From an uncultured Oscillospiraceae bacterium (GTDB lineage: Bacteria; Bacillota; Clostridia; Oscillospirales; Oscillospiraceae): a DNA stretch of 53,229 bases. Both the position numbers and the translations under genes were made by a program. The stretch is from assembly GCA_947626495.1 (NCBI GenBank), contig CANQSJ010000019.1:1-53229 (forward strand), in the 5' to 3' direction. The notes under the pieces are model-generated. The model had not been told where the DNA came from. It made no database searches and was given only the letters and a program-made list of their open reading frames with translations. Positions 1-53,229 of the stretch are shown here, piece after piece (the stretch's first letter is position 1; the number at the start of each line of letters is the position of its first letter).

Positions 1-1
1 G

Positions 2-37
2 GAGCAGGTAGACGAGATCCTGCGCAAGAACCCATAA
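2..37 (+). CDS. C-terminal end of an unidentified upstream gene (partial)
   Basis: An open frame enters from the left edge and stops at TAA 35-37, giving the last 11 residues EQVDEILRKNP. This is too short to identify the protein. The terminator-like hairpin about 60 bases further on fits the end of a transcription unit here. Confidence 0.5.
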   Translation, partial: EQVDEILRKNP

Positions 38-98
38 TACTGTAATCCAATGGCGGCGGGCCACTCCACTTCATGGCCCATCGCGCGCTGCGGAAAAA

Positions 99-131
99 CC
101 GCCGGGATCGCGGAGATCCCGGCGGCTTTTT
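99..131 (+). terminator. Rho-independent terminator
   Basis: An 11-bp GC-rich stem (99-109 with 115-125) encloses a 5-base loop and is followed by CTTTTTG. It separates the upstream gene from the biotin operon. Confidence 0.85.
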
Positions 132-147
132 GCGGGCACGACGGCTG

Positions 148-182
148 ATTGTAAACTTGTTTTCACGATTGCAGTTTACAAT
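148..182 (+). promoter_or_regulatory. BirA operator (biotin box) overlapping the birA-bioY promoter
   Basis: ATTGTAAACT (148-157) and AGTTTACAAT (173-182) form a perfect 10-bp inverted repeat with a 15-base spacer. This matches the known BirA operator layout (TTGTAAAC, about 15 bases, GTTTACAA). The right arm contains TACAAT (177-182), a likely -10 element, so bound BirA would block RNA polymerase. The BirA downstream has an N-terminal DNA-binding domain, as autoregulation requires. Confidence 0.9.
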
Positions 183-224
183 AGGATGTCAATATGGTAT
201 CCTCAGAGGCGGAGGTGGGACGCT

Positions 225-1208
225 ATGGAGAAAAAGCAGGCGCTGCTCTCGGCGCTGGAGCGGACGGAGGACTACATGTCCGGCAACGATCTGGCCGCCG
301 CGCTGGGCGTCACCCGGGCGGCGGTATGGAAGCTCATCCAGGCGCTGCGGGAGGACGGCCACGACATCGAGGCGGTGACCAACCGGGGCTACCGGCTGGC
401 TGAAGACAGCGACGCCGTGACGGCGGCCGGCGTGGAGCGGTATCTGGGAGACCTGGCTGAGAGGATCCCGGTGGAGGTGGTGGATGTGTGTGCGTCCACA
501 AATACGCTCCTGAAGGCGCAGGCGGCGGCGCTGCCGGTGTGGCACACCCTCATCGCCCGGCGGCAGAGCGGCGGCCGGGGCCGGATGGGGCGCAGCTTCT
601 GCTCCCCGGAGGGGACGGGCCTTTACATGAGCGTGCTGCTGCGGCCCCAGCTCGCGGCGGCGGAGGCCCCGCTCATCACCACGGCGGCCGCCGTGGCGGT
701 ATGCCGGGCGGCGGAGGCGCTGGGCTCGGACCGGGCGGAGATCAAATGGGTCAACGACGTGCTCATCCGGGGCAAAAAGGTCTGCGGCATCCTGACGGAG
801 GCGGGCGTCGGCATGGAGTCGGGGACGCTGGACTGGGCCGTGCTGGGGGTGGGCATCAACGTGCTGGAGCCGGCGGGCGGCTTCCCGGCGGAGATCGCGG
901 ATATAGCGGGCGCGGCCTTTCCTCGGCGGGAGAGGGACATGCGAAACCGGCTGGCGGCGGCGTTTTTGCGGTGCTTTTATGAGATATACGCGGCCCTGCC
1001 GGACAGGGCGTTCGTGGCGGAGTATCAGGCGAGAAGCTGTCTCGTGGGAAAGCAGGTGAACGTCCTGCGCGGGGACAGGACCCGCAGGGCGCTGGCCCTG
1101 GCGGTGGACGACGCATGCCGGCTCGTGGTGCGCTATGAGGACGGGACGGAGGAGGCGCTCTTTTCCGGAGAGGTCAGCGTCCGGCCGGAGAGGGGGGAGA
1201 GCCTGTGA
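225..1208 (+). CDS. birA: Biotin--[acetyl-CoA-carboxylase] ligase / biotin operon repressor BirA
   Basis: Group II biotin protein ligase (327 aa). It activates biotin to biotinyl-AMP, transfers it to carboxylase carrier domains, and represses biotin genes when biotin is abundant. A winged helix-turn-helix occupies about residues 5-60. The ligase core carries GGRGRMGR near residue 117, the loop that holds biotinyl-AMP, and KWVNDV further on. An in-frame ATG exists 39 bases upstream, but GGAGGTGGG at 211-219 sits just before the ATG at 225, so the shorter start is chosen. The stop overlaps the bioY start by 4 bases. The upstream biotin box implies autoregulation. Confidence 0.95.
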   Translation: MEKKQALLSALERTEDYMSGNDLAAALGVTRAAVWKLIQALREDGHDIEAVTNRGYRLAEDSDAVTAAGVERYLGDLAERIPVEVVDVCASTNTLLKAQAAALPVWHTLIARRQSGGRGRMGRSFCSPEGTGLYMSVLLRPQLAAAEAPLITTAAAVAVCRAAEALGSDRAEIKWVNDVLIRGKKVCGILTEAGVGMESGTLDWAVLGVGINVLEPAGGFPAEIADIAGAAFPRRERDMRNRLAAAFLRCFYEIYAALPDRAFVAEYQARSCLVGKQVNVLRGDRTRRALALAVDDACRLVVRYEDGTEEALFSGEVSVRPERGESL

Positions 1209-1753
1209 CGGAGACGGCAAAGCGTTTTGACACGCGGGACATCACCTATATTGCCATGGGGGCGGTGATCATCGCGGTGTGCTCCTGGATCAGCATCCCC
1301 ACCACCGTGCCCTTCACCATGCAGACCTTCGCGGTGTTCTGCGTGCTGAGCCTGCTGGGGGGCAGGCGGGGAACGCTGGCCATTGTGGTCTATCTGCTCC
1401 TGGGCGCGGCGGGCATGCCGGTCTTTTCCGGCTTCAGGGGCGGCGTCGGCGTACTGCTGGGCACCACGGGCGGCTACATCGTGGGATTTCTCTTCACCGG
1501 TCTCATTTATATGCTGGCCGAAAAGCTGTTCGGCCGAAGGCTGTGGGCCCAGGCGCTGGCGCTTATCCTGGGGCTGGCGGTGTGCTATGGCTTCGGCACG
1601 GCCTGGTTCATGCTGGTTTACGCCCGGGCCAACGGCGCCGTGGGGGTGATGACGGCCCTGGGCTGGTGCGTGTTTCCCTTTGTCATCCCGGACCTGGCCA
1701 AGCTGGCCCTGGCCCTGCTGGCGGCCCGCCGGATCCCCCTGGACAGAGGGTGA
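1205..1753 (+). CDS. bioY: Biotin transporter BioY (ECF substrate-binding component)
   Basis: Membrane S-component that binds biotin and works with the shared ECF energizing module (EcfA1, EcfA2, EcfT), none of which is in this window. At 182 aa it has the family's usual length, with about six hydrophobic segments and the typical BioY stretch FTMQTFAVF followed by a glycine-rich region (GVGVLLGTTGGYIVGF). The GTG start at 1205 overlaps the birA stop (GTGA), so the two are translationally coupled and should respond together to biotin through the BirA box upstream. Confidence 0.93.
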   Translation: MTETAKRFDTRDITYIAMGAVIIAVCSWISIPTTVPFTMQTFAVFCVLSLLGGRRGTLAIVVYLLLGAAGMPVFSGFRGGVGVLLGTTGGYIVGFLFTGLIYMLAEKLFGRRLWAQALALILGLAVCYGFGTAWFMLVYARANGAVGVMTALGWCVFPFVIPDLAKLALALLAARRIPLDRG

Positions 1754-1823
1754 GGCCGGGGGCCCGGGTCGGCGGATTTTCCATTATTTTGAATCCCGGC
1801 GGGCAGGATCGGGAAAATAGCTG

Positions 1824-1852
1824 TTGACAGATGATTGTACTATCTGTACAAT
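1824..1852 (+). promoter_or_regulatory. Sigma-A promoter with a palindrome over the -10, upstream of the LarA homologue
   Basis: TTGACA (1824-1829), a 17-base spacer and TACAAT (1847-1852) form a near-consensus promoter. A perfect inverted repeat, ATTGTAC (1834-1840) and GTACAAT (1846-1852) with a 5-base centre, covers the spacer and the whole -10. This is a good place for a repressor to act. The GTAC half-sites recall GntR-type operators, but no regulator gene is adjacent and that assignment is a guess. Confidence 0.8.
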
Positions 1853-1958
1853 TTTAAGGGACCGGATACGGCGCTATGTAGTCATCAGCGCCATGTACCG
1901 GGCCGGGACGGCGCGATACACCCTTCGGTGAGAACTTCACGACAAAGGAGAGCGACCC

Positions 1959-3452
1959 ATGAAACTGGATTTTGAATACGGCCACGGCATGATGAGCGCC
2001 CAGCTTCCCGACTGGACGGATGTGTTCATCCCCGGCGAGACGGTGCCCGATCCCCCCTGCCTTGCGCAGGACTGGGACAGCCTTTACGCCGCCACCCTGG
2101 ACTCCATCCGCCACCCCATCGGCATGCCCTCCCTGCGGGAGCTGGCCGGCCCGGGAAAGACGGCGGTGTTTGTCATCCCCGACATCGTCAAGGGCGGCGT
2201 CCAGCCCACCAGCCACCGGAAGGTGTCCATCCGGGCCTGCCTGGACGAGCTGTACGCCGCGGGCGTGGAGAAAAAGGACATCCTGCTGCTGATCTCCAAC
2301 GGCCTGCATCCCCGCGCCACGGTACAGGAGATGCGCACCATCCTGGGGGACGAGCTGTTTGGCGAGTTCTATCCCACCGGCCAGATCACCAGCCACGACA
2401 GCGAGGACTACGAGCACATGGTGGACCTGGGGTTCACCGCCTCCGGGGACCACGTGCTCATGAACAAGTACGTCTTTGACGCGGACATCCCCATCCTCAT
2501 CGGCCACACCCAGGGCAACCCCTACGGCGGCTACTCCGGCGGGTACAAGCACTGCGCCACCGGCATCACCCACTGGCGGAGCATCGCCGCCCACCACGTG
2601 CCCCGGGTGATGCACAGAGCCGACTTCGTGCCCGTGTCCACGAACAGCGTCATGCGCTCGAAGTTCGACGAGCAGGGCATGTTCATGGAGGAGAAGATGG
2701 GCCGCAAGTTCTTCTGCTGCGACGCGGTGCTGGACTCCAAGAGCCGCCAGATCGAGATCAACTCCGGCTGGGCCAAGGAAATGCAGCCCGTCTCCTGGGC
2801 CACCGCCGACAAGCGAACCTATGTCCACTGGGCGGAGAAGAAGTACGACGTGGTGGTGTTCGGCATGCCCACCGACTTCCACTACGGCGCGGGCATGGGC
2901 ACCAACCCCATCCAGATGATGCAGGCCCTGTCGGCCCAGGTGATCCGCCACAAGCGGGTGATGGCCGACCACTGTGTGTTCATCGTGCCCAGCATCTGCG
3001 ACGGGTGGTTTCACGACGAGCGCTGGCCCTATCTGCGGGAGCTGTACGAGATGTTCCAGCACGACTATATGCAGATCCTGCCGGATATGGACCGGTACGG
3101 GGAGTACTTCGCCACCCGGAAGGAGTACACGGACAAGTACCGCTTCGCCCACGCCTTCCACCCCTTCCACGGCTTTTCCATGATGAGCTGCGGCCATCTG
3201 GCGGAGGAGGACACCAGCGCCATCTACATCGTGGGGGCCCGGGAGCCGGGCATCGCCCGCTCCATGGGGCTGAAGACCCGGGCCACGGTGGAGGAGGCCC
3301 TGGCCGACGCCATGAAGAAATACGTGGGGCCCCACCCCAACATCCTGGCCCTGCCCCGGACGTTCACCACCGCGGCGGTGCACCTGTGCATGAAGGACCC
3401 GGGCCAGGACAGCCACAGCCGGGACGGCGCGGGGCACTGCTGCTGCGGGTGA
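1959..3452 (+). CDS. LarA-family nickel-pincer nucleotide-dependent racemase/epimerase homologue, substrate unknown
   Basis: LarA-like protein (497 aa; Lactiplantibacillus LarA is about 424 aa). LarA enzymes use a nickel-pincer nucleotide bound to a lysine to racemize or epimerize 2-hydroxyacids by hydride transfer. The four LarA functional positions appear conserved: His117 (in NGLHPRA), His183 (IGHTQGN), Lys197 (SGGYKH) and His213 (AAHH). The 66- and 16-residue spacings match LarA His108/His174 and Lys184/His200. The protein ends in HCCCG, an unusual tail that might bind metal. AAAGGAG precedes the start. No larB, larC or larE cofactor genes lie nearby, so the cofactor would have to be made elsewhere in the genome. 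Family membership is solid; lactate as substrate is not implied. Confidence 0.8.
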   Translation: MKLDFEYGHGMMSAQLPDWTDVFIPGETVPDPPCLAQDWDSLYAATLDSIRHPIGMPSLRELAGPGKTAVFVIPDIVKGGVQPTSHRKVSIRACLDELYAAGVEKKDILLLISNGLHPRATVQEMRTILGDELFGEFYPTGQITSHDSEDYEHMVDLGFTASGDHVLMNKYVFDADIPILIGHTQGNPYGGYSGGYKHCATGITHWRSIAAHHVPRVMHRADFVPVSTNSVMRSKFDEQGMFMEEKMGRKFFCCDAVLDSKSRQIEINSGWAKEMQPVSWATADKRTYVHWAEKKYDVVVFGMPTDFHYGAGMGTNPIQMMQALSAQVIRHKRVMADHCVFIVPSICDGWFHDERWPYLRELYEMFQHDYMQILPDMDRYGEYFATRKEYTDKYRFAHAFHPFHGFSMMSCGHLAEEDTSAIYIVGAREPGIARSMGLKTRATVEEALADAMKKYVGPHPNILALPRTFTTAAVHLCMKDPGQDSHSRDGAGHCCCG

Positions 3453-3548
3453 ACGCCCCTTCTGCGACGGAATTATAAATATGTCTATAATATCCCGGCG
3501 GCCCCGCCCTGGGGGGACTGAAAGGATCGGGAAAGAGGAGAGACGGAT

Positions 3549-3839
3549 ATGAAGGCCTATAAGCTGCTGGGCGCCGACGGCAAGTTTTATACTTCCGGGC
3601 AGCCGGGGACCCTGGGCGGGAACAGCCGCGCCAGGATCTACGGCCGTCTGGACTGCCCCGCGGCGCTGGCCTCGATCCGCAAGTACCCGGGCAGCTATGA
3701 GCGGGGGCGGGTGTTTTTTGCCGACGAGAAAACGGCTCTCGCCGCCGGGTATCGCCCCTGCGGGAGGTGCCTGCGGGAGAAGTACCTGCAGTGGAAGCGC
3801 GATCCGGAGAAGTACCGGGAAAAATACGGCGCGAAGTGA
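3549..3839 (+). CDS. Stand-alone Ada-type metal-binding domain protein
   Basis: A 96-residue protein resembling the zinc-binding N-terminal domain of the Ada DNA-repair protein, here without the methyltransferase or AraC parts. Recognisable pieces are YGRLDCPAAL, VFFADEKTAL and GYRPCGRCLREKY. Only three cysteines are visible (about residues 37, 76 and 79), whereas Ada uses four, so zinc binding may be altered. GAGGAG lies before the ATG. TATAAT at 3486-3491 may be a -10, with a poor -35. Similar small proteins are common in gut Clostridia; their role is not established and may be nucleic-acid binding. Confidence 0.75.
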   Translation: MKAYKLLGADGKFYTSGQPGTLGGNSRARIYGRLDCPAALASIRKYPGSYERGRVFFADEKTALAAGYRPCGRCLREKYLQWKRDPEKYREKYGAK

Positions 3840-3903
3840 CGGCTCGCCCGTCGTAAGCGCATTTTGCAGGGGCCGGTGACCCACCGGACCGGGGGAGGAC
3901 GCT

Positions 3904-4359
3904 ATGAGCGGAGAAGAGGACTATCTGTGCCGGCTGCGGCAGCTCTGCCGGGATTATATGAGCGAGATGACGCGCCTGGCCGCCGACCGCCGGTTCGGCC
4001 AGGGGATGATGGGGCTGGGCGGCCGGCTGGGCGACGAGCCCTGCAACAAGCGCTTCACCCAGCAGGTACAGGCGCTATTTCAGGATATGGCGCAGGATAC
4101 AGCCGTCTCCTCCGGCGAGGTGCGCCAGGTGCTGGAGTGCCTGTATCGCGCCCCGTCGGACTATACCGGGCCCAAGGCGGCCTACTGGATGCTGCGGGCC
4201 GCGCAGACCTATTCCCTGCCCCTCGTCGGCCGCCTCACCCCGGCGGACGCCCGGGCGGTGCTGTCCGCCTATGAGAGGGCCTATCCCCGCTTTGACCGCA
4301 TGCCGGCCCAGCAGGAGATCTTCACGGCCCTGACGGAGGCGGCGGTCGCCGAGAGGTGA
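3904..4359 (+). CDS. Hypothetical protein (151 aa)
   Basis: I do not recognise this protein. It is soluble, mostly helical in composition and without a signal peptide, membrane segment or clear motif. GGGGGAGG ends 4 bases before the ATG, a strong ribosome-binding site, and its codon use matches its neighbours, so it is probably real. It lies between the Ada-type gene (64-base gap) and the patatin gene (55-base gap), all on the same strand, and may be co-transcribed with them. Confidence 0.7.
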   Translation: MSGEEDYLCRLRQLCRDYMSEMTRLAADRRFGQGMMGLGGRLGDEPCNKRFTQQVQALFQDMAQDTAVSSGEVRQVLECLYRAPSDYTGPKAAYWMLRAAQTYSLPLVGRLTPADARAVLSAYERAYPRFDRMPAQQEIFTALTEAAVAER

Positions 4360-4414
4360 CCGGCGGGGTACAAGAACAGACATTCCACTTCAGACAGAAC
4401 ACGGGAGGTGCTCT

Positions 4415-5566
4415 ATGAAACTGCAGATCGATCCGTCGGTATCTTACGCGATGGCATTGGAGGGTGGCGGCGCCAGAGGGGCCTATCAGATCGGCGCCTG
4501 GAAGGCGCTTCTGGAGGCGGGGATCCGCATCTCGGCGGTGGCCGGGACGTCCGTGGGGGCGCTCAACGGCGCGCTGATCGCCATGGGCGACGAGGCGCGG
4601 GCTGAGGAGCTTTGGTCCAACATCCACTACTCCGAGGTGATGGATGTGGACGACGACGAGATGGGCGATTTGGTGCGGGGGGATCTGCTGGAACTGGATC
4701 TGCCCCGGGTGCTGCAGAAGGTGTCGGCCATCGTCCACAACCGGGGGCTGGACGTGACGCCCCTGCGCAACTGGATCCGCCAGGTGGCGGACCCGGCGGC
4801 CATCCGCGCCTCGGAGCAGGAGTTTTACATTGTCACCTATTCCGTCTCCGACCAGAAGGAGCTGGAGCTGCGGGCCAAGGATCTGACGGACGATGAGCTG
4901 CACGACATGCTGCTGGCCAGCGCGTATCTGCCGGCGTTCCGCATCGAGCGGCTTGCGGGCAAGCTCTACGCCGACGGCGGCGTTCGGGACGTGCTGCCCC
5001 TGCATGTGCTCATCGAAAACGGCTACACCAACATCATCGCCATGCGGCTGTACGGCCCCGGGATCATGCGGCCCGTCCGGATCCCGGAGGGCACCCATGT
5101 GTACACCCTCGCCCCCAAGGCGAAGCTGGGCGGCATCCTGGAGTTCGAGGCGGAGCAGAGCCGCCGGAACATCCGTCTGGGCTATTACGACGCCAAGCGG
5201 TTCCTCTACGGCCTGAAGGGGGAGACCTATTATATCGACGCTCAGTGGAGCGAGGAGGAGGCCCGCCGGTTTTTGTGCGACGGCGTTCTGCGCGCCTGCG
5301 CGGACGAGAATCTGACCCTCCGGGCCGTCCACGAGGAGCGTCTGCCCGCTCTGGCGGAGAAGCTGAAGGCGGAGAAGGGCAGCTATGTGGATCTGGCGGC
5401 GGCGCTGCTGGAGGAAGCGGCGGCGCGCAAGGAGCTGTCGCCCTGGCAGATCTATACCGAGGGCGAGCTGCTGGGCAAATTGGGCGACGGGGCCGTGGAG
5501 GAGATCCTCGCCTCCGGGACCGACCGCTCCGGCGTGGCGGGCCTCATCAGCTCTCTCGTGCACTGA
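4415..5566 (+). CDS. Patatin-like phospholipase family protein
   Basis: A 383-residue lipid acyl hydrolase of the patatin family. The N-terminal domain (about residues 10-200) has the oxyanion-hole loop EGGGARGAYQIG (16-27), the nucleophile elbow GTSVG with Ser46, and the catalytic aspartate in ADGG (Asp187), completing a Ser-Asp dyad. The C-terminal half is a helical extension I do not recognise. There is no signal peptide, so it should act in the cytoplasm or at the inner membrane face. GGGAGGTG precedes the ATG and a strong terminator follows the stop. Confidence 0.9.
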   Translation: MKLQIDPSVSYAMALEGGGARGAYQIGAWKALLEAGIRISAVAGTSVGALNGALIAMGDEARAEELWSNIHYSEVMDVDDDEMGDLVRGDLLELDLPRVLQKVSAIVHNRGLDVTPLRNWIRQVADPAAIRASEQEFYIVTYSVSDQKELELRAKDLTDDELHDMLLASAYLPAFRIERLAGKLYADGGVRDVLPLHVLIENGYTNIIAMRLYGPGIMRPVRIPEGTHVYTLAPKAKLGGILEFEAEQSRRNIRLGYYDAKRFLYGLKGETYYIDAQWSEEEARRFLCDGVLRACADENLTLRAVHEERLPALAEKLKAEKGSYVDLAAALLEEAAARKELSPWQIYTEGELLGKLGDGAVEEILASGTDRSGVAGLISSLVH

Positions 5567-5601
5567 CCGACCGCTCCGGGAGCGTCCAAAAATAAAGAGA
5601 A

Positions 5602-5635
5602 CGGCCCTCCGACGCGCGTCGGAGGGCCGCTTTTG
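5602..5635 (+). terminator. Rho-independent terminator after the patatin gene
   Basis: Thirteen bases (5602-5614) are followed at once by their reverse complement (5617-5629) around a 2-base centre, then CTTTTG. This long GC-rich stem ends the patatin transcription unit. Confidence 0.85.
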
Positions 5636-5710
5636 ACCGGAGGCTGTCCCAGCTTGCAACCGCCGGGAGGCCATGATAAAATAAAGAAAAACGCCAGGGA
5701 GGGACGGAGA

Positions 5711-8137
5711 ATGGAGCAGTGGCTGGACTATGAGCGCTCCGCGCTGGAGCGGCTGCGCCGTCTGGCGCCCGGATGCGCGGTGCTGCTGCGGGCGAAGGGG
5801 GACTTCCCGCTGGAGGGGCCGGGGAAGATCGCCCTGTACGGCAGCGGCGGCCGGCGCACCGTGAAGGGTGGCACCGGCTCCGGCGACGTGAATTCCCGGT
5901 TCACCGTGACGGCGGAGCAGGGGCTGCGGGAGGCGGGCTTCACCGTCACCAGCGGCGCCTGGCTGGACGGCTATGACGCCGTTTACGCCCGGGCCCGGGA
6001 GGCGTTCCTTGGAAGCATCCGGGCCGAGGCCCGCCGGCGGCACACCCTGGCCATGGTGCTGGGCATGGGCGCGGTGATGCCGGAGCCGGCCTATTCGCTG
6101 CCCATGGAGGCGGAGGGGGACACGGCGGTATACGTGCTGGCCCGCTCCTGCGGCGAGGGGAACGACCGGCGCAACGAGCCGGGAGATTACCGGCTCACGG
6201 ACACGGAGATCCGGGACATCCTGGCGGCCCATAAGCGGTACCGGCGGTTCATGCTGGTGCTGAACGTGGGCGGACCGGTAGATCTGACGCCGGTGGCGGC
6301 GGTGGAGAACGTGCTGCTGCTGGGGCAGCTGGGAGCCGTGACCGGATGGGTGTTGGCGGATCTGCTGCTGGGCAGGGCCTATCCCTCCGGGAAGCTGGCC
6401 TCCACCTGGAGCGCCTGGGACGCGCTGCCCGCCCTGGGGGATTTCGGCGGCGCGGACGATACCCGCTACCGGGAGGGCGTCTACGTGGGCTACCGGTATT
6501 TCGACAGCGCGGGCGTCCGGCCCGCCTTCTGCTTCGGCTACGGGCTGGGCTATACCCGCTTTGCCCTGGGCAGGGCGGAGACAAACCTGTCCGGGGGCAC
6601 GGCGGCGGTGCGCGTGCCCGTGACCAACGTGGGGAACCGTCCCGGCCGGGAGACGGTACAGGTCTATGTGTCCGTGCCCTGGGGACGGCTGGACCGGCCC
6701 TATCAGGCCCTGGCGGGCTTTGCCAAGACCGAAGAGCTGGCGCCGGGCGGGACGCAGACCGTCACGGTCCGCTTTGATCTGGCGGAGTTGGCGGGCTACG
6801 ATACGGCCGCCGGGGCCTACATCCTGGAGCCGGGGCGGTACATCCTCCGGGTGGGGACCAGCAGCCGGGATACGGTGCCGGCCGCGGCTCTGACGCTGGA
6901 CCGGGAGGTCACCGTCCGGCGGGTGGAGCACGTGGGCGGAACGCCGGATTTTGAGGACTGGCGGCCCGCGCCATGGCCGGAGGAAGCCTGCCCGGCCAAT
7001 CTGCCGGTGCTGGCGGTGGACCCCGGGGCGCTGGAAGACCGCCCCGTGCCCGCGCCCGCCCGGCCGGGCCGGGAGGCGACGGAGCGGGCGGAGCGGCTGT
7101 CCGACGAAGAACTCATCCACCTCTGCGTGGGCCAGTATGAGGACGGGGCGGGGCTGGCCAGCGTGATCGGCAACGCGGCCCAGTCCGTGGCCGGGGCGGC
7201 GGGGGAGACCTGCTCCCGGATGGAGGACATCCCGCCGCTGGTGATGGCCGACGGCCCGGCGGGTCTGCGCCTGGCGCAGCACTATACCCGCCGGGGTGAC
7301 ATGGCCCTGGCGGTGGGCGGCACCCTCCCCGCCGGGATGGAGGAGCTGATGGGCCCCCTGATGCGCCGGATCATGGGTGGCGGGGGCGGCAGGGCCAAGG
7401 GCCCGGTGCTGGACCAGTACTGCACCGCCATCCCCATCGGCACGGCCCTGGCCCAGAGCTGGGACATGGACCTGTGCCGGACCGTGGGGGACATTGTGGG
7501 CACGGAGATGGAGCGTTTCGGCGTCCATCTGTGGCTGGCGCCGGCCATGAACATCCACCGCAATCCGCTGTGCGGCCGGAATTTTGAGTATTATTCCGAG
7601 GACCCGCTGCTCACGGGCCTGACCGCCGCGGCCGTCACCCAGGGGGTCCAGAGTCACCCCGGCCGGGGCGTGACGGTGAAGCATTTTTGCTGCAACAACC
7701 AGGAGACCAACCGCTTCCGCTCCAACAGCGCGGTCAGCGAGCGGGCGCTGCGGGAGATCTATCTGCGGGGTTTCGGGATCTGCCTGCGCCTGGCGGACCC
7801 GGCGGCGCTGATGACCAGCTACAACCTGCTCAACGGCGAGCACACCTCCCAGCGGCCGGATCTGCTGGTGACGCTGCTGCGGGACGAGTGGGGCTGGGGC
7901 GGCCTGGTCATGACCGACTGGGTGGTGGCCGCCATGGGCGGAAAGGGGAAATATCCCATGGCCCGGGCCGACGCCACCCTCCGGGCGGGGAACGATCTGT
8001 TCATGCCCGGCGGGAAACGGGACTTCAAGACCGCCCTCCGGGCGCTGCGGGACGGGACGCTGCCCCGGGAGCGGGCGGTGACGGACGCGGCCCACGTGCT
8101 GGAGGCGGTCCGGCGGCTGCGGGGCAAAAGGGAATAG
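5711..8137 (+). CDS. Glycoside hydrolase family 3 protein (beta-glucosidase type) with circularly permuted domains
   Basis: An 808-residue GH3 enzyme whose domains are in swapped order. The domain normally at the C-terminus comes first (about residues 20-270, with GSGDVNSRF). A fibronectin-III-like domain follows (about 295-390, with VQVYVSVPWG). The catalytic TIM-barrel is last (about 490-808, with GTALAQSW, RNPLCGRNFEYYSEDP, GVTVKHF and GLVMTDW). Asp736 in MTDW is the expected nucleophile. The same inverted order is known in beta-glucosidases from Ruminococcus albus and Butyrivibrio fibrisolvens. No signal peptide is visible, so it probably cleaves imported glycosides or small oligosaccharides. 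An in-frame start at 5633 overlaps the preceding terminator, so the ATG at 5711 is used. The exact sugar cannot be told from sequence. Confidence 0.9.
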   Translation: MEQWLDYERSALERLRRLAPGCAVLLRAKGDFPLEGPGKIALYGSGGRRTVKGGTGSGDVNSRFTVTAEQGLREAGFTVTSGAWLDGYDAVYARAREAFLGSIRAEARRRHTLAMVLGMGAVMPEPAYSLPMEAEGDTAVYVLARSCGEGNDRRNEPGDYRLTDTEIRDILAAHKRYRRFMLVLNVGGPVDLTPVAAVENVLLLGQLGAVTGWVLADLLLGRAYPSGKLASTWSAWDALPALGDFGGADDTRYREGVYVGYRYFDSAGVRPAFCFGYGLGYTRFALGRAETNLSGGTAAVRVPVTNVGNRPGRETVQVYVSVPWGRLDRPYQALAGFAKTEELAPGGTQTVTVRFDLAELAGYDTAAGAYILEPGRYILRVGTSSRDTVPAAALTLDREVTVRRVEHVGGTPDFEDWRPAPWPEEACPANLPVLAVDPGALEDRPVPAPARPGREATERAERLSDEELIHLCVGQYEDGAGLASVIGNAAQSVAGAAGETCSRMEDIPPLVMADGPAGLRLAQHYTRRGDMALAVGGTLPAGMEELMGPLMRRIMGGGGGRAKGPVLDQYCTAIPIGTALAQSWDMDLCRTVGDIVGTEMERFGVHLWLAPAMNIHRNPLCGRNFEYYSEDPLLTGLTAAAVTQGVQSHPGRGVTVKHFCCNNQETNRFRSNSAVSERALREIYLRGFGICLRLADPAALMTSYNLLNGEHTSQRPDLLVTLLRDEWGWGGLVMTDWVVAAMGGKGKYPMARADATLRAGNDLFMPGGKRDFKTALRALRDGTLPRERAVTDAAHVLEAVRRLRGKRE

Positions 8138-8150
8138 ACCGCGAAGGGCA

Positions 8151-8184
8151 AAAACGCCGCCTGGGACATCTGTCCCGGGCGGCG
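8151..8184 (-). terminator. Terminator of the spoIIGA-sigE operon
   Basis: On the minus strand a long GC hairpin (GCCGCC-GGGACA arms around a short loop, with one internal mismatch) is followed by GTTTTTG. It lies just past the sigE stop and also separates it from the convergent GH3 gene. Confidence 0.8.
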
Positions 8185-8191
8185 CCGCCGT

Positions 8192-8896
8192 TCACAGCTG
8201 GCGGATCAGCTCCCGGCGCAGCCGGTGGATGATGCGCTTTTCCAGACGGCTGATGTAGCTCTGGCTGATGCCCAGCCGGTCGGCCACCTCCTTTTGGGTC
8301 AGCTCCCGGTGTCCGCCCAGACCGAAGCGCATCAGGATGATGGACCGCTCCCGCTCGTCCAGCCGGTCCACCGCCTCCATGAGCAGCTGCTTTTCCACGT
8401 CGTCCTCCAGGGGGCGGCTCACCTCCTCGCCGTCGGTGCCCAGCACGTCGCTGAGCAGCAGCTCGTTGCCGTCCCAGTCGGTGTTCAGCGGCTCGTCGAT
8501 GGAGATCTCCGCCCGGTGGGAGCTGCGCTTGCGCAGGAACATGAGGATTTCGTTCTCGATGCACCGGGAGGCGTAGGTGGCCAGCTTGATGCGCTTGGCC
8601 GGGTCGAAGGTGCCGATGGCCTTGATGAGGCCGATGGTGCCGATGCTGATCAGGTCCTCGATGTTTACGCCGGTGTTCTCGAACCGGCGGGCGATGTACA
8701 CCACCAGGCGCAGATTGTGCTCGATGAGCTTCTGGCGGGCGTCGTGGCCGCCGGCCATCAGTCCGGCGATGGCGGCCTCCTCTTCCTCCTTGTCCAGGGG
8801 CGGGGGCAGCACGTCGCTGCCGCCGATGTAGTAGATCCTGCCGGGGCGCGACAGACGCAGCCGCAGGCGTATCAGGAGCAGTCGCAGTTTGTTCAT
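8192..8896 (-). CDS. sigE: Sporulation sigma factor SigE (pro-sigma-E)
   Basis: Mother-cell-specific RNA polymerase sigma factor of early sporulation (234 aa; Bacillus subtilis SigE is 239 aa). The hydrophobic, basic N-terminus followed by [13 protein letters not shown] matches the pro-sequence that SpoIIGA removes. Region 2 ([16 protein letters not shown], then [13 protein letters not shown]) and region 4 ([20 protein letters not shown]) are nearly identical to the Bacillus protein. A GTG at 8902 is possible, but AAGGAG positions the ATG at 8896 better. It starts 13 bases after the spoIIGA stop, the conserved spoIIG arrangement. Confidence 0.96.
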
Positions 8897-8909
8897 AGGC
8901 ACTCTCCTT

Positions 8910-9716
8910 TTACAGTATGGCGTCGTAAGCCTGGCCGGCGCCGATGGCGCCGGGGGATACGGCGGCCAGCAGATCGTCCCGCTCCCGGCCGTCCACCGTC
9001 ACCCGGTCCGGCAGAAAGGCCAGCAGCAGCCCGCCCCGGCCCTCCACCCCCGTGTAGGGGACGAGGCGGGCTCCGGACAGGTGCAGCGCCGCCTCCGCCG
9101 CCTCCGCTCCCAGCCACGGCGCCTCCGCCGCCGTGAAAAGCGCGGCCAGGGCCTTCGCCTCCGCCACGAACACGGCCCGGCCGGTGATGGGGTCGGCGAG
9201 GTCGTTTCCCGTGTCCTCCAGGGCCCGGAGGGCCACCGTCCGCCCTGCCCGCTCCACCGTCACGGTATGGATCTGCGGCCGGGCGGCGCGGGCCGCGCCC
9301 CGATAGAGGAGGCTCACCGCGGCGTAGCAGAGGGCGAAGGCCAGGATCAGCACCCGCATATCCAGCCGCAGCAGCTGTCCGCCGGACCCGCCCCGGAGCA
9401 GCCCCGCGGCGTATACCGCCCCGCCGAACAGGGCGGAGGTAGCCAGAAACGCGGCGAAGCACCGCCCCAGCCGCCGCTCCCCGCCGAAGGCGGCCAGCGT
9501 CATGGCCGCCGCCAGCAGCGCCCGGGAGACCGGCCTGAGCAGCCAGCCCATCCCGGGCAGCAGCCCCGCCGCGCTCCATGCCGCGCCCAGCGCCGCCGCC
9601 CCCAGATACCGCCGCCGGCGGAAGGGCAGGGAGCACAGCTTGGCCGTGCCCAGCAGCAGAAAGTAGTCCACAATCAGGTCCAGACAGAACAGTTCATCCA
9701 GATACACGCTCTCCAT
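8910..9716 (-). CDS. spoIIGA: Sigma-E processing peptidase SpoIIGA
   Basis: Membrane-embedded aspartic protease that activates pro-sigma-E when a forespore signal (SpoIIR) arrives. At 268 aa it has an N-terminal half with about five hydrophobic segments, beginning ESVYLDELF as is typical, and a cytoplasmic half with the active-site motif [13 protein letters not shown], where Asp168 is the single catalytic aspartate expected (the enzyme dimerizes). The frame extends upstream, but homology starts at the ATG at 9716. I found no convincing Spo0A box in the 150 bases shared with the divergent pyrH promoter. Confidence 0.93.
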
Positions 9717-9812
9717 AGACCGATGATAGACCGGCGGCGGTGCGAAGCCGGTTGAAATCGGATGGCATCTGTGATAAAATTTATAGCGGCGTCCGGCCGT
9801 GCCCGGATGAGG

Positions 9813-9841
9813 TTGAAAATGTAACCTTTGTTCCGTACAAT
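9813..9841 (+). promoter_or_regulatory. Sigma-A promoter for the pyrH-frr-uppS operon
   Basis: TTGAAA (9813-9818), a 17-base spacer and TACAAT (9836-9841) lie 27 bases before the pyrH start. It is divergent from spoIIGA. Confidence 0.8.
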
Positions 9842-9868
9842 GGAGAAAACAGACGAGGAGGCGCATCT

Positions 9869-10579
9869 ATGGACAACGGATACCGGCGTGTGCTGCTGAA
9901 GCTCAGCGGCGAGGCCCTGGGAGGCCAGAGCGGCCGGGGACTGGATTTTGAGGTGATGCGCCGGGTGTCCCGCGCCATCGGCGCGCTGGCGCAGACGGGC
10001 GTGCAGATCGGCCTGGTCACCGGCGGCGGCAACTACTGGCGGGGCGCCAAGGACGGAGGCGGCAAAATGGAGCGCTCCCAGGCGGATAAAATGGGCATGC
10101 TGGCCACGGTGATGAACAGTCTGGCCCTGGCGGAGGTGCTGGGGCAGGAGGGCGTGCCCGCCCGGGTGATGACCATGATCGACATGCCCCGGATCGCGGA
10201 GAGCTATTCCTATCTGCGGGCCATGGAGCATCTGGAAAAGGGCCGGGTGGTGCTGTTCGCCGCCGGCAGCGGCAACCCCTATTTCTCCACCGATTCCGCC
10301 GCGGCGCTGAAGGCCGCCGAGATCGGCGCGGACGTGCTGCTGATGGCCAAGAACATCGACGGGGTCTATACCGCCGACCCGAAGACCGACCCCACGGCGA
10401 AAAAGCTGGCGTCCATCACCTACGACCAGATCCTCGCCCAGGGACTGAAGGTCATCGACTCCACCGCCGCCTGTATGCTCCGGGACAACGCCATCCCCAC
10501 CCTGATCTTTGCCCTGGACCCGCCGGAGAACATCGGCCGGGCCGCCCGGGGCGAGAAGATCGGCACCGTCGTGAAGTGA
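9869..10579 (+). CDS. pyrH: UMP kinase
   Basis: Phosphorylates UMP to UDP in pyrimidine nucleotide synthesis (236 aa, amino-acid-kinase fold, hexameric in the family). Visible motifs are LLKLSGEAL at the start, [12 protein letters not shown], and [18 protein letters not shown] near residue 160, the nucleotide-binding region. GAGGAGG at 9855-9861 fixes the ATG at 9869; longer in-frame starts overlap the promoter. It is the first gene of the conserved pyrH-frr-uppS cluster. Confidence 0.96.
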
Positions 10580-10628
10580 GATCACTGCGAAGTTTTTTAT
10601 AAAATCATCATCAAAGGAGGACCTGGCA

Positions 10629-11180
10629 ATGTCTGAGCTGAAGGAATTTGAGGTAAAAATGACCAAGGCCAAGGAATTCTTGTCCGGCCAGTTCGACGCC
10701 GTGCGGGCGGGGCGGGCCAACGCCGCTGTGCTCAACGGCATCACCGTGGACTATTACGGCACCGCCACGCCCATCAACCAGGTGGCCGCCATCTCCGTTC
10801 CCGACCCCCGCACCCTGGTGATCACCCCGTGGGACGGCTCCGTCCTCAAGGGCATCGAGAAGGCCATCCAGGCCTCCGAGCTGGGCATCAACCCCCAGAA
10901 CGACGGCCGCGTCATCCGTCTGGCCTTCCCCCAGCTGACCGAGGAGCGGCGCAAGGAGCTGGCCAAGCAGGTGCGCAAGTACGGCGAGGAGGCCAAGGTG
11001 GCCGTGCGCAACATCCGCCGGGACGCCATGGACAAGATCAAAAAGCAGCAGAAGGCCGGCGACATCACCGAGGACGACCAGAAGGATCTGGAGAAGGATC
11101 TGCAGAAGCTCACCGACGACAACATCAAGGACATCGACAAGCTCACCGAGGCCAAGGAGAAAGAGCTGTTCGCGATATGA
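10629..11180 (+). CDS. frr: Ribosome recycling factor
   Basis: Splits post-termination ribosomes together with EF-G (183 aa, the usual length is about 185). The three-helix-bundle protein shows [19 protein letters not shown] near the start, then [17 protein letters not shown], and a C-terminal helix rich in Lys and Glu. AAAGGAGG lies 8 bases before the ATG. Its stop overlaps the uppS start (ATGA), so the two are coupled. Confidence 0.97.
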
Positions 11181-11908
11181 GCGCCGCGGCAAAAACGGAA
11201 CTGGCGGGAGAGTTTAAAAAACTCCCCCGCCATATCGCCGTCATCATGGACGGCAACGGCCGCTGGGCCCAGCGGCAGGGCCTGCCCCGGACGGCGGGCC
11301 ACTCCGCCGGGGCGGACAGCTTCCACCGGGCGGCCCGGTACTGCCAGAAGCTGGGCATCGAATATCTGACGGTGTATGCCTTCTCCACGGAGAACTGGAA
11401 GCGGCCCCGGGAGGAAGTGGACGCCATACTGGAGCTGTTGGAGCGGTATCTGCGCCAGGCACTGCAGGACATGGAGAAGGAAAAGGTGCGCATCCGCATC
11501 TTCGGCGACCTGTCCCCCTTCACCCCGCAGCTGCGGGACATGTGCCGGGCGTGCATGGAGCGCTCGGCGGTCTATACCGGCGCGCAGGTGAACATCTGCC
11601 TCAATTACGGCGGCCGGGACGAGATCGTCCGGGCAGCGGAGAGATGGGCGGCGGAGGGCTGCCCGCCGCTCTCGGAGGAGCGCTTCGGCTCCTATATGTG
11701 GGGCGGGGACGTGCCGGACCCGGATCTGCTCATCCGGCCTGGCGGGGAGAAGCGGATCTCCAACTTCCTTTTGTGGGAGCTGGCCTATACGGAGCTGTAT
11801 TTTTCCGACGTGCTGTGGCCGGACTTTGACGAGGCGGAGCTGGACAAGGCGATAGACGCCTACCGGCACCGCCAGCGCCGTTTCGGCGACGTGGGACAAG
11901 AGGCGTAA
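11177..11908 (+). CDS. uppS: Isoprenyl transferase (undecaprenyl diphosphate synthase)
   Basis: Cis-prenyltransferase (243 aa) that builds the C55 lipid carrier for peptidoglycan and wall polymers. Signature motifs are [13 protein letters not shown] with catalytic Asp25, [23 protein letters not shown], and [19 protein letters not shown]. The last reads RPGGE where RTSGE is usual, a small variation at the substrate pocket. The ATG overlaps the frr stop. The next gene is dxr, with no cdsA between them, unlike many Firmicutes. Confidence 0.96.
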
Positions 11909-11912
11909 ACTT

Positions 11913-13058
11913 ATGATCCATTCCATTTCCGTGCTGGGCTCCACCGGGTCCATCGGCCGGCAGAGTCTGGCGGCGGCGGAGCGGCTGGGCATCCGGGTGG
12001 AGGCCCTGACCGCCCAAAAGAGCGTCGGCCTGCTGGAGGAGCAGATCCGAAAATTCCGCCCCTCCTACGCGGCGGTGTACGACAAAAAGGCCGCGGCGGC
12101 GCTGCGCGTCGCCGTGGCGGATCTGGACGTGGAGATCGGCGAGGGCCTGGAGGGCCTGCGCCGGGCGGCCACCGTGGACTGCGAGGGCGTGGTGACGGCG
12201 GTATCCGGCTCCGTGGGCCTGCGGCCCACCCTGGACGCCATCGCGGCCAAAAAGCGCATCTGCCTGGCCAACAAGGAGACCTTGGTCTGCGCCGGGTCCA
12301 TCGTCATGGCGGCGGCGCGGGAGGCGGGGGCCGAGATCGTGCCCGTGGACTCGGAGCACTCCGCCATCTTCCAGTGCCTGGAGGGCCGGCGGGAGCAGCT
12401 GCACAAAATCCTGCTCACCGGCTCCGGCGGCCCCTTCCGGGGCTGGACCCGGGAGCAGACGGCCTCTGTCACCCCGGAGCAGGCGGTGCGCCACCCCAAC
12501 TGGCACATGGGAGCCAAGATCTCCGTGGACAGCGCCACCATGATGAACAAGGGGCTGGAGTTCATCGAGGCCATGCACCTTTTTTCCGTGACGCCCGACG
12601 ACATCCAGGTGGTCATCCACCCCCAGAGCGTGATCCACTCCATGGTGGAGCTCGTCGACGGCACGGTGCTGGCCCAGATGGCGGTGCCGGACATGGGTCT
12701 GCCCATCCAGTACGCCATGACCTGGCCGGACCGGGCGCCCTCGCCTTATGAGCGGCTGGATTTTTGGAAGATGCAAAACATGACCTTCCAGGCCCCGGAT
12801 CCGGCCAAGACCCCCTGCCTGGCTCTGGCCATGGACTGCGCCCGCAGGGGCGGGATCGCCCCCGCGGTGATGAGCGCCGCCAACGAGACGGCGGTGGCGC
12901 TGTTTCTGGCGGGGAAGATCGGGTATAATGACATCTATGACCGGGTGGCGGCGGCGGTGGAGCGCATGCCCAGCCTGGCGGAGCCTACCATGGAGGACAT
13001 CCTGGCGGCGGACGCCGAGGCACGGCGTCTGGCGGGACAGGCGATATTTTCTCTCTGA
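11913..13058 (+). CDS. dxr: 1-deoxy-D-xylulose-5-phosphate reductoisomerase
   Basis: Second step of the MEP isoprenoid pathway, converting DXP to MEP with NADPH and a divalent metal (381 aa). The N-terminal Rossmann motif is SVLGSTGSIGRQSL. The metal- and substrate-binding part shows ANKETLVCAG, VPVDSEHSAIFQCL, LTGSGGPFRG and SVDSATMMNKGLE. It follows uppS by 4 bases, so the MEP enzymes Dxr and IspG are co-transcribed with the lipid carrier synthase that consumes their products. Confidence 0.97.
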   Translation: MIHSISVLGSTGSIGRQSLAAAERLGIRVEALTAQKSVGLLEEQIRKFRPSYAAVYDKKAAAALRVAVADLDVEIGEGLEGLRRAATVDCEGVVTAVSGSVGLRPTLDAIAAKKRICLANKETLVCAGSIVMAAAREAGAEIVPVDSEHSAIFQCLEGRREQLHKILLTGSGGPFRGWTREQTASVTPEQAVRHPNWHMGAKISVDSATMMNKGLEFIEAMHLFSVTPDDIQVVIHPQSVIHSMVELVDGTVLAQMAVPDMGLPIQYAMTWPDRAPSPYERLDFWKMQNMTFQAPDPAKTPCLALAMDCARRGGIAPAVMSAANETAVALFLAGKIGYNDIYDRVAAAVERMPSLAEPTMEDILAADAEARRLAGQAIFSL

Positions 13059-13100
13059 TCCACATAGACTGTTTCCAGCAGATCACAGGAAAGGCACGAT

Positions 13101-14180
13101 ATGGGAACATTGCTGTATATCCTCCTTGCGATACTGATCTTTGGCGTCCTCATCGGCGTGCATGAGCTGGGCCACTTTGTGGCGGCCCGGCTGTGCGGGG
13201 TGCGGGTGCTGGAGTTTTCCATGGGCATGGGCCCGGCGCTTTGGAAGCGGGAGACGAAGAGCGGCACCCAGCTGAGTCTGCGGGCGCTGCCCATCGGCGG
13301 GTACTGCGCCATGGAGGGGGAGGAGGGCGACTCGCCGGACCCGGCGGCCTTCTCCAACGCCGCGCCCTGGAAAAAGTTCATCATCCTGGTGGCGGGGGCC
13401 TCCATGAATTTTCTGATGGGGCTGCTGCTGGTGGCGCTGTGCTATACCCAGATCGACGCCTTTTCGCCCCCCACGGTGACCCGATTCATGGAGGGCTGCC
13501 CCTACGAGGGCGCCGACGGCATCCAGGTGGGGGACACCTTTTACCGGGTCAACGGGGAGCGGACCTATCTGGCCAGCGACGTGAGCCTCTATATGACCCG
13601 GAACCGGAGCGGCCGGATGGATCTGGAGCTGATCCGGGACGGGAAGATGGTGGTCCTGGAGGACTACCCCATGACCCTGCGGGAGTACACCGACGAACAG
13701 ACCGGCGAGAAGGTCATGCGCTACGGGCTCTATTTTGAGAACACGGAGTCCGGCCTCTGGGCGAAGGTCAAATACACCTGGTACTGCGCGCTGGACTTTG
13801 TGCGCATGGTGCGCTTGGGGCTGACGGACCTCATCACCGGCGCGGTGGGCGTGGACCAGATGACCGGCGTGGTGGGCATCGTGGGTATGATCACCCAGGT
13901 GGGCAACGAGGCCCCCACGGTGGCCTCCGCCCTTTTGAACATCTTCTATCTGGCGGCGTTCATCGCGGTGAACCTGGCGGTGATGAATCTGCTGCCTCTG
14001 CCGGCGCTGGACGGCGGGCGGATCTTCTTCCTGCTGGTGACGCTCGTCGCCGAGCGGATCTTCCGCCGGCGGATCGATCCCAAATACGAGGCCTACGTGA
14101 ACACCGCCGGGATGGTGCTGCTCATGGGGCTGATGATCTATGTGATGTACAACGACGTGGCGAGGCTGATCGGCAGATGA
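13101..14180 (+). CDS. rseP: Site-2 intramembrane zinc metalloprotease RseP/RasP
   Basis: Membrane protease (359 aa) that trims membrane-bound substrates such as anti-sigma factors and leftover signal peptides. The zinc motif HELGH (His21, Glu22, His25) lies in the first membrane helix, a single PDZ domain follows (about residues 115-190), and the second metal motif LPALDGGR (Asp304) lies in a C-terminal helix. AGGAAAGG precedes the ATG. The stop overlaps the ispG start (ATGA). Confidence 0.94.
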   Translation: MGTLLYILLAILIFGVLIGVHELGHFVAARLCGVRVLEFSMGMGPALWKRETKSGTQLSLRALPIGGYCAMEGEEGDSPDPAAFSNAAPWKKFIILVAGASMNFLMGLLLVALCYTQIDAFSPPTVTRFMEGCPYEGADGIQVGDTFYRVNGERTYLASDVSLYMTRNRSGRMDLELIRDGKMVVLEDYPMTLREYTDEQTGEKVMRYGLYFENTESGLWAKVKYTWYCALDFVRMVRLGLTDLITGAVGVDQMTGVVGIVGMITQVGNEAPTVASALLNIFYLAAFIAVNLAVMNLLPLPALDGGRIFFLLVTLVAERIFRRRIDPKYEAYVNTAGMVLLMGLMIYVMYNDVARLIGR

Positions 14181-15229
14181 AACGGGATGAAACCAAGAGG
14201 ATCTGTGTGGGCGGCGTGGCCGTGGGCGGCGGCGCCCCGGTGACGGTGCAGTCCATGTGCAACACCGACACCCGGGATGCGGCGGCCACGGTGGAGCAGA
14301 TGCGCCGCCTGCGGGCGGCGGGGTGCGACATCATCCGGATCGCCGTGCCGGACGAGGCCGCGGCGGCGGCTCTGCCCGCCATCATGGCCCAGGCGCCCAT
14401 GCCCGTGGTGGCGGACATCCACTTCGACCACCGGCTGGCCATTGCGGCGGCCCGGGCCGGGGTGGACGCGGTGCGCATCAACCCGGGCAACATCGGCGCG
14501 AAGGAGCGGGTGGCGGCGGTGGCCACGGCCTGCCGGGAGCGGGGCATCCCCATCCGCATCGGCGTGAACACCGGCTCGCTGGAAAAGAGCCTGCTGAAAA
14601 AATACGGCGGCCCCACGGCGGAGGCCCTGGTGGAGAGCGCCGCCGGGGAGATCGCCGCGCTGCATGACGTGGGCTTTGAGGACATCGCCCTGTCGGTGAA
14701 GGCCTCGGACGTGTCCCTCACGGTGGCGGCCTACCGGCTGGCGGCGGAGCGGTTCGACTGCCCGCTGCACGTGGGCGTCACGGAGGCGGGCACCAGTTAC
14801 GGGGGTCTGGTCAACTCCGCGGTGGGCATCGGCACCCTTCTCATGGAGGGCATCGGCGACACCATCCGGGTGAGCCTCACCGCCGACCCGGCGGAGGAGG
14901 TAAAGGCGGGCCTGGCTATACTGCGGGCCTGCGGACTGCGAAAGGGCGGCGTGCGCCTGGTGTCCTGCCCCACCTGCGGCCGGACGAGGATCGACCTCAT
15001 CTCCCTGGCGAAAAGGGCGGAGGAGCGGCTCGCCGGTCTGGACCGGGACATCACCGTGGCGGTGATGGGCTGTGAGGTCAACGGCCCCGGGGAGGCCCGG
15101 GAGGCGGATTTCGGCATCGCCGGGGGCAAGGGCTTCGGCAGCCTGTTCGTCAAGGGCCAGGTGGTGCGCACAAAGGTGCCGGAGGAGCAGCTGCTGGACG
15201 GGCTCATGGAGCTCATCGAACGGACATAA
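14177..15229 (+). CDS. ispG: 4-hydroxy-3-methylbut-2-en-1-yl diphosphate synthase (flavodoxin)
   Basis: MEP-pathway enzyme with a [4Fe-4S] cluster that makes HMBPP (350 aa, the short bacterial form). The N-terminal TIM barrel shows VQSMCNTDTRD and VADIHFDHRLA. The C-terminal cluster domain has the ligand cysteines in SCPTCGRT and MGCEVNGPGEAREADFG. The start overlaps the rseP stop, making one unit from dxr through ispG. Its presence fits the Fe-S assembly genes elsewhere in the window. Confidence 0.97.
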   Translation: MKRDETKRICVGGVAVGGGAPVTVQSMCNTDTRDAAATVEQMRRLRAAGCDIIRIAVPDEAAAAALPAIMAQAPMPVVADIHFDHRLAIAAARAGVDAVRINPGNIGAKERVAAVATACRERGIPIRIGVNTGSLEKSLLKKYGGPTAEALVESAAGEIAALHDVGFEDIALSVKASDVSLTVAAYRLAAERFDCPLHVGVTEAGTSYGGLVNSAVGIGTLLMEGIGDTIRVSLTADPAEEVKAGLAILRACGLRKGGVRLVSCPTCGRTRIDLISLAKRAEERLAGLDRDITVAVMGCEVNGPGEAREADFGIAGGKGFGSLFVKGQVVRTKVPEEQLLDGLMELIERT

Positions 15230-15251
15230 GACAGATCTGGAGTACATAGCG

Positions 15252-18200
15252 GTGGAAAAGCAAACGTTATTGGAGATGTTCCCCTGCTGCCAGGAGCTGG
15301 AGAAGAGCTACGGCGATCTGGGGGGCGCCTTCGTGCTGGAGGGCACGGTGAATCGGGAGCGGACGGCCATGACCGTCAAGGTCCTGTTTCCCGCCATGCC
15401 CGCACCGGCGGAGGTGACGGCGGTGGAGTGGGCCATCGCCGGATATCTGGGTCTGCAGGCGGTGAAGGTGGAGGCCTCCTGGCCCCAGGAGGAGCCCCGG
15501 CCCGCGGAAAAGGCGGCCCCCTCCGGCTCCGGCAAGGTGCTGTTGGGACGGGCCATCAAGGGTCGGCCCGCCCCCATGAAGGACGCCTCCCCGGAGCAGA
15601 AGACCGTGGTGGTGTCCGGGCGGGTGTTCGCCGTGGAGACCCGGGAGATCCAGCGCCTGGGGGCCACCGTGCTCCAATTCGATATGACCGACGGCACCGG
15701 CAGCGTGCGGGTCAGCAAGTATATCCCCAAGGAGGAGGACCAGTCCTTCACCAAAAAGATCAGCAAGGGGATGTACCTGACCGTGTCCGGGTCCATGAAA
15801 TTCAACGCCTACAGCAAAGAGGTGGAGCTGGAGCCCCGCCACATCCAGACCGCCGAGGCCCCGGCGCCCCGCCGGGACGACGCGCCGGTGAAGCGGGTGG
15901 AGCTGCATCTGCACACCCAGATGTCCACCATGGACGGGCTGACCGACCCGGCGGCCGCCGTGAAACGTGCCCAATACTGGGGCATGCCGGCGGTGGCCAT
16001 CACCGACCACGGGGTGGCCCAGGCGTTCCCCGCCGCCTCCAAGGCGGCCAAGGACATCCGCGTGCTCTATGGTATGGAGGGGTATTATGTAAACGATATT
16101 GACGAGGGAATCGCTGTTCGAGGGCCCGGGGACGGGCCGGTGGACGGCGATTACGTGGCCTTTGATATCGAGACAACCGGCCTTTCCGACGAGAAGGACC
16201 GGATCACGGAGATCGGCGCGGTTCGCTTTGTGAAGGGGGAGCCCGCCGACCGGTTTCAGACTTATGTAAACCCCAATATGTCCATCCCGGAGAGTATCCA
16301 GCGCCTGACGGGCATCACCGACCGGGACGTGTTCGACGCCCCGGACGAGGCCGGCGCCGTGGGGGCGTTTTTGGATTTCGCGGGGGATCTGCCCCTGTGC
16401 GCCCACAACGCGGATTTCGACGTGGGCTTCATCAGCGCCGCGGCGGAGCGGATGGGCCGGCCCTTTGAGCCGCTGGTCATCGATACCCTGACCCTTGCCC
16501 AGGCGCTGCTGCCGGATCTGAAGAAATTCAAGCTGGACATGGTCTCCGACCGGCTGGGGCTGCCCGGGTTCAACCACCACCGGGCCAGCGACGACGCGCT
16601 GGTGTGCGGGCGGATCCTGGAGAAATTCATCCCCAAGCTGTCGGAGCAGGGGGTGGAGCGCCTCAGCCAGGTGAACGAGAACTGCCGCCGGCAGCTGAAG
16701 GCGGCAGGCCGCCATCCCCGGACCCGGCACATCTCCCTGCTGGTGAAGAACCGGAAGGGACTGAAAAACCTCTATGAGCTCATCTCCAAGAGCCACCTGG
16801 AGCACTTCCGGAAGGTGCCGGTCATCCCCAAGAGCCTGCTTATGGCCCACCGGGAGGGCCTCATCGTGGGCAGCGCCTGCGAGGCGGGGGAGTTTTTCCA
16901 GGCGGTGGCGCGCCACCGGGGCCGGGCGGAGCTGAAGCGCATCGGGGCGTTTTACGACTATTTCGAGATCATGCCCATCGCCAACAACGCCTTCATGCTG
17001 GACAGCGGCATGGCGAAAAACGAGGAGGAACTGCGGGATTTCAACCGCCGGGTCCTCTCCATTGCCGACGAGCTGGGAAAGCCGGTGTGCGCCACGGGCG
17101 ACGTGCACTTTCTCGACCCGGAGGACGAGATCTTCCGCCACATCCTCCTCAACGCCAAGGGCTACTCCGACGCGGACCGGGAGATGCCCATCTATTTCCG
17201 CACCACCGACGAGATGCTGGAGGAGTTTGCCTATCTGGGCGAGGAGCGGGCCTACGAGGTGGTGGTGACCAACACCAACCTGGTGGCGGACATGGTGGAG
17301 GGACAGGTGGAGCTGCTGCCGGAGCACCGCCTCTATCCGCCGGTGATCGAGAATTCCGCCGATCAGCTGAAGGATCTGGTGTACGGCAAGCTCCACCAGA
17401 TGTACGGCCCCCACCCGGAGAAGCTCATCAAAGACCGGGTGGACGAGGAGATGAACACCATCCTGGGCCGCCACTTTGACGTGATCTATATGTCCGCCCA
17501 GAAGCTGGTGGCGGACTCCCTGGCCCACGGGTATCTGGTGGGCAGCCGGGGCAGCGTGGGCTCCAGCCTGGTGGCCTACCTGGCGGGCATCACGGAGGTG
17601 AACAGCCTGCCGGCCCATTACCTGTGTCCCAAGTGCTACCACACGGATTTTGCCTCCGGCCAGGGCTACGGCTGCGGGGCGGATATGCCGGACAAGCTGT
17701 GTCCCCACTGCGGCGTGGAGATGCGCAAGGAGGGCTTCGACATCCCCTTCGCCACTTTCCTGGGCATCAAGGGGGACAAGGTGCCGGATATCGACCTGAA
17801 TTTCTCCGGCGAGTACCAGGCCAACGCCCACGCCTATACCAAGACCCTCTTCGGCGCGGACCACGTGTTCAAGGCCGGCACCGTGGGCACCATCGCGGAG
17901 AAGACCGCATACGGCTACGTGAAGAAATACGCCGAGGAGAAGGCCCTCGCCTTCAACCAGGCGGAGATGAACCGTCTGGCCCTGGGGCTGGTGGGCGTCA
18001 AGCGCACCACCGGCCAGCACCCGGGCGGGCTGGTTATCATCCCCCAGGACAAGGACGTGACTGACTTCTGCCCGGTGCAGCACCCGGCGGACGACGCGGG
18101 CACGGACATCATCACCACCCATCTGGAATACCACTTCATGGAGGACTATCTGCTGAAGCTGGACGAGCTGGGCCACGATAACCCCACCATGATCAACATG

Positions 18201-19229
18201 CTGGAGCGGCTGACGGACACCGACGCCAAGACCATCCGTCTGGACGACGCTGACACCATGAGCCTGTTCTCCTCGCCCAAGGCCCTGGGCCTGCCGGACA
18301 ACGACCCCATCATCGGTCAGACTGGCTCCATCGGCATCCCGGAGTTCGGCACCGGCTTCACCCGCCAGATGCTGGTGGACACCCAGCCGGACAAATTCGA
18401 CATGCTGGTGCGCCTGTCCGGCTATTCCCACGGCACTGGCGTGTGGCTGGGCAACGCCCAGGATCTGATCCGGTCCAAGACCGCCACCGTCTCCCAGACC
18501 ATCGGCTGCCGGGACGACATCATGATCTATCTGATGAACTGCGGCATCGACGCCAACACCGCCTTCAAAAGCATGGAGAACGTGCGCAAGAAGAACAAGC
18601 AGCTCACCGACGAGCAGGTCCAGATCATGAAGGAGCACGGCGTGCCCCAGTGGTACATCGACTCCTGCCATAAGATCGAGTACCTGTTCCCCAAGGCCCA
18701 CGCGGTGGCTTATGTGCTGATGGCTTTCCGCATCGCCTGGTACAAGGTCCATAAGCCCTTGGCGTTTTATTCTGCGCTGTTTTACCGCCGCAGCCAGAAG
18801 GACGGCTTCGACGCGGAGATGATGATGGGCGGCGCGAACCGGGTCCGGGCCAAGCTGAAGGAGATCAACGGCAACCCCAACGCCACCGCCAAGGAGCAGG
18901 ATCTGGTCACCACGCTGGAGATGGTGTATGAGTTTTATATGCGGGGGTTCGATTTCGCCCCCATTGACCTGTATGAGTCCAGCGCGTTCACCTTTGACCC
19001 GGTGGGGGACAAGCTGCTGCGGGTGCCCTTCGTGGCCGTGTCCGGTCTGGGCCAGACGGCGGCCCAGGACCTGGCCCGGGCCCGGGAGGGCGGCCGCCGG
19101 TTCGTATCCGTGGAGGAGCTGGCGGCGGTATGCCCCAAGGTCAGCTCCGCCCACATCGAGGTGCTGAAAAAGCTGGGCGCCTTTGGCGAACTGCCCGAGA
19201 CCAGCCAGATGACGCTGTTCGATATGTGA
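15252..19229 (+). CDS. polC: DNA polymerase III alpha subunit, Gram-positive PolC type
   Basis: Replicative polymerase with its own proofreading nuclease (1,325 aa; the family usually has about 1,440). In order: an N-terminal domain, an OB fold (about 120-210), a PHP domain starting HLHTQMST near residue 219, an inserted DnaQ-type exonuclease with DIETTGL near 305, the rest of PHP, a zinc module (CPKC near 792 and CPHC), and the polymerase core beginning PDIDLNFSGEYQ near 845. I place the start at GTG 15252, with GGAG 9 bases upstream; the frame is open further up, but that part overlaps ispG. The N-terminal domain is shorter than in Bacillus. Confidence 0.96.
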   Translation: MEKQTLLEMFPCCQELEKSYGDLGGAFVLEGTVNRERTAMTVKVLFPAMPAPAEVTAVEWAIAGYLGLQAVKVEASWPQEEPRPAEKAAPSGSGKVLLGRAIKGRPAPMKDASPEQKTVVVSGRVFAVETREIQRLGATVLQFDMTDGTGSVRVSKYIPKEEDQSFTKKISKGMYLTVSGSMKFNAYSKEVELEPRHIQTAEAPAPRRDDAPVKRVELHLHTQMSTMDGLTDPAAAVKRAQYWGMPAVAITDHGVAQAFPAASKAAKDIRVLYGMEGYYVNDIDEGIAVRGPGDGPVDGDYVAFDIETTGLSDEKDRITEIGAVRFVKGEPADRFQTYVNPNMSIPESIQRLTGITDRDVFDAPDEAGAVGAFLDFAGDLPLCAHNADFDVGFISAAAERMGRPFEPLVIDTLTLAQALLPDLKKFKLDMVSDRLGLPGFNHHRASDDALVCGRILEKFIPKLSEQGVERLSQVNENCRRQLKAAGRHPRTRHISLLVKNRKGLKNLYELISKSHLEHFRKVPVIPKSLLMAHREGLIVGSACEAGEFFQAVARHRGRAELKRIGAFYDYFEIMPIANNAFMLDSGMAKNEEELRDFNRRVLSIADELGKPVCATGDVHFLDPEDEIFRHILLNAKGYSDADREMPIYFRTTDEMLEEFAYLGEERAYEVVVTNTNLVADMVEGQVELLPEHRLYPPVIENSADQLKDLVYGKLHQMYGPHPEKLIKDRVDEEMNTILGRHFDVIYMSAQKLVADSLAHGYLVGSRGSVGSSLVAYLAGITEVNSLPAHYLCPKCYHTDFASGQGYGCGADMPDKLCPHCGVEMRKEGFDIPFATFLGIKGDKVPDIDLNFSGEYQANAHAYTKTLFGADHVFKAGTVGTIAEKTAYGYVKKYAEEKALAFNQAEMNRLALGLVGVKRTTGQHPGGLVIIPQDKDVTDFCPVQHPADDAGTDIITTHLEYHFMEDYLLKLDELGHDNPTMINMLERLTDTDAKTIRLDDADTMSLFSSPKALGLPDNDPIIGQTGSIGIPEFGTGFTRQMLVDTQPDKFDMLVRLSGYSHGTGVWLGNAQDLIRSKTATVSQTIGCRDDIMIYLMNCGIDANTAFKSMENVRKKNKQLTDEQVQIMKEHGVPQWYIDSCHKIEYLFPKAHAVAYVLMAFRIAWYKVHKPLAFYSALFYRRSQKDGFDAEMMMGGANRVRAKLKEINGNPNATAKEQDLVTTLEMVYEFYMRGFDFAPIDLYESSAFTFDPVGDKLLRVPFVAVSGLGQTAAQDLARAREGGRRFVSVEELAAVCPKVSSAHIEVLKKLGAFGELPETSQMTLFDM

Positions 19230-19286
19230 GGAAAACGGCCGGGAGGCCGGTGTGGCATTCAGATCCTGACAGGGGGGATATGGGCC

Positions 19287-19598
19287 GTGGAATTGCTTCT
19301 TGTGATCGCGTTCATTCTGGCGGTTTTGTACGCGTACAAGACCTATGCTCAGTCAAAAAAGGAGTTCGAAGAGGCGAAAAAAGAGAAGGAGGAGAGAAAG
19401 GCTATGGAAAAGGAGAACGCTCCGGTGTATGATCCCAAAACATTGCTGGCCAGAGCTCTGAACGGTCAGACCTTGAACGAGGAGGAAAGCGTTTTTCTGG
19501 CAGATTATATTGTAAAGCTGAAAGCGATGATAGAAGAGGCGATCGATCTGGCGGCGGACGCCTATTACAGCCCCTTCACCCCGCGGGATTTTCGGTAG
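19287..19598 (+). CDS. Small single-pass membrane protein (103 aa), unknown function
   Basis: An N-terminal hydrophobic helix (about residues 2-18, LLLVIAFILAVLYAY) is followed by a charged, probably coiled-coil stretch rich in Lys and Glu (19-45) and an acidic C-terminal domain ending in AADAYYSPFTPRDFR. I do not recognise the family. The start is GTG with AGGGGGG 10 bases upstream. It lies 57 bases after polC on the same strand, and its base composition is less GC-rich than its neighbours. A terminator follows. Confidence 0.7.
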   Translation: MELLLVIAFILAVLYAYKTYAQSKKEFEEAKKEKEERKAMEKENAPVYDPKTLLARALNGQTLNEEESVFLADYIVKLKAMIEEAIDLAADAYYSPFTPRDFR

Positions 19599-19620
19599 AG
19601 ACCGGCCGCGTCATATAGGA

Positions 19621-19662
19621 AAAACGATCTCCCGGGCATGAGTCCCGGGAGATCGTTTTTTT
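19621..19662 (+). terminator. Bidirectional terminator between the small membrane gene and the malic enzyme gene
   Basis: A 16-bp perfect stem (19621-19636 with 19644-19659) encloses a 7-base loop and is flanked by A-rich DNA on the left and T7 on the right. It can stop transcription from both sides, ending the plus-strand polC unit and the minus-strand malic enzyme operon. Confidence 0.9.
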
Positions 19663-19690
19663 GTGGAGTTTGCCGGATGGGCGGCGGGCG

Positions 19691-20863
19691 TTATATCCGC
19701 GCTACGCCGGAATCCCGGGCGGCCTGGGCCACGGCGGCGGCCACCGCGTCCCGCACCCGGGGATCAAAGGGCCGGGGGATGATGTACTCGGCGCAGAGCT
19801 CGTCCTCGCCCACCAGCCCCGCCAGGGCGTGGGCGGCGGCCACCTTCATGGCCTGGTTGATGTCGCTGGCCCGCACGTCCAGGGCGCCCCGGAAGATGCC
19901 GGGGAAGGCCAGAATGTTGTTGAGCTGGTTGGGCAGATCGCTGCGGCCGGTGGCGGCCACGGCGGCGCCGTTGCGGATGGCCTCGTCGGGGAAGATCTCC
20001 GGCATGGGATTGGCGCAGGCGAACACGATGGCCCTCTCCGCCATGGAGCGGACCATCTCGCCGGTGACGGAACCGGGGGCGGACACGCCGATCACCGCGT
20101 CGGCGCCCCGCAGCGCGTCGGCCAGGGACCCGGTGATGCCGGCGCGGTTGGTCACGGCGGCCAGAGCGCGCTTGGCGGAATTCAGGTCCGGCCGGCAGGC
20201 GGCGATGGGACCGGTGCGGTCGCAGACGATCACATCCCCGGCGCCCACCCCGGTCAGCAGCCGGGCGATGGCGGTGCCCGCCGCGCCGGCGCCGTTGATG
20301 ACGACGCGCACGTCCTCCAGACGCTTGCCCACCACCTTCAGGGCGTTGATGAGCCCCGCCAGGGCGATGACGGCGGTGCCGTGCTGGTCGTCGTGGAACA
20401 CGGGGATGTCGCACAGATCCTTCAGCTTCTCCTCGATCTCAAAGCAGCGGGGCGCGGCGATGTCCTCCAGGTTGATCCCGCCGAAGGAGCCGGCCAGCAG
20501 GGACACGGTGCGGACGATGTCGTCCACGTCGTGGGAGCGGATGCACAGGGGGATGGCGTCCACGCCGCCCAGGGCCTTGAACAGCACGCACTTGCCCTCC
20601 ATCACGGGCATGCCCGCCTCCGGGCCGATGTCCCCCAGCCCCAGCACGGCGGAGCCGTCGGTGACCACGGCCACGGTGTTCCACCGGCCGGTGAGCGCGT
20701 AGCTCTTGGCCGGGTCCTTCTGGATCTCCAGACAGGGGGCGGCCACCCCGGGGGTGTAGGCCAGGGACAGGGCCTCGGTGCTGTCCACCGGCACCTTGGG
20801 CTCGACGGAGAGTTTGCCCCGCCACTGGGCGTGGGCCTGGAGAGATGCTTTTAAGTAGTCCAA
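19691..20863 (-). CDS. NAD-dependent malic enzyme
   Basis: Oxidative decarboxylation of malate to pyruvate and CO2 with reduction of NAD(P) (390 aa, the short bacterial form). The malic domain has SLAYTPGVAAPC, VVTDGSAVLGLGDIG, the substrate region GINLEDIAAPRCFEIE and the metal site PVFHDDQHGTA. A Rossmann domain follows with VVINGAGAAGTAIARLL. It is the last gene of a minus-strand operon, 16 bases after fumB, so fumarate hydration feeds straight into it. NAD preference is inferred from family and context. Confidence 0.93.
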   Translation of the reverse strand: MDYLKASLQAHAQWRGKLSVEPKVPVDSTEALSLAYTPGVAAPCLEIQKDPAKSYALTGRWNTVAVVTDGSAVLGLGDIGPEAGMPVMEGKCVLFKALGGVDAIPLCIRSHDVDDIVRTVSLLAGSFGGINLEDIAAPRCFEIEEKLKDLCDIPVFHDDQHGTAVIALAGLINALKVVGKRLEDVRVVINGAGAAGTAIARLLTGVGAGDVIVCDRTGPIAACRPDLNSAKRALAAVTNRAGITGSLADALRGADAVIGVSAPGSVTGEMVRSMAERAIVFACANPMPEIFPDEAIRNGAAVAATGRSDLPNQLNNILAFPGIFRGALDVRASDINQAMKVAAAHALAGLVGEDELCAEYIIPRPFDPRVRDAVAAAVAQAARDSGVARI

Positions 20864-20879
20864 AGGTGTGTCCTCCGTA

Positions 20880-21419
20880 TCACAAATAGGGCGAGTAGAG
20901 CTCGCCGGTCCAGTCGCAGAATACGCTGACGGGGAAGTTTTCCACCTCCAGCCGGTGCACCGCCTCGGTGCCCAGCTCGGGGAAGGCCACCACGTCGCAG
21001 CGCTTCACATAGTTGGCCAGCAGCGCGCCGCAGCCGCCCTCGGCGGAGAAGTACACGCAGGTGTTCTCCCGGATGGCGTCCAGCACCGCCTGGCCCCGGC
21101 GGCCCTTGCCGATCATGCCCTTCAGTCCCGCCGCCAGCAGAGCGGGAGTATAGCGGTCCATCCGGTAGGAGGTGGTGGGTCCGCAGGAGCCGATGGGCCG
21201 TCCCGGGGGCGCCGGGGTGGGGCCGGTGTAGTAGATGATCTGGCCGGCGGGGTCGAAGGGCAGACTCTCGCCCGCCGCCAGCAGCTCCGCCAGCTTTTTA
21301 TGGGCCGCGTCCCGGGCGGTGTAGATCACGCCGGTGATGCGCACCTGGTCCCCGGCATGGAGAGAGCGCACTGTCTCGTCCGTCAGGGGGGTGGTGATGT
21401 GTTTTTCGTTTCGATCCAT
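20880..21419 (-). CDS. Fumarate hydratase class I, beta subunit
   Basis: C-terminal half of the two-subunit iron-sulfur fumarase (179 aa), which hydrates fumarate to malate together with the alpha subunit. Typical pieces are LHAGDQVRITGVIYTARDAAH, IIYYTGPTPAPPG, GSCGPTTSYRMDRYTP and MIGKGRRG. The frame opens further upstream, but homology begins at the ATG at 21419. It is separated from its alpha-subunit gene by a lipoprotein gene, which is unusual. The same fold also occurs in tartrate dehydratase, so malic enzyme next door is the main argument for fumarase. Confidence 0.9.
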   Translation of the reverse strand: MDRNEKHITTPLTDETVRSLHAGDQVRITGVIYTARDAAHKKLAELLAAGESLPFDPAGQIIYYTGPTPAPPGRPIGSCGPTTSYRMDRYTPALLAAGLKGMIGKGRRGQAVLDAIRENTCVYFSAEGGCGALLANYVKRCDVVAFPELGTEAVHRLEVENFPVSVFCDWTGELYSPYL

Positions 21420-21450
21420 CGTCAGCCTTGCTCCTTGTATGCCCAGGCTC

Positions 21451-22266
21451 TCACCGATAGAAGGAGAGCATGCCGTAGTATTTGGTGACCAGGCCCTTGT
21501 CCTGCACGTCGTCCCGGAAGTCGTCGGGGGCGTAGCGCAGAAGGTAGTAATCCATATCGTGCAGGGTCTTGAACAGGTCATTGGCCCGGCCCATGTCGTG
21601 GGTATTCCGGGCGTCGTCCGCCGCGTCCGCCAGGGAGCGCAGGTCGTTTTTAAAGGTCTCGTCCTGGACGCCGGCGATGATATCCTCCAGGATGGCGATG
21701 AAACCGTCCGCGTCGCAGTCGTTTTGCACCACCAGATAGGAGATGGTGTCTTCGGTGCCGTATTTGTCGCAGAAGCCCTGCCAGGTGAGGTCCTCCCGCT
21801 CCATGATGGCGCTGATGTCCTCCCGGGACATGTCCCCGGTGTAGCTTGTGCCCACGTTTATCTCGCCGGTCTGGTCAAAATAGTTCCAGGCCAGATCCTC
21901 CGGGTCGGCCAGGGAGTCGAATATGTTGTCGTACAGATATTTGCCCTCCCACCAGCTGTTGGCCCCCTGGATGACATCGTAAAGATGCTCGATCTGCTCC
22001 TGGCTCATGCCCGCCAGGGCCTGTTCCCGGGCGGCGAGCACCTGCTCCCGGGAGGGGGAAGGGACGAAGGCGGGGGTGGGGCTGGGAGCGGGAAGATCCG
22101 CCGGCGCCGGGGTGGGGGCGTTCATCTGCTCCAGGGTCTCGCTGTCCACCTCTATGACCCGGCGGCCCGCCGAGGGGGCCGGGGTCTGGACCGCGTCCCC
22201 GTCCGGGCCGGAGCAGCCGGCCAGGAGAAGCAGCGCCAGGGCCCAGAGAAGGGGCAGCTTTTTCAT
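21451..22266 (-). CDS. Predicted lipoprotein of unknown function, between the fumarase subunit genes
   Basis: A 271-residue exported protein. It starts with a signal peptide ending in the lipobox LLAGCSG (Cys18 would carry the lipid). A Pro/Ala-rich linker (about residues 25-70) follows, then an acidic, helix-rich domain of about 200 residues with many Asp, Glu and Tyr that I do not recognise. Its ATG overlaps the fumA stop (TAATG) and its stop is 31 bases before fumB, so it must be translated from the same mRNA. It lies outside the membrane while both fumarase subunits are cytoplasmic, so a direct role in the enzyme is unlikely. Confidence 0.85.
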   Translation of the reverse strand: MKKLPLLWALALLLLAGCSGPDGDAVQTPAPSAGRRVIEVDSETLEQMNAPTPAPADLPAPSPTPAFVPSPSREQVLAAREQALAGMSQEQIEHLYDVIQGANSWWEGKYLYDNIFDSLADPEDLAWNYFDQTGEINVGTSYTGDMSREDISAIMEREDLTWQGFCDKYGTEDTISYLVVQNDCDADGFIAILEDIIAGVQDETFKNDLRSLADAADDARNTHDMGRANDLFKTLHDMDYYLLRYAPDDFRDDVQDKGLVTKYYGMLSFYR

Positions 22267-23030
22267 TAGAGCACCTCGCTGGCGTATCGGAGAGAGTGGC
22301 AGCCGATGGAAACGGCGCAGGGCAGGCCCGCGATGTGGGTGGGGGCGGCGAGGATGTTCACGCCGATGGAGAACTTTTTCGTCGCCTCATACAGCTCCTG
22401 TTCCAAGGCCGCGTAGAAGGAGTCGGGGTTGGGCCCCTCCCGGAGCACCGCCCGCTTGGCTATGTGGGCCACGAGGTCGAAGTTGCCGCCGATCCCCACG
22501 CCGATCATCACCGGCGGGCAGGCGTCGGGCACCGCCATTTTTGCCGTCTCCAACACGAAGGCCTTCACGCCCTCGATTCCGTCGGCGGGGGTTAGCATGG
22601 CGATGCGGGCCTTGTTCTCGCAGCCGAAGCCCCGGGGGGCCACGGTGACCTTTACCCGGTCCCCGGGCACCAGCTCGGTGTAGATCGCGGCGGGGGTGTT
22701 GTCCCCGGTGTTTTGCCGGCGCAGGGGATCCGCCACGATGGAGGAGCGCAGATACCCCTCCTTCACCGCCCGGCGGACGCCCTCGTCCACGGCGGCGGGG
22801 ATGTCCCCGGTGAGGTGGACGTCCTGGCCCACCTCCAGATACACCGCCGCCATGCCCGTGTCCTGGCACAGGGGGATGTTCCCGTTTTTCTCAAAATTCT
22901 CGATGATATAGGGGTTGCCAAAGGCGTACAGCTTCGCCTTCACCGATTCCGGCAGGACGAGACACGCCCGCACGTATAACTCCGCCACGGCGTCGGTGAG
23001 CCGCCGGGCGTCGATCTGGCGAAGGCTCAT
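22266..23030 (-). CDS. Fumarate hydratase class I, alpha subunit
   Basis: N-terminal half of two-subunit iron-sulfur fumarase (254 aa). Likely cluster cysteines lie in IPLCQDTG (Cys55), GFGCENKA (Cys137) and DACPPVMIGVGIGG (Cys171). The start at ATG 23030 overlaps the nadE stop (ATGA); a longer in-frame start would run back into nadE and is rejected. It forms an operon with nadE upstream and the lipoprotein, beta subunit and malic enzyme downstream. Tartrate dehydratase is the main alternative. Confidence 0.92.
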   Translation of the reverse strand: MSLRQIDARRLTDAVAELYVRACLVLPESVKAKLYAFGNPYIIENFEKNGNIPLCQDTGMAAVYLEVGQDVHLTGDIPAAVDEGVRRAVKEGYLRSSIVADPLRRQNTGDNTPAAIYTELVPGDRVKVTVAPRGFGCENKARIAMLTPADGIEGVKAFVLETAKMAVPDACPPVMIGVGIGGNFDLVAHIAKRAVLREGPNPDSFYAALEQELYEATKKFSIGVNILAAPTHIAGLPCAVSIGCHSLRYASEVL

Positions 23031-23755
23031 CCGGGGTAGGTGACCTGGGGCTGGCGCTTGTGCTCGCTGATGCGGTGGAACCGGTCGATGACGGCCCGGT
23101 CCTGCTCGTCGGCCTCGCCGGTGAGGAGGAACTGGTCGATGGCGGCGTAGGTGACGCCCATCTCCTTCTCGTCGGTCTGCCCCTCGAAGAGCCCCGCCGA
23201 GGGAGCCTTGGTGCGGATGGACATGGGCGCGTCCAGATACGCCAGAAACTCGTAGATCTCCGTCACCGTCAGGTCCGCGATGGGGTTGAGGTCGTAGGCC
23301 CCGTCGCCCCACTTGGTGAAGTAGCCCATATAGGCCTCGGAGCGGTTGCCGGTGCCCGCCACCAGGCGGCCCTCCGCGCCGGCGATGGCGTACAGGGTGG
23401 TCATGCGAAGGCGGGGGGCGATGTTGGCGATGGCGGCGCCGGTCATCTCCACTGCGCCCTGGATGGCGGCCAGCTCCGCCTCCCGCACGGGGGTCAGATC
23501 CACCAGCCGGGTCTCGATGCCGTACTGGGCCGCGGCGGCCTTGCCGTCCTCCAGATCGATGCTGAAGTTGCGTTGGGAGGCGCAGGGCATGAGCACGCCC
23601 ACGGTGTTGTCGCAGGCCGCCTTGCACAGGATGCCCACCAGGGTGCAGTCCTTGCCGCCGGAATTGCCGTACACGATGCCCTTCTGGCCGCTCTTGGCCA
23701 GGGTCTCCTTTATGAACGCCACCCGCTTTTCAAATTCCTCTTTGTAGTTTCTCAT
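23027..23755 (-). CDS. nadE: NH3-dependent NAD(+) synthetase
   Basis: Last step of NAD synthesis, amidating deamido-NAD with ammonia and ATP (242 aa; no glutaminase domain, so ammonia-dependent). The ATP pyrophosphatase loop is YGNSGGKDCT, and GTGNRSEAYMGYFTKWGDG is the substrate-binding stretch. AAAGGGG precedes the ATG at 23755. It heads the operon whose later enzymes (fumarase, malic enzyme) generate NADH, a sensible pairing. A near-consensus promoter lies upstream. Confidence 0.95.
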   Translation of the reverse strand: MRNYKEEFEKRVAFIKETLAKSGQKGIVYGNSGGKDCTLVGILCKAACDNTVGVLMPCASQRNFSIDLEDGKAAAAQYGIETRLVDLTPVREAELAAIQGAVEMTGAAIANIAPRLRMTTLYAIAGAEGRLVAGTGNRSEAYMGYFTKWGDGAYDLNPIADLTVTEIYEFLAYLDAPMSIRTKAPSAGLFEGQTDEKEMGVTYAAIDQFLLTGEADEQDRAVIDRFHRISEHKRQPQVTYPG

Positions 23756-23792
23756 GATGTTATTATCCCCTTTCCCGTGGAGCTTTGAGCGC

Positions 23793-23821
23793 ATTATACG
23801 CGCTTTGGAAGGGTTTGTAAA
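23793..23821 (-). promoter_or_regulatory. Sigma-A promoter of the nadE-fum-malic enzyme operon
   Basis: On the minus strand TTTACA (23821-23816), a 17-base spacer and TATAAT (23798-23793) lie about 40 bases before the nadE start. Confidence 0.85.
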
Positions 23822-23865
23822 TGCGAATTGTGAACAAAAGAGAACGCGGCGCGGCAAATGGGAAG

Positions 23866-24123
23866 TTATACTACAGAGCGTATCAAAAACCCAAACACGA
23901 TGATCACCAGCACACTACCGATCCGCACACCCTTTTTCAATTCAGCATGATTTCTCCAATCCACGGATTTCGGCCATACAGGATTTATGAAAAAGAGCAG
24001 CCCGATGATAATCCATGCAACATTATGAAATATACCCATCTTAAAAATCTGTTCAAAGGCAAAAGAGCATACGAGAATAGCCAATGAAATATATATCTGC
24101 GTTTTGAAGGACAATCTTTTCAA
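23866..24123 (-). CDS. Small AT-rich membrane protein (85 aa), unknown function
   Basis: Three hydrophobic stretches are visible: IYISLAILVCSFAF, NVAWIIIGLLFFI and SVLVIIVFGFLI. A basic, tryptophan-containing loop (VWPKSVDWRNHAELKKG) lies between the last two. I do not recognise the family. I prefer the TTG at 24123 because GAGGTG lies 6 bases before it; a GTG at 24132 lies within that site. The gene and its flanks (about 23.82-24.14 kb) are clearly more AT-rich than everything around them, which suggests recent arrival. Confidence 0.6.
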   Translation of the reverse strand: MKRLSFKTQIYISLAILVCSFAFEQIFKMGIFHNVAWIIIGLLFFINPVWPKSVDWRNHAELKKGVRIGSVLVIIVFGFLIRSVV

Positions 24124-24178
24124 AGAAATCACCTCGCCAACTACCGATCTGCCGCGCTGTTGCGTACCGCAATAGTAT

Positions 24179-24210
24179 AAGGGAGACGCGCCGTGGGGCG
24201 CGCCTCCCTT
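24179..24210 (-). terminator. Probable terminator of the purA transcription unit
   Basis: A 14-bp stem with one mismatch (24210-24197 with 24192-24179 on the minus strand) and a 4-base loop lies 13 bases past the purA stop. The following tract is only weakly T-rich, so termination may be partial. Confidence 0.6.
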
Positions 24211-24222
24211 GGATGCTGTGTT

Positions 24223-25497
24223 TTATCCCATGTAGATGTACTGGTCCCGGTCGGCGCCCACGGAGATGTAGGTGAACTTGCAGTCCACCACCTCCTCCAG
24301 GTAGCGGATGTAGGCCTGGGCGGCCTTGGGCAGGTCGGCAAACTTCCGGCAGCCGGTGATGTCGCCGGAGAATCCCTCCCGGTACTCATAGATGGGCTTG
24401 CACTTCTCCAGCACCGGCTCCAGGGGGAAGGCGTCGATGCGCTCGCCCTCGTACTCGTAGGCCACGCACACGGGGATCTTCTCAAAGCCGGAGAGCACGT
24501 CCAGCTTGGTCAGCGCCAGCTCTGTGGCGCCCTGCATCTGCACGCCGTAGCGGCTGGCCACCACGTCAAAGCCGCCCACACGCCGGGGCCGGCCGGTGGC
24601 CGCACCATACTCGCCGCCCGCCTCCCGGAGAGCGTGGGCCTCGTCGCCGGAAAACTCGCACACGAAGGGGCCGCCGCCCACGGCGGAGGAGTAGGCCTTG
24701 GTGATGCCCACCACGCTGTCCAGATGCTTGGCCGGGATGCCCGCGCCGATGGGGGCGAAGGAGGCGAGAGTGCAGGAGGAGCTGGTGTAGGGGAAGATGC
24801 CGAAGTCCAGATCCCGCAGCGCCCCCAGCTGGGCCTCCAGCAGCAGGCTCTTGCCGCTGTCCACGGCGGCGGTGAGGTACTGGGTGGTGTCGCAGATGTT
24901 GTCCACCAGCGGCTCGCCGTTTTGCATCAGCCAGTCGTACATCTCCGTGACGGAGATGGGCTCGTGGCCGTAGGCCCCGGCGATGGTCAGGTTCTTCCAC
25001 TCCACGATGTCCGCCAGCCGGTCCTTCAGCATCTCCGGGAACAGCAGGTCGCCCATGCGGATGGACTTGCGCATGTACTTATCGGAGTACACCGGGCCGA
25101 TGCCCCGGCGGGTGGAGCCCTGTTTTTTCGCGCCCATCCGGTCCTCCTCCAGTCCGTCCAGCAGGGGGTGGAAGGGCATGCATATCGTGACGCGGTCGCT
25201 GATCTTCAGATTCTCCGGCCCGATGGCCACGCCCTTTTCCGTCAGCCGGCCGATCTCGCCGGTGAGGTGGCCCAGATCCACCACCATGCCCGGGCCCATG
25301 ACGTTGACGGTCTCGGGCCGCAGAATGCCGGAGGGCAGCAGGTTCAAAATGAACTTGCCCCGGTCGTTCACCACCGTATGGCCGGCGTTGTTGCCGCCTT
25401 GATAGCGGGAGACGATGTCATACTGGCTGCTGAGCAGGTCCACCATGCGGCCCTTGCCCTCGTCGCCCCAGTTGATACCCACGACTGCTGTGATCAT
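24223..25497 (-). CDS. purA: Adenylosuccinate synthetase
   Basis: Converts IMP and aspartate to adenylosuccinate with GTP, the first committed step to AMP (424 aa, usual length). Conserved pieces are VGINWGDEGKGRMVDLL at the start, QGGNNAGHTVV, GSTRRGIGPVYSDK and GRPRRVGGFD. AAGGAG precedes the ATG. It follows the zinc-ribbon gene by 49 bases on the same strand. purB, the next enzyme in the pathway, lies 3 kb upstream on the same strand. Confidence 0.97.
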   Translation of the reverse strand: MITAVVGINWGDEGKGRMVDLLSSQYDIVSRYQGGNNAGHTVVNDRGKFILNLLPSGILRPETVNVMGPGMVVDLGHLTGEIGRLTEKGVAIGPENLKISDRVTICMPFHPLLDGLEEDRMGAKKQGSTRRGIGPVYSDKYMRKSIRMGDLLFPEMLKDRLADIVEWKNLTIAGAYGHEPISVTEMYDWLMQNGEPLVDNICDTTQYLTAAVDSGKSLLLEAQLGALRDLDFGIFPYTSSSCTLASFAPIGAGIPAKHLDSVVGITKAYSSAVGGGPFVCEFSGDEAHALREAGGEYGAATGRPRRVGGFDVVASRYGVQMQGATELALTKLDVLSGFEKIPVCVAYEYEGERIDAFPLEPVLEKCKPIYEYREGFSGDITGCRKFADLPKAAQAYIRYLEEVVDCKFTYISVGADRDQYIYMG

Positions 25498-25546
25498 GAT
25501 GCAATCTCCTTCTTATATGTGATGTGTATCCAGGTGCCGGTCCCGC

Positions 25547-27070
25547 TCAGTTATACAGGGAAAGGGACATGAGGATGTCGTTCATTGTGGTCAGGGCTAT
25601 GTCATGGTACTCGTCGTAATCGTCGTGGCAACGGACTTCGATCCGCCAGTAGGTGCCGCCGATATCCGCGATCGCCACGGTGCTCGTGTAAGGTTCATAC
25701 CTCGAGGAGAGGGAAGAGGAAAGGTCCACGGTCCAGTAATCGAACCGGCCCCGGTGGAACTGACTGATCTGCGAGATATACTCGGCGTCGCGGACGGAGT
25801 CACTGTCAAAGTAGAGCTTGCGGCACACCTCGTCCAGGACCTGCTCCGGCGCATAATCGGAGCTGTAATCGGTCTTTTTCACGTCCGCACTGAAAAAAAA
25901 CGCGCCCGTTCCATCTTTCAGGAGTAAGATGCCGTTTTTACGATGTATCAGGTCGGACGTATCCAGGCGGTCGCCGGTGATGATGTACAGCTCTTTGTCG
26001 TATTGATAGCCCGTTTCCATGGTCCAGAGCTTATAGCCCGGGGCCGTGTAGGCGCCGGTGACGGCAAAGCTCTCCACTATATGGTCGATCTGCTCCCGGT
26101 AGAGATCCGCCTGGTCGGAGGCGTCGTTGATCAGCGTCTGGATGCAGTAGACGCCAAAGTCCCCCTGGCCGTCGTGGATATAGAGGCAGCCGCTGTAAGG
26201 CTGGCCGTTCTGGTCCAGGGAGAAGGTGAAGGCCGTGCCGGGCCAGTCCGTCACATCGCCCTGAAAGCCGGTGATCTCGGCCTGGTCGCTGCCCAGAAAG
26301 TCCGTGACCACGCTGTCGCCGATCTCGTCCCGCAGCTCCGAGAAATCGTCGGCGGAGTAGATGTAGGCGTCCCCGGCCACGGTGTGGTAGGCGTACTCCA
26401 CCGCTACCCGGAAGTCGCTGCCGTTTTCGATGAGCACCGTGTTCTCATAGGGCTCGGACACCGTACACCCCTCGGGATACTGGATGGAGAACATCACCGC
26501 GTCGTTGGTATAGAGCTCATATCCCCGCGCAGACCCGCTGCCGCCCTTTGGGATGAGGACCACGGCCACGATCACCGCCACTGCCAGCAGGATGCAGCCG
26601 GCCAGAATGCCCATGGTCTTGCCGCTCATGCCCTTTTTTGCGGGCGCAGCGGGCTTGACGGGTGCAACGGGTGCAACGGGCTCAGCAGGCGCAGCGGGCT
26701 CGACCGGCTCGGCGGGCTCGACAGGCGCAGCAGGCTCGGCGGGCTCAGCAGGCGCGGCAGGCTCAGCAGGCTCAGCAGGCGCAGCGGGCTCAACAGGTGC
26801 GACAGGTGCAGCGGGCTCGGCGGGCTCGACAGGCGCAGCAGGCTCGGCGGGCTCGGCGGGCTCGGCGGGCTCGACAGGTGCAACGGGCTCAACAGGTGCG
26901 ACAGGTGCAGCGGGCTCGACAGGCGCAGCAGGCTCGGCGGGTGTGACAGGCTCGACAGGCGCAGCGGGCTCGACGGGGTTTTCCTCCGCCGGGACGATGG
27001 GGGTGCCGCACTTGGTGCAGAACAGGGAATCGTCCGGCAGCCTGGCGCCGCAGCGACGGCAGAATTGCAT
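25547..27070 (-). CDS. Zinc-ribbon membrane protein with long Pro/Ala/Glu repeat (paralogue A)
   Basis: A 507-residue protein in four parts: an N-terminal zinc ribbon (CRRC at residues 4-7 and CTKC at 18-21); a low-complexity stretch of about 110 residues built from [10 protein letters not shown]-like units; one membrane helix ([19 protein letters not shown], about 150-170); and a C-terminal domain of about 330 residues that starts [18 protein letters not shown] and is probably extracellular. I cannot name the C-terminal domain; it loosely recalls PsbP/LpqN-like folds, which is a guess. AAGGAGG precedes the ATG. The gene next upstream is a close paralogue with a much shorter repeat. The repeat likely spans the cell wall. 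Confidence 0.85.
26641..26990 (-). repeat. Low-complexity repeat coding for Pro/Ala/Glu/Val units
   Basis: About 350 bases of imperfect short repeats (CGGGCTC, CAGGCGC and similar every 9-15 bases) encode PAEP and APVEP units in paralogue A. Such tracts change length by slippage. The equivalent tract in paralogue B (about 28246-28370) is roughly a third as long. Confidence 0.85.
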
Positions 27071-27110
27071 GGTGCTTCCTCCTTATCGTTATCTGTTTCT
27101 TATTCTATAC

Positions 27111-27160
27111 GGCGGCCTGGGCGTGCTGGCGGATGGCCTCGTGCAGCTTCTGCCGGTCCC
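27111..27160 (-). pseudogene. Fragment of a duplicated purB between the zinc-ribbon paralogues
   Basis: This 50-base stretch matches purB 28731-28780 at about 43 of 50 positions. On the minus strand it reads [17 protein letters not shown] and then a stop, against DRQELHEAIRRHSQAAAV in the intact PurB. It has no start and lies directly after the stop of paralogue B. It is a relic of the duplication that made the two zinc-ribbon genes. Confidence 0.75.
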
Positions 27161-27162
27161 GC

Positions 27163-28455
27163 TCACGTATCCAGAGTGAGGGACATGAGGATGTCGTTCA
27201 TTGTGGTCAGGGCTATGTCATGGTACTCGTCGAGGTAACGGACATCGATCCACCAGTAAGTGCCGCCGATATCCGCGATCGCAATGGTGCCCATGCGAGG
27301 GTCGTTCTCCGAGGAGAAGGTATAGGAAAGGTCCACGGTCCAGTAATCGAACCGGCCCCGGTGGAACTGACTGACCTGCGAGATACGCTCGACGTCTCTG
27401 ATGGAGTCATTGCGGGGGCATATCTCGTCCAGGACCTGTTCCGGCGGCGCATCATCGGAGCTGTAGTCGGTCTTTCGCACGTCCACGTAGAAATACCCCA
27501 GTCCTTCTCTGCCCAGTCCCTCTTGCTGGAATACGATGTTGTTTTCACCAATAAACATCGGCTCGGCCGTATCCAGGCCGTCGCCGGTGATCATGTACAG
27601 CTCTTTGTCGTATCGATAGCCCGTGTCCACAGTCCAGAGCTTATAGCCGGGGGCCGTATAGGCGCCGGTGACGGCAAAGCTCTTCACCATGTGGACGATC
27701 TGCTCCCGGTAGAGGTCCGCCTGGTCGGAGGCGTCGTTGATAAGCGTCTGGATGCAGTAGACGCCGAAGTCCCCCTGGCCGTCGTGGACATAGAGGCAGC
27801 CGCTGTAAGGCTGGCCGTTCTGGTCCAGGGAGAAGGTGAAGGCCGCGCCGGACCACCTCGCCACATCGCCCTGAAAGCCGGTGATCTCGGCCTGGCCACT
27901 GCCCAGAAAGTCCGTGACCACGCTGTCGCCGATCTCGTCCCGCAGCTCCGAAAAATCGTCGGCGGAGTAGATGTAGGCGTCTCCAGCCACGGTTTGGTAG
28001 GCGTACTCCACCGCCACCCGGAAGTCGCTGCCGTTCTCGATGAGCACCGTGTTCTCATAGGGCTCGGACACCGTACACCCCTCGGGATACTGGATGGAGA
28101 ACATCACCGCATCGTTGGTGTAGAGCTCATATCTCTGCGCAGACCCGCTGCCGCCCTTTGGGATGAGGGCCACGGCCGCGATCACCACCACAACCAGCAG
28201 GATGCAGCCGGCCAGGATGCCCAGGGTCTTGCCGCTCATGCCCTTTTTCGCGGGCCCGGCAGGCGCGGTGGGTGCAGCAGGCGCAGCAGGTTTGGTGGGC
28301 TCGACAGGTACGGCGGGCCCGGCAGGTACGGTGGGTGCAGCAGGCTCAACAAGTGCGGCGGGTTCCTCGTCCGCCGGGACGATGGGGGTGCCGCATTTGG
28401 TGCAGAACAGGGAATCGTCCGGCAGCCTGGCGCCGCAGCGACGGCAAAATTGCAT
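27163..28455 (-). CDS. Zinc-ribbon membrane protein (paralogue B, short repeat)
   Basis: A 430-residue paralogue of the next gene downstream, with the same four parts: zinc ribbon (CRRC, CTKC), a Pro/Ala/Val linker of only about 45 residues, one membrane helix ([19 protein letters not shown]) and the same C-terminal domain. From SGSA onward the two proteins are nearly identical for about 200 residues, then diverge in the last 130, especially around the YDKELY(I/M)ITGD region and after. It starts 51 bases after purB and shares the AAGGAGG leader with paralogue A. Function unknown; cell-envelope sensing or anchoring is plausible from the layout only. Confidence 0.85.
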
Positions 28456-28505
28456 GGTGCTTCCTCCTTATCTTATTCTCTTTCGCTTGTGGGCGCCGGC
28501 GGCGC

Positions 28506-29939
28506 TCACACGTTCGTTTCTGCCTCCACGCCCAGCTCGGCGGCGTACTTTGCCAGCACCGGGCGCACATGGACGGCCAGGAACGTCTCCGTCTGCTCCG
28601 GGGCCAGGCCCACGAACTTGGAGATGTCCAGCACCTTGTCCAGATCGGCTTTCGTCAGGTGGAAGGCCGGGTCGGCCAGCAGCCGGTCCAGAAGGTCGTT
28701 GTCTCCACCCTCCATCTTCACCTTCACCGCCGCCGCCTGGGAGTGCCGGCGGATGGCCTCATGCAGCTCCTGCCGGTCGCCGCCCAGGGTCACCGCGTGC
28801 ATGAGGATGTTCTCCGTGGCCATGAAGGGCAGCTCCTCCAAAAGGTGCTTTTCCATCACCTTGGGGTACACGGTCCCGCCCCGGATCACGTTGATGACGA
28901 GGGTCAGGGCGCCGTCGGTGGCGAGAAATGCCTCCGGCAGGGTGATGCGCCGGTTGGCGGAGTCGTCCAGCGTCCGCTCCAGCCACTGGGCCGAGGCGGT
29001 GTCGGCGGTGTTGCGCACGGCGTTGGTCACGTACCGGCTCAGAGAGCATACCCGCTCGCAGCGCATGGGGTTGCGCTTGTAGGCCATGGCGGAGGAGCCC
29101 ACCTGCTCGGTCTCGAAGGGCTCGTCGAACTCCTTCATGTGGGCCAGCAGCCGCAGGTCCTGGGCCATCTTATACATGCTCTGGGCGATGCCGCCCAGCA
29201 CGTTCAGCACGAAGGCGTCCACCTTCCGGGAGTAGGTCTGGCCGGACACGGGCATGCTCTCGTCAAAGCCCATTTTCTGGGCGATGCGCGCTTCCAGCTG
29301 AACCACCTTATCTCCGTCGCCGCCGAACAGCTCCAGGAAACTGGCCCCGGTGCCGGTGGTGCCCTTGCAGCCCAGAAGCTTCAAATGGGCCAGCTCGTAC
29401 TCCAGCCGCTCCAGGTCCATGAGAAAATCCTGGGTCCACAGGCAGGCCCGCTTGCCCAGAGTGGTGGGCTGGGCGGCCTGGAAGTGGGTGTAGGCCAGGG
29501 TGGGCACGTGCTTGTGCTTTTCCGCGAAATCCGCCAGCGCCCCGATGGCGTTCACCAGCAGGGTGCGGATGCGGATAAGAGCATCGCGCATCTGGATGAT
29601 GTCGGTGTTGTCCCCCACGTAGCAGCTGGTGGCCCCCAGGTGGATGATGCCCTTGGCCTTGGGGCAGGCGTCGCCGTAGGTGCGGATGTGGGCCATCACG
29701 TCGTGGCGCAGGCGCTTTTCGTAGTCCGCCGCCTTTTCGTAGTCGATGTCGTAAATATGCGCGCGCATCTCGTCCAGCTGCTCGTCGGTGATGGGCAGTC
29801 CCAGCTCCTTCTCGCTCTCCGCCAGGGCGATCCACAGCTTCCGCCAGGTGGAGAACTTGAAGTCGGGGGAGAAGATGTGCTGCATTTCGCGGGAGGCGTA
29901 CCGGGCGCACAGGGGATTTTCGTAAAATTCTTTGGACAT
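28506..29939 (-). CDS. purB: Adenylosuccinate lyase
   Basis: Cleaves SAICAR and adenylosuccinate in purine synthesis (477 aa; Clostridial form). The fumarase/aspartase superfamily signature is GSSAMAYKRNPMRCE, with TSCYVGDNTDI and AYTHFQAAQPTTLGKR also typical. An ATG three codons earlier (29948) touches the glmS stop; GGAG spacing and family N-termini (SKEFYENPLCARYASREM) favour 29939. It is co-transcribed with pyrG and glmS. A fragment of a second purB copy lies 1.6 kb downstream. Confidence 0.96.
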   Translation of the reverse strand: MSKEFYENPLCARYASREMQHIFSPDFKFSTWRKLWIALAESEKELGLPITDEQLDEMRAHIYDIDYEKAADYEKRLRHDVMAHIRTYGDACPKAKGIIHLGATSCYVGDNTDIIQMRDALIRIRTLLVNAIGALADFAEKHKHVPTLAYTHFQAAQPTTLGKRACLWTQDFLMDLERLEYELAHLKLLGCKGTTGTGASFLELFGGDGDKVVQLEARIAQKMGFDESMPVSGQTYSRKVDAFVLNVLGGIAQSMYKMAQDLRLLAHMKEFDEPFETEQVGSSAMAYKRNPMRCERVCSLSRYVTNAVRNTADTASAQWLERTLDDSANRRITLPEAFLATDGALTLVINVIRGGTVYPKVMEKHLLEELPFMATENILMHAVTLGGDRQELHEAIRRHSQAAAVKVKMEGGDNDLLDRLLADPAFHLTKADLDKVLDISKFVGLAPEQTETFLAVHVRPVLAKYAAELGVEAETNV

Positions 29940-29948
29940 ATCGTTCAT

Positions 29949-31787
29949 TCACTCCACGGTGACAGATTTGGCCAGGTTCTTGGGTTTGTCGATGTCGCAG
30001 CCCCGCTGCAGGGCGATGTAGTAGGCGAACAGCTGCAGGGGCACCACCCCCAGGTTGGGCTGCAGCGCCGGATGGGTATCGGGGATGACCATGACGTGGT
30101 CGGCCAGCTTTTCCATCCGCTCCCGCTGGCTCTCGGTGGTGAGGGCCACCACCTCCGCGCCCCGGGCCTTTACCTCCACGATGTTGCTGACGGCCTTGTC
30201 GATGAGGGGGCCGTAGGTGGCCAGCGCCACCACCAGGGTGCCCGGCTCGATGAGGGAGATGGTGCCGTGCTTCAGCTCCCCGGCGGCATAGGACTCGGAG
30301 TGGATGTAGCTGATCTCCTTCAGCTTCAGGGACCCCTCCAGTCCCAGGGCGTAGTCCAGGTTCCGGCCGATGAAGAACACGCAGTCCCGGTTGAAGTAGA
30401 GGCTGGCGAGGTACTGATAGACGTCGGTGCCGGCCAGCACCGTCTCCAGCTTCTCCGGCAGCAGCCCCAGCTCCGCCGTGACGGCGGCGTATTCCGGTCC
30501 CCCCGCCCGGCCCAGCGCCCGGGCCATCCACAGCCCGAACATGGTCAGCAGCACCAGCTGGGTGCTGTAGGCCTTGGTGGTGGCCACGGCGATCTCCGGC
30601 CCGGCCCAGGTGTAGAGCACGTCGTCCGATTCCCGGGCGATGGAAGAGCCCACCACGTTCACGATGGACAGGATGTATCCCCCCAGCGCCTTGGCCTCCC
30701 GCAGGGCGGCCATGGAATCCAGCGTCTCGCCGGACTGGCTGATGACGATCACCAGCGAGCGCTCATCCACCAGGGGGGAGCTGTAGCGAAATTCCGACGC
30801 CAGGCATACCTCCACCGGCAGGCGCAAAAACCGCTCCAGGCTGTACTTGCCCAGCATGCCCACGTGGTAGGAGGAGCCGCAGGCCACGATGAAGATCCGC
30901 CGGAAGGAGCGCAGCTTTTCCTCCGTGAGGGAGAGCTCGTCGAACGCCACCTCGCCGTCCCGCAGACGGGGGGAGACGGTGTGGCGCAGGGCCTCCGGCT
31001 GCTCCATGATCTCCTTGAACATGAAGTGAGCGTAGCCGCCCTTTTCCGCCGCGGACACGTCCCAGTCGATGGTGTGGCGCTGCTTTTCCACCGGCCGGCG
31101 GTATTCGTCGTAGACGTCGATCCCCCGGGGGGTGAGCACGGCCACCTCGCCGTCCTCCATATAGGCGACGGTGCGGGTGCGGGCGATGATGGCGGTGGCG
31201 TCGGAGGCGATGAAATTCTCCCCCTGGCCGTAGCCCAGCAGCAGCGGCGCGTCCTTCCGGGCGGCGATGAGCATGTCGGGCCGGTCGGCGCACAAAATGC
31301 CCAGCGCGTAGGCGCCCTCCAGCTTTTCCAGCACCCGGTAGACCGCGTCCAGCGGGTCGCTGCCGTCGGTGAAGTAGTAGTCCAGCAGCTGGGCCACCAC
31401 CTCCGAGTCGGTGTCCGAGCGGAAGCGCACGCCCCGGTGCAGGAGAAATTCCTTGATCTCCGCGTAATTTTCGATGATGCCGTTGTGGACGATGGCCACC
31501 CGGCCGTTCTGGCTCACGTGGGGATGGGAGTTGACGTCGTTGGGCTCGCCGTGGGTGGCCCAGCGGGTGTGGCCCACGCCGGTGGTGCCCTCCAGGGGAG
31601 GGAGACCGTCCAGCTTTTCCCGCAGCGCGCTGAGACGGCCCTTGCGCTTTTGGATCTGCAGCCCCTTTTCCGGGCTGATCACCGCCACGCCCGCCGAATC
31701 ATAGCCCCGGTATTCCAGATGCTCCAGACCGTCCAGCAGGATGGGAACGGCGGGCGAGCTTCCCGTGAATCCGATGATACCGCACAT
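29949..31787 (-). CDS. glmS: Glutamine--fructose-6-phosphate aminotransferase (isomerizing)
   Basis: Makes glucosamine-6-phosphate for the cell wall (612 aa). The N-terminal glutaminase domain starts with catalytic Cys2 in MCGIIGF and has VGHTRWATHG; two SIS sugar-isomerase domains follow (with SQSGETLDSM and the C-terminal KNLAKSVTVE). It starts 11 bases after pyrG. That gap leaves no room for the glmS ribozyme known in many Firmicutes. Confidence 0.97.
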   Translation of the reverse strand: MCGIIGFTGSSPAVPILLDGLEHLEYRGYDSAGVAVISPEKGLQIQKRKGRLSALREKLDGLPPLEGTTGVGHTRWATHGEPNDVNSHPHVSQNGRVAIVHNGIIENYAEIKEFLLHRGVRFRSDTDSEVVAQLLDYYFTDGSDPLDAVYRVLEKLEGAYALGILCADRPDMLIAARKDAPLLLGYGQGENFIASDATAIIARTRTVAYMEDGEVAVLTPRGIDVYDEYRRPVEKQRHTIDWDVSAAEKGGYAHFMFKEIMEQPEALRHTVSPRLRDGEVAFDELSLTEEKLRSFRRIFIVACGSSYHVGMLGKYSLERFLRLPVEVCLASEFRYSSPLVDERSLVIVISQSGETLDSMAALREAKALGGYILSIVNVVGSSIARESDDVLYTWAGPEIAVATTKAYSTQLVLLTMFGLWMARALGRAGGPEYAAVTAELGLLPEKLETVLAGTDVYQYLASLYFNRDCVFFIGRNLDYALGLEGSLKLKEISYIHSESYAAGELKHGTISLIEPGTLVVALATYGPLIDKAVSNIVEVKARGAEVVALTTESQRERMEKLADHVMVIPDTHPALQPNLGVVPLQLFAYYIALQRGCDIDKPKNLAKSVTVE

Positions 31788-31798
31788 GGATCAGCCGA

Positions 31799-33523
<1,725 letters not shown>

Positions 33524-33597
33524 CGATACAACACGCGCAACGTGCCGGAACCGGGCGGCCGTCCCGGCGGAAAATTCTCCCTTCCGGGCCGGGCGGC

Positions 33598-33626
33598 TTT
33601 ACATCCGGCGGGAAAAACGCTATAAT
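33598..33626 (+). promoter_or_regulatory. Sigma-A promoter for the hexosamine-kinase-like gene
   Basis: TTTACA (33598-33603), a 17-base spacer and TATAAT (33621-33626). Transcription should begin near 33633, which rules out the in-frame ATG at 33627 and supports the start at 33660. Confidence 0.85.
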
Positions 33627-33659
33627 ATGAGAAAATTCGACAGTTGCGGGGGCGAGGGC

Positions 33660-34730
33660 ATGGAAGACGTCATCCGCCGCTTCCGGCTGGAGGGAGCGCC
33701 GGTCCGCTGTGAGCGCTACGGCAGCGGCCACATCAACGGCACCTGGCTGGTCCGGACGGACGCCGGACGCCGGTATATCCTGCAAAAGCTGAACCGGTCG
33801 GTGTTCCCCGATCCGGCGGGCGTGATGGAGAACGTGACGGCGGTGAGCGCCTTCATCGCCGAGAGGACCGGCGGCCGGCGCCGGTGCCTGCACCTGGTGC
33901 CCACCTGGGAGGGGGAGCCCTTCGCTACGGACGGGGACGGAGAGGTCTGGCGGGTCTACGACTTCGTGGAGGGCTGCGTCTGTCTGGACGCCCCGGAGAC
34001 GCCGGAGGACTTTTACCAGAGCGCCGTGGCCTTCGGCTCGTTCCAGTCCTGGCTGGCGGATTTTCCCGCCGGCACGCTCCATGAGACCATCCCCGACTTC
34101 CACAACACCCCGGACCGGTACCGGAAGCTCCGCGCCGCCGTCGGGGCGGATGTGTGCGGCCGGGCGGCGCAGGTGCGGCCGGAGATCGCCTTTGCCCTGG
34201 CCCGGGAGGAGGCCGCCGGCGCGCTGCAGCGGATGCGCCTGAGCGGTGAGCTGCCCGTCCGGGTGACCCACAACGACACCAAACTCAACAACGTCCTTCT
34301 GGATGCGACCACCCGGGAAGCCGTGTGCGTCATCGACCTGGACACGGTGATGCCGGGGCTGGCGGCCTACGACTTCGGCGACTCCGTCCGCTTCGGTGCC
34401 GCCACCGCCCCCGAGGACGAGCGGGATCTGGACGCGATGGGGCTGAGCCTGGAGGCCTTCGGCGTCTTTGCCCGGGGATATCTGGCCGCCTGTCCCGGTC
34501 TGACGGAGCGGGAGAGGGCGACGCTGCCCCTGGGCGCCTGGACCATGACGATGGAAAACGGCGTCCGCTTCCTCACCGACTATCTGCAGGGGGACGTGTA
34601 TTTCGCCGTCCACCGGCCGGGCCATAACCTGGACCGGGCCCGGGCCCAGTTCCGCCTGGCGGAGGATATGGAGAAGAAGCGGGACGCCATGGCCGCCGTC
34701 ATCGCCGGGCTGGAGGCGGAGCGGGCCTGA
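33660..34730 (+). CDS. Phosphotransferase resembling N-acetylhexosamine 1-kinase (NahK-like)
   Basis: Kinase of the aminoglycoside/choline phosphotransferase fold (356 aa). The catalytic loop is THNDTKLNNVLLD (His204, Asp206, Asn211) and the metal-binding segment is VIDLDTVMPGLAAYDFGDS. The DTVMPG...DFGD wording is typical of the NahK branch, which phosphorylates GlcNAc or GalNAc at C1 in the lacto-N-biose pathway of bifidobacteria. GGCGAGGG lies before the ATG. No GNB phosphorylase or sugar transporter is adjacent, so the sugar substrate is inferred from motif resemblance only. Another small-molecule kinase activity remains possible. Confidence 0.8.
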   Translation: MEDVIRRFRLEGAPVRCERYGSGHINGTWLVRTDAGRRYILQKLNRSVFPDPAGVMENVTAVSAFIAERTGGRRRCLHLVPTWEGEPFATDGDGEVWRVYDFVEGCVCLDAPETPEDFYQSAVAFGSFQSWLADFPAGTLHETIPDFHNTPDRYRKLRAAVGADVCGRAAQVRPEIAFALAREEAAGALQRMRLSGELPVRVTHNDTKLNNVLLDATTREAVCVIDLDTVMPGLAAYDFGDSVRFGAATAPEDERDLDAMGLSLEAFGVFARGYLAACPGLTERERATLPLGAWTMTMENGVRFLTDYLQGDVYFAVHRPGHNLDRARAQFRLAEDMEKKRDAMAAVIAGLEAERA

Positions 34731-34837
34731 AAGCCGCCGGGGCGAAAAACTGGACCTTTCTTTTTTCCTCCAAGTGGAGTAATATTACCAGAGAGAAATA
34801 CGCTGATTCCATCTCAGAGATTGGGTAGGGTAGTGCC

Positions 34838-36274
34838 GTGGTCTTTTCCAGTATGCTGTTCGTCTTCCTGTTTTTGCCGGCGAACCTGCTGAGCCAGTTG
34901 CTCTTGAAATCGCCCAAGGCGAAAAATATCGCGATGCTGGCCTTCTCGCTGGTGTTTTACAGCTGGGCGGGCCCCCGGTATCTGCTGCTCCTGCTGGGAA
35001 TGGTGCTGATCTGCTGGGTGGGGGCGCTGCTGATCCAGATGTGGGAGGGCTCCCCGGCCCGGAAGATCTGCCTGTGGGCGACGGTGGGGCTGTGCCTGGT
35101 GATCCTGGGGATCTTCAAGTATACCGGCTTTCTGCTGGGCAACGTGCAGAGCCTTTTCGGCGTGCCGAAGGTCATCCCCCAGATCGTGCTGCCCATCGGC
35201 ATCTCCTTTTACACCTTCCAGCTGATCTCCTATGTCGTCGACGTATACCGGGGCGAGGTGAAGGCCCAGAGCCGGTATTGGCTGCTGCTGCTGTACGCCA
35301 GCCTCTTCCACCAGTGCATCGCCGGCCCCATCGTCCGCTACAAGGACGTGTACCGGGACATCATCCGCCGCCGGACCAAGTCGGAGGAGGTGTCCGCGGG
35401 CATCAGCCGCTTCACCATCGGCCTGGCGAAAAAGGCGGTGCTGGCCAACGGCTGCGCCGTGATCGCGGACCAGCTGCTGGTGTCCGACGCATCGGCGCTG
35501 GCGGCGGTGCCGGCCATGGGCATGCTCCTGGGCGCGGCGGCGTTCACGCTGCAGATCTATCTGGACTTCTCCGCCTATTCGGATATGGCCATCGGCATGG
35601 GCCTGATGTGCGGGCTGCACTACCGGGAGAACTTCGATTACCCCTATATGTCCGGCTCCATCACGGAGTTCTGGCGGCGGTGGCACATCTCCCTGAGCAG
35701 CTTTTTCCGGGACTATGTGTACATCCCCCTGGGCGGCAGCCGCTGCGGCACGGGCCGGCAGCTGCTGAACTTGTTCGTGGTGTGGTTTTTGACGGGCATG
35801 TGGCACGGCGCCAGCTGGAATTTCATCCTCTGGGGCCTGTATTTCGGCGTGCTGCTGGCCGTGGAGCGGTTCGTGCTGGGCAAGGACGGACAGCGGTTCC
35901 TGCCTCAGGTGCTGCGCCACGGCGGCGTGCTCATCCTGGTGACCTTCAGCTGGATGATCTTCAAGTTCACGGACCTGTCCCTGCTGGGGACCGCCGTGAA
36001 GGGCCTGTTCGGGATGAATCACAACGGCTTTTCCAGCGCGACGGTGTCGCTGCTGTTCAAAAACAACCTGTTCTTCCTGCTGCTCTGCTGCGCCGCCGCG
36101 ACCCCTCTGGGGAAGTGGCTGCGGGGAAAGCTGCGGAAGCTGTCGGAGCGGGGCGAGCTTTTCTACATCGTCAACGGCGTGTGGGAGGTCGTCCACCCGG
36201 TGTTGCTGCTGCTCCTGTCGGCCATGGCCCTGGTGGGGGACAGCTACAACCCGTTTCTTTACTTCCAGTTCTGA
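34838..36274 (+). CDS. MBOAT family O-acyltransferase (AlgI/DltB/PatA type)
   Basis: Polytopic membrane protein (478 aa, about ten hydrophobic segments) that moves an acyl group, usually acetyl, across the membrane for transfer to a surface polymer. The two MBOAT histidines are His283 in FWRRWHISLSSFFRDYVYIPLGG (split here across the motif) and His323 in TGMWHGASWNF. The GTG start with GGTAGGG upstream gives the typical opening MVFSSMLFVFLFLP. It is followed after 15 bases by a DHHW protein, the usual extracytoplasmic partner. The acceptor polymer is not known. Confidence 0.93.
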   Translation: MVFSSMLFVFLFLPANLLSQLLLKSPKAKNIAMLAFSLVFYSWAGPRYLLLLLGMVLICWVGALLIQMWEGSPARKICLWATVGLCLVILGIFKYTGFLLGNVQSLFGVPKVIPQIVLPIGISFYTFQLISYVVDVYRGEVKAQSRYWLLLLYASLFHQCIAGPIVRYKDVYRDIIRRRTKSEEVSAGISRFTIGLAKKAVLANGCAVIADQLLVSDASALAAVPAMGMLLGAAAFTLQIYLDFSAYSDMAIGMGLMCGLHYRENFDYPYMSGSITEFWRRWHISLSSFFRDYVYIPLGGSRCGTGRQLLNLFVVWFLTGMWHGASWNFILWGLYFGVLLAVERFVLGKDGQRFLPQVLRHGGVLILVTFSWMIFKFTDLSLLGTAVKGLFGMNHNGFSSATVSLLFKNNLFFLLLCCAAATPLGKWLRGKLRKLSERGELFYIVNGVWEVVHPVLLLLLSAMALVGDSYNPFLYFQF

Positions 36275-36289
36275 GGAAAGGCGCGGCAC

Positions 36290-37630
36290 ATGTTTGATCG
36301 TGAACGGCAAAACAGCATCCTGCGCCTGATGAAGGCGGTCGCCTTCGCCCTGGCCATGGTGATCCTGGGCGGGGCGGGGCTGGTCTGGCCCCGGCCGGAC
36401 ACCTCCGTCGTGGAGAAGCGCAAGCTCACCCAGTTTCCGTCCTTCTCCTTCGCCTCCCTCTGGGACGGCACCTTTTTCAGCGGGATCGACACCTGGTACG
36501 CGGACACCTACCCCATGCGGGAGGATCTGATCGCCGCCCAGCAGGAGATGGAGGAGCACTACGGCCTGCGGGGCACCCAGATGATCGGCGGCACGGTGGC
36601 CGACGCCATCCCCACGGGGGATGAGGCCGACGGCGCCGGCGGCGATGAGGCCGAGGCCGGCGCCGAGCCCACCGCCACCCCGGAGCCCACCGCCACCCCG
36701 CTGCCCGACGGCACCGTCCATGAGATCGGCGAGTTCGTACCCGGCGGCATCTACATCACCGGCGGCAGCGCCTACGGCGGATATTACTTCAGCCAGAACG
36801 GCGCGGACTCCTACATCAACACCATGAACCAGATCTATGAGAACATCGGCGACAAGGTGACCATGTACGTGATGGACGTGCCCATCAGCGCCAGCGTGAT
36901 GCTGGACGAGACCGTCTGGGCGGACATGGGCTGCAGCGACGAGGGCGCCGCCATCGAGTATATCGCCGGGAAGCTGGATCCGGGCATCAAGCCCATCCTG
37001 GTCTACGACACCCTGCGGGAGCACAACGCGGAGTACATTTATTTCCGCACCGACCACCACTGGACCGCCTTGGGGGCCTATTACGCCTACCGGGTGTTCT
37101 GCGGCATGAAGGGCTGGACGCCCCACGAGCTGGACCAGTTCGAGATGAAGACCTTCGCCCCGGACCGGTTCCTGGGCAGCTACTATACCACCAGCAACAA
37201 GTCCTCCCAGCTCACCTCCCATCCGGACACGGTCTACGCCTGGGTGCCCATGGCCACCAACGACATGCAGACCATCATGCAGGACGGCATCACCTACGAC
37301 TGGCCCATCATCAACGACTGGTTTGAGTACGACGACAACAACACCTACTGCATCTTCGCCGCCGCCGACCAGCCCTTCTCCCACATCCACAACGACACCA
37401 TCACCGACGGCAGCGCCATCATGGTGGTGAAGGACTCCTACGGCAACTCCTTCATCCCCTGGCTGGTGGACCACTACGAGGATATCTACTGGGTGGATTA
37501 CCGCTACACGAACAACACCGTCTCCGAGCTGGTGGAGAAATACGGCGTGCAGGAAGTGATCTTTGAGGCCGCCACCTCCCTGGCCACCGGCGGGTCCTGC
37601 AACGGCTACTTTGCGAGCGTGGGCGTCTGA
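36290..37630 (+). CDS. DHHW-family membrane-anchored SGNH-like protein, partner of the MBOAT acyltransferase
   Basis: A 446-residue protein with one N-terminal membrane helix (about 14-33), a Pro/Thr/Ala linker (EPTATPEPTATP, about 125-140) and an AlgX/AlgJ-like extracytoplasmic domain. That domain has the family motif TDHHWT (Asp255, His256, His257, Trp258) and the Ser block KDSYGNSF near residue 382. These proteins take the acyl group delivered by the MBOAT partner and place it on a polysaccharide. A terminator follows the stop. Confidence 0.9.
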   Translation: MFDRERQNSILRLMKAVAFALAMVILGGAGLVWPRPDTSVVEKRKLTQFPSFSFASLWDGTFFSGIDTWYADTYPMREDLIAAQQEMEEHYGLRGTQMIGGTVADAIPTGDEADGAGGDEAEAGAEPTATPEPTATPLPDGTVHEIGEFVPGGIYITGGSAYGGYYFSQNGADSYINTMNQIYENIGDKVTMYVMDVPISASVMLDETVWADMGCSDEGAAIEYIAGKLDPGIKPILVYDTLREHNAEYIYFRTDHHWTALGAYYAYRVFCGMKGWTPHELDQFEMKTFAPDRFLGSYYTTSNKSSQLTSHPDTVYAWVPMATNDMQTIMQDGITYDWPIINDWFEYDDNNTYCIFAAADQPFSHIHNDTITDGSAIMVVKDSYGNSFIPWLVDHYEDIYWVDYRYTNNTVSELVEKYGVQEVIFEAATSLATGGSCNGYFASVGV

Positions 37631-37651
37631 GCCGCCAAAAAAGCGCATAGG

Positions 37652-37684
37652 AAAGGGAGAGGCCCGCGCCTCTCCCTTTTTGTG
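37652..37684 (+). terminator. Rho-independent terminator after the acyltransferase pair
   Basis: A 12-bp stem (AAAGGGAGAGGC with GCCTCTCCCTTT) around a 4-base loop runs into TTTTTG. Confidence 0.9.
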
Positions 37685-37719
37685 CAACTATTTTCCATAT
37701 TTTTAGTAGGAAAAACGGA

Positions 37720-37756
37720 ATAACCCGTTGACAGACTAGGAAATAGGGGTTATACT
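37720..37756 (+). promoter_or_regulatory. nifS operon promoter with flanking inverted repeat (candidate Rrf2/IscR site)
   Basis: TTGACA (37728-37733), a 17-base spacer and TATACT (37751-37756). ATAACCC (37720-37726) and GGGTTAT (37747-37753) form a perfect 7-bp inverted repeat with 20 bases between arms, bracketing the -35 and entering the -10. The IscR-type regulator encoded 3.5 kb downstream is a natural candidate to bind it, but this is inference. Confidence 0.75.
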
Positions 37757-37799
37757 GACCACGGTCGAAAAAACTACCTGAGAGAGGCTTGTTTGCGCT

Positions 37800-38987
37800 A
37801 TGTATGTGTATGCTGACAACGCGGCCACCACGGCCCTGAGCCCCAGGGCGCTGGAGGCCATGATGCCCTACTTTACGGAGACCTACGGCAACGCCTCCAG
37901 TCTCCACTCCCCGGGACAGCGGGCCGCCGAGGCCCTGCAGACGGCCCGGGAGGCGGTGGCCAAGGCCATCCACGCGGATTTCAAGGAGATCTACTTCACC
38001 GGCGGCGGCAGCGAGGCCGACAACCAGGCCATTCTCTCCGGCGCGGCCATCGGCGCCCGGAAGGGGAAAAAGCACATCATCTCCACCGCCTTTGAGCACC
38101 ACGCGGTGCTGCACACCCTGCAGAAGCTGGAAAAAGAGGGCTATGAGGTGACGCTGCTGCCGGTGCATGAAAACGGCGTGGTCACCGCCGAAGACGTGGC
38201 GGCGGCCATCCGGCCGGACACGGCGCTGGTGACCATCATGTTCGTCAACAACGAGATCGGCACCGTCCAGCCCATCGCCGAGATAGCGGCCGTGTGCCGG
38301 GAGAAGGGCGTGCTGATCCACACCGACGCAGTCCAGGCCGTGGGCCACATCCCCGTGGACGTGAAGGCCCTGGGGGTGGATATGCTGTCCATGGCGGCCC
38401 ACAAGTTCCACGGCCCCAAGGGCGTGGGCGCCCTCTATGCCCGCCGGGGCGTGCCCCTGGTGAACGTCATCGAGGGCGGCCAGCAGGAGCGGGGCAAGCG
38501 GGGCGGCACGGAGAACATCCCCGGCATCGTGGGCATGGCGGCGGCCATCACGGAGGCCACGGAGCACCTGGAGAAGGACATGGCCTACGTCACCGGCCTG
38601 CGGGAGAAGCTCATAACCGGCCTGGAGAAGATCCCCCACAGCCGTCTCAACGGCGACCGGGAAAAGCGCAACCCCGGCACGGTGAATTTCTGCTTTGAGG
38701 GCATCGAGGGCGAGGGACTGCTGCTGTGGCTGGACCAGAAGGGCGTGGCGGCCTCGTCGGGCAGCGCCTGCACCTCCGGGTCCCTGGACCCCAGCCATGT
38801 GCTGCTGGCCCTGGGTCTGCCCCACGAGGTGGCCCACGGCAGTCTGCGGCTGAGCGTGGACGTGTGGAACACGGAAGAGGAGATCGACCACATCCTCCGG
38901 GCGGTGCCCGAGGTGGTGGATTATCTGCGGGATATGTCCCCGGTGTGGGACGAGCTCGAGCGGGGCGAGATGCCCCATCTGATCTGA
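37800..38987 (+). CDS. nifS: Cysteine desulfurase (NifS/IscS type)
   Basis: PLP enzyme (395 aa) that takes sulfur from cysteine for Fe-S clusters and thiolated tRNA. Motifs: YADNAATTALSP at the start, the PLP lysine in AAHKFHGPKG (Lys202), and the sulfur-accepting cysteine in SSGSACTSGSLDP (Cys324) on the long loop typical of group I (IscS/NifS) enzymes. It is the first gene of nifS-iscU-mnmA and supplies sulfur both to the scaffold protein and to MnmA. Confidence 0.96.
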   Translation: MYVYADNAATTALSPRALEAMMPYFTETYGNASSLHSPGQRAAEALQTAREAVAKAIHADFKEIYFTGGGSEADNQAILSGAAIGARKGKKHIISTAFEHHAVLHTLQKLEKEGYEVTLLPVHENGVVTAEDVAAAIRPDTALVTIMFVNNEIGTVQPIAEIAAVCREKGVLIHTDAVQAVGHIPVDVKALGVDMLSMAAHKFHGPKGVGALYARRGVPLVNVIEGGQQERGKRGGTENIPGIVGMAAAITEATEHLEKDMAYVTGLREKLITGLEKIPHSRLNGDREKRNPGTVNFCFEGIEGEGLLLWLDQKGVAASSGSACTSGSLDPSHVLLALGLPHEVAHGSLRLSVDVWNTEEEIDHILRAVPEVVDYLRDMSPVWDELERGEMPHLI

Positions 38988-39002
38988 GGAGGAAAGTTTA
39001 TC

Positions 39003-39458
39003 ATGGCACTTTACAGCGAAACGGTCATGGACCACTTCCAGCACCCCCGGAATGTGGGGAAGATGGAGGACGCCGACGGCATCGGCGAGGTGGGCAACGC
39101 CGTCTGCGGCGACATCATGCGCATGTATATCAAGGTGAAGGACGATATCATCACCGACGTGAAGTTCATCACCTTCGGCTGCGGCAGCGCCATCGCCAGC
39201 TCCTCCATGGCCACGGAGATGATCAAGGGCAAGCCCATCGCGGAGGCCCTGGAGCTCTCGAACAAGGCCGTGGCCCAGGCGCTGGACGGTCTGCCCGCCC
39301 ACAAGCTGCACTGCTCCGTGTTGGCGGAGGAGGCGGTCCGGGCCGCGGTGAAGGACTATTACGACAAGCACAACATCGCCTACGATCCGGCCATCTTCGG
39401 CTGCGACGTGGCCTGTGCCCACGAGCACGACCACGACCAGGCTCCCGCGGAGGAGTAA
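39003..39458 (+). CDS. iscU: Iron-sulfur cluster assembly scaffold protein (IscU/NifU N-terminal type)
   Basis: Scaffold on which Fe-S clusters are built (151 aa). The three ligand cysteines are Cys35 (NAVCGD), Cys60 (FGCGSA) and Cys104 (LHCSVLAEEA). It has only the NifU N-terminal domain. The C-terminal tail is rich in His, Asp and Glu (CAHEHDHDQAP) and could bind metal. It lies 15 bases after nifS. Confidence 0.95.
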   Translation: MALYSETVMDHFQHPRNVGKMEDADGIGEVGNAVCGDIMRMYIKVKDDIITDVKFITFGCGSAIASSSMATEMIKGKPIAEALELSNKAVAQALDGLPAHKLHCSVLAEEAVRAAVKDYYDKHNIAYDPAIFGCDVACAHEHDHDQAPAEE

Positions 39459-39460
39459 CG

Positions 39461-40543
39461 GTGCCGCGGGCGCTCATCGCCATGTCCGGCGGGGTGGACA
39501 GCTCCGTCGCGGCGCTGCTGATGCGGCGGGCCGGCTATGACTGCGTGGGCGCGACCATGAAGCTGTGGAGCGGCGAGACGGCGGGGGAGAAGACCTGCTG
39601 CGCCGCAGACGACACCGCGGACGCCCGGTCCGTGGCCGCCCGGCTGGGGATGGATTACTACGTCTTCAACTTTGCCGGGGACTTCGACCGCCAGGTCATC
39701 GGGCGGTTCGTGGCAGGCTATGAGGCGGACGAGACCCCCAATCCCTGCATCGAGTGCAACCGGTATCTGAAATTCAGCCGGCTGTGGGAGCGGGCGGTGC
39801 CGCTGGGCTGCGACGTGATCGCCACGGGCCACTACGCCCGGGTGGAGCGGGATCCCGGTGGGCGGTGGCTGCTGAAAAAGGCCGTCGACCCCGCCAAGGA
39901 CCAGAGCTATGTGCTGTATATGCTCACCCAGGCCGAGCTGGAGCGCACCCGCTTCCCGCTGGGGGGACTGCGCAAGGAGGAGACCCGGCGGCTGGCGGAG
40001 GAGAACGGCCTTCTCAACGCCCATAAGCGGGACAGCCAGGACATCTGCTTCGTCCCCGACGGGGACTACGCCGCCTTCATCCGCCGGTACACCGGCCGGG
40101 ACTATCCCCCCGGGGACTTCGTGGACGAGGACGGCCGGGTCCTGGGCCGCCATCAGGGCCGCATCGGCTACACCGTCGGCCAGCGGCGGGGCCTGGGCGT
40201 GGCGGCGGGAAAGCCGATATATGTGCTGCGAAAGTGCGCGGCGGACAACACCGTGGTCCTGGGGGACAACGAACGGCTCTTCTCCCGGCGGCTCATCGCC
40301 CGGGATGTGAATCTGATCCCCTTCGACCGGCTGGACAGGCCCCTGCGCTGTCGGGCGCGGGTGCGCTATAACATGACGGAGCAGCCCGCCACGGTCACCC
40401 AGATCGGACCGGACCGGCTGGAGGTGGTCTTCGACAAGCCCCAGCGGGCCGTCACCGCCGGCCAGGCGGTGGTGCTCTACGACGGGGATACGGTGCTGGG
40501 GGGCGGCACGATTCAGGAAACGGAGGATATGGCAAATGGATAG
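39461..40543 (+). CDS. mnmA: tRNA-specific 2-thiouridylase MnmA
   Basis: Thiolates U34 of Lys, Glu and Gln tRNAs using sulfur from a cysteine desulfurase (360 aa). The ATP loop is AMSGGVDSSVA, and the catalytic cysteines lie in NPCIECNRYLKF and SQDICFVPDGDY. The GTG start is 2 bases after the iscU stop; frames further upstream belong to nifS/iscU. The operon places the sulfur donor next to its user. Confidence 0.95.
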   Translation: MPRALIAMSGGVDSSVAALLMRRAGYDCVGATMKLWSGETAGEKTCCAADDTADARSVAARLGMDYYVFNFAGDFDRQVIGRFVAGYEADETPNPCIECNRYLKFSRLWERAVPLGCDVIATGHYARVERDPGGRWLLKKAVDPAKDQSYVLYMLTQAELERTRFPLGGLRKEETRRLAEENGLLNAHKRDSQDICFVPDGDYAAFIRRYTGRDYPPGDFVDEDGRVLGRHQGRIGYTVGQRRGLGVAAGKPIYVLRKCAADNTVVLGDNERLFSRRLIARDVNLIPFDRLDRPLRCRARVRYNMTEQPATVTQIGPDRLEVVFDKPQRAVTAGQAVVLYDGDTVLGGGTIQETEDMANG

Positions 40544-41114
40544 GGAAAAGGCGTGGGAGCTTCTCACCAAGTATAACAAGGACCACTTCCACCTGCAGCA
40601 CGCGCTGACGGTGGAGGGGGTGATGCGCTGGTACGCCAACGACCTGGGCTACGGCGACCAGGCGGACTTCTGGGCCACGGTGGGCCTGCTCCACGACCTG
40701 GATTTCGAGATGTGGCCGGAGGAGCACTGCGTCAAGGAGCAGGAGCTGATGCGCCAGGCCGGGGTGGACGAGGCCACCATCCACGCCGCCTGCTGCCACG
40801 GCTACGGCCTGACCGGCGTGGACATGGAGCCCACGCTGGAGATGGAGAAGGTCCTCTTTGCCGCGGACGAGCTCACCGGACTCATCGGCGCGGCGGCCCT
40901 GATGCGCCCTTCCAAGAGCGTGCAGGACATGGAGGTCAAGAGCCTCAAAAAGAAGTTCAAGTCCACCGGCTTTGCCGCCGGCTGCAGCCGGGAGGTCATC
41001 CAGCAGGGCGCCGACATGCTGGGCTGGCCGTTGGAGACGCTGATGGAGAAGACCATTCTGGCCATGCGCTCCTGCGAAGCGGACGTGCAGGCGAAGATGG
41101 CCGCGCTGGCATAA
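40536..41114 (+). CDS. HD-domain protein (predicted hydrolase)
   Basis: A 192-residue protein of the HD superfamily of metal-dependent phosphohydrolases. A histidine in QHALTVEGVMR, the HD pair in LLHDLDFE, and a later His in CCHGYGLTG make up a plausible metal site. The N-terminal tryptophan-rich helix (DREKAWELLTKYNK) is typical of predicted hydrolases annotated only as HD. It overlaps the mnmA stop by 8 bases, so it is translated from the same message; whether it acts on tRNA or nucleotides is unknown. Confidence 0.85.
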   Translation: MDREKAWELLTKYNKDHFHLQHALTVEGVMRWYANDLGYGDQADFWATVGLLHDLDFEMWPEEHCVKEQELMRQAGVDEATIHAACCHGYGLTGVDMEPTLEMEKVLFAADELTGLIGAAALMRPSKSVQDMEVKSLKKKFKSTGFAAGCSREVIQQGADMLGWPLETLMEKTILAMRSCEADVQAKMAALA

Positions 41115-41137
41115 AAAAAGCGCGCCCGCCGGCGCGC
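41113..41137 (-). terminator. Minus-strand terminator after the 24-residue ORF
   Basis: On the minus strand GGCGCGC, a 4-base loop and its complement GCGCGCC are followed by seven Ts. The T tract is only on the minus-strand side, so this hairpin serves a minus-strand transcript, although its far end overlaps the stop of the plus-strand HD gene. Confidence 0.8.
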
Positions 41138-41139
41138 CG

Positions 41140-41214
41140 TCAGAAGAGCATCCGCTCCCACAGACACAGGAGCAGATACACGCCTGCGCAGAAAAGAAAG
41201 ATGAGAGCGGCCAT
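41140..41214 (-). CDS. Possible 24-residue hydrophobic membrane peptide
   Basis: A short frame reads MAALIFLFCAGVYLL then LCLWERMLF, a single hydrophobic helix with a charged WER near the end. Three things favour a real gene: AGGAGG (41228-41223) lies 8 bases before the ATG, the stop is 2 bases before a minus-strand terminator, and no other minus-strand gene explains that terminator. It lies head-to-head with the iscR regulator gene. I do not recognise it. The promoter is not clear. Confidence 0.55.
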   Translation of the reverse strand: MAALIFLFCAGVYLLLCLWERMLF

Positions 41215-41258
41215 ATCCGGAGCCTCCTGTCCTCTGTGGTAGCTACAAGATAGGACAA

Positions 41259-41290
41259 TCCGGCATCATTTCTGCAACGGTCCGGCATCA
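41259..41290. repeat. Two direct repeats upstream of iscR (candidate operator)
   Basis: TCCGGCATCA occurs at 41259-41268 and again at 41281-41290, exactly 22 bases apart, which is two helical turns. The pair lies between the divergent 24-residue ORF and iscR. Same-face spacing suggests binding of a regulator, possibly the Rrf2 protein itself. Confidence 0.6.
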
Positions 41291-41331
41291 AAAATGCATC
41301 ATTTTTATTAATTTTCCGGGAGGAGAGGGCT

Positions 41332-41769
41332 ATGAGGATTTCCACACGGGGCCGGTATGCCCTGCGCACCATGGTGGATCTGGCCCAGCACAGCGGCGAC
41401 GGGCTGGTGACGCTGAAGGATGTGGCCGCCCGGCAGGAGCTGAGCCAAAAATATCTGGAACAGATCGTCACCCAGCTGAGCAAGGCCGGGTTCGTCAAGG
41501 GTACCCGCGGGCCCCTGGGGGGCTATCGCCTGAGCCGGGAGCCCAAGGATTACTCCGTGGCGGAGATCCTGGAGCAGGTGGAGGGCAGTCTGGCGCCGGT
41601 GGAGTGCCTGGAATCGGACGTGAACACCTGTGAGCGGTGCTCCTCCTGCGCCACGGTGGATATGTGGACAGGCCTTTACAAGGTGGTCACCGATTACCTG
41701 GGCCACATCAGCCTGCAGGACGTGGTGGACCGGGCCAGCGCCGCCGCCGGCAACGATTACGTGATCTGA
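41332..41769 (+). CDS. iscR: Rrf2-family transcriptional regulator (IscR type)
   Basis: DNA-binding protein (145 aa) with an N-terminal winged helix (MRISTRGRYALRTMVDLA...LSQKYLEQIV) and a possible Fe-S site: Cys92, Cys100, Cys103 and Cys106 in ECLESDVNTCERCSSC. E. coli IscR uses Cys92, Cys98 and Cys104, so cluster sensing is plausible. GGGAGGAGAGG precedes the ATG. It lies between the nifS-iscU-mnmA genes and cysK and probably governs one or both. CymR, the cysteine-synthesis regulator of Bacillus, belongs to the same family and is the alternative. Confidence 0.88.
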   Translation: MRISTRGRYALRTMVDLAQHSGDGLVTLKDVAARQELSQKYLEQIVTQLSKAGFVKGTRGPLGGYRLSREPKDYSVAEILEQVEGSLAPVECLESDVNTCERCSSCATVDMWTGLYKVVTDYLGHISLQDVVDRASAAAGNDYVI

Positions 41770-41783
41770 ATCCACAGAAAATA

Positions 41784-41816
41784 CCCGGCTGTGCCGCCAC
41801 AGCCGGGCTTTTTTAT
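41784..41816 (+). terminator. Rho-independent terminator after iscR
   Basis: A 10-bp stem CCCGGCTGTG / CACAGCCGGG with a 4-base loop is followed by CTTTTTT. Confidence 0.92.
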
Positions 41817-41833
41817 AAAAATCCGAAAAGCGG

Positions 41834-41861
41834 TTGACAGCGGGCCGAAAGAGTGTATAAT
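41834..41861 (+). promoter_or_regulatory. Sigma-A promoter of cysK
   Basis: TTGACA (41834-41839), a 16-base spacer and TATAAT (41856-41861), both hexamers at consensus. The leader to the cysK start is only about 50 bases and holds no T-box or S-box. Confidence 0.88.
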
Positions 41862-41916
41862 AGCAGCATCCCCGGAAATCATATTAAACCGATAGGAAAT
41901 AGAGGAGAATAGAGTC

Positions 41917-42846
41917 ATGGCCATCTACAAGTCTTTTACCGAGCTGGTGGGGAACACCCCGCTGCTGGAGTTGACCAATCTGGAGAAGAAGCTGGGACTG
42001 AAGGCGAAGATCGTGGCGAAGCTGGAGTATCTCAACCCCGCCGGGTCCGTGAAGGACCGCATCGCCAAGGCGATGATCGAGGACGCGGAGGCGTCGGGGA
42101 AGCTGAAACCCGGCGCGGTGATCGTGGAGCCCACCTCCGGCAACACGGGCATCGGCCTGGCGGCGGTGGCGGCCGCTAAGGGCTATAAGGTCATCCTGAC
42201 CATGCCGGAGACCATGAGCGTGGAGCGGCGCAACCTCCTCAAGGCTTATGGCGCGGAGCTGGTGCTCACCGAGGGGGCCAAGGGCATGAAGGGCGCCATC
42301 GCCAAGGCGGACGAGATCGCCGCGGCCACGCCGGGGGCCTTCATCCCCGGCCAGTTCGTCAACCCCGCCAACCCCGCCGCCCATAAGGCCACCACCGGAC
42401 CGGAGATCTGGGAGGACTCGGAGGGCGCGGTGGACATCTTCGTGGCCGGCGTGGGCACCGGCGGCACCCTCACCGGCGTGGGCCAGTACCTGAAGGAGAA
42501 AAAGCCGTCGGTGAAGATCGTGGCGGTGGAGCCGGCCAGCTCGCCGGTGCTCTCCAAGGGCGTGGCGGGCAGCCACAAGATCCAGGGCATCGGCGCGGGG
42601 TTCGTGCCGGAGGTGCTGGATACGGCCGTCTACGACGAGATCATCCCCGTGGAGAACGAGGACGCCTTCGCCTTGGGCCGCCAGCTGGGCCGCACCGAGG
42701 GAATCCTGGTGGGCATCTCCGCCGGGGCGGCGCTGTGGGCCGCCGTGGAGCTGGCCAAGCGGCCCGAGAACGAGGGCAAGACCATCGTGGCCCTGCTGCC
42801 CGACACTGGGGACAGATACTTATCTACCCCCATGTTTCAGGATTGA
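41917..42846 (+). CDS. cysK: Cysteine synthase A (O-acetylserine sulfhydrylase)
   Basis: PLP enzyme making cysteine from O-acetylserine and sulfide (309 aa). The PLP lysine is Lys46 in [12 protein letters not shown]; the substrate loop [12 protein letters not shown] and the phosphate-binding [12 protein letters not shown] are in place. It has its own consensus promoter and terminators on both sides, so it forms a single-gene unit. It supplies the cysteine used by NifS. Confidence 0.97.
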
Positions 42847-42861
42847 GACAGGGAGACACAG

Positions 42862-42894
42862 CAAAAACGCACGGCGCAAGCCGTGCGTTTTTTT
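42862..42894 (+). terminator. Bidirectional terminator between cysK and the aminotransferase gene
   Basis: ACGCACGGC and GCCGTGCGT pair around GCAA, with A5 on the left and T7 on the right. It can end cysK on the plus strand and the aminotransferase on the minus strand. Confidence 0.92.
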
Positions 42895-42908
42895 GTGGTT
42901 ATGGATCT

Positions 42909-44195
42909 TCACTTTGCCGTCAGCGTTTCCAGCGCCGCCAGGCGGGCCGCCACGCAGAACAGCTCCATGGCCGCCTCCAGCTCCGGCAGGTCGGGGAAGG
43001 TGGGGGCGATGCGGATCACGCTGTCCTCCGGGTCCTTGCCGTAGGGGAAGGGGGCCCCGGCGGGGGTGAGCACGAGCCCTGCTTCCTTGCACAGCGCCAC
43101 GCAGCGGGTGGCGGTGCCGGGCAGGCCCTCGTAGGCCACGAAGTAGCCGCCGTGGGGCTTATTCCAGTGGGCGATGCCCCGGGGGGCGATCTCGGTATCC
43201 AGGGCGCCGAGCACGCACTCAAACTTGGGCCGGACGATGGCGGCGTGCTTTTTCATGTGCTCCTTCACGCCGTCGGCGTCCTTGAGAAAATGAACGTGGC
43301 GCAGCTGGTTGACCTTGTCGTGGCCGATGGTCTGTACGCCCAGCTGCTTGGCGATGAACTGGATATTGTTCTCGCTGGCGGCGATCACGGACACCCCCGC
43401 GCCGCCGAAGGAGATCTTGCTGGTGGAGGCGAACTCGTAGACCATGTCCTCGCTGCCCTGCTCTTTACAGGCGTCGAAGATGTTGAGAAGCTCGTCGTCC
43501 TTCCCGTCGAAGCAGTGGACGCAGTAGGCGTTGTCCCAGAAGATGCGGAAATCGTCCGCCGCGGGCTTGAGGGCGGCGAAGGCGCGCACCGTCTCGGCGC
43601 TGTAGGTGATGCCGGAGGGGTTGGAGTACTTGGGCACGCACCAGATGCCCTTCACGGCCGCATCGCTCTCCACGTACTGCTTCACCAGGGCCATGTCCGG
43701 GCCGGTGGCCGTCATGGGGATGTTGATCAGCTCAAAGCCGAAGGCGGCGGTGACGGCGAAGTGCCGGTCATAGCCGGGCACGGGGCAGAGGAATTTCAGC
43801 TTCCCCTGCTGGCCCCAGGGCTTGCTGCCGCCGTACACGCCCAGCAGCAGCGCCCGGGCCACGCTGTCGTACATCAGGTTCAGACTGGACTGGCCGCCCA
43901 CGATGATGTTGGCCGGCTGTACGCCCAGCAGGTCCGCAAACAGCGCCTTGCACTCGTCGATGCCGGTGGGCAGACCGTAGTTGCGGGTGTCGGCGCCGGA
44001 GGCGGTGTGGGTGAGGGTGGCCGGGTCCAGGGCCAGCATGGGCATGGACAGGTCCAGCTGGGCGGGGTTGGGTTTGCCCCGGGACATATCCAGCTTCCGG
44101 GGCACAGCGGCCAGCGCGTCGTACGCGGCCCGCACGGCGGCCAGCTCGGCCGACAGCTCCTGCTTTGTCATATCAAGATAGCTTTTCATGGACAT
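42909..44195 (-). CDS. PLP-dependent aminotransferase, aspartate-aminotransferase-like family
   Basis: Fold-type I aminotransferase (428 aa) of the branch usually annotated as aspartate aminotransferase-like (Pfam Asp_aminotransf). Its N-terminal KLDMSRGKPNPAQLDLS and NYGLPTGIDECK are characteristic. The PLP lysine lies in FASTSKISFGGAG, and the PLP-ring and phosphate contacts in FWDNAYCVHCF and GGQSSLNLMYD. It is a stand-alone gene with its own promoter. The amino-donor preference cannot be read from sequence. Confidence 0.9.
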   Translation of the reverse strand: MSMKSYLDMTKQELSAELAAVRAAYDALAAVPRKLDMSRGKPNPAQLDLSMPMLALDPATLTHTASGADTRNYGLPTGIDECKALFADLLGVQPANIIVGGQSSLNLMYDSVARALLLGVYGGSKPWGQQGKLKFLCPVPGYDRHFAVTAAFGFELINIPMTATGPDMALVKQYVESDAAVKGIWCVPKYSNPSGITYSAETVRAFAALKPAADDFRIFWDNAYCVHCFDGKDDELLNIFDACKEQGSEDMVYEFASTSKISFGGAGVSVIAASENNIQFIAKQLGVQTIGHDKVNQLRHVHFLKDADGVKEHMKKHAAIVRPKFECVLGALDTEIAPRGIAHWNKPHGGYFVAYEGLPGTATRCVALCKEAGLVLTPAGAPFPYGKDPEDSVIRIAPTFPDLPELEAAMELFCVAARLAALETLTAK

Positions 44196-44225
44196 TACCT
44201 TTCCTTATGAAAATCAGACCAGTAC

Positions 44226-44254
44226 AGTATAGTCAATCCCGGCGGCTTTTGCAA
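44226..44254 (-). promoter_or_regulatory. Sigma-A promoter of the aminotransferase gene
   Basis: Minus-strand TTGCAA (44254-44249), a 17-base spacer and TATACT (44231-44226), about 30 bases before the start codon. It lies right after the BCCT gene stop, where I see no clear terminator. Confidence 0.75.
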
Positions 44255-44257
44255 CCC

Positions 44258-45793
44258 CTATTTTGCCCGATCCGCTTTTTCCAGCTCGCCCATATAGGAG
44301 CGGGCGTCCTTGATGAAGCTGGCGATGATCAGTACGATCACGATGCCGATGGGGAAGGCGGCGATGATGGACACGGTCTGCAGGTTGTTCATGGACCCCT
44401 CGGAGAAGATCAGCGCGATGGGCAGCAGGATGAGCAGAATGGCCCAGAACAGCTTCATCCCCCGGCTGGCCTCCTCGCCCTCCCGGAACCGGCGGTAGCT
44501 GTACTGGCTGGCCACCAGGGTGATGGAGTCGAAGCTGGTGGCATAAAAGGCGATCATGCTCAGCACCAGCAGCACCAGCACGATCTGGTGGGCGGGCAGG
44601 TTGCCGATGATGGCGATGACTGTCTGGTACAGGTCGCCGCAGGCGTTATACAGCCCCACCGCGTCAAAGGCGCCCATCATCTGCAGCCCCAGGCCGTAGT
44701 TGCCCAGCACGATGAAGGAGACCAGGGTGCTGCTCACGCCGAAGACGTAGGTGCCCAGAATCACCTGCTTCACCGTCCGGCCCCGGCTGACGCTGCCCAT
44801 GAAGAAGGGGGACGCCACACACCACACCATCCAATAGGCCCAGTAGAAGATGGTCCAGTTCTGGGGGAAGGAGGAGGTGCGCAGCGCGTCGGTCCAGGTG
44901 CTCAGACCGATGAAATTCTGCACCATGTTCCCCAGCGCGGTGAAGCCGGTCTCGATGATATACCGGGCCTCGCCGCCGAACAGCAGCACATAGGCCAGCA
45001 GCGCCCCGAAAAGATACATGCAGGCGTTGGCCAGCCAGGACACCCCCTGGATGCCCTTCATCACCGCGAAGGTGTACACCAGGCAGGTGACCGTCAGGAT
45101 GGCGATGGTCAGGTATTTGGAGCTGGGGATGCCGATCAGACTGGTGAGGGCAGCACTGAGCAGGGGCGTGGCCACGGAGAAGGTGGTGGCGGTGCCCGCG
45201 ATCAGGGCCACCACCGCCAGCACGTCGATGACCCTGCCGGGCAGCCGGTCGGTCCTGTCCCCCAGCAGGGGGCGGCAGGCCTCGGAATACTTCTGCTTGT
45301 GCACGCCCCGCACATGGAGCATGAATCCGAAGCAGGCGGCCAGGGTGGCGTAAAAACTCCAGGGGATGGGGCCCCAGTGGAACAGCGTATAGGTGGAGGC
45401 CCAGTCCTGGATGGAGCCCATGTCCGCCACGTGGGGCTCCTGGGCGTAATAGATCCACTCGCACAGCGAGTAGAACAGGATGTCCGCCGCCAGACCGCAG
45501 GTGAACACCATGGCGCCCCAGGTCCAGAAGCCGTATTTGGGCTTCTCCCCGGGCTTGCCCAGGGTGATCTTCCCGATGGGGGAGAAGGCGATCCACAGGG
45601 ACACGGCGAGCACGCCCAGCCCGATGGCCAGATAATACGTGCCGAAACTGTCCCCCAGGAAGGACCGGATGGCGCTCAGCGCCGCGGTGGACCGCTCCGG
45701 GACCAGGATGAAGAACACGCACAGGATCAAAATGGCGCCGAAGGGCACCACGGTGGTGGCCGGATCCAGCCGGCGGCCGGTCTTCTTATCCAT
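44258..45793 (-). CDS. BCCT-family transporter (choline/betaine/carnitine type)
   Basis: Membrane transporter (511 aa, about 12 helices) of the betaine-choline-carnitine family, which imports quaternary amines by cation symport or exchange. Tryptophan-rich motifs typical of the family are HWGPIPWSFYA and FYWAYWMVWCVASPFFMG, followed by SRGRTVKQVI. The C-terminal tail is short, so osmotic gating as in BetP is unlikely. The ATG is 10 bases after AAGGAGG and directly follows the LicC-like gene stop, so it is the last gene of the choline operon. Choline as substrate is inferred from the neighbours. Confidence 0.9.
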   Translation of the reverse strand: MDKKTGRRLDPATTVVPFGAILILCVFFILVPERSTAALSAIRSFLGDSFGTYYLAIGLGVLAVSLWIAFSPIGKITLGKPGEKPKYGFWTWGAMVFTCGLAADILFYSLCEWIYYAQEPHVADMGSIQDWASTYTLFHWGPIPWSFYATLAACFGFMLHVRGVHKQKYSEACRPLLGDRTDRLPGRVIDVLAVVALIAGTATTFSVATPLLSAALTSLIGIPSSKYLTIAILTVTCLVYTFAVMKGIQGVSWLANACMYLFGALLAYVLLFGGEARYIIETGFTALGNMVQNFIGLSTWTDALRTSSFPQNWTIFYWAYWMVWCVASPFFMGSVSRGRTVKQVILGTYVFGVSSTLVSFIVLGNYGLGLQMMGAFDAVGLYNACGDLYQTVIAIIGNLPAHQIVLVLLVLSMIAFYATSFDSITLVASQYSYRRFREGEEASRGMKLFWAILLILLPIALIFSEGSMNNLQTVSIIAAFPIGIVIVLIIASFIKDARSYMGELEKADRAK

Positions 45794-45795
45794 CT

Positions 45796-46527
45796 TTACA
45801 TTCCCTCCTTCGGGGTGATATAGCCGGCGTAGCTGGGGTCGGCGGCCGCCAGCTCTGCCAGAGAGTCGATCTCCACCACGGCGTCCGCCGCCATGGGCCG
45901 CACGCCCAGCCGGTAGTCCTCCGGGCGGAGGAACAGGGCCACGTCGTCCCAGTAGAGGGACCAGTTTTTCTCCTCCTCCATGGCCTGTTCCAGATCGGCC
46001 GCCAGGCGGCGGCCGTCGTCCTCGGACCAGCGGGATACGCTGTAAAGCCGCCAGCCGCGCTCGCCGCCGGTCCGGCTGCAGGAACGGACCGTACCCTCCC
46101 CGTCCAGGGTCAGCAGCCACTCGTCGGTGTGACCGTCCGTCCACACGCAGTTGTAGCCGGAGCGCTCAAAGGAGGGGTCCAGCGCGGAGGCGTCGCGGAT
46201 CACCTGGTCCCCGTCCAGGACCATGGCCCCGGGCAGATAGGCCCGGGCCACATAGAGGGATGAGATGTTGTTGCGGGAGGCGTACCAGGGATTTTCGATG
46301 AGCCGCACCCCCGGCCAGCGCGCCGGCAGGGAGGCGAACTGCTCCTTTTTGTAGCCCACCACCACGGTCACGTCCCGGATGCCGTTGTCGGCCAGGGCCT
46401 GGAGGATGGTCTCGATCATCGGCCGGCCGTTCACCGGCAGCAGGGCCTTGTGAGTGGTATAAGTGAGCGGCCGCAGCCGCGTGCCCTCGCCGGCGGCCAT
46501 GATGATGGCCCGCTTGACCCGATTCAT
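45796..46527 (-). CDS. licC: LicC-like nucleotidyltransferase (CTP:phosphocholine cytidylyltransferase type)
   Basis: A 243-residue nucleotidyltransferase. The N-terminal signature IIMAAGEGTRLRPLT and the lysine in HKALLPV form the nucleotide site. The rest follows pneumococcal LicC closely in plan: VVVGYKKEQF, ENPWYASRNNISSLYVA, an Asp-rich VLDGDQV, TDEWLL, SLYWDDV and VEIDSLAEL. LicC makes CDP-choline for decoration of teichoic acids or glycans. The start overlaps the stop of the three-domain gene by 4 bases and the stop leads directly into the transporter gene. Confidence 0.82.
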   Translation of the reverse strand: MNRVKRAIIMAAGEGTRLRPLTYTTHKALLPVNGRPMIETILQALADNGIRDVTVVVGYKKEQFASLPARWPGVRLIENPWYASRNNISSLYVARAYLPGAMVLDGDQVIRDASALDPSFERSGYNCVWTDGHTDEWLLTLDGEGTVRSCSRTGGERGWRLYSVSRWSEDDGRRLAADLEQAMEEEKNWSLYWDDVALFLRPEDYRLGVRPMAADAVVEIDSLAELAAADPSYAGYITPKEGM

Positions 46528-48281
46528 AGCGCTCCTCCGATCCGTTCCGCCGCCAGGCGGTAATAGTCCTTGGCATAGCGGTACTGCCGCAGGGAATACT
46601 CCCCGAACTCCACGCCCAGCTGCCGCTTATACTCGCACCAGTCGCTCCACAGCAGCCCGCAGGCGGCCACGTAGCAGTAGATCTTGGTCCGGGTCTCCTC
46701 CGGGCAGCGGCCGGAGAAGTAGATGTCGATGAGCTGGTCCATCTGCCGCCGGTCGTATAAAGAATAGATGCCGAACATGGCCACGTCCACGTGGGGGTCC
46801 TGCATGGCGGCGTATTCCCAGTCGATCAGCTGCAGCTCCTCGCCGCCGCCCCGGGGGGCGAAGAGGAAGTTGTCCGGCACCGCGTCGATGTGGGTCAGCC
46901 GCTCCCGCTCCCCGTGGGCCTCGATGTAGGGCCGCAGGGAGAACACCCGCTCCCGGGTGAGATCGTGGTCCTTGTAGGCGGAGGGGGCGCCCTCCCACAG
47001 GGACTCGTAAAAACCGATGGTCCCGAAGATGTCGAACCGGTGGGGCACCGCCAGATCCATGGCATGGAAGGCGCGGAGCTTTTCCATGCACCGGGTCACG
47101 TCGGCCCGGTCCGCCGGATCGCACACCCGGACGCCCTCCAGATAGGCGGTGATCTTATAGCCGCTGTCCGGGTCCAGATACACCGGATCGTCGCACAGGC
47201 CCCGGCCCCGGATGGCGGCGTATACCGCCGCCTCCTGCTGCCGGTGGATGAGCCGGTTGGAGCCCTCCCCGGGCACCCGGGCGATGTACCGCCGGCCCCG
47301 GCAGGAAAACAAAAAAGAGCGGTTGGTCATGCCCTTTTTCAGCACCTCCACCTCCCGGATGTCCTCCGGCCGGGCGTTCAGGGCCTCCGCCGCGGCGGCG
47401 ATGGCCGCGGAGCGCAGATGGCTGGATGCGCCGTCCAGCTCCCGCAGCTGCTCGTAGGTGTTGATCTCCGCCACCCGTTCCGCCGGAACGGGCCGGGCGT
47501 ATACTGCCATCCGGCCCTTTTCGTAGAGGGTCTCCTCCCAGAAAGCGCCGTCGTACCGGGGGTCCCGGCCCATCTCCGCCAGACGCCGGCGCACCAGGGC
47601 CGCCTGGGGCTCCATGAGATAGCTGATGCCGATCATGGCGTTGCCCCCGGACCCCGCCGCGGCCGTCAGCTCCCCCTTCCGGTTCATCCGCACCGCGCTG
47701 GCCGGGTCCTGCCGGTCGCTGACCATATACCAGGAGTACAGCTCGTGCCGCCGGTAGGGGTTGTCCGCGCACCAGATGTCGCAGGGGACGATATAGGTGT
47801 TGTGCAGCCGGTCCGCGGCCAGCAGAAGGGAGTGGAGGTTGTTCTTCCCCGCGTAATCCGGGTTCACCACCAGCTCCACGCCGAATTTGTCGATGAGGTA
47901 TTCATACTGCTCCTTCATGAAGCCCACCACCACGGTCACGTGGCCGACGCCGGCCTGGCGCAGCTGGCGGATGGTCCGCTCGATCAGCGGCTCGCCGCCC
48001 ACCTCCAGCAGCCCCTTGGGCACCTCCATGTTGATGGGCACCATCCGCATCCCGCTGCCTGCCGCCAGGATCACGGCGTTTTGCGGCGCGCCGGCGGCCA
48101 GGGCGGTGCGGGACTTCTCCGTCAGGGCCATGTCCCCATCCAGCCAGCCGTCCCGGACCAGGGACTGGAGACACCGGTTCACCGTGCCGAGGCTGTGGCC
48201 GCACCGCTCCGCCAGCTGCCGCTGGGTGGCGAAGGGCTCCTCCGCAAGGGAGTTCAGAATATCACATTCCTGGATGTTCAT
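46524..48281 (-). CDS. Three-domain protein: winged helix + nucleotidyltransferase + choline-kinase-like (LicA type)
   Basis: A 585-residue fusion. Residues 1-60 are a winged helix (TQRQLAERCGHSLGTVNRCLQ). Residues about 67-285 are a LicC-type nucleotidyltransferase with VILAAGSGMRM, the lysine in VPKGLLEV (Lys89) and VVVGFMKEQYEYL. Residues about 295-585 are a LicA/aminoglycoside-kinase fold with catalytic HIDAVPDNFLF (His464, Asp466, Asn471) and LIDWEYA. Kinase plus cytidylyltransferase in one chain would carry choline to CDP-choline; a LicCA fusion is known in Treponema denticola. The stand-alone LicC downstream then looks redundant, so one of the two may use another substrate. The DNA-binding domain suggests self-regulation at the promoter repeat just upstream. 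Confidence 0.85.
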   Translation of the reverse strand: MNIQECDILNSLAEEPFATQRQLAERCGHSLGTVNRCLQSLVRDGWLDGDMALTEKSRTALAAGAPQNAVILAAGSGMRMVPINMEVPKGLLEVGGEPLIERTIRQLRQAGVGHVTVVVGFMKEQYEYLIDKFGVELVVNPDYAGKNNLHSLLLAADRLHNTYIVPCDIWCADNPYRRHELYSWYMVSDRQDPASAVRMNRKGELTAAAGSGGNAMIGISYLMEPQAALVRRRLAEMGRDPRYDGAFWEETLYEKGRMAVYARPVPAERVAEINTYEQLRELDGASSHLRSAAIAAAAEALNARPEDIREVEVLKKGMTNRSFLFSCRGRRYIARVPGEGSNRLIHRQQEAAVYAAIRGRGLCDDPVYLDPDSGYKITAYLEGVRVCDPADRADVTRCMEKLRAFHAMDLAVPHRFDIFGTIGFYESLWEGAPSAYKDHDLTRERVFSLRPYIEAHGERERLTHIDAVPDNFLFAPRGGGEELQLIDWEYAAMQDPHVDVAMFGIYSLYDRRQMDQLIDIYFSGRCPEETRTKIYCYVAACGLLWSDWCEYKRQLGVEFGEYSLRQYRYAKDYYRLAAERIGGAL

Positions 48282-48346
48282 ATACTTTAAAAATCCTCAT
48301 TTCGTGAACATAGGGACATTATAATCCTCTTTTTCGCCTGTGTCAA
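48274..48346 (-). promoter_or_regulatory. Promoter of the choline operon with candidate operator
   Basis: Minus-strand TTGACA (48346-48341), a 17-base spacer and TATAAT (48323-48318) match consensus fully. Downstream, ATGTTCA (48311-48305) and TGAACAT (48280-48274) form a 7-bp inverted repeat with 24 bases between arms, about three helical turns centre to centre. One arm lies at the predicted transcription start and the other includes the start codon. A repressor bound to both could form a loop; the winged helix of the encoded protein is the obvious candidate. Confidence 0.8.
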
Positions 48347-48355
48347 CCCCTGCCC

Positions 48356-48817
48356 TCAGGCCGTGCCCGCCAGAACGGCGGCCAGCAGGCCCCGGCAGCC
48401 CTCGTCCACGTCCCGCCAGGTGGCCGCGAAGTCCCCGGTGTACCAGGGGTCGGCCACGTCCCCAGGCCGGCGGGTATAGTCCAGCAGCAGGCGGATCTTC
48501 CCCGCCGGGTCACCGCCGCATATCCGGCGCATGTTGCGCAGATTGGCGCTGTCCATGCCGATGAGCAGATCGTACGCCTCATAGTCCCGCCGGGTCATCT
48601 GTCGGGCGGTCTTGCCGGCGCAGCCGATGCCGTGGGCGGCCAGCATCCGCCGGGCGGGGGGATAGACGCCGTTGCCGATCTCCTCGGTGCTGGTGGCGGC
48701 GGAGGCGATGGAGAAAGCATCCGCCAGACCCGCCTTTTCCACCAGGTCCTTCATCACAAACTCCGCCATGGGGCTGCGGCAGATGTTCCCATGGCAGACG
48801 AACAGTATTTTTACCAT
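48356..48817 (-). CDS. Low-molecular-weight protein-tyrosine phosphatase
   Basis: Cysteine phosphatase (153 aa). The active-site loop is CHGNICRSP (Cys8, Arg14) and the general-acid aspartate lies in ADPWYTGDF near the C-terminus. AAAGGAG precedes the ATG at 48817; the frame is open further upstream without homology. In many bacteria such enzymes regulate capsule or surface-polymer synthesis through tyrosine kinases, which would suit this neighbourhood, but no kinase is present here. The stop lies 10 bases before the -35 of the choline operon. Confidence 0.93.
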   Translation of the reverse strand: MVKILFVCHGNICRSPMAEFVMKDLVEKAGLADAFSIASAATSTEEIGNGVYPPARRMLAAHGIGCAGKTARQMTRRDYEAYDLLIGMDSANLRNMRRICGGDPAGKIRLLLDYTRRPGDVADPWYTGDFAATWRDVDEGCRGLLAAVLAGTA

Positions 48818-48950
48818 CGATCCGAACTCCTTTGCGCAATGAAAAGCAATCGGTTCTCCTCTGTGCGGAGAGGGCGGCGCCGCTGTCCGCTTTGGCCGGC
48901 GCCCGTTGAGGGACCCCGGACCGCCGATCCCGCTTGCGGGCATTTTTCCC

Positions 48951-48978
48951 TTGCAATTTATGGGAGGATCGCTATAAT
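48951..48978 (+). promoter_or_regulatory. Sigma-A promoter for the choline-binding-repeat gene
   Basis: TTGCAA (48951-48956), a 16-base spacer and TATAAT (48973-48978). The start codon is about 255 bases downstream, an unusually long leader. Just past the -10 lies the palindrome GTTATAAC (48986-48993). Confidence 0.7.
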
Positions 48979-49242
48979 GATATCGGTTATAACGATCAGA
49001 GCGGGCCGGGGGCGGCCTGTCCCGCGGCTCTGTGAAGGAGACGTCGGCTCCCGCGCGGCGGCGGACGCGCCCAGGCCTCATTATACCGGTCCCCTGTGGG
49101 ATGCGCAAGGGAAAACGGCCGTTTTTTCAGATGTGCTGTGATGCGGTGTGGGGCTTCGCCCGCGCCGCATTTGCGGTCCCGGGCCCCGGCCGGGGGCGGG
49201 CTGCCGCGTGAGCGGCGCAGAATGAGGAGGTACGAACATACG
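48979..49242 (+). other. Long structured 5' leader of the choline-binding-repeat gene
   Basis: No protein gene is seen here. Several strong hairpins can form: GAGC/GCTC arms around a GC-rich core (about 48998-49031); ATGCGG/CCGCAT with an inner GGGC/GCCC (49141-49169); and CCGC/GCGG just before the ribosome-binding site (about 49202-49216). A short palindrome followed by T6 (AAAACGGCCGTTTTTT, about 49111-49126) resembles a weak terminator. I could not match it to a known riboswitch class, including c-di-GMP-I, although parts are suggestive of attenuation. Confidence 0.4.
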
Positions 49243-50274
49243 ATGGGCAAGAAGATCCTGTCCCTGATCCTGGCGGCGCTGGCCGTCTTTGCCCTGAGCG
49301 CCCCGGCCTTTGCCGCCAACAGCGGCGAGACGGAGGACCCCGGTCCCGCCGGGGACGCGGAGGAGGGCACCTGGGAGCGGGAGAGCGGCCGCTGGTACTA
49401 TTACCGGGACGGCGAGCCGGTCCGATCCGACTGGGTCACCGACGACGGCCATACATATTATATGGATGAGAAGGGCGTCATGGCCACCGGCTGGCGGTCT
49501 GTCGACGGCGCGTGGTACCTCTTCGCGGAGAGCGGCGAGATGGTCTGCGGCGACTGGGTGCAGAACGACGGCGCGTGGTACTTTCTGGACGAGGAGGGGA
49601 AGATGCTGACGGGCCTCGCCGAGATCCGTCTGGACCGGGAGGCCGACGGCTGGTATTATTTCAGCGAGGATGACAACGCCGGCCGGATGGTCACGGGCTG
49701 GAAAAAACTGGACGGCGCATGGCACTACTTCAGCGAGAGCGACCCCGCCGGGCGGATGGTGGTCAACGACTGGGTGCAGGACGACGGCGCGTGGTACTTC
49801 CTGGATGAGGAGGGAAAGATGCTGACGGGCCTCGCCGAGATCCGTCTGGACCGGGAGGCCGACGGCTGGTATTACTTCAGCGAGGATGACAACGCCGGCC
49901 GGATGTTCACGGGCTGGAAAGAGATGGACGGCGCGTGGCACTACTTCAACGCGGGGGACCCCGCCGGCCGGATGGCGGTCAATGAGTGGGCGCAGGACGG
50001 CGGCGCGTGGTACTTCCTGGATGAGGAGGGGAAGCTGCTGGCGGGCCTGACGAAAATCGAGCTGGGCCGGAAGGGCGACGGCTGGTACCTGCTCAGCGAG
50101 GAGCACGACGGCGCCTACGGCCGTATGTTGACGGGCTGGCAGACCCTCGACGGAGCCCAATATTACTTTGACACCAACCTTGACGGCGACTATGGCCGGG
50201 CCTTCGCCAACGGCACATACGCCATCGACGGCAAGACCTATACCTTCGATACCGAGGGACGGCTGGTGGAGTGA
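49243..50274 (+). CDS. Secreted protein made of choline-binding repeats (cell-wall-binding repeat protein)
   Basis: A 343-residue exported protein. Residues 1-25 are a signal peptide (KKILSLILAALAVFALS, cleavage after AFA). After a short acidic spacer the whole protein consists of about a dozen 20-residue repeats of choline-binding/CW type, such as GWYYFSEDDNAGRMVTGWKK (each with the conserved GW, YYF and G-aromatic pattern). There is no catalytic domain, so it is purely a binding protein. Such repeats bind choline on teichoic acids in pneumococcus; related repeats bind glucan or other polymers in clostridia. GAGGAGG lies 12 bases before the ATG at 49243. Its position near choline activation genes supports choline binding. 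Confidence 0.88.
   Translation: MGKKILSLILAALAVFALSAPAFAANSGETEDPGPAGDAEEGTWERESGRWYYYRDGEPVRSDWVTDDGHTYYMDEKGVMATGWRSVDGAWYLFAESGEMVCGDWVQNDGAWYFLDEEGKMLTGLAEIRLDREADGWYYFSEDDNAGRMVTGWKKLDGAWHYFSESDPAGRMVVNDWVQDDGAWYFLDEEGKMLTGLAEIRLDREADGWYYFSEDDNAGRMFTGWKEMDGAWHYFNAGDPAGRMAVNEWAQDGGAWYFLDEEGKLLAGLTKIELGRKGDGWYLLSEEHDGAYGRMLTGWQTLDGAQYYFDTNLDGDYGRAFANGTYAIDGKTYTFDTEGRLVE
49551..49913 (+). repeat. 216-bp tandem duplication within the choline-binding-repeat gene
   Basis: The stretch beginning near 49551 recurs 216 bases later near 49767 and extends about 147 bases with very few differences, covering FLDEEGKMLTGLAEIRLDRE and what follows. This equals 72 codons, a supra-repeat of several choline-binding units, and points to recent expansion. 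Confidence 0.85.
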
Positions 50275-50288
50275 ACCGGCCGGATAGG

Positions 50289-50328
50289 GAAAGCAGGAGC
50301 GGACGAGAGGGCCGCTCCTGCTTTGTTT
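50289..50328 (+). terminator. Rho-independent terminator after the choline-binding-repeat gene
   Basis: AAAGCAGGAGCGG pairs with CCGCTCCTGCTTT around an 8-9-base loop, followed by GTTTTG. It also lies just past the stop of the convergent SGNH operon. Confidence 0.88.
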
Positions 50329-50341
50329 TGTTCCCGCGGGA

Positions 50342-51217
50342 TCAGCGGTATCCGTGAGTGCGGACGTACTTGAGGATGGCCTGCAGGCCCGTGGGCATCA
50401 GATGGATGCCGTCGCCGGAGTTGTAGTCGCTGATCAGATTGCCGGTGCTGTCCGCCAGCACCTCCCGGGTGTTCAGATACCGGACGCCGGTCTCCTCGGC
50501 CAGGTCGTAGATCCACTGGTTGGCGCTGTTGATGCGGTCGTTTTTGATGCCGTCGGGGGTCATGGAGTCGATGACGGGGTAGATGGATTGGCAGATGATC
50601 TTGGTGTCGGGGCTGTTCTGCTGGGCGGTAAGGATCAGATCCCGGTAATAGCTCTTGAAGGAGCTCTCGTCCAGCAGGGACACGCCGTTGAGGCCCAGGG
50701 TGATCACCAGATACTCCGGCTGGCGGGCCTTGATGGTGTCCGCGATGGACAGCTGGGACGAGTGCTCCGGGTCGTCCGGCGGGTAGTAATCAATGGTCTC
50801 CACCGACCAGTTGAACAGGCTCAGCGTGCCGCTGGCCGGGGTCCAGACCTGGGTGTGGGGCAGTACGCCGTAGGCGTAAAGGCCATAAGTGGTGCTGTCG
50901 CCCAGGAAGACGATCTTGTCCAGATAGTCCTGGCCCAGATCCTCGGTCTCGGCCAGCGTGGTGCTGACGGGGACGGACTCCGTGGGAGCGGGCGTGGCCT
51001 GGGAGGCATCCTGGCCCTCCGCGGCCGCGGGGTCCTGGCCCTCGCCGGGCTGCCCTTCGGCCTGCTGGCCCTCGGGGATGGGGGAGGACTGGGCCTCGGC
51101 GGTAGGGACGCCGTCCACCACGGACACATAGACCAGCACCGCCAGACACGCCGCCAGACACGCCAGCAGCGCCAGCGTCCACATGGTATAAAACCCCTCC
51201 CGGGTCTTTCGGTTCAT
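50342..51217 (-). CDS. Membrane-anchored SGNH/GDSL hydrolase, copy A
   Basis: A 291-residue protein: N-terminal membrane helix (about 12-35), a Gly/Gln/Pro-rich linker (about 40-88), then an SGNH domain. The nucleophile block is FLGDSTTYG (Ser108), block III is ITLGLNG, and the acid-base block is GDGIHLMPTG (Asp269, His272). Such extracytoplasmic enzymes usually remove acetyl or other ester groups from glycans or peptidoglycan. AAGGAGG precedes the ATG. Last of three tandem paralogues. Confidence 0.88.
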   Translation of the reverse strand: MNRKTREGFYTMWTLALLACLAACLAVLVYVSVVDGVPTAEAQSSPIPEGQQAEGQPGEGQDPAAAEGQDASQATPAPTESVPVSTTLAETEDLGQDYLDKIVFLGDSTTYGLYAYGVLPHTQVWTPASGTLSLFNWSVETIDYYPPDDPEHSSQLSIADTIKARQPEYLVITLGLNGVSLLDESSFKSYYRDLILTAQQNSPDTKIICQSIYPVIDSMTPDGIKNDRINSANQWIYDLAEETGVRYLNTREVLADSTGNLISDYNSGDGIHLMPTGLQAILKYVRTHGYR

Positions 51218-51248
51218 GTCGTACCTCCTTGGGGGAGCGGATCCGCCG

Positions 51249-52127
51249 TCATTGCCAGGCGTGGGTGCGGACGTACTGGAGGATGGCCTTCAGACCAACG
51301 GGCATCAGGTGGATGCCGTCGCCGGAGTTGTACTCGGCGATCAGGTTGCCGGTGCTGTCCATGAGGGCGTCGTGGGTATTCAGATAGCGCAGCCCCATCT
51401 CCTCGGCCAGGTCGTAGATCCACTGATTGGCGGTGTTGATGCCGTCGTTTTTGATGTCGGAGGTGGTCATGGAGTCGATGACGGGGTAGATGGACTGGAG
51501 GATGATCTTGGTGTCGGGGCTGGCCTCCTGGATGGAGACGATCATGTCCCGGTAATACTGCTTGAAGCCGGTCTCGTCCAGGAAGGCGATGCCGTTGAGG
51601 CCCAGGGTGATCACCAGATACTCCGGCTTGCCCTTGGCGGCGCAATCGGGGATGGACAGGATCTCCGGGTTCTCCCGGGTGCCGGGGGCGAAGTATTCGA
51701 TGGTCTCGATGGGCACGTTGAACAGCGCCAGCGTGCCGCTGGCCGGGGTCCAGACCTGGTATTCCGGCAGGACCTCATAATAGCGCATGCCGTAGGTGGT
51801 GCTGTCGCCCAAAAAGACGATCTTGTCGATGTACTCCTGGCCCGCGTCCGGCGTCTCCGCCAGGAGCGTGGCGGGGGCGGGGGTCTGTGTGGGAGCGGGC
51901 GTGGCCGGCTCCTCGGTGGCGGCGGCGGGTATGTTGCCGGATACGGGTTCCGAGGGCTCCGCCGTCTGGACGGGCGGCTGCTCTCCGGCCTCGCCGCCGG
52001 TCGGCTGCCCGGCGCGGCGCCCGCCCCATATAGACACATAGATCAGCACGATCAGCAGCACGATCATCAGCGCCAGCAGCGCGATCATCAGCGGGGGGAC
52101 GCCCCCGCGGCGGGATCTTCTGTTCAT
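51249..52127 (-). CDS. Membrane-anchored SGNH/GDSL hydrolase, copy B
   Basis: A 292-residue paralogue of its neighbours with membrane helix (about 12-33), a Pro/Ala/Thr linker (about 40-90) and an SGNH domain. FLGDSTTYG holds Ser109, ITLGLNG is block III, and GDGIHLMPVG gives Asp270 and His273. The domain is very similar to copy A, while the linkers share composition but not sequence. AGGAGG precedes the ATG, and only 31 bases separate it from copy A, so the two are co-transcribed. Confidence 0.88.
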   Translation of the reverse strand: MNRRSRRGGVPPLMIALLALMIVLLIVLIYVSIWGGRRAGQPTGGEAGEQPPVQTAEPSEPVSGNIPAAATEEPATPAPTQTPAPATLLAETPDAGQEYIDKIVFLGDSTTYGMRYYEVLPEYQVWTPASGTLALFNVPIETIEYFAPGTRENPEILSIPDCAAKGKPEYLVITLGLNGIAFLDETGFKQYYRDMIVSIQEASPDTKIILQSIYPVIDSMTTSDIKNDGINTANQWIYDLAEEMGLRYLNTHDALMDSTGNLIAEYNSGDGIHLMPVGLKAILQYVRTHAWQ

Positions 52128-52160
52128 TCTATAACCTCCTGAGGCGCTTGCCCGCGGCCG

Positions 52161-53042
52161 TCACAGCCAGGCGTGGGTCCGGATGAACTGCAGCAGGTCG
52201 TTGATGCCGTCGGTGTCCATGTGGATGCCCATGCCGTCGCCGTTGTCATACTCCGGGCGCAGATTGCCGGTCTCGTCCATGAGGGCGTCGTGGGAGTAGA
52301 GATACCGCACGCCCATCTGCTCCGCCATGTCCCGGATCCACACGTTGGCGGCGTTCACCTTCGCGTTGCTGATGCCGTTGGGCACCTGGCTGTCGTCCAC
52401 GGGGAAGATGGACTGGCAGATGATCTTGGTATCGGGGCTGGCCTCCTTGAGGGCCGCCAGCATATTCACGTAGTAGTCCCGGAACTCCTGCTCGTCCAGT
52501 AGCGCGATGCCGTTGAGGCCCAGGGTGATCACCAGGATCTCCGGCTGGCGCCGGGCCATGCAGTCCTTCAGGGGCAGCTGCACGGGGCTGTTGGGGCTGT
52601 CGGGGGCGTAATAGGCGATGGTGTCCGTCTCCCAGTTGAACAGGCTCAGCGTCCCGATGGCGTCGCACCAGACCTGGGTGAAGGGGATCACGCCGTACCC
52701 GGCGAACCAATAGGTGGTGCTGTCGCCCAAAAAGACGATCTTGTCGATGTACTCCTGGCCGGCGTCCGGCGTCTCGCCCAGCTCCACCGGCACGGGCGTG
52801 GGCTCCGGGGTGGGCTCGGCGGTGGGTTCCGGGGTGGGTTCCGCCGTGGGCTCGGCGGTGGGCTCCGCCGTGGCGGGCGCATAGGTGGGGGAGGACTCGA
52901 TGACGGGAGTGTCGGCAGGCGCATCCGCCGCGCGCATATAGCGGACCACCGCCCATGCCAGCAGCGCGCAGGCGATGGCGATGAGTACCAGCAGGATGAT
53001 GATGACGACCCGGAGCGGGGACCGCCGGTCTTGTGAGTCCAT
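52161..53042 (-). CDS. Membrane-anchored SGNH/GDSL hydrolase, copy C (variant active site)
   Basis: A 293-residue paralogue with an N-terminal membrane helix (about 12-35), a PTAEPTPEP-type linker (about 58-87) and an SGNH domain. Ser108 in FLGDSTTYW and ITLGLNG are present. The C-terminal block reads NGDGMGIHMDTDG where copies A and B have SGDGIHLMP, so two extra residues break the Asp-x-x-His spacing of the catalytic pair. It may use another acid or have shifted activity. GGGAGG precedes the ATG; it is the first gene of the trio. Confidence 0.86.
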   Translation of the reverse strand: MDSQDRRSPLRVVIIILLVLIAIACALLAWAVVRYMRAADAPADTPVIESSPTYAPATAEPTAEPTAEPTPEPTAEPTPEPTPVPVELGETPDAGQEYIDKIVFLGDSTTYWFAGYGVIPFTQVWCDAIGTLSLFNWETDTIAYYAPDSPNSPVQLPLKDCMARRQPEILVITLGLNGIALLDEQEFRDYYVNMLAALKEASPDTKIICQSIFPVDDSQVPNGISNAKVNAANVWIRDMAEQMGVRYLYSHDALMDETGNLRPEYDNGDGMGIHMDTDGINDLLQFIRTHAWL

Positions 53043-53066
53043 AAGGATACCTCCCTGTTTCGCAAT

Positions 53067-53094
53067 CTACGGGGAAGCAGATGCTTCCCCGTAG
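53067..53094 (-). terminator. Perfect stem-loop after the EF-G-type gene
   Basis: A 12-bp perfect stem CTACGGGGAAGC / GCTTCCCCGTAG with a 4-base loop lies 18 bases past the stop of the minus-strand EF-G gene. It lacks a T tract, so it may be a poor terminator or an mRNA-stabilising hairpin. Confidence 0.5.
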
Positions 53095-53112
53095 CGTAAT
53101 TTGTCGTGGGAA

Positions 53113-53229
53113 TTACTCGGCGGCCAGCGCCTTGGCCTCCTCGATGATCTTCTGCTGGACGTTCATGGGGGTCTCGTCGTAGCGGATGAAGTCCAGGGTG
53201 AAGGAGCCGCGGCCCTGGGTGATGGAGCG
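53113..53229 (-). CDS. Elongation factor G-type protein, C-terminal end (partial)
   Basis: The last 38 residues of a gene running off the right edge: RSITQGRGSFTLDFIRYDE and then TPMNVQQKIIEEAKALAAE. RS(I/M)TQGRG(S/T)F is the conserved motif in domain V of EF-G. The ending (RYDETP, VQQKI) resembles the EF-G-like paralogue common in Clostridia more than the ribosomal-operon copy, but too little is visible to decide. Confidence 0.85.
   Translation of the reverse strand, partial: RSITQGRGSFTLDFIRYDETPMNVQQKIIEEAKALAAE

Follow-up and report, generated by a model that had tools for sequence, protein, structure and literature searches.

Gene content of the locus

The window, by which we mean the whole stretch of 53,229 nucleotides analysed, comes from a draft genome (89.8% complete) of an uncultured Oscillospiraceae bacterium. 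A previous description made from the letters alone (hereafter, the sequence-only reading) placed here an operon of a fusion gene, a LicC-like gene and a BCCT transporter gene, with a choline-binding-repeat gene and three SGNH hydrolase genes nearby. Profile and PDB matches recovered all of these at the coordinates given in Table 1. The operon proper occupies 44258-48281 on the minus strand, has its own promoter-like sequence and contains a single kinase domain, and its licC gene shares 4 bases with the fusion gene. The idea of a single locus held for this operon and failed for its supposed neighbours: the repeat gene lies on the opposite strand, the SGNH genes form a separate tandem, and neither stands beside the operon in any of ten genus loci (approximately 4-12 kb on each side). 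The repeat protein has a signal-peptide-like start, with no further domain found in it.

Table 1. Features of the locus, with strand and supporting matches.
Feature	Coordinates	Strand	Evidence
BCCT-family transporter, probable choline importer	44258..45793	-	PF02028, E 1.4e-124
Stand-alone LicC, probable CTP:phosphocholine cytidylyltransferase	45796..46527	-	PDB 1jyk, E 5e-32
Winged-helix/nucleotidyltransferase-fold/LicA choline-kinase fusion (585 aa), proposed autorepressor-kinase	46524..48281	-	PDB 4r77, 1jyk
Second half-site TGAACAT, overlapping the start codon	48274..48280	-	inverted repeat of 48305-48311
Proposed operator TGTTCACGAAA, shortly after the -10 hexamer	48300..48310	-	conserved box
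Sigma-70-type promoter-like sequence TTGACA-N17-TATAAT	48318..48346	-	12/12 consensus positions
LMW protein-tyrosine phosphatase, neighbour of doubtful membership	48356..48817	-	PF01451, E 2.9e-34
Secreted protein of choline-binding repeats	49243..50274	+	PF19127, E 4.4e-38; PF01473, E 4.1e-35
Membrane-anchored SGNH/GDSL hydrolase, first of three in tandem, judged outside the system	50342-51217	-	PF13472
Membrane-anchored SGNH/GDSL hydrolase, second	51249-52127	-	PF13472
Membrane-anchored SGNH/GDSL hydrolase, third	52161-53042	-	PF13472

The SGNH hydrolases had been counted as members of the unit, as enzymes that trim phosphocholine. We rejected this role because their distribution does not fit and linkage is lacking. 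They form a tandem family, of which 26 of the 35 genomes in the genus carry two to five copies, and they occur in three genomes (G157, G169 and G176) that have neither repeats nor LicD. In the other fusion genomes they lie on another contig or 28 kb from the fusion. No SGNH match was found in the 68 classified relative loci (among the best 80 of 467 relatives), and only one of eight SGNH loci (L256) has a repeat gene at 6 kb or less from the cluster.

The LMW protein-tyrosine phosphatase gene is absent from the earlier description of the locus. It adjoins the fusion in 7/10 genus orthologue loci (80-89% identical) but L259 and L260 have it close to the SGNH cluster. As an operon member it was rejected: it lies before the promoter and occurs in one of the 37 wider class I loci, that is, loci of fusions with a separate LicC (among the best 80 of 467 relatives). 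We therefore list it as a neighbour whose membership is doubtful.

Distribution of the fusion among relatives

The wider survey comprises 79 loci from the best 80 of 467 relatives, of which 68 were classified and 11 could not be classed; two of the 79, L120 and L127, duplicate DNA already present in the close set as L047 and L092. Among these best 80 of 467 relatives, the fusion variant is widespread in Bacillota and also present in Actinomycetota and spirochaetes. The suggestion that the gene combination is unusual was thus half right, as it does not apply to fusion, LicC and BCCT, which occur together commonly in Bacillota (best 80 of 467 relatives). A scan of viral contigs returned mainly partial nucleotidyltransferase matches.

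A predicted choline kinase joined to a divergent nucleotidyltransferase domain

The fusion combines HTH_24 (residues 1-47), NTP_transf_3 (69-177) and APH (311-531) domains, and its PDB matches are LicA (4r77, E 4.7e-34) and LicC (1jyk, E 8.9e-27). Using the choline-pocket residues given in the available part of PMC4364537, we found that the kinase keeps seven of the eight choline-contact residues of pneumococcal LicA (T29, D176, V178, Y197, W251, W254 and Y268), with Tyr in place of E213. The earlier assignment of choline import and activation to this operon is thus borne out as a prediction, homology and pocket residues being in agreement. In the winged helix, S30, L31, G32, V34 and N35 are invariant in 14/14 fusions. 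Two relatives (L051 and L053) carry a GntR-type N-terminal module ahead of the same kinase in place of the usual N-terminal part, as expected if that part is a regulatory module.

We compared both nucleotidyltransferase units at 17 active-site-region positions in pneumococcal LicC numbering. The separate LicC keeps 11 of them (D105, D107, E135, W136, S163, W165, Y190, W191, D192, E216 and D218), including the metal ligands and the aromatic box, which we take to be W136 and Y190, and differs at six (109, 128, R129, 134, 164 and 193). The fusion domain keeps five, with the W136 loop deleted and Asn at 218; P105, the absence of W136 and N218 are common to the window and 14 close orthologues. It retains D107 and E216, and G75, R79 and K89 are invariant. 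Both units had been taken for what their folds suggest. Having lost most LicC active-site positions, the domain in the fusion would be better read as a sensor within a regulator-kinase.

The loss of W136 goes with the presence of a second gene. Among the best 80 of 467 relatives, none of the 35 informative fusions that have a separate LicC no more than 7 kb away keeps W136, against 26 of 34 without one (Fisher 2.6e-12, 35 vs 34 named loci), where a separate LicC is one that itself keeps D107 and W136, and where the LicC of L147, cut by a contig end, was left uncounted. Scoring began from 72 rows (0/37 and 26/35), from which L130 (unalignable), L146 (duplicate) and L198 at 11667 (false) were removed, so that 35 and 34 rows and the window entered the tree. 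On this tree the pattern reflects few independent events, and 0 vs 1-3 informative pairs is not significant. The observation that W136 is never kept where a separate LicC lies nearby, and mostly kept elsewhere (among the best 80 of 467 relatives), is new here.

The fusion domain might still turn over another substrate. Two working cytidylyltransferases would result if it were active on a different phospho-alcohol, for example phosphoethanolamine, so that the operon served two head groups. Its altered residues are conserved in close orthologues (P105, D107, W191, E192, E216 and N218), which indicates a domain under constraint, and some relatives (L088-L090) have added a second licC-licA pair. 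However, of 37 scored fusions accompanied by a separate LicC, 33 have Asn at position 218 and most have lost the W136 loop (among the best 80 of 467 relatives), the fusion of L152 has lost D107 and E216 as well, and the window operon offers a single kinase domain for two head groups. We consider this alternative rather unlikely. Asp at positions 105 and 192 alone cannot fix the substrate, since a LicC-type protein beside licA in L100 has S105/E192.

A promoter-proximal box upstream of the fusion

A hexamer pair similar to that of the window stands at the same place in 9/10 genus orthologues (judged by eye). The adjoining box, TGTTCACGAAA, has a perfect match in 11 of 15 close orthologues, a set that includes the window. 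Allowing up to two mismatches, we found it in 26 of 35 class I upstream regions, with 1.0 expected, and not in the other nine; only two of 23 class II upstream regions contain it (all among the best 80 of 467 relatives). Together with the second half-site, it forms an inverted repeat with arms of 7 nt that are 100% complementary and 24 nt apart. The exact pattern TGTTCAYGAAA occurs at four sites in the window genome (one for a reversed-pattern control). A genome-wide regulon was rejected, the three other exact sites looking by eye like coding or chance occurrences; regulation therefore appears local.

LicD and choline-binding repeats across genomes

The sequence-only reading named a LicD-type transferase as the missing piece and proposed searching the genome for licD or a flippase gene. 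Both were found, one LicD (E 5.5e-38) and a polysaccharide flippase, adjacent to one another in a polysaccharide cluster on another contig (C14). We also considered a YidC/Glyphos_transf transferase, of the kind seen beside lic genes in some relatives, as a substitute for LicD and rejected it, since the window genome gave no PF04464 match. LicD is present in 11/11 fusion genomes of the genus. In G167 and G161, as in 10 of the 37 wider class I loci (among the best 80 of 467 relatives), it lies close to the fusion or to licC-licA. At the level of the family, the presence of LicD is not associated with that of the fusion (2/6 vs 19/144, p 0.2, genomes treated as independent). One complete genome (G084, 100%) has the whole cassette with neither LicD nor repeats, and another (G008, 98% complete) has fusion and repeats without LicD.

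The proposed pairing with choline-binding repeats holds at the genome level, with physical linkage in some relatives. All 11 fusion genomes of the genus have at least 12 repeat matches, and any repeat match is found in 11/11 of them vs 15/24 of the others (p 0.03, genomes treated as independent); nine genus genomes have at least 10 matches, a cut-off picked after the counts were seen, without a full-length fusion. In the family, where a full-length fusion means at least 36% identity (six genomes), any repeat match occurs in 5/6 vs 13/144 genomes (p 8e-5, genomes treated as independent). With a cut-off of at least 8 matches, likewise picked after the counts were seen, the figures are 5/6 vs 0/144, or 5/8 vs 0/142 when the 31% variants of G033 and G124 are included (p 9e-8, genomes again treated as independent).

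If the repeats read another ligand, their co-occurrence with the fusion could reflect shared ancestry. The genus genomes are indeed related to one another, and PF19127 has no match in G084, which has the fusion, or in G079, G063 and G010, which have LicA relatives in which the winged-helix fusion was not seen. Against this, the association holds across genera too, and in all eight Hungatella/Lacrimispora loci (L158, L160, L161, L164, L168-L170 and L193) a repeat gene follows the fusion match on the same strand after about 0.2-1.5 kb. We regard another ligand with co-occurrence by ancestry as clearly unlikely.

Source and fate of choline

The transporter scores 411.8 bits with the TIGR00842 subfamily model, above its cut-off of 407.55, stays below the cut-off of every equivalog model listed, and has DddT, a high-affinity choline transporter, CaiT and BetP as PDB relatives. 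BCCT proteins also commonly carry betaine and carnitine, so that uptake of these osmoprotectants, sharing the operon by coincidence, might be considered, the more so as no listed equivalog cut-off is reached. However, 31 of the 37 class I loci contain a BCCT gene and two others a LicB-like EamA-family permease (among the best 80 of 467 relatives), and in the window operon, where no LicB-type choline permease was found, BCCT stands in that place. We regard a coincidental osmoprotectant transporter as quite improbable.

It is highly improbable that CDP-choline goes into membrane phosphatidylcholine rather than onto a surface glycan, a route reported for Treponema denticola (in the accessible portion of PMC7368946) that shares its LicA/LicC chemistry with the surface route, as LicD and many choline-binding proteins are present and the window genome (89.8% complete) has only two PF01066 proteins. 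One of these scores above the PgsA cut-off; the second resembles PssA but falls under the cut-off of that model, and its gene stands beside a phosphatidylserine-decarboxylase-like gene. No choline phosphotransferase of the CDP-alcohol family was found in this 89.8% complete genome.

A model for the operon and its relation to known systems

Taken as a whole, this is probably a Lic-type operon that supplies phosphocholine and carries its own switch. Choline would be imported by BCCT, phosphorylated by the C-terminal kinase domain of the fusion and converted to CDP-choline by the stand-alone LicC. A LicD encoded elsewhere would then transfer phosphocholine onto a surface glycan, and the choline-binding-repeat proteins of the genome may dock there. 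The winged helix of the fusion would repress the operon by binding TGTTCAYGAA-type sites at the promoter and the start codon of its own gene, and the central nucleotidyltransferase-fold domain, its role as a phosphocholine cytidylyltransferase lost, would sense CDP-choline or CTP. We read the fusion as a putative NadR-like self-repressing choline kinase with a former cytidylyltransferase domain as its sensor, within a variant of the known Lic pathway. The fuller claim, that the fusion is both a metabolite-sensing autorepressor and a kinase whose LicC-type domain, freed by a separate LicC, has become a CDP-choline/CTP sensor in several phyla, is tentative and stands at just short of an even chance.

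Like Lic-1 (licABCD) of pneumococcus and Haemophilus, this genome has a choline kinase, relatives of LicC and LicD, an importer and choline-binding proteins. It departs from Lic-1 in that one polypeptide unites the kinase with a winged helix and an altered nucleotidyltransferase domain, that BCCT replaces LicB, and that LicD is on another contig. LicCA of T. denticola is also a fusion and unites LicC- and LicA-type activities in one pathway. Its product, however, leads to phosphatidylcholine (according to the same portion of PMC7368946). The PntC 2-aminoethylphosphonate cytidylyltransferases share a LicC-like fold; that of T. denticola has Glu at both positions equivalent to LicC D105 and D192 (excerpt of PMC6697681), whereas the window LicC has Asp at both and the fusion domain Pro and Glu. 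One relative (L104) does have Glu at both positions and lies beside phosphonate-type genes. NadR of Enterobacterales has DNA-binding, nucleotidyltransferase and kinase domains in the same order and also serves salvage, yet in another pathway and with enzyme families that differ from those of the fusion; we draw an analogy only and claim no kinship. In NadR (HTH, NMN adenylyltransferase and ribosylnicotinamide kinase), ligands are sensed via the central domain in NAD salvage (as described in part of PMC12421817). The literature searches gave, among the matches listed, no paper on the fusion or on a gut-clostridial phosphocholine operon, and the accessible part of the main text of one survey (PMC10434233) contains no occurrence of Clostridi, Firmicutes, BCCT or fusion.

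If the proposed model is true, one protein and one promoter-proximal operator would set the supply of surface phosphocholine and hence the docking of choline-binding proteins. The proposed regulator-kinase would also serve as a simple and testable model for the conversion of an enzyme domain into a sensor after its catalytic work has passed to a second gene. Bacterial surface phosphocholine serves as a host mimic and as an anchor for surface proteins, and has been studied mostly in respiratory bacteria. That the operon, the conserved box and the tie to choline-binding proteins recur in many Oscillospiraceae and Lachnospiraceae of the gut suggests that commensals there may use the same decoration, set by choline or nucleotide supply.

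Operon layout and upstream conservation

The sequence-only reading had proposed a locus for choline capture and surface decoration in which repeat and SGNH proteins took part and LicD was missing. Its genes and positions held up, with the fusion, the LicC-like protein, the BCCT transporter, the choline-binding-repeat protein and three SGNH proteins all present. The fusion of winged helix, nucleotidyltransferase fold and LicA-type kinase (585 aa) is transcribed first; its gene overlaps that of the LicC-like protein (243 aa) by 4 bases, and the transporter gene starts 2 bases after the latter. A TTGACA-N17-TATAAT sequence ends 36 bases upstream of the fusion start codon. On the opposite strand to the operon lies the repeat gene, whose product is secreted and built of choline-binding repeats. 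Beyond it come the three tandem SGNH proteins. Elsewhere in the window (25547-28239), two neighbouring, alike proteins of 358-360 aa have membrane-anchor-like starts; the one scanned gave no Pfam match.

Features of the operon and of YidC/Oxa1-type fusions at relative loci (L-numbers)
Feature	Location	Strand	Description or basis
Operon	44258-48281	minus	transcription order: fusion, LicC-like protein, BCCT transporter
Candidate operator box TGTTCACGAAA	downstream of -10 hexamer, upstream of fusion		conservation
YidC/Oxa1-type fusions	L055:10026-11993, L057:9389-11491, L060:9410-13286		Pfam
YidC/Oxa1-type fusions	L058:10474-12585, L101:14169-16070, L103, L105:2636-4510, L131, L140		similarity

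Counting the window itself, 11 of the 15 close orthologues carry the candidate operator without a mismatch; the -35/-10 spacer varies among them. Within the best 80 of 467 relatives, 26 of 35 regions upstream of fusions without W136 (L120 and L127 belong also to the close set) carry the box with at most two mismatches, against 1.0 expected from first-order Markov resamples; if no more than one mismatch is allowed, 16 of 35 remain (0.1 expected). Fusions with W136 gave 2 of 23 (0.4 expected), and none of five regions of neither class had it. A reverse-complement half-site, TGAACAT, overlaps the fusion start codon, which by eye lies within a GTTCATGAAC palindrome in some orthologues (L121, L128, L133, L135); Hungatella group fusions, again by eye, have TGTTCA and TTGAAC arms downstream of a TATAAT-like sequence. 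Winged-helix residues S30, L31, G32, V34 and N35 are invariant (14/14). Domain order and proposed logic match those of NadR as described in the available text of PMC12421817, by analogy only.

At two other loci (L051:8373-11479, L053:6874-9962), a GntR-type module (TrkA_C seen in L051) substitutes for the N-terminal module before the same kinase, and BCCT follows. This would be a second regulator-kinase design; no adjoining LicC was seen at either locus, and the genome of L051 (G079) gave no match to the choline-binding repeat profile PF19127.

Divergence of the fused nucleotidyltransferase domain

The fused domain keeps 5 of 17 LicC positions. The window fusion and 14 close orthologues (L047-L050, L086-L095) share Pro105, Glu192, Asn218 and absence of the W136 loop; this loop and position 218 distinguish them from fusions without LicC. 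One scan of named genomes, covering the best 80 of 467 relatives, gave 79 loci and 72 rows scored for W136, which was kept in none of the 37 fusions that have a separate LicC no more than 7 kb away, versus 26 of the 35 that have none. Leaving out three rows (one unalignable, one duplicate, one false) gives 0/35 versus 26/34 (Fisher, 2.6e-12). Eight fusions lack both (L128, L143, L147, L152, L155, L188, L191, L198); in L147 the LicC is cut by the contig end, and L188 lies on a short contig. On the kinase tree, loss of W136 with a separate LicC falls mostly in one clade, with a second case in Actinomycetota (L176, L197; sister L198); independent pairs numbered 1-3 (mean 2.2) versus 0 in the opposite direction, too few for significance. 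Our reading of these alignments is that a separate LicC may have released the fused domain for another task.

Substrate and transferases

Of the choline contacts that the available text of PMC4364537 names in pneumococcal LicA (T29, D176, V178, Y197, E213, W251, W254, Y268), the fusion kinase keeps all except E213, replaced by Tyr. The separate LicC keeps 11 of 17 pneumococcal positions (D105, D107, E135, W136, S163, W165, Y190, W191, D192, E216, D218); six differ, including R129. The Treponema denticola phosphonate enzyme has Glu at the equivalents of D105 and D192, according to the text available from PMC6697681. Because a LicC-type protein adjoining licA and licD (L100) has Ser and Glu there, Asp at 105/192 is a mere hint on substrate. 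The operon product is most likely CDP-choline, made by LicC rather than by the fusion.

The supposed absence of LicD was not confirmed: the window genome has one, on contig C14 (E 5.5e-38), adjoining a polysaccharide flippase, with GT2 and ATP-grasp genes in the same stretch; PF04464 had no match in this genome. Of its two CDP-alcohol transferases, one exceeds the PgsA cut-off and the other is PssA-like (78.3 versus a cut-off of 107 bits), adjoining a phosphatidylserine-decarboxylase-like gene. Twelve other frames bear repeats; among the four scanned, BspA-type LRR occur in three, and the fourth has a transglutaminase core. Contig C41 (L113:5833-13300) encodes tandem large secreted choline-binding-repeat proteins, with BspA-type LRR in two scanned of three.

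Co-occurrence and linkage

A full-length fusion (at least 64% identity) occurs in 11 of 35 genus genomes. Each of these carries one or more LicD and no fewer than 12 PF19127 matches. In the other 24 genomes, 10 or more matches were counted in 9 and LicD in 13 (Fisher p 0.0005 for repeats and 0.007 for LicD, treating genomes as independent, with cut-offs set after the counts were seen). Among 13 genus genomes at least 90% complete, at least 10 matches occur in 5/5 with the fusion versus 0/8 others, and among 150 family genomes at least 8 in 5/6 (at least 36% identity) versus 0/144, both with post hoc cut-offs; the family association weakens under looser fusion or repeat definitions and still holds. 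LicD does not track the fusion in the family sample (2/6 versus 19/144, p 0.2). G084 has the whole cassette, yet neither LicD nor repeats were found; in G008 repeats are present and LicD was not found.

Neither repeat nor SGNH genes were found near the fusion in ten genus loci read. SGNH relatives occur in 28/35 genus genomes (2-5 in 26/35), including some in which repeats or LicD are absent. The contig that carries the fusion in G174 also carries the SGNH locus, at a distance of 28 kb. In G169 and G167 (L259:4184-9252, L260:5245-10289), the SGNH tandem has an LMW phosphatase relative (71-74%) at a distance of some 2 kb, as it does in the window, independently of the fusion.

Within flanks of at most 10 kb, often ended by contig ends, and with 11 of 79 loci unclassed (best 80 of 467 relatives), the 37 loci that lost W136 have BCCT in 31, LicB-like permease in 2, LicD in 10 and repeats in 9; the 25 with W136 have LicB-like permease in 13, BCCT in 3, LicD in 7 and repeats in 12. 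In this set, the Hungatella/Lacrimispora group has a repeat gene about 0.2-1.5 kb past the fusion match in 8/8 loci. Two family genomes (L048, L054) have one downstream of BCCT, G167 has two licD genes upstream of the fusion (5.4 and 6.5 kb), and G161 has a licD-licC-licA-EamA run.

Other arrangements were seen in relatives. In L088:7989-12473, L089:7012-11485 and L090:9013-13543, the place of LicC and BCCT after the fusion is taken by a second licC-licA pair together with a LicB-like EamA-family permease, suggesting two amino-alcohol substrates or ongoing replacement. Fusions of YidC/Oxa1-type domains with domains resembling CDP-glycerol glycerophosphotransferase or sulfatase adjoin licA/licC-type genes, often accompanied by a DPGTGS-starting Glyphos_transf protein; these may form a further transferase system, for phosphocholine or a glycopolymer. 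A winged-helix LicC-like protein lacking the kinase, with Glu at 105 and 192, adjoins an APC-like permease, PEP mutase, TPP enzyme and class V aminotransferase (L104:2380-8446), likely a locus for 2-aminoethylphosphonate activation. One polysaccharide cluster (L065:5810-10363) combines a LicD-like gene, an ornithine-cyclodeaminase-like protein, a winged-helix LicC-like protein and an APC-like permease.

Judged from sequence comparison, the operon appears to be a variant of the Lic pathway, with ordinary predicted chemistry and an unusual putative regulator-kinase.
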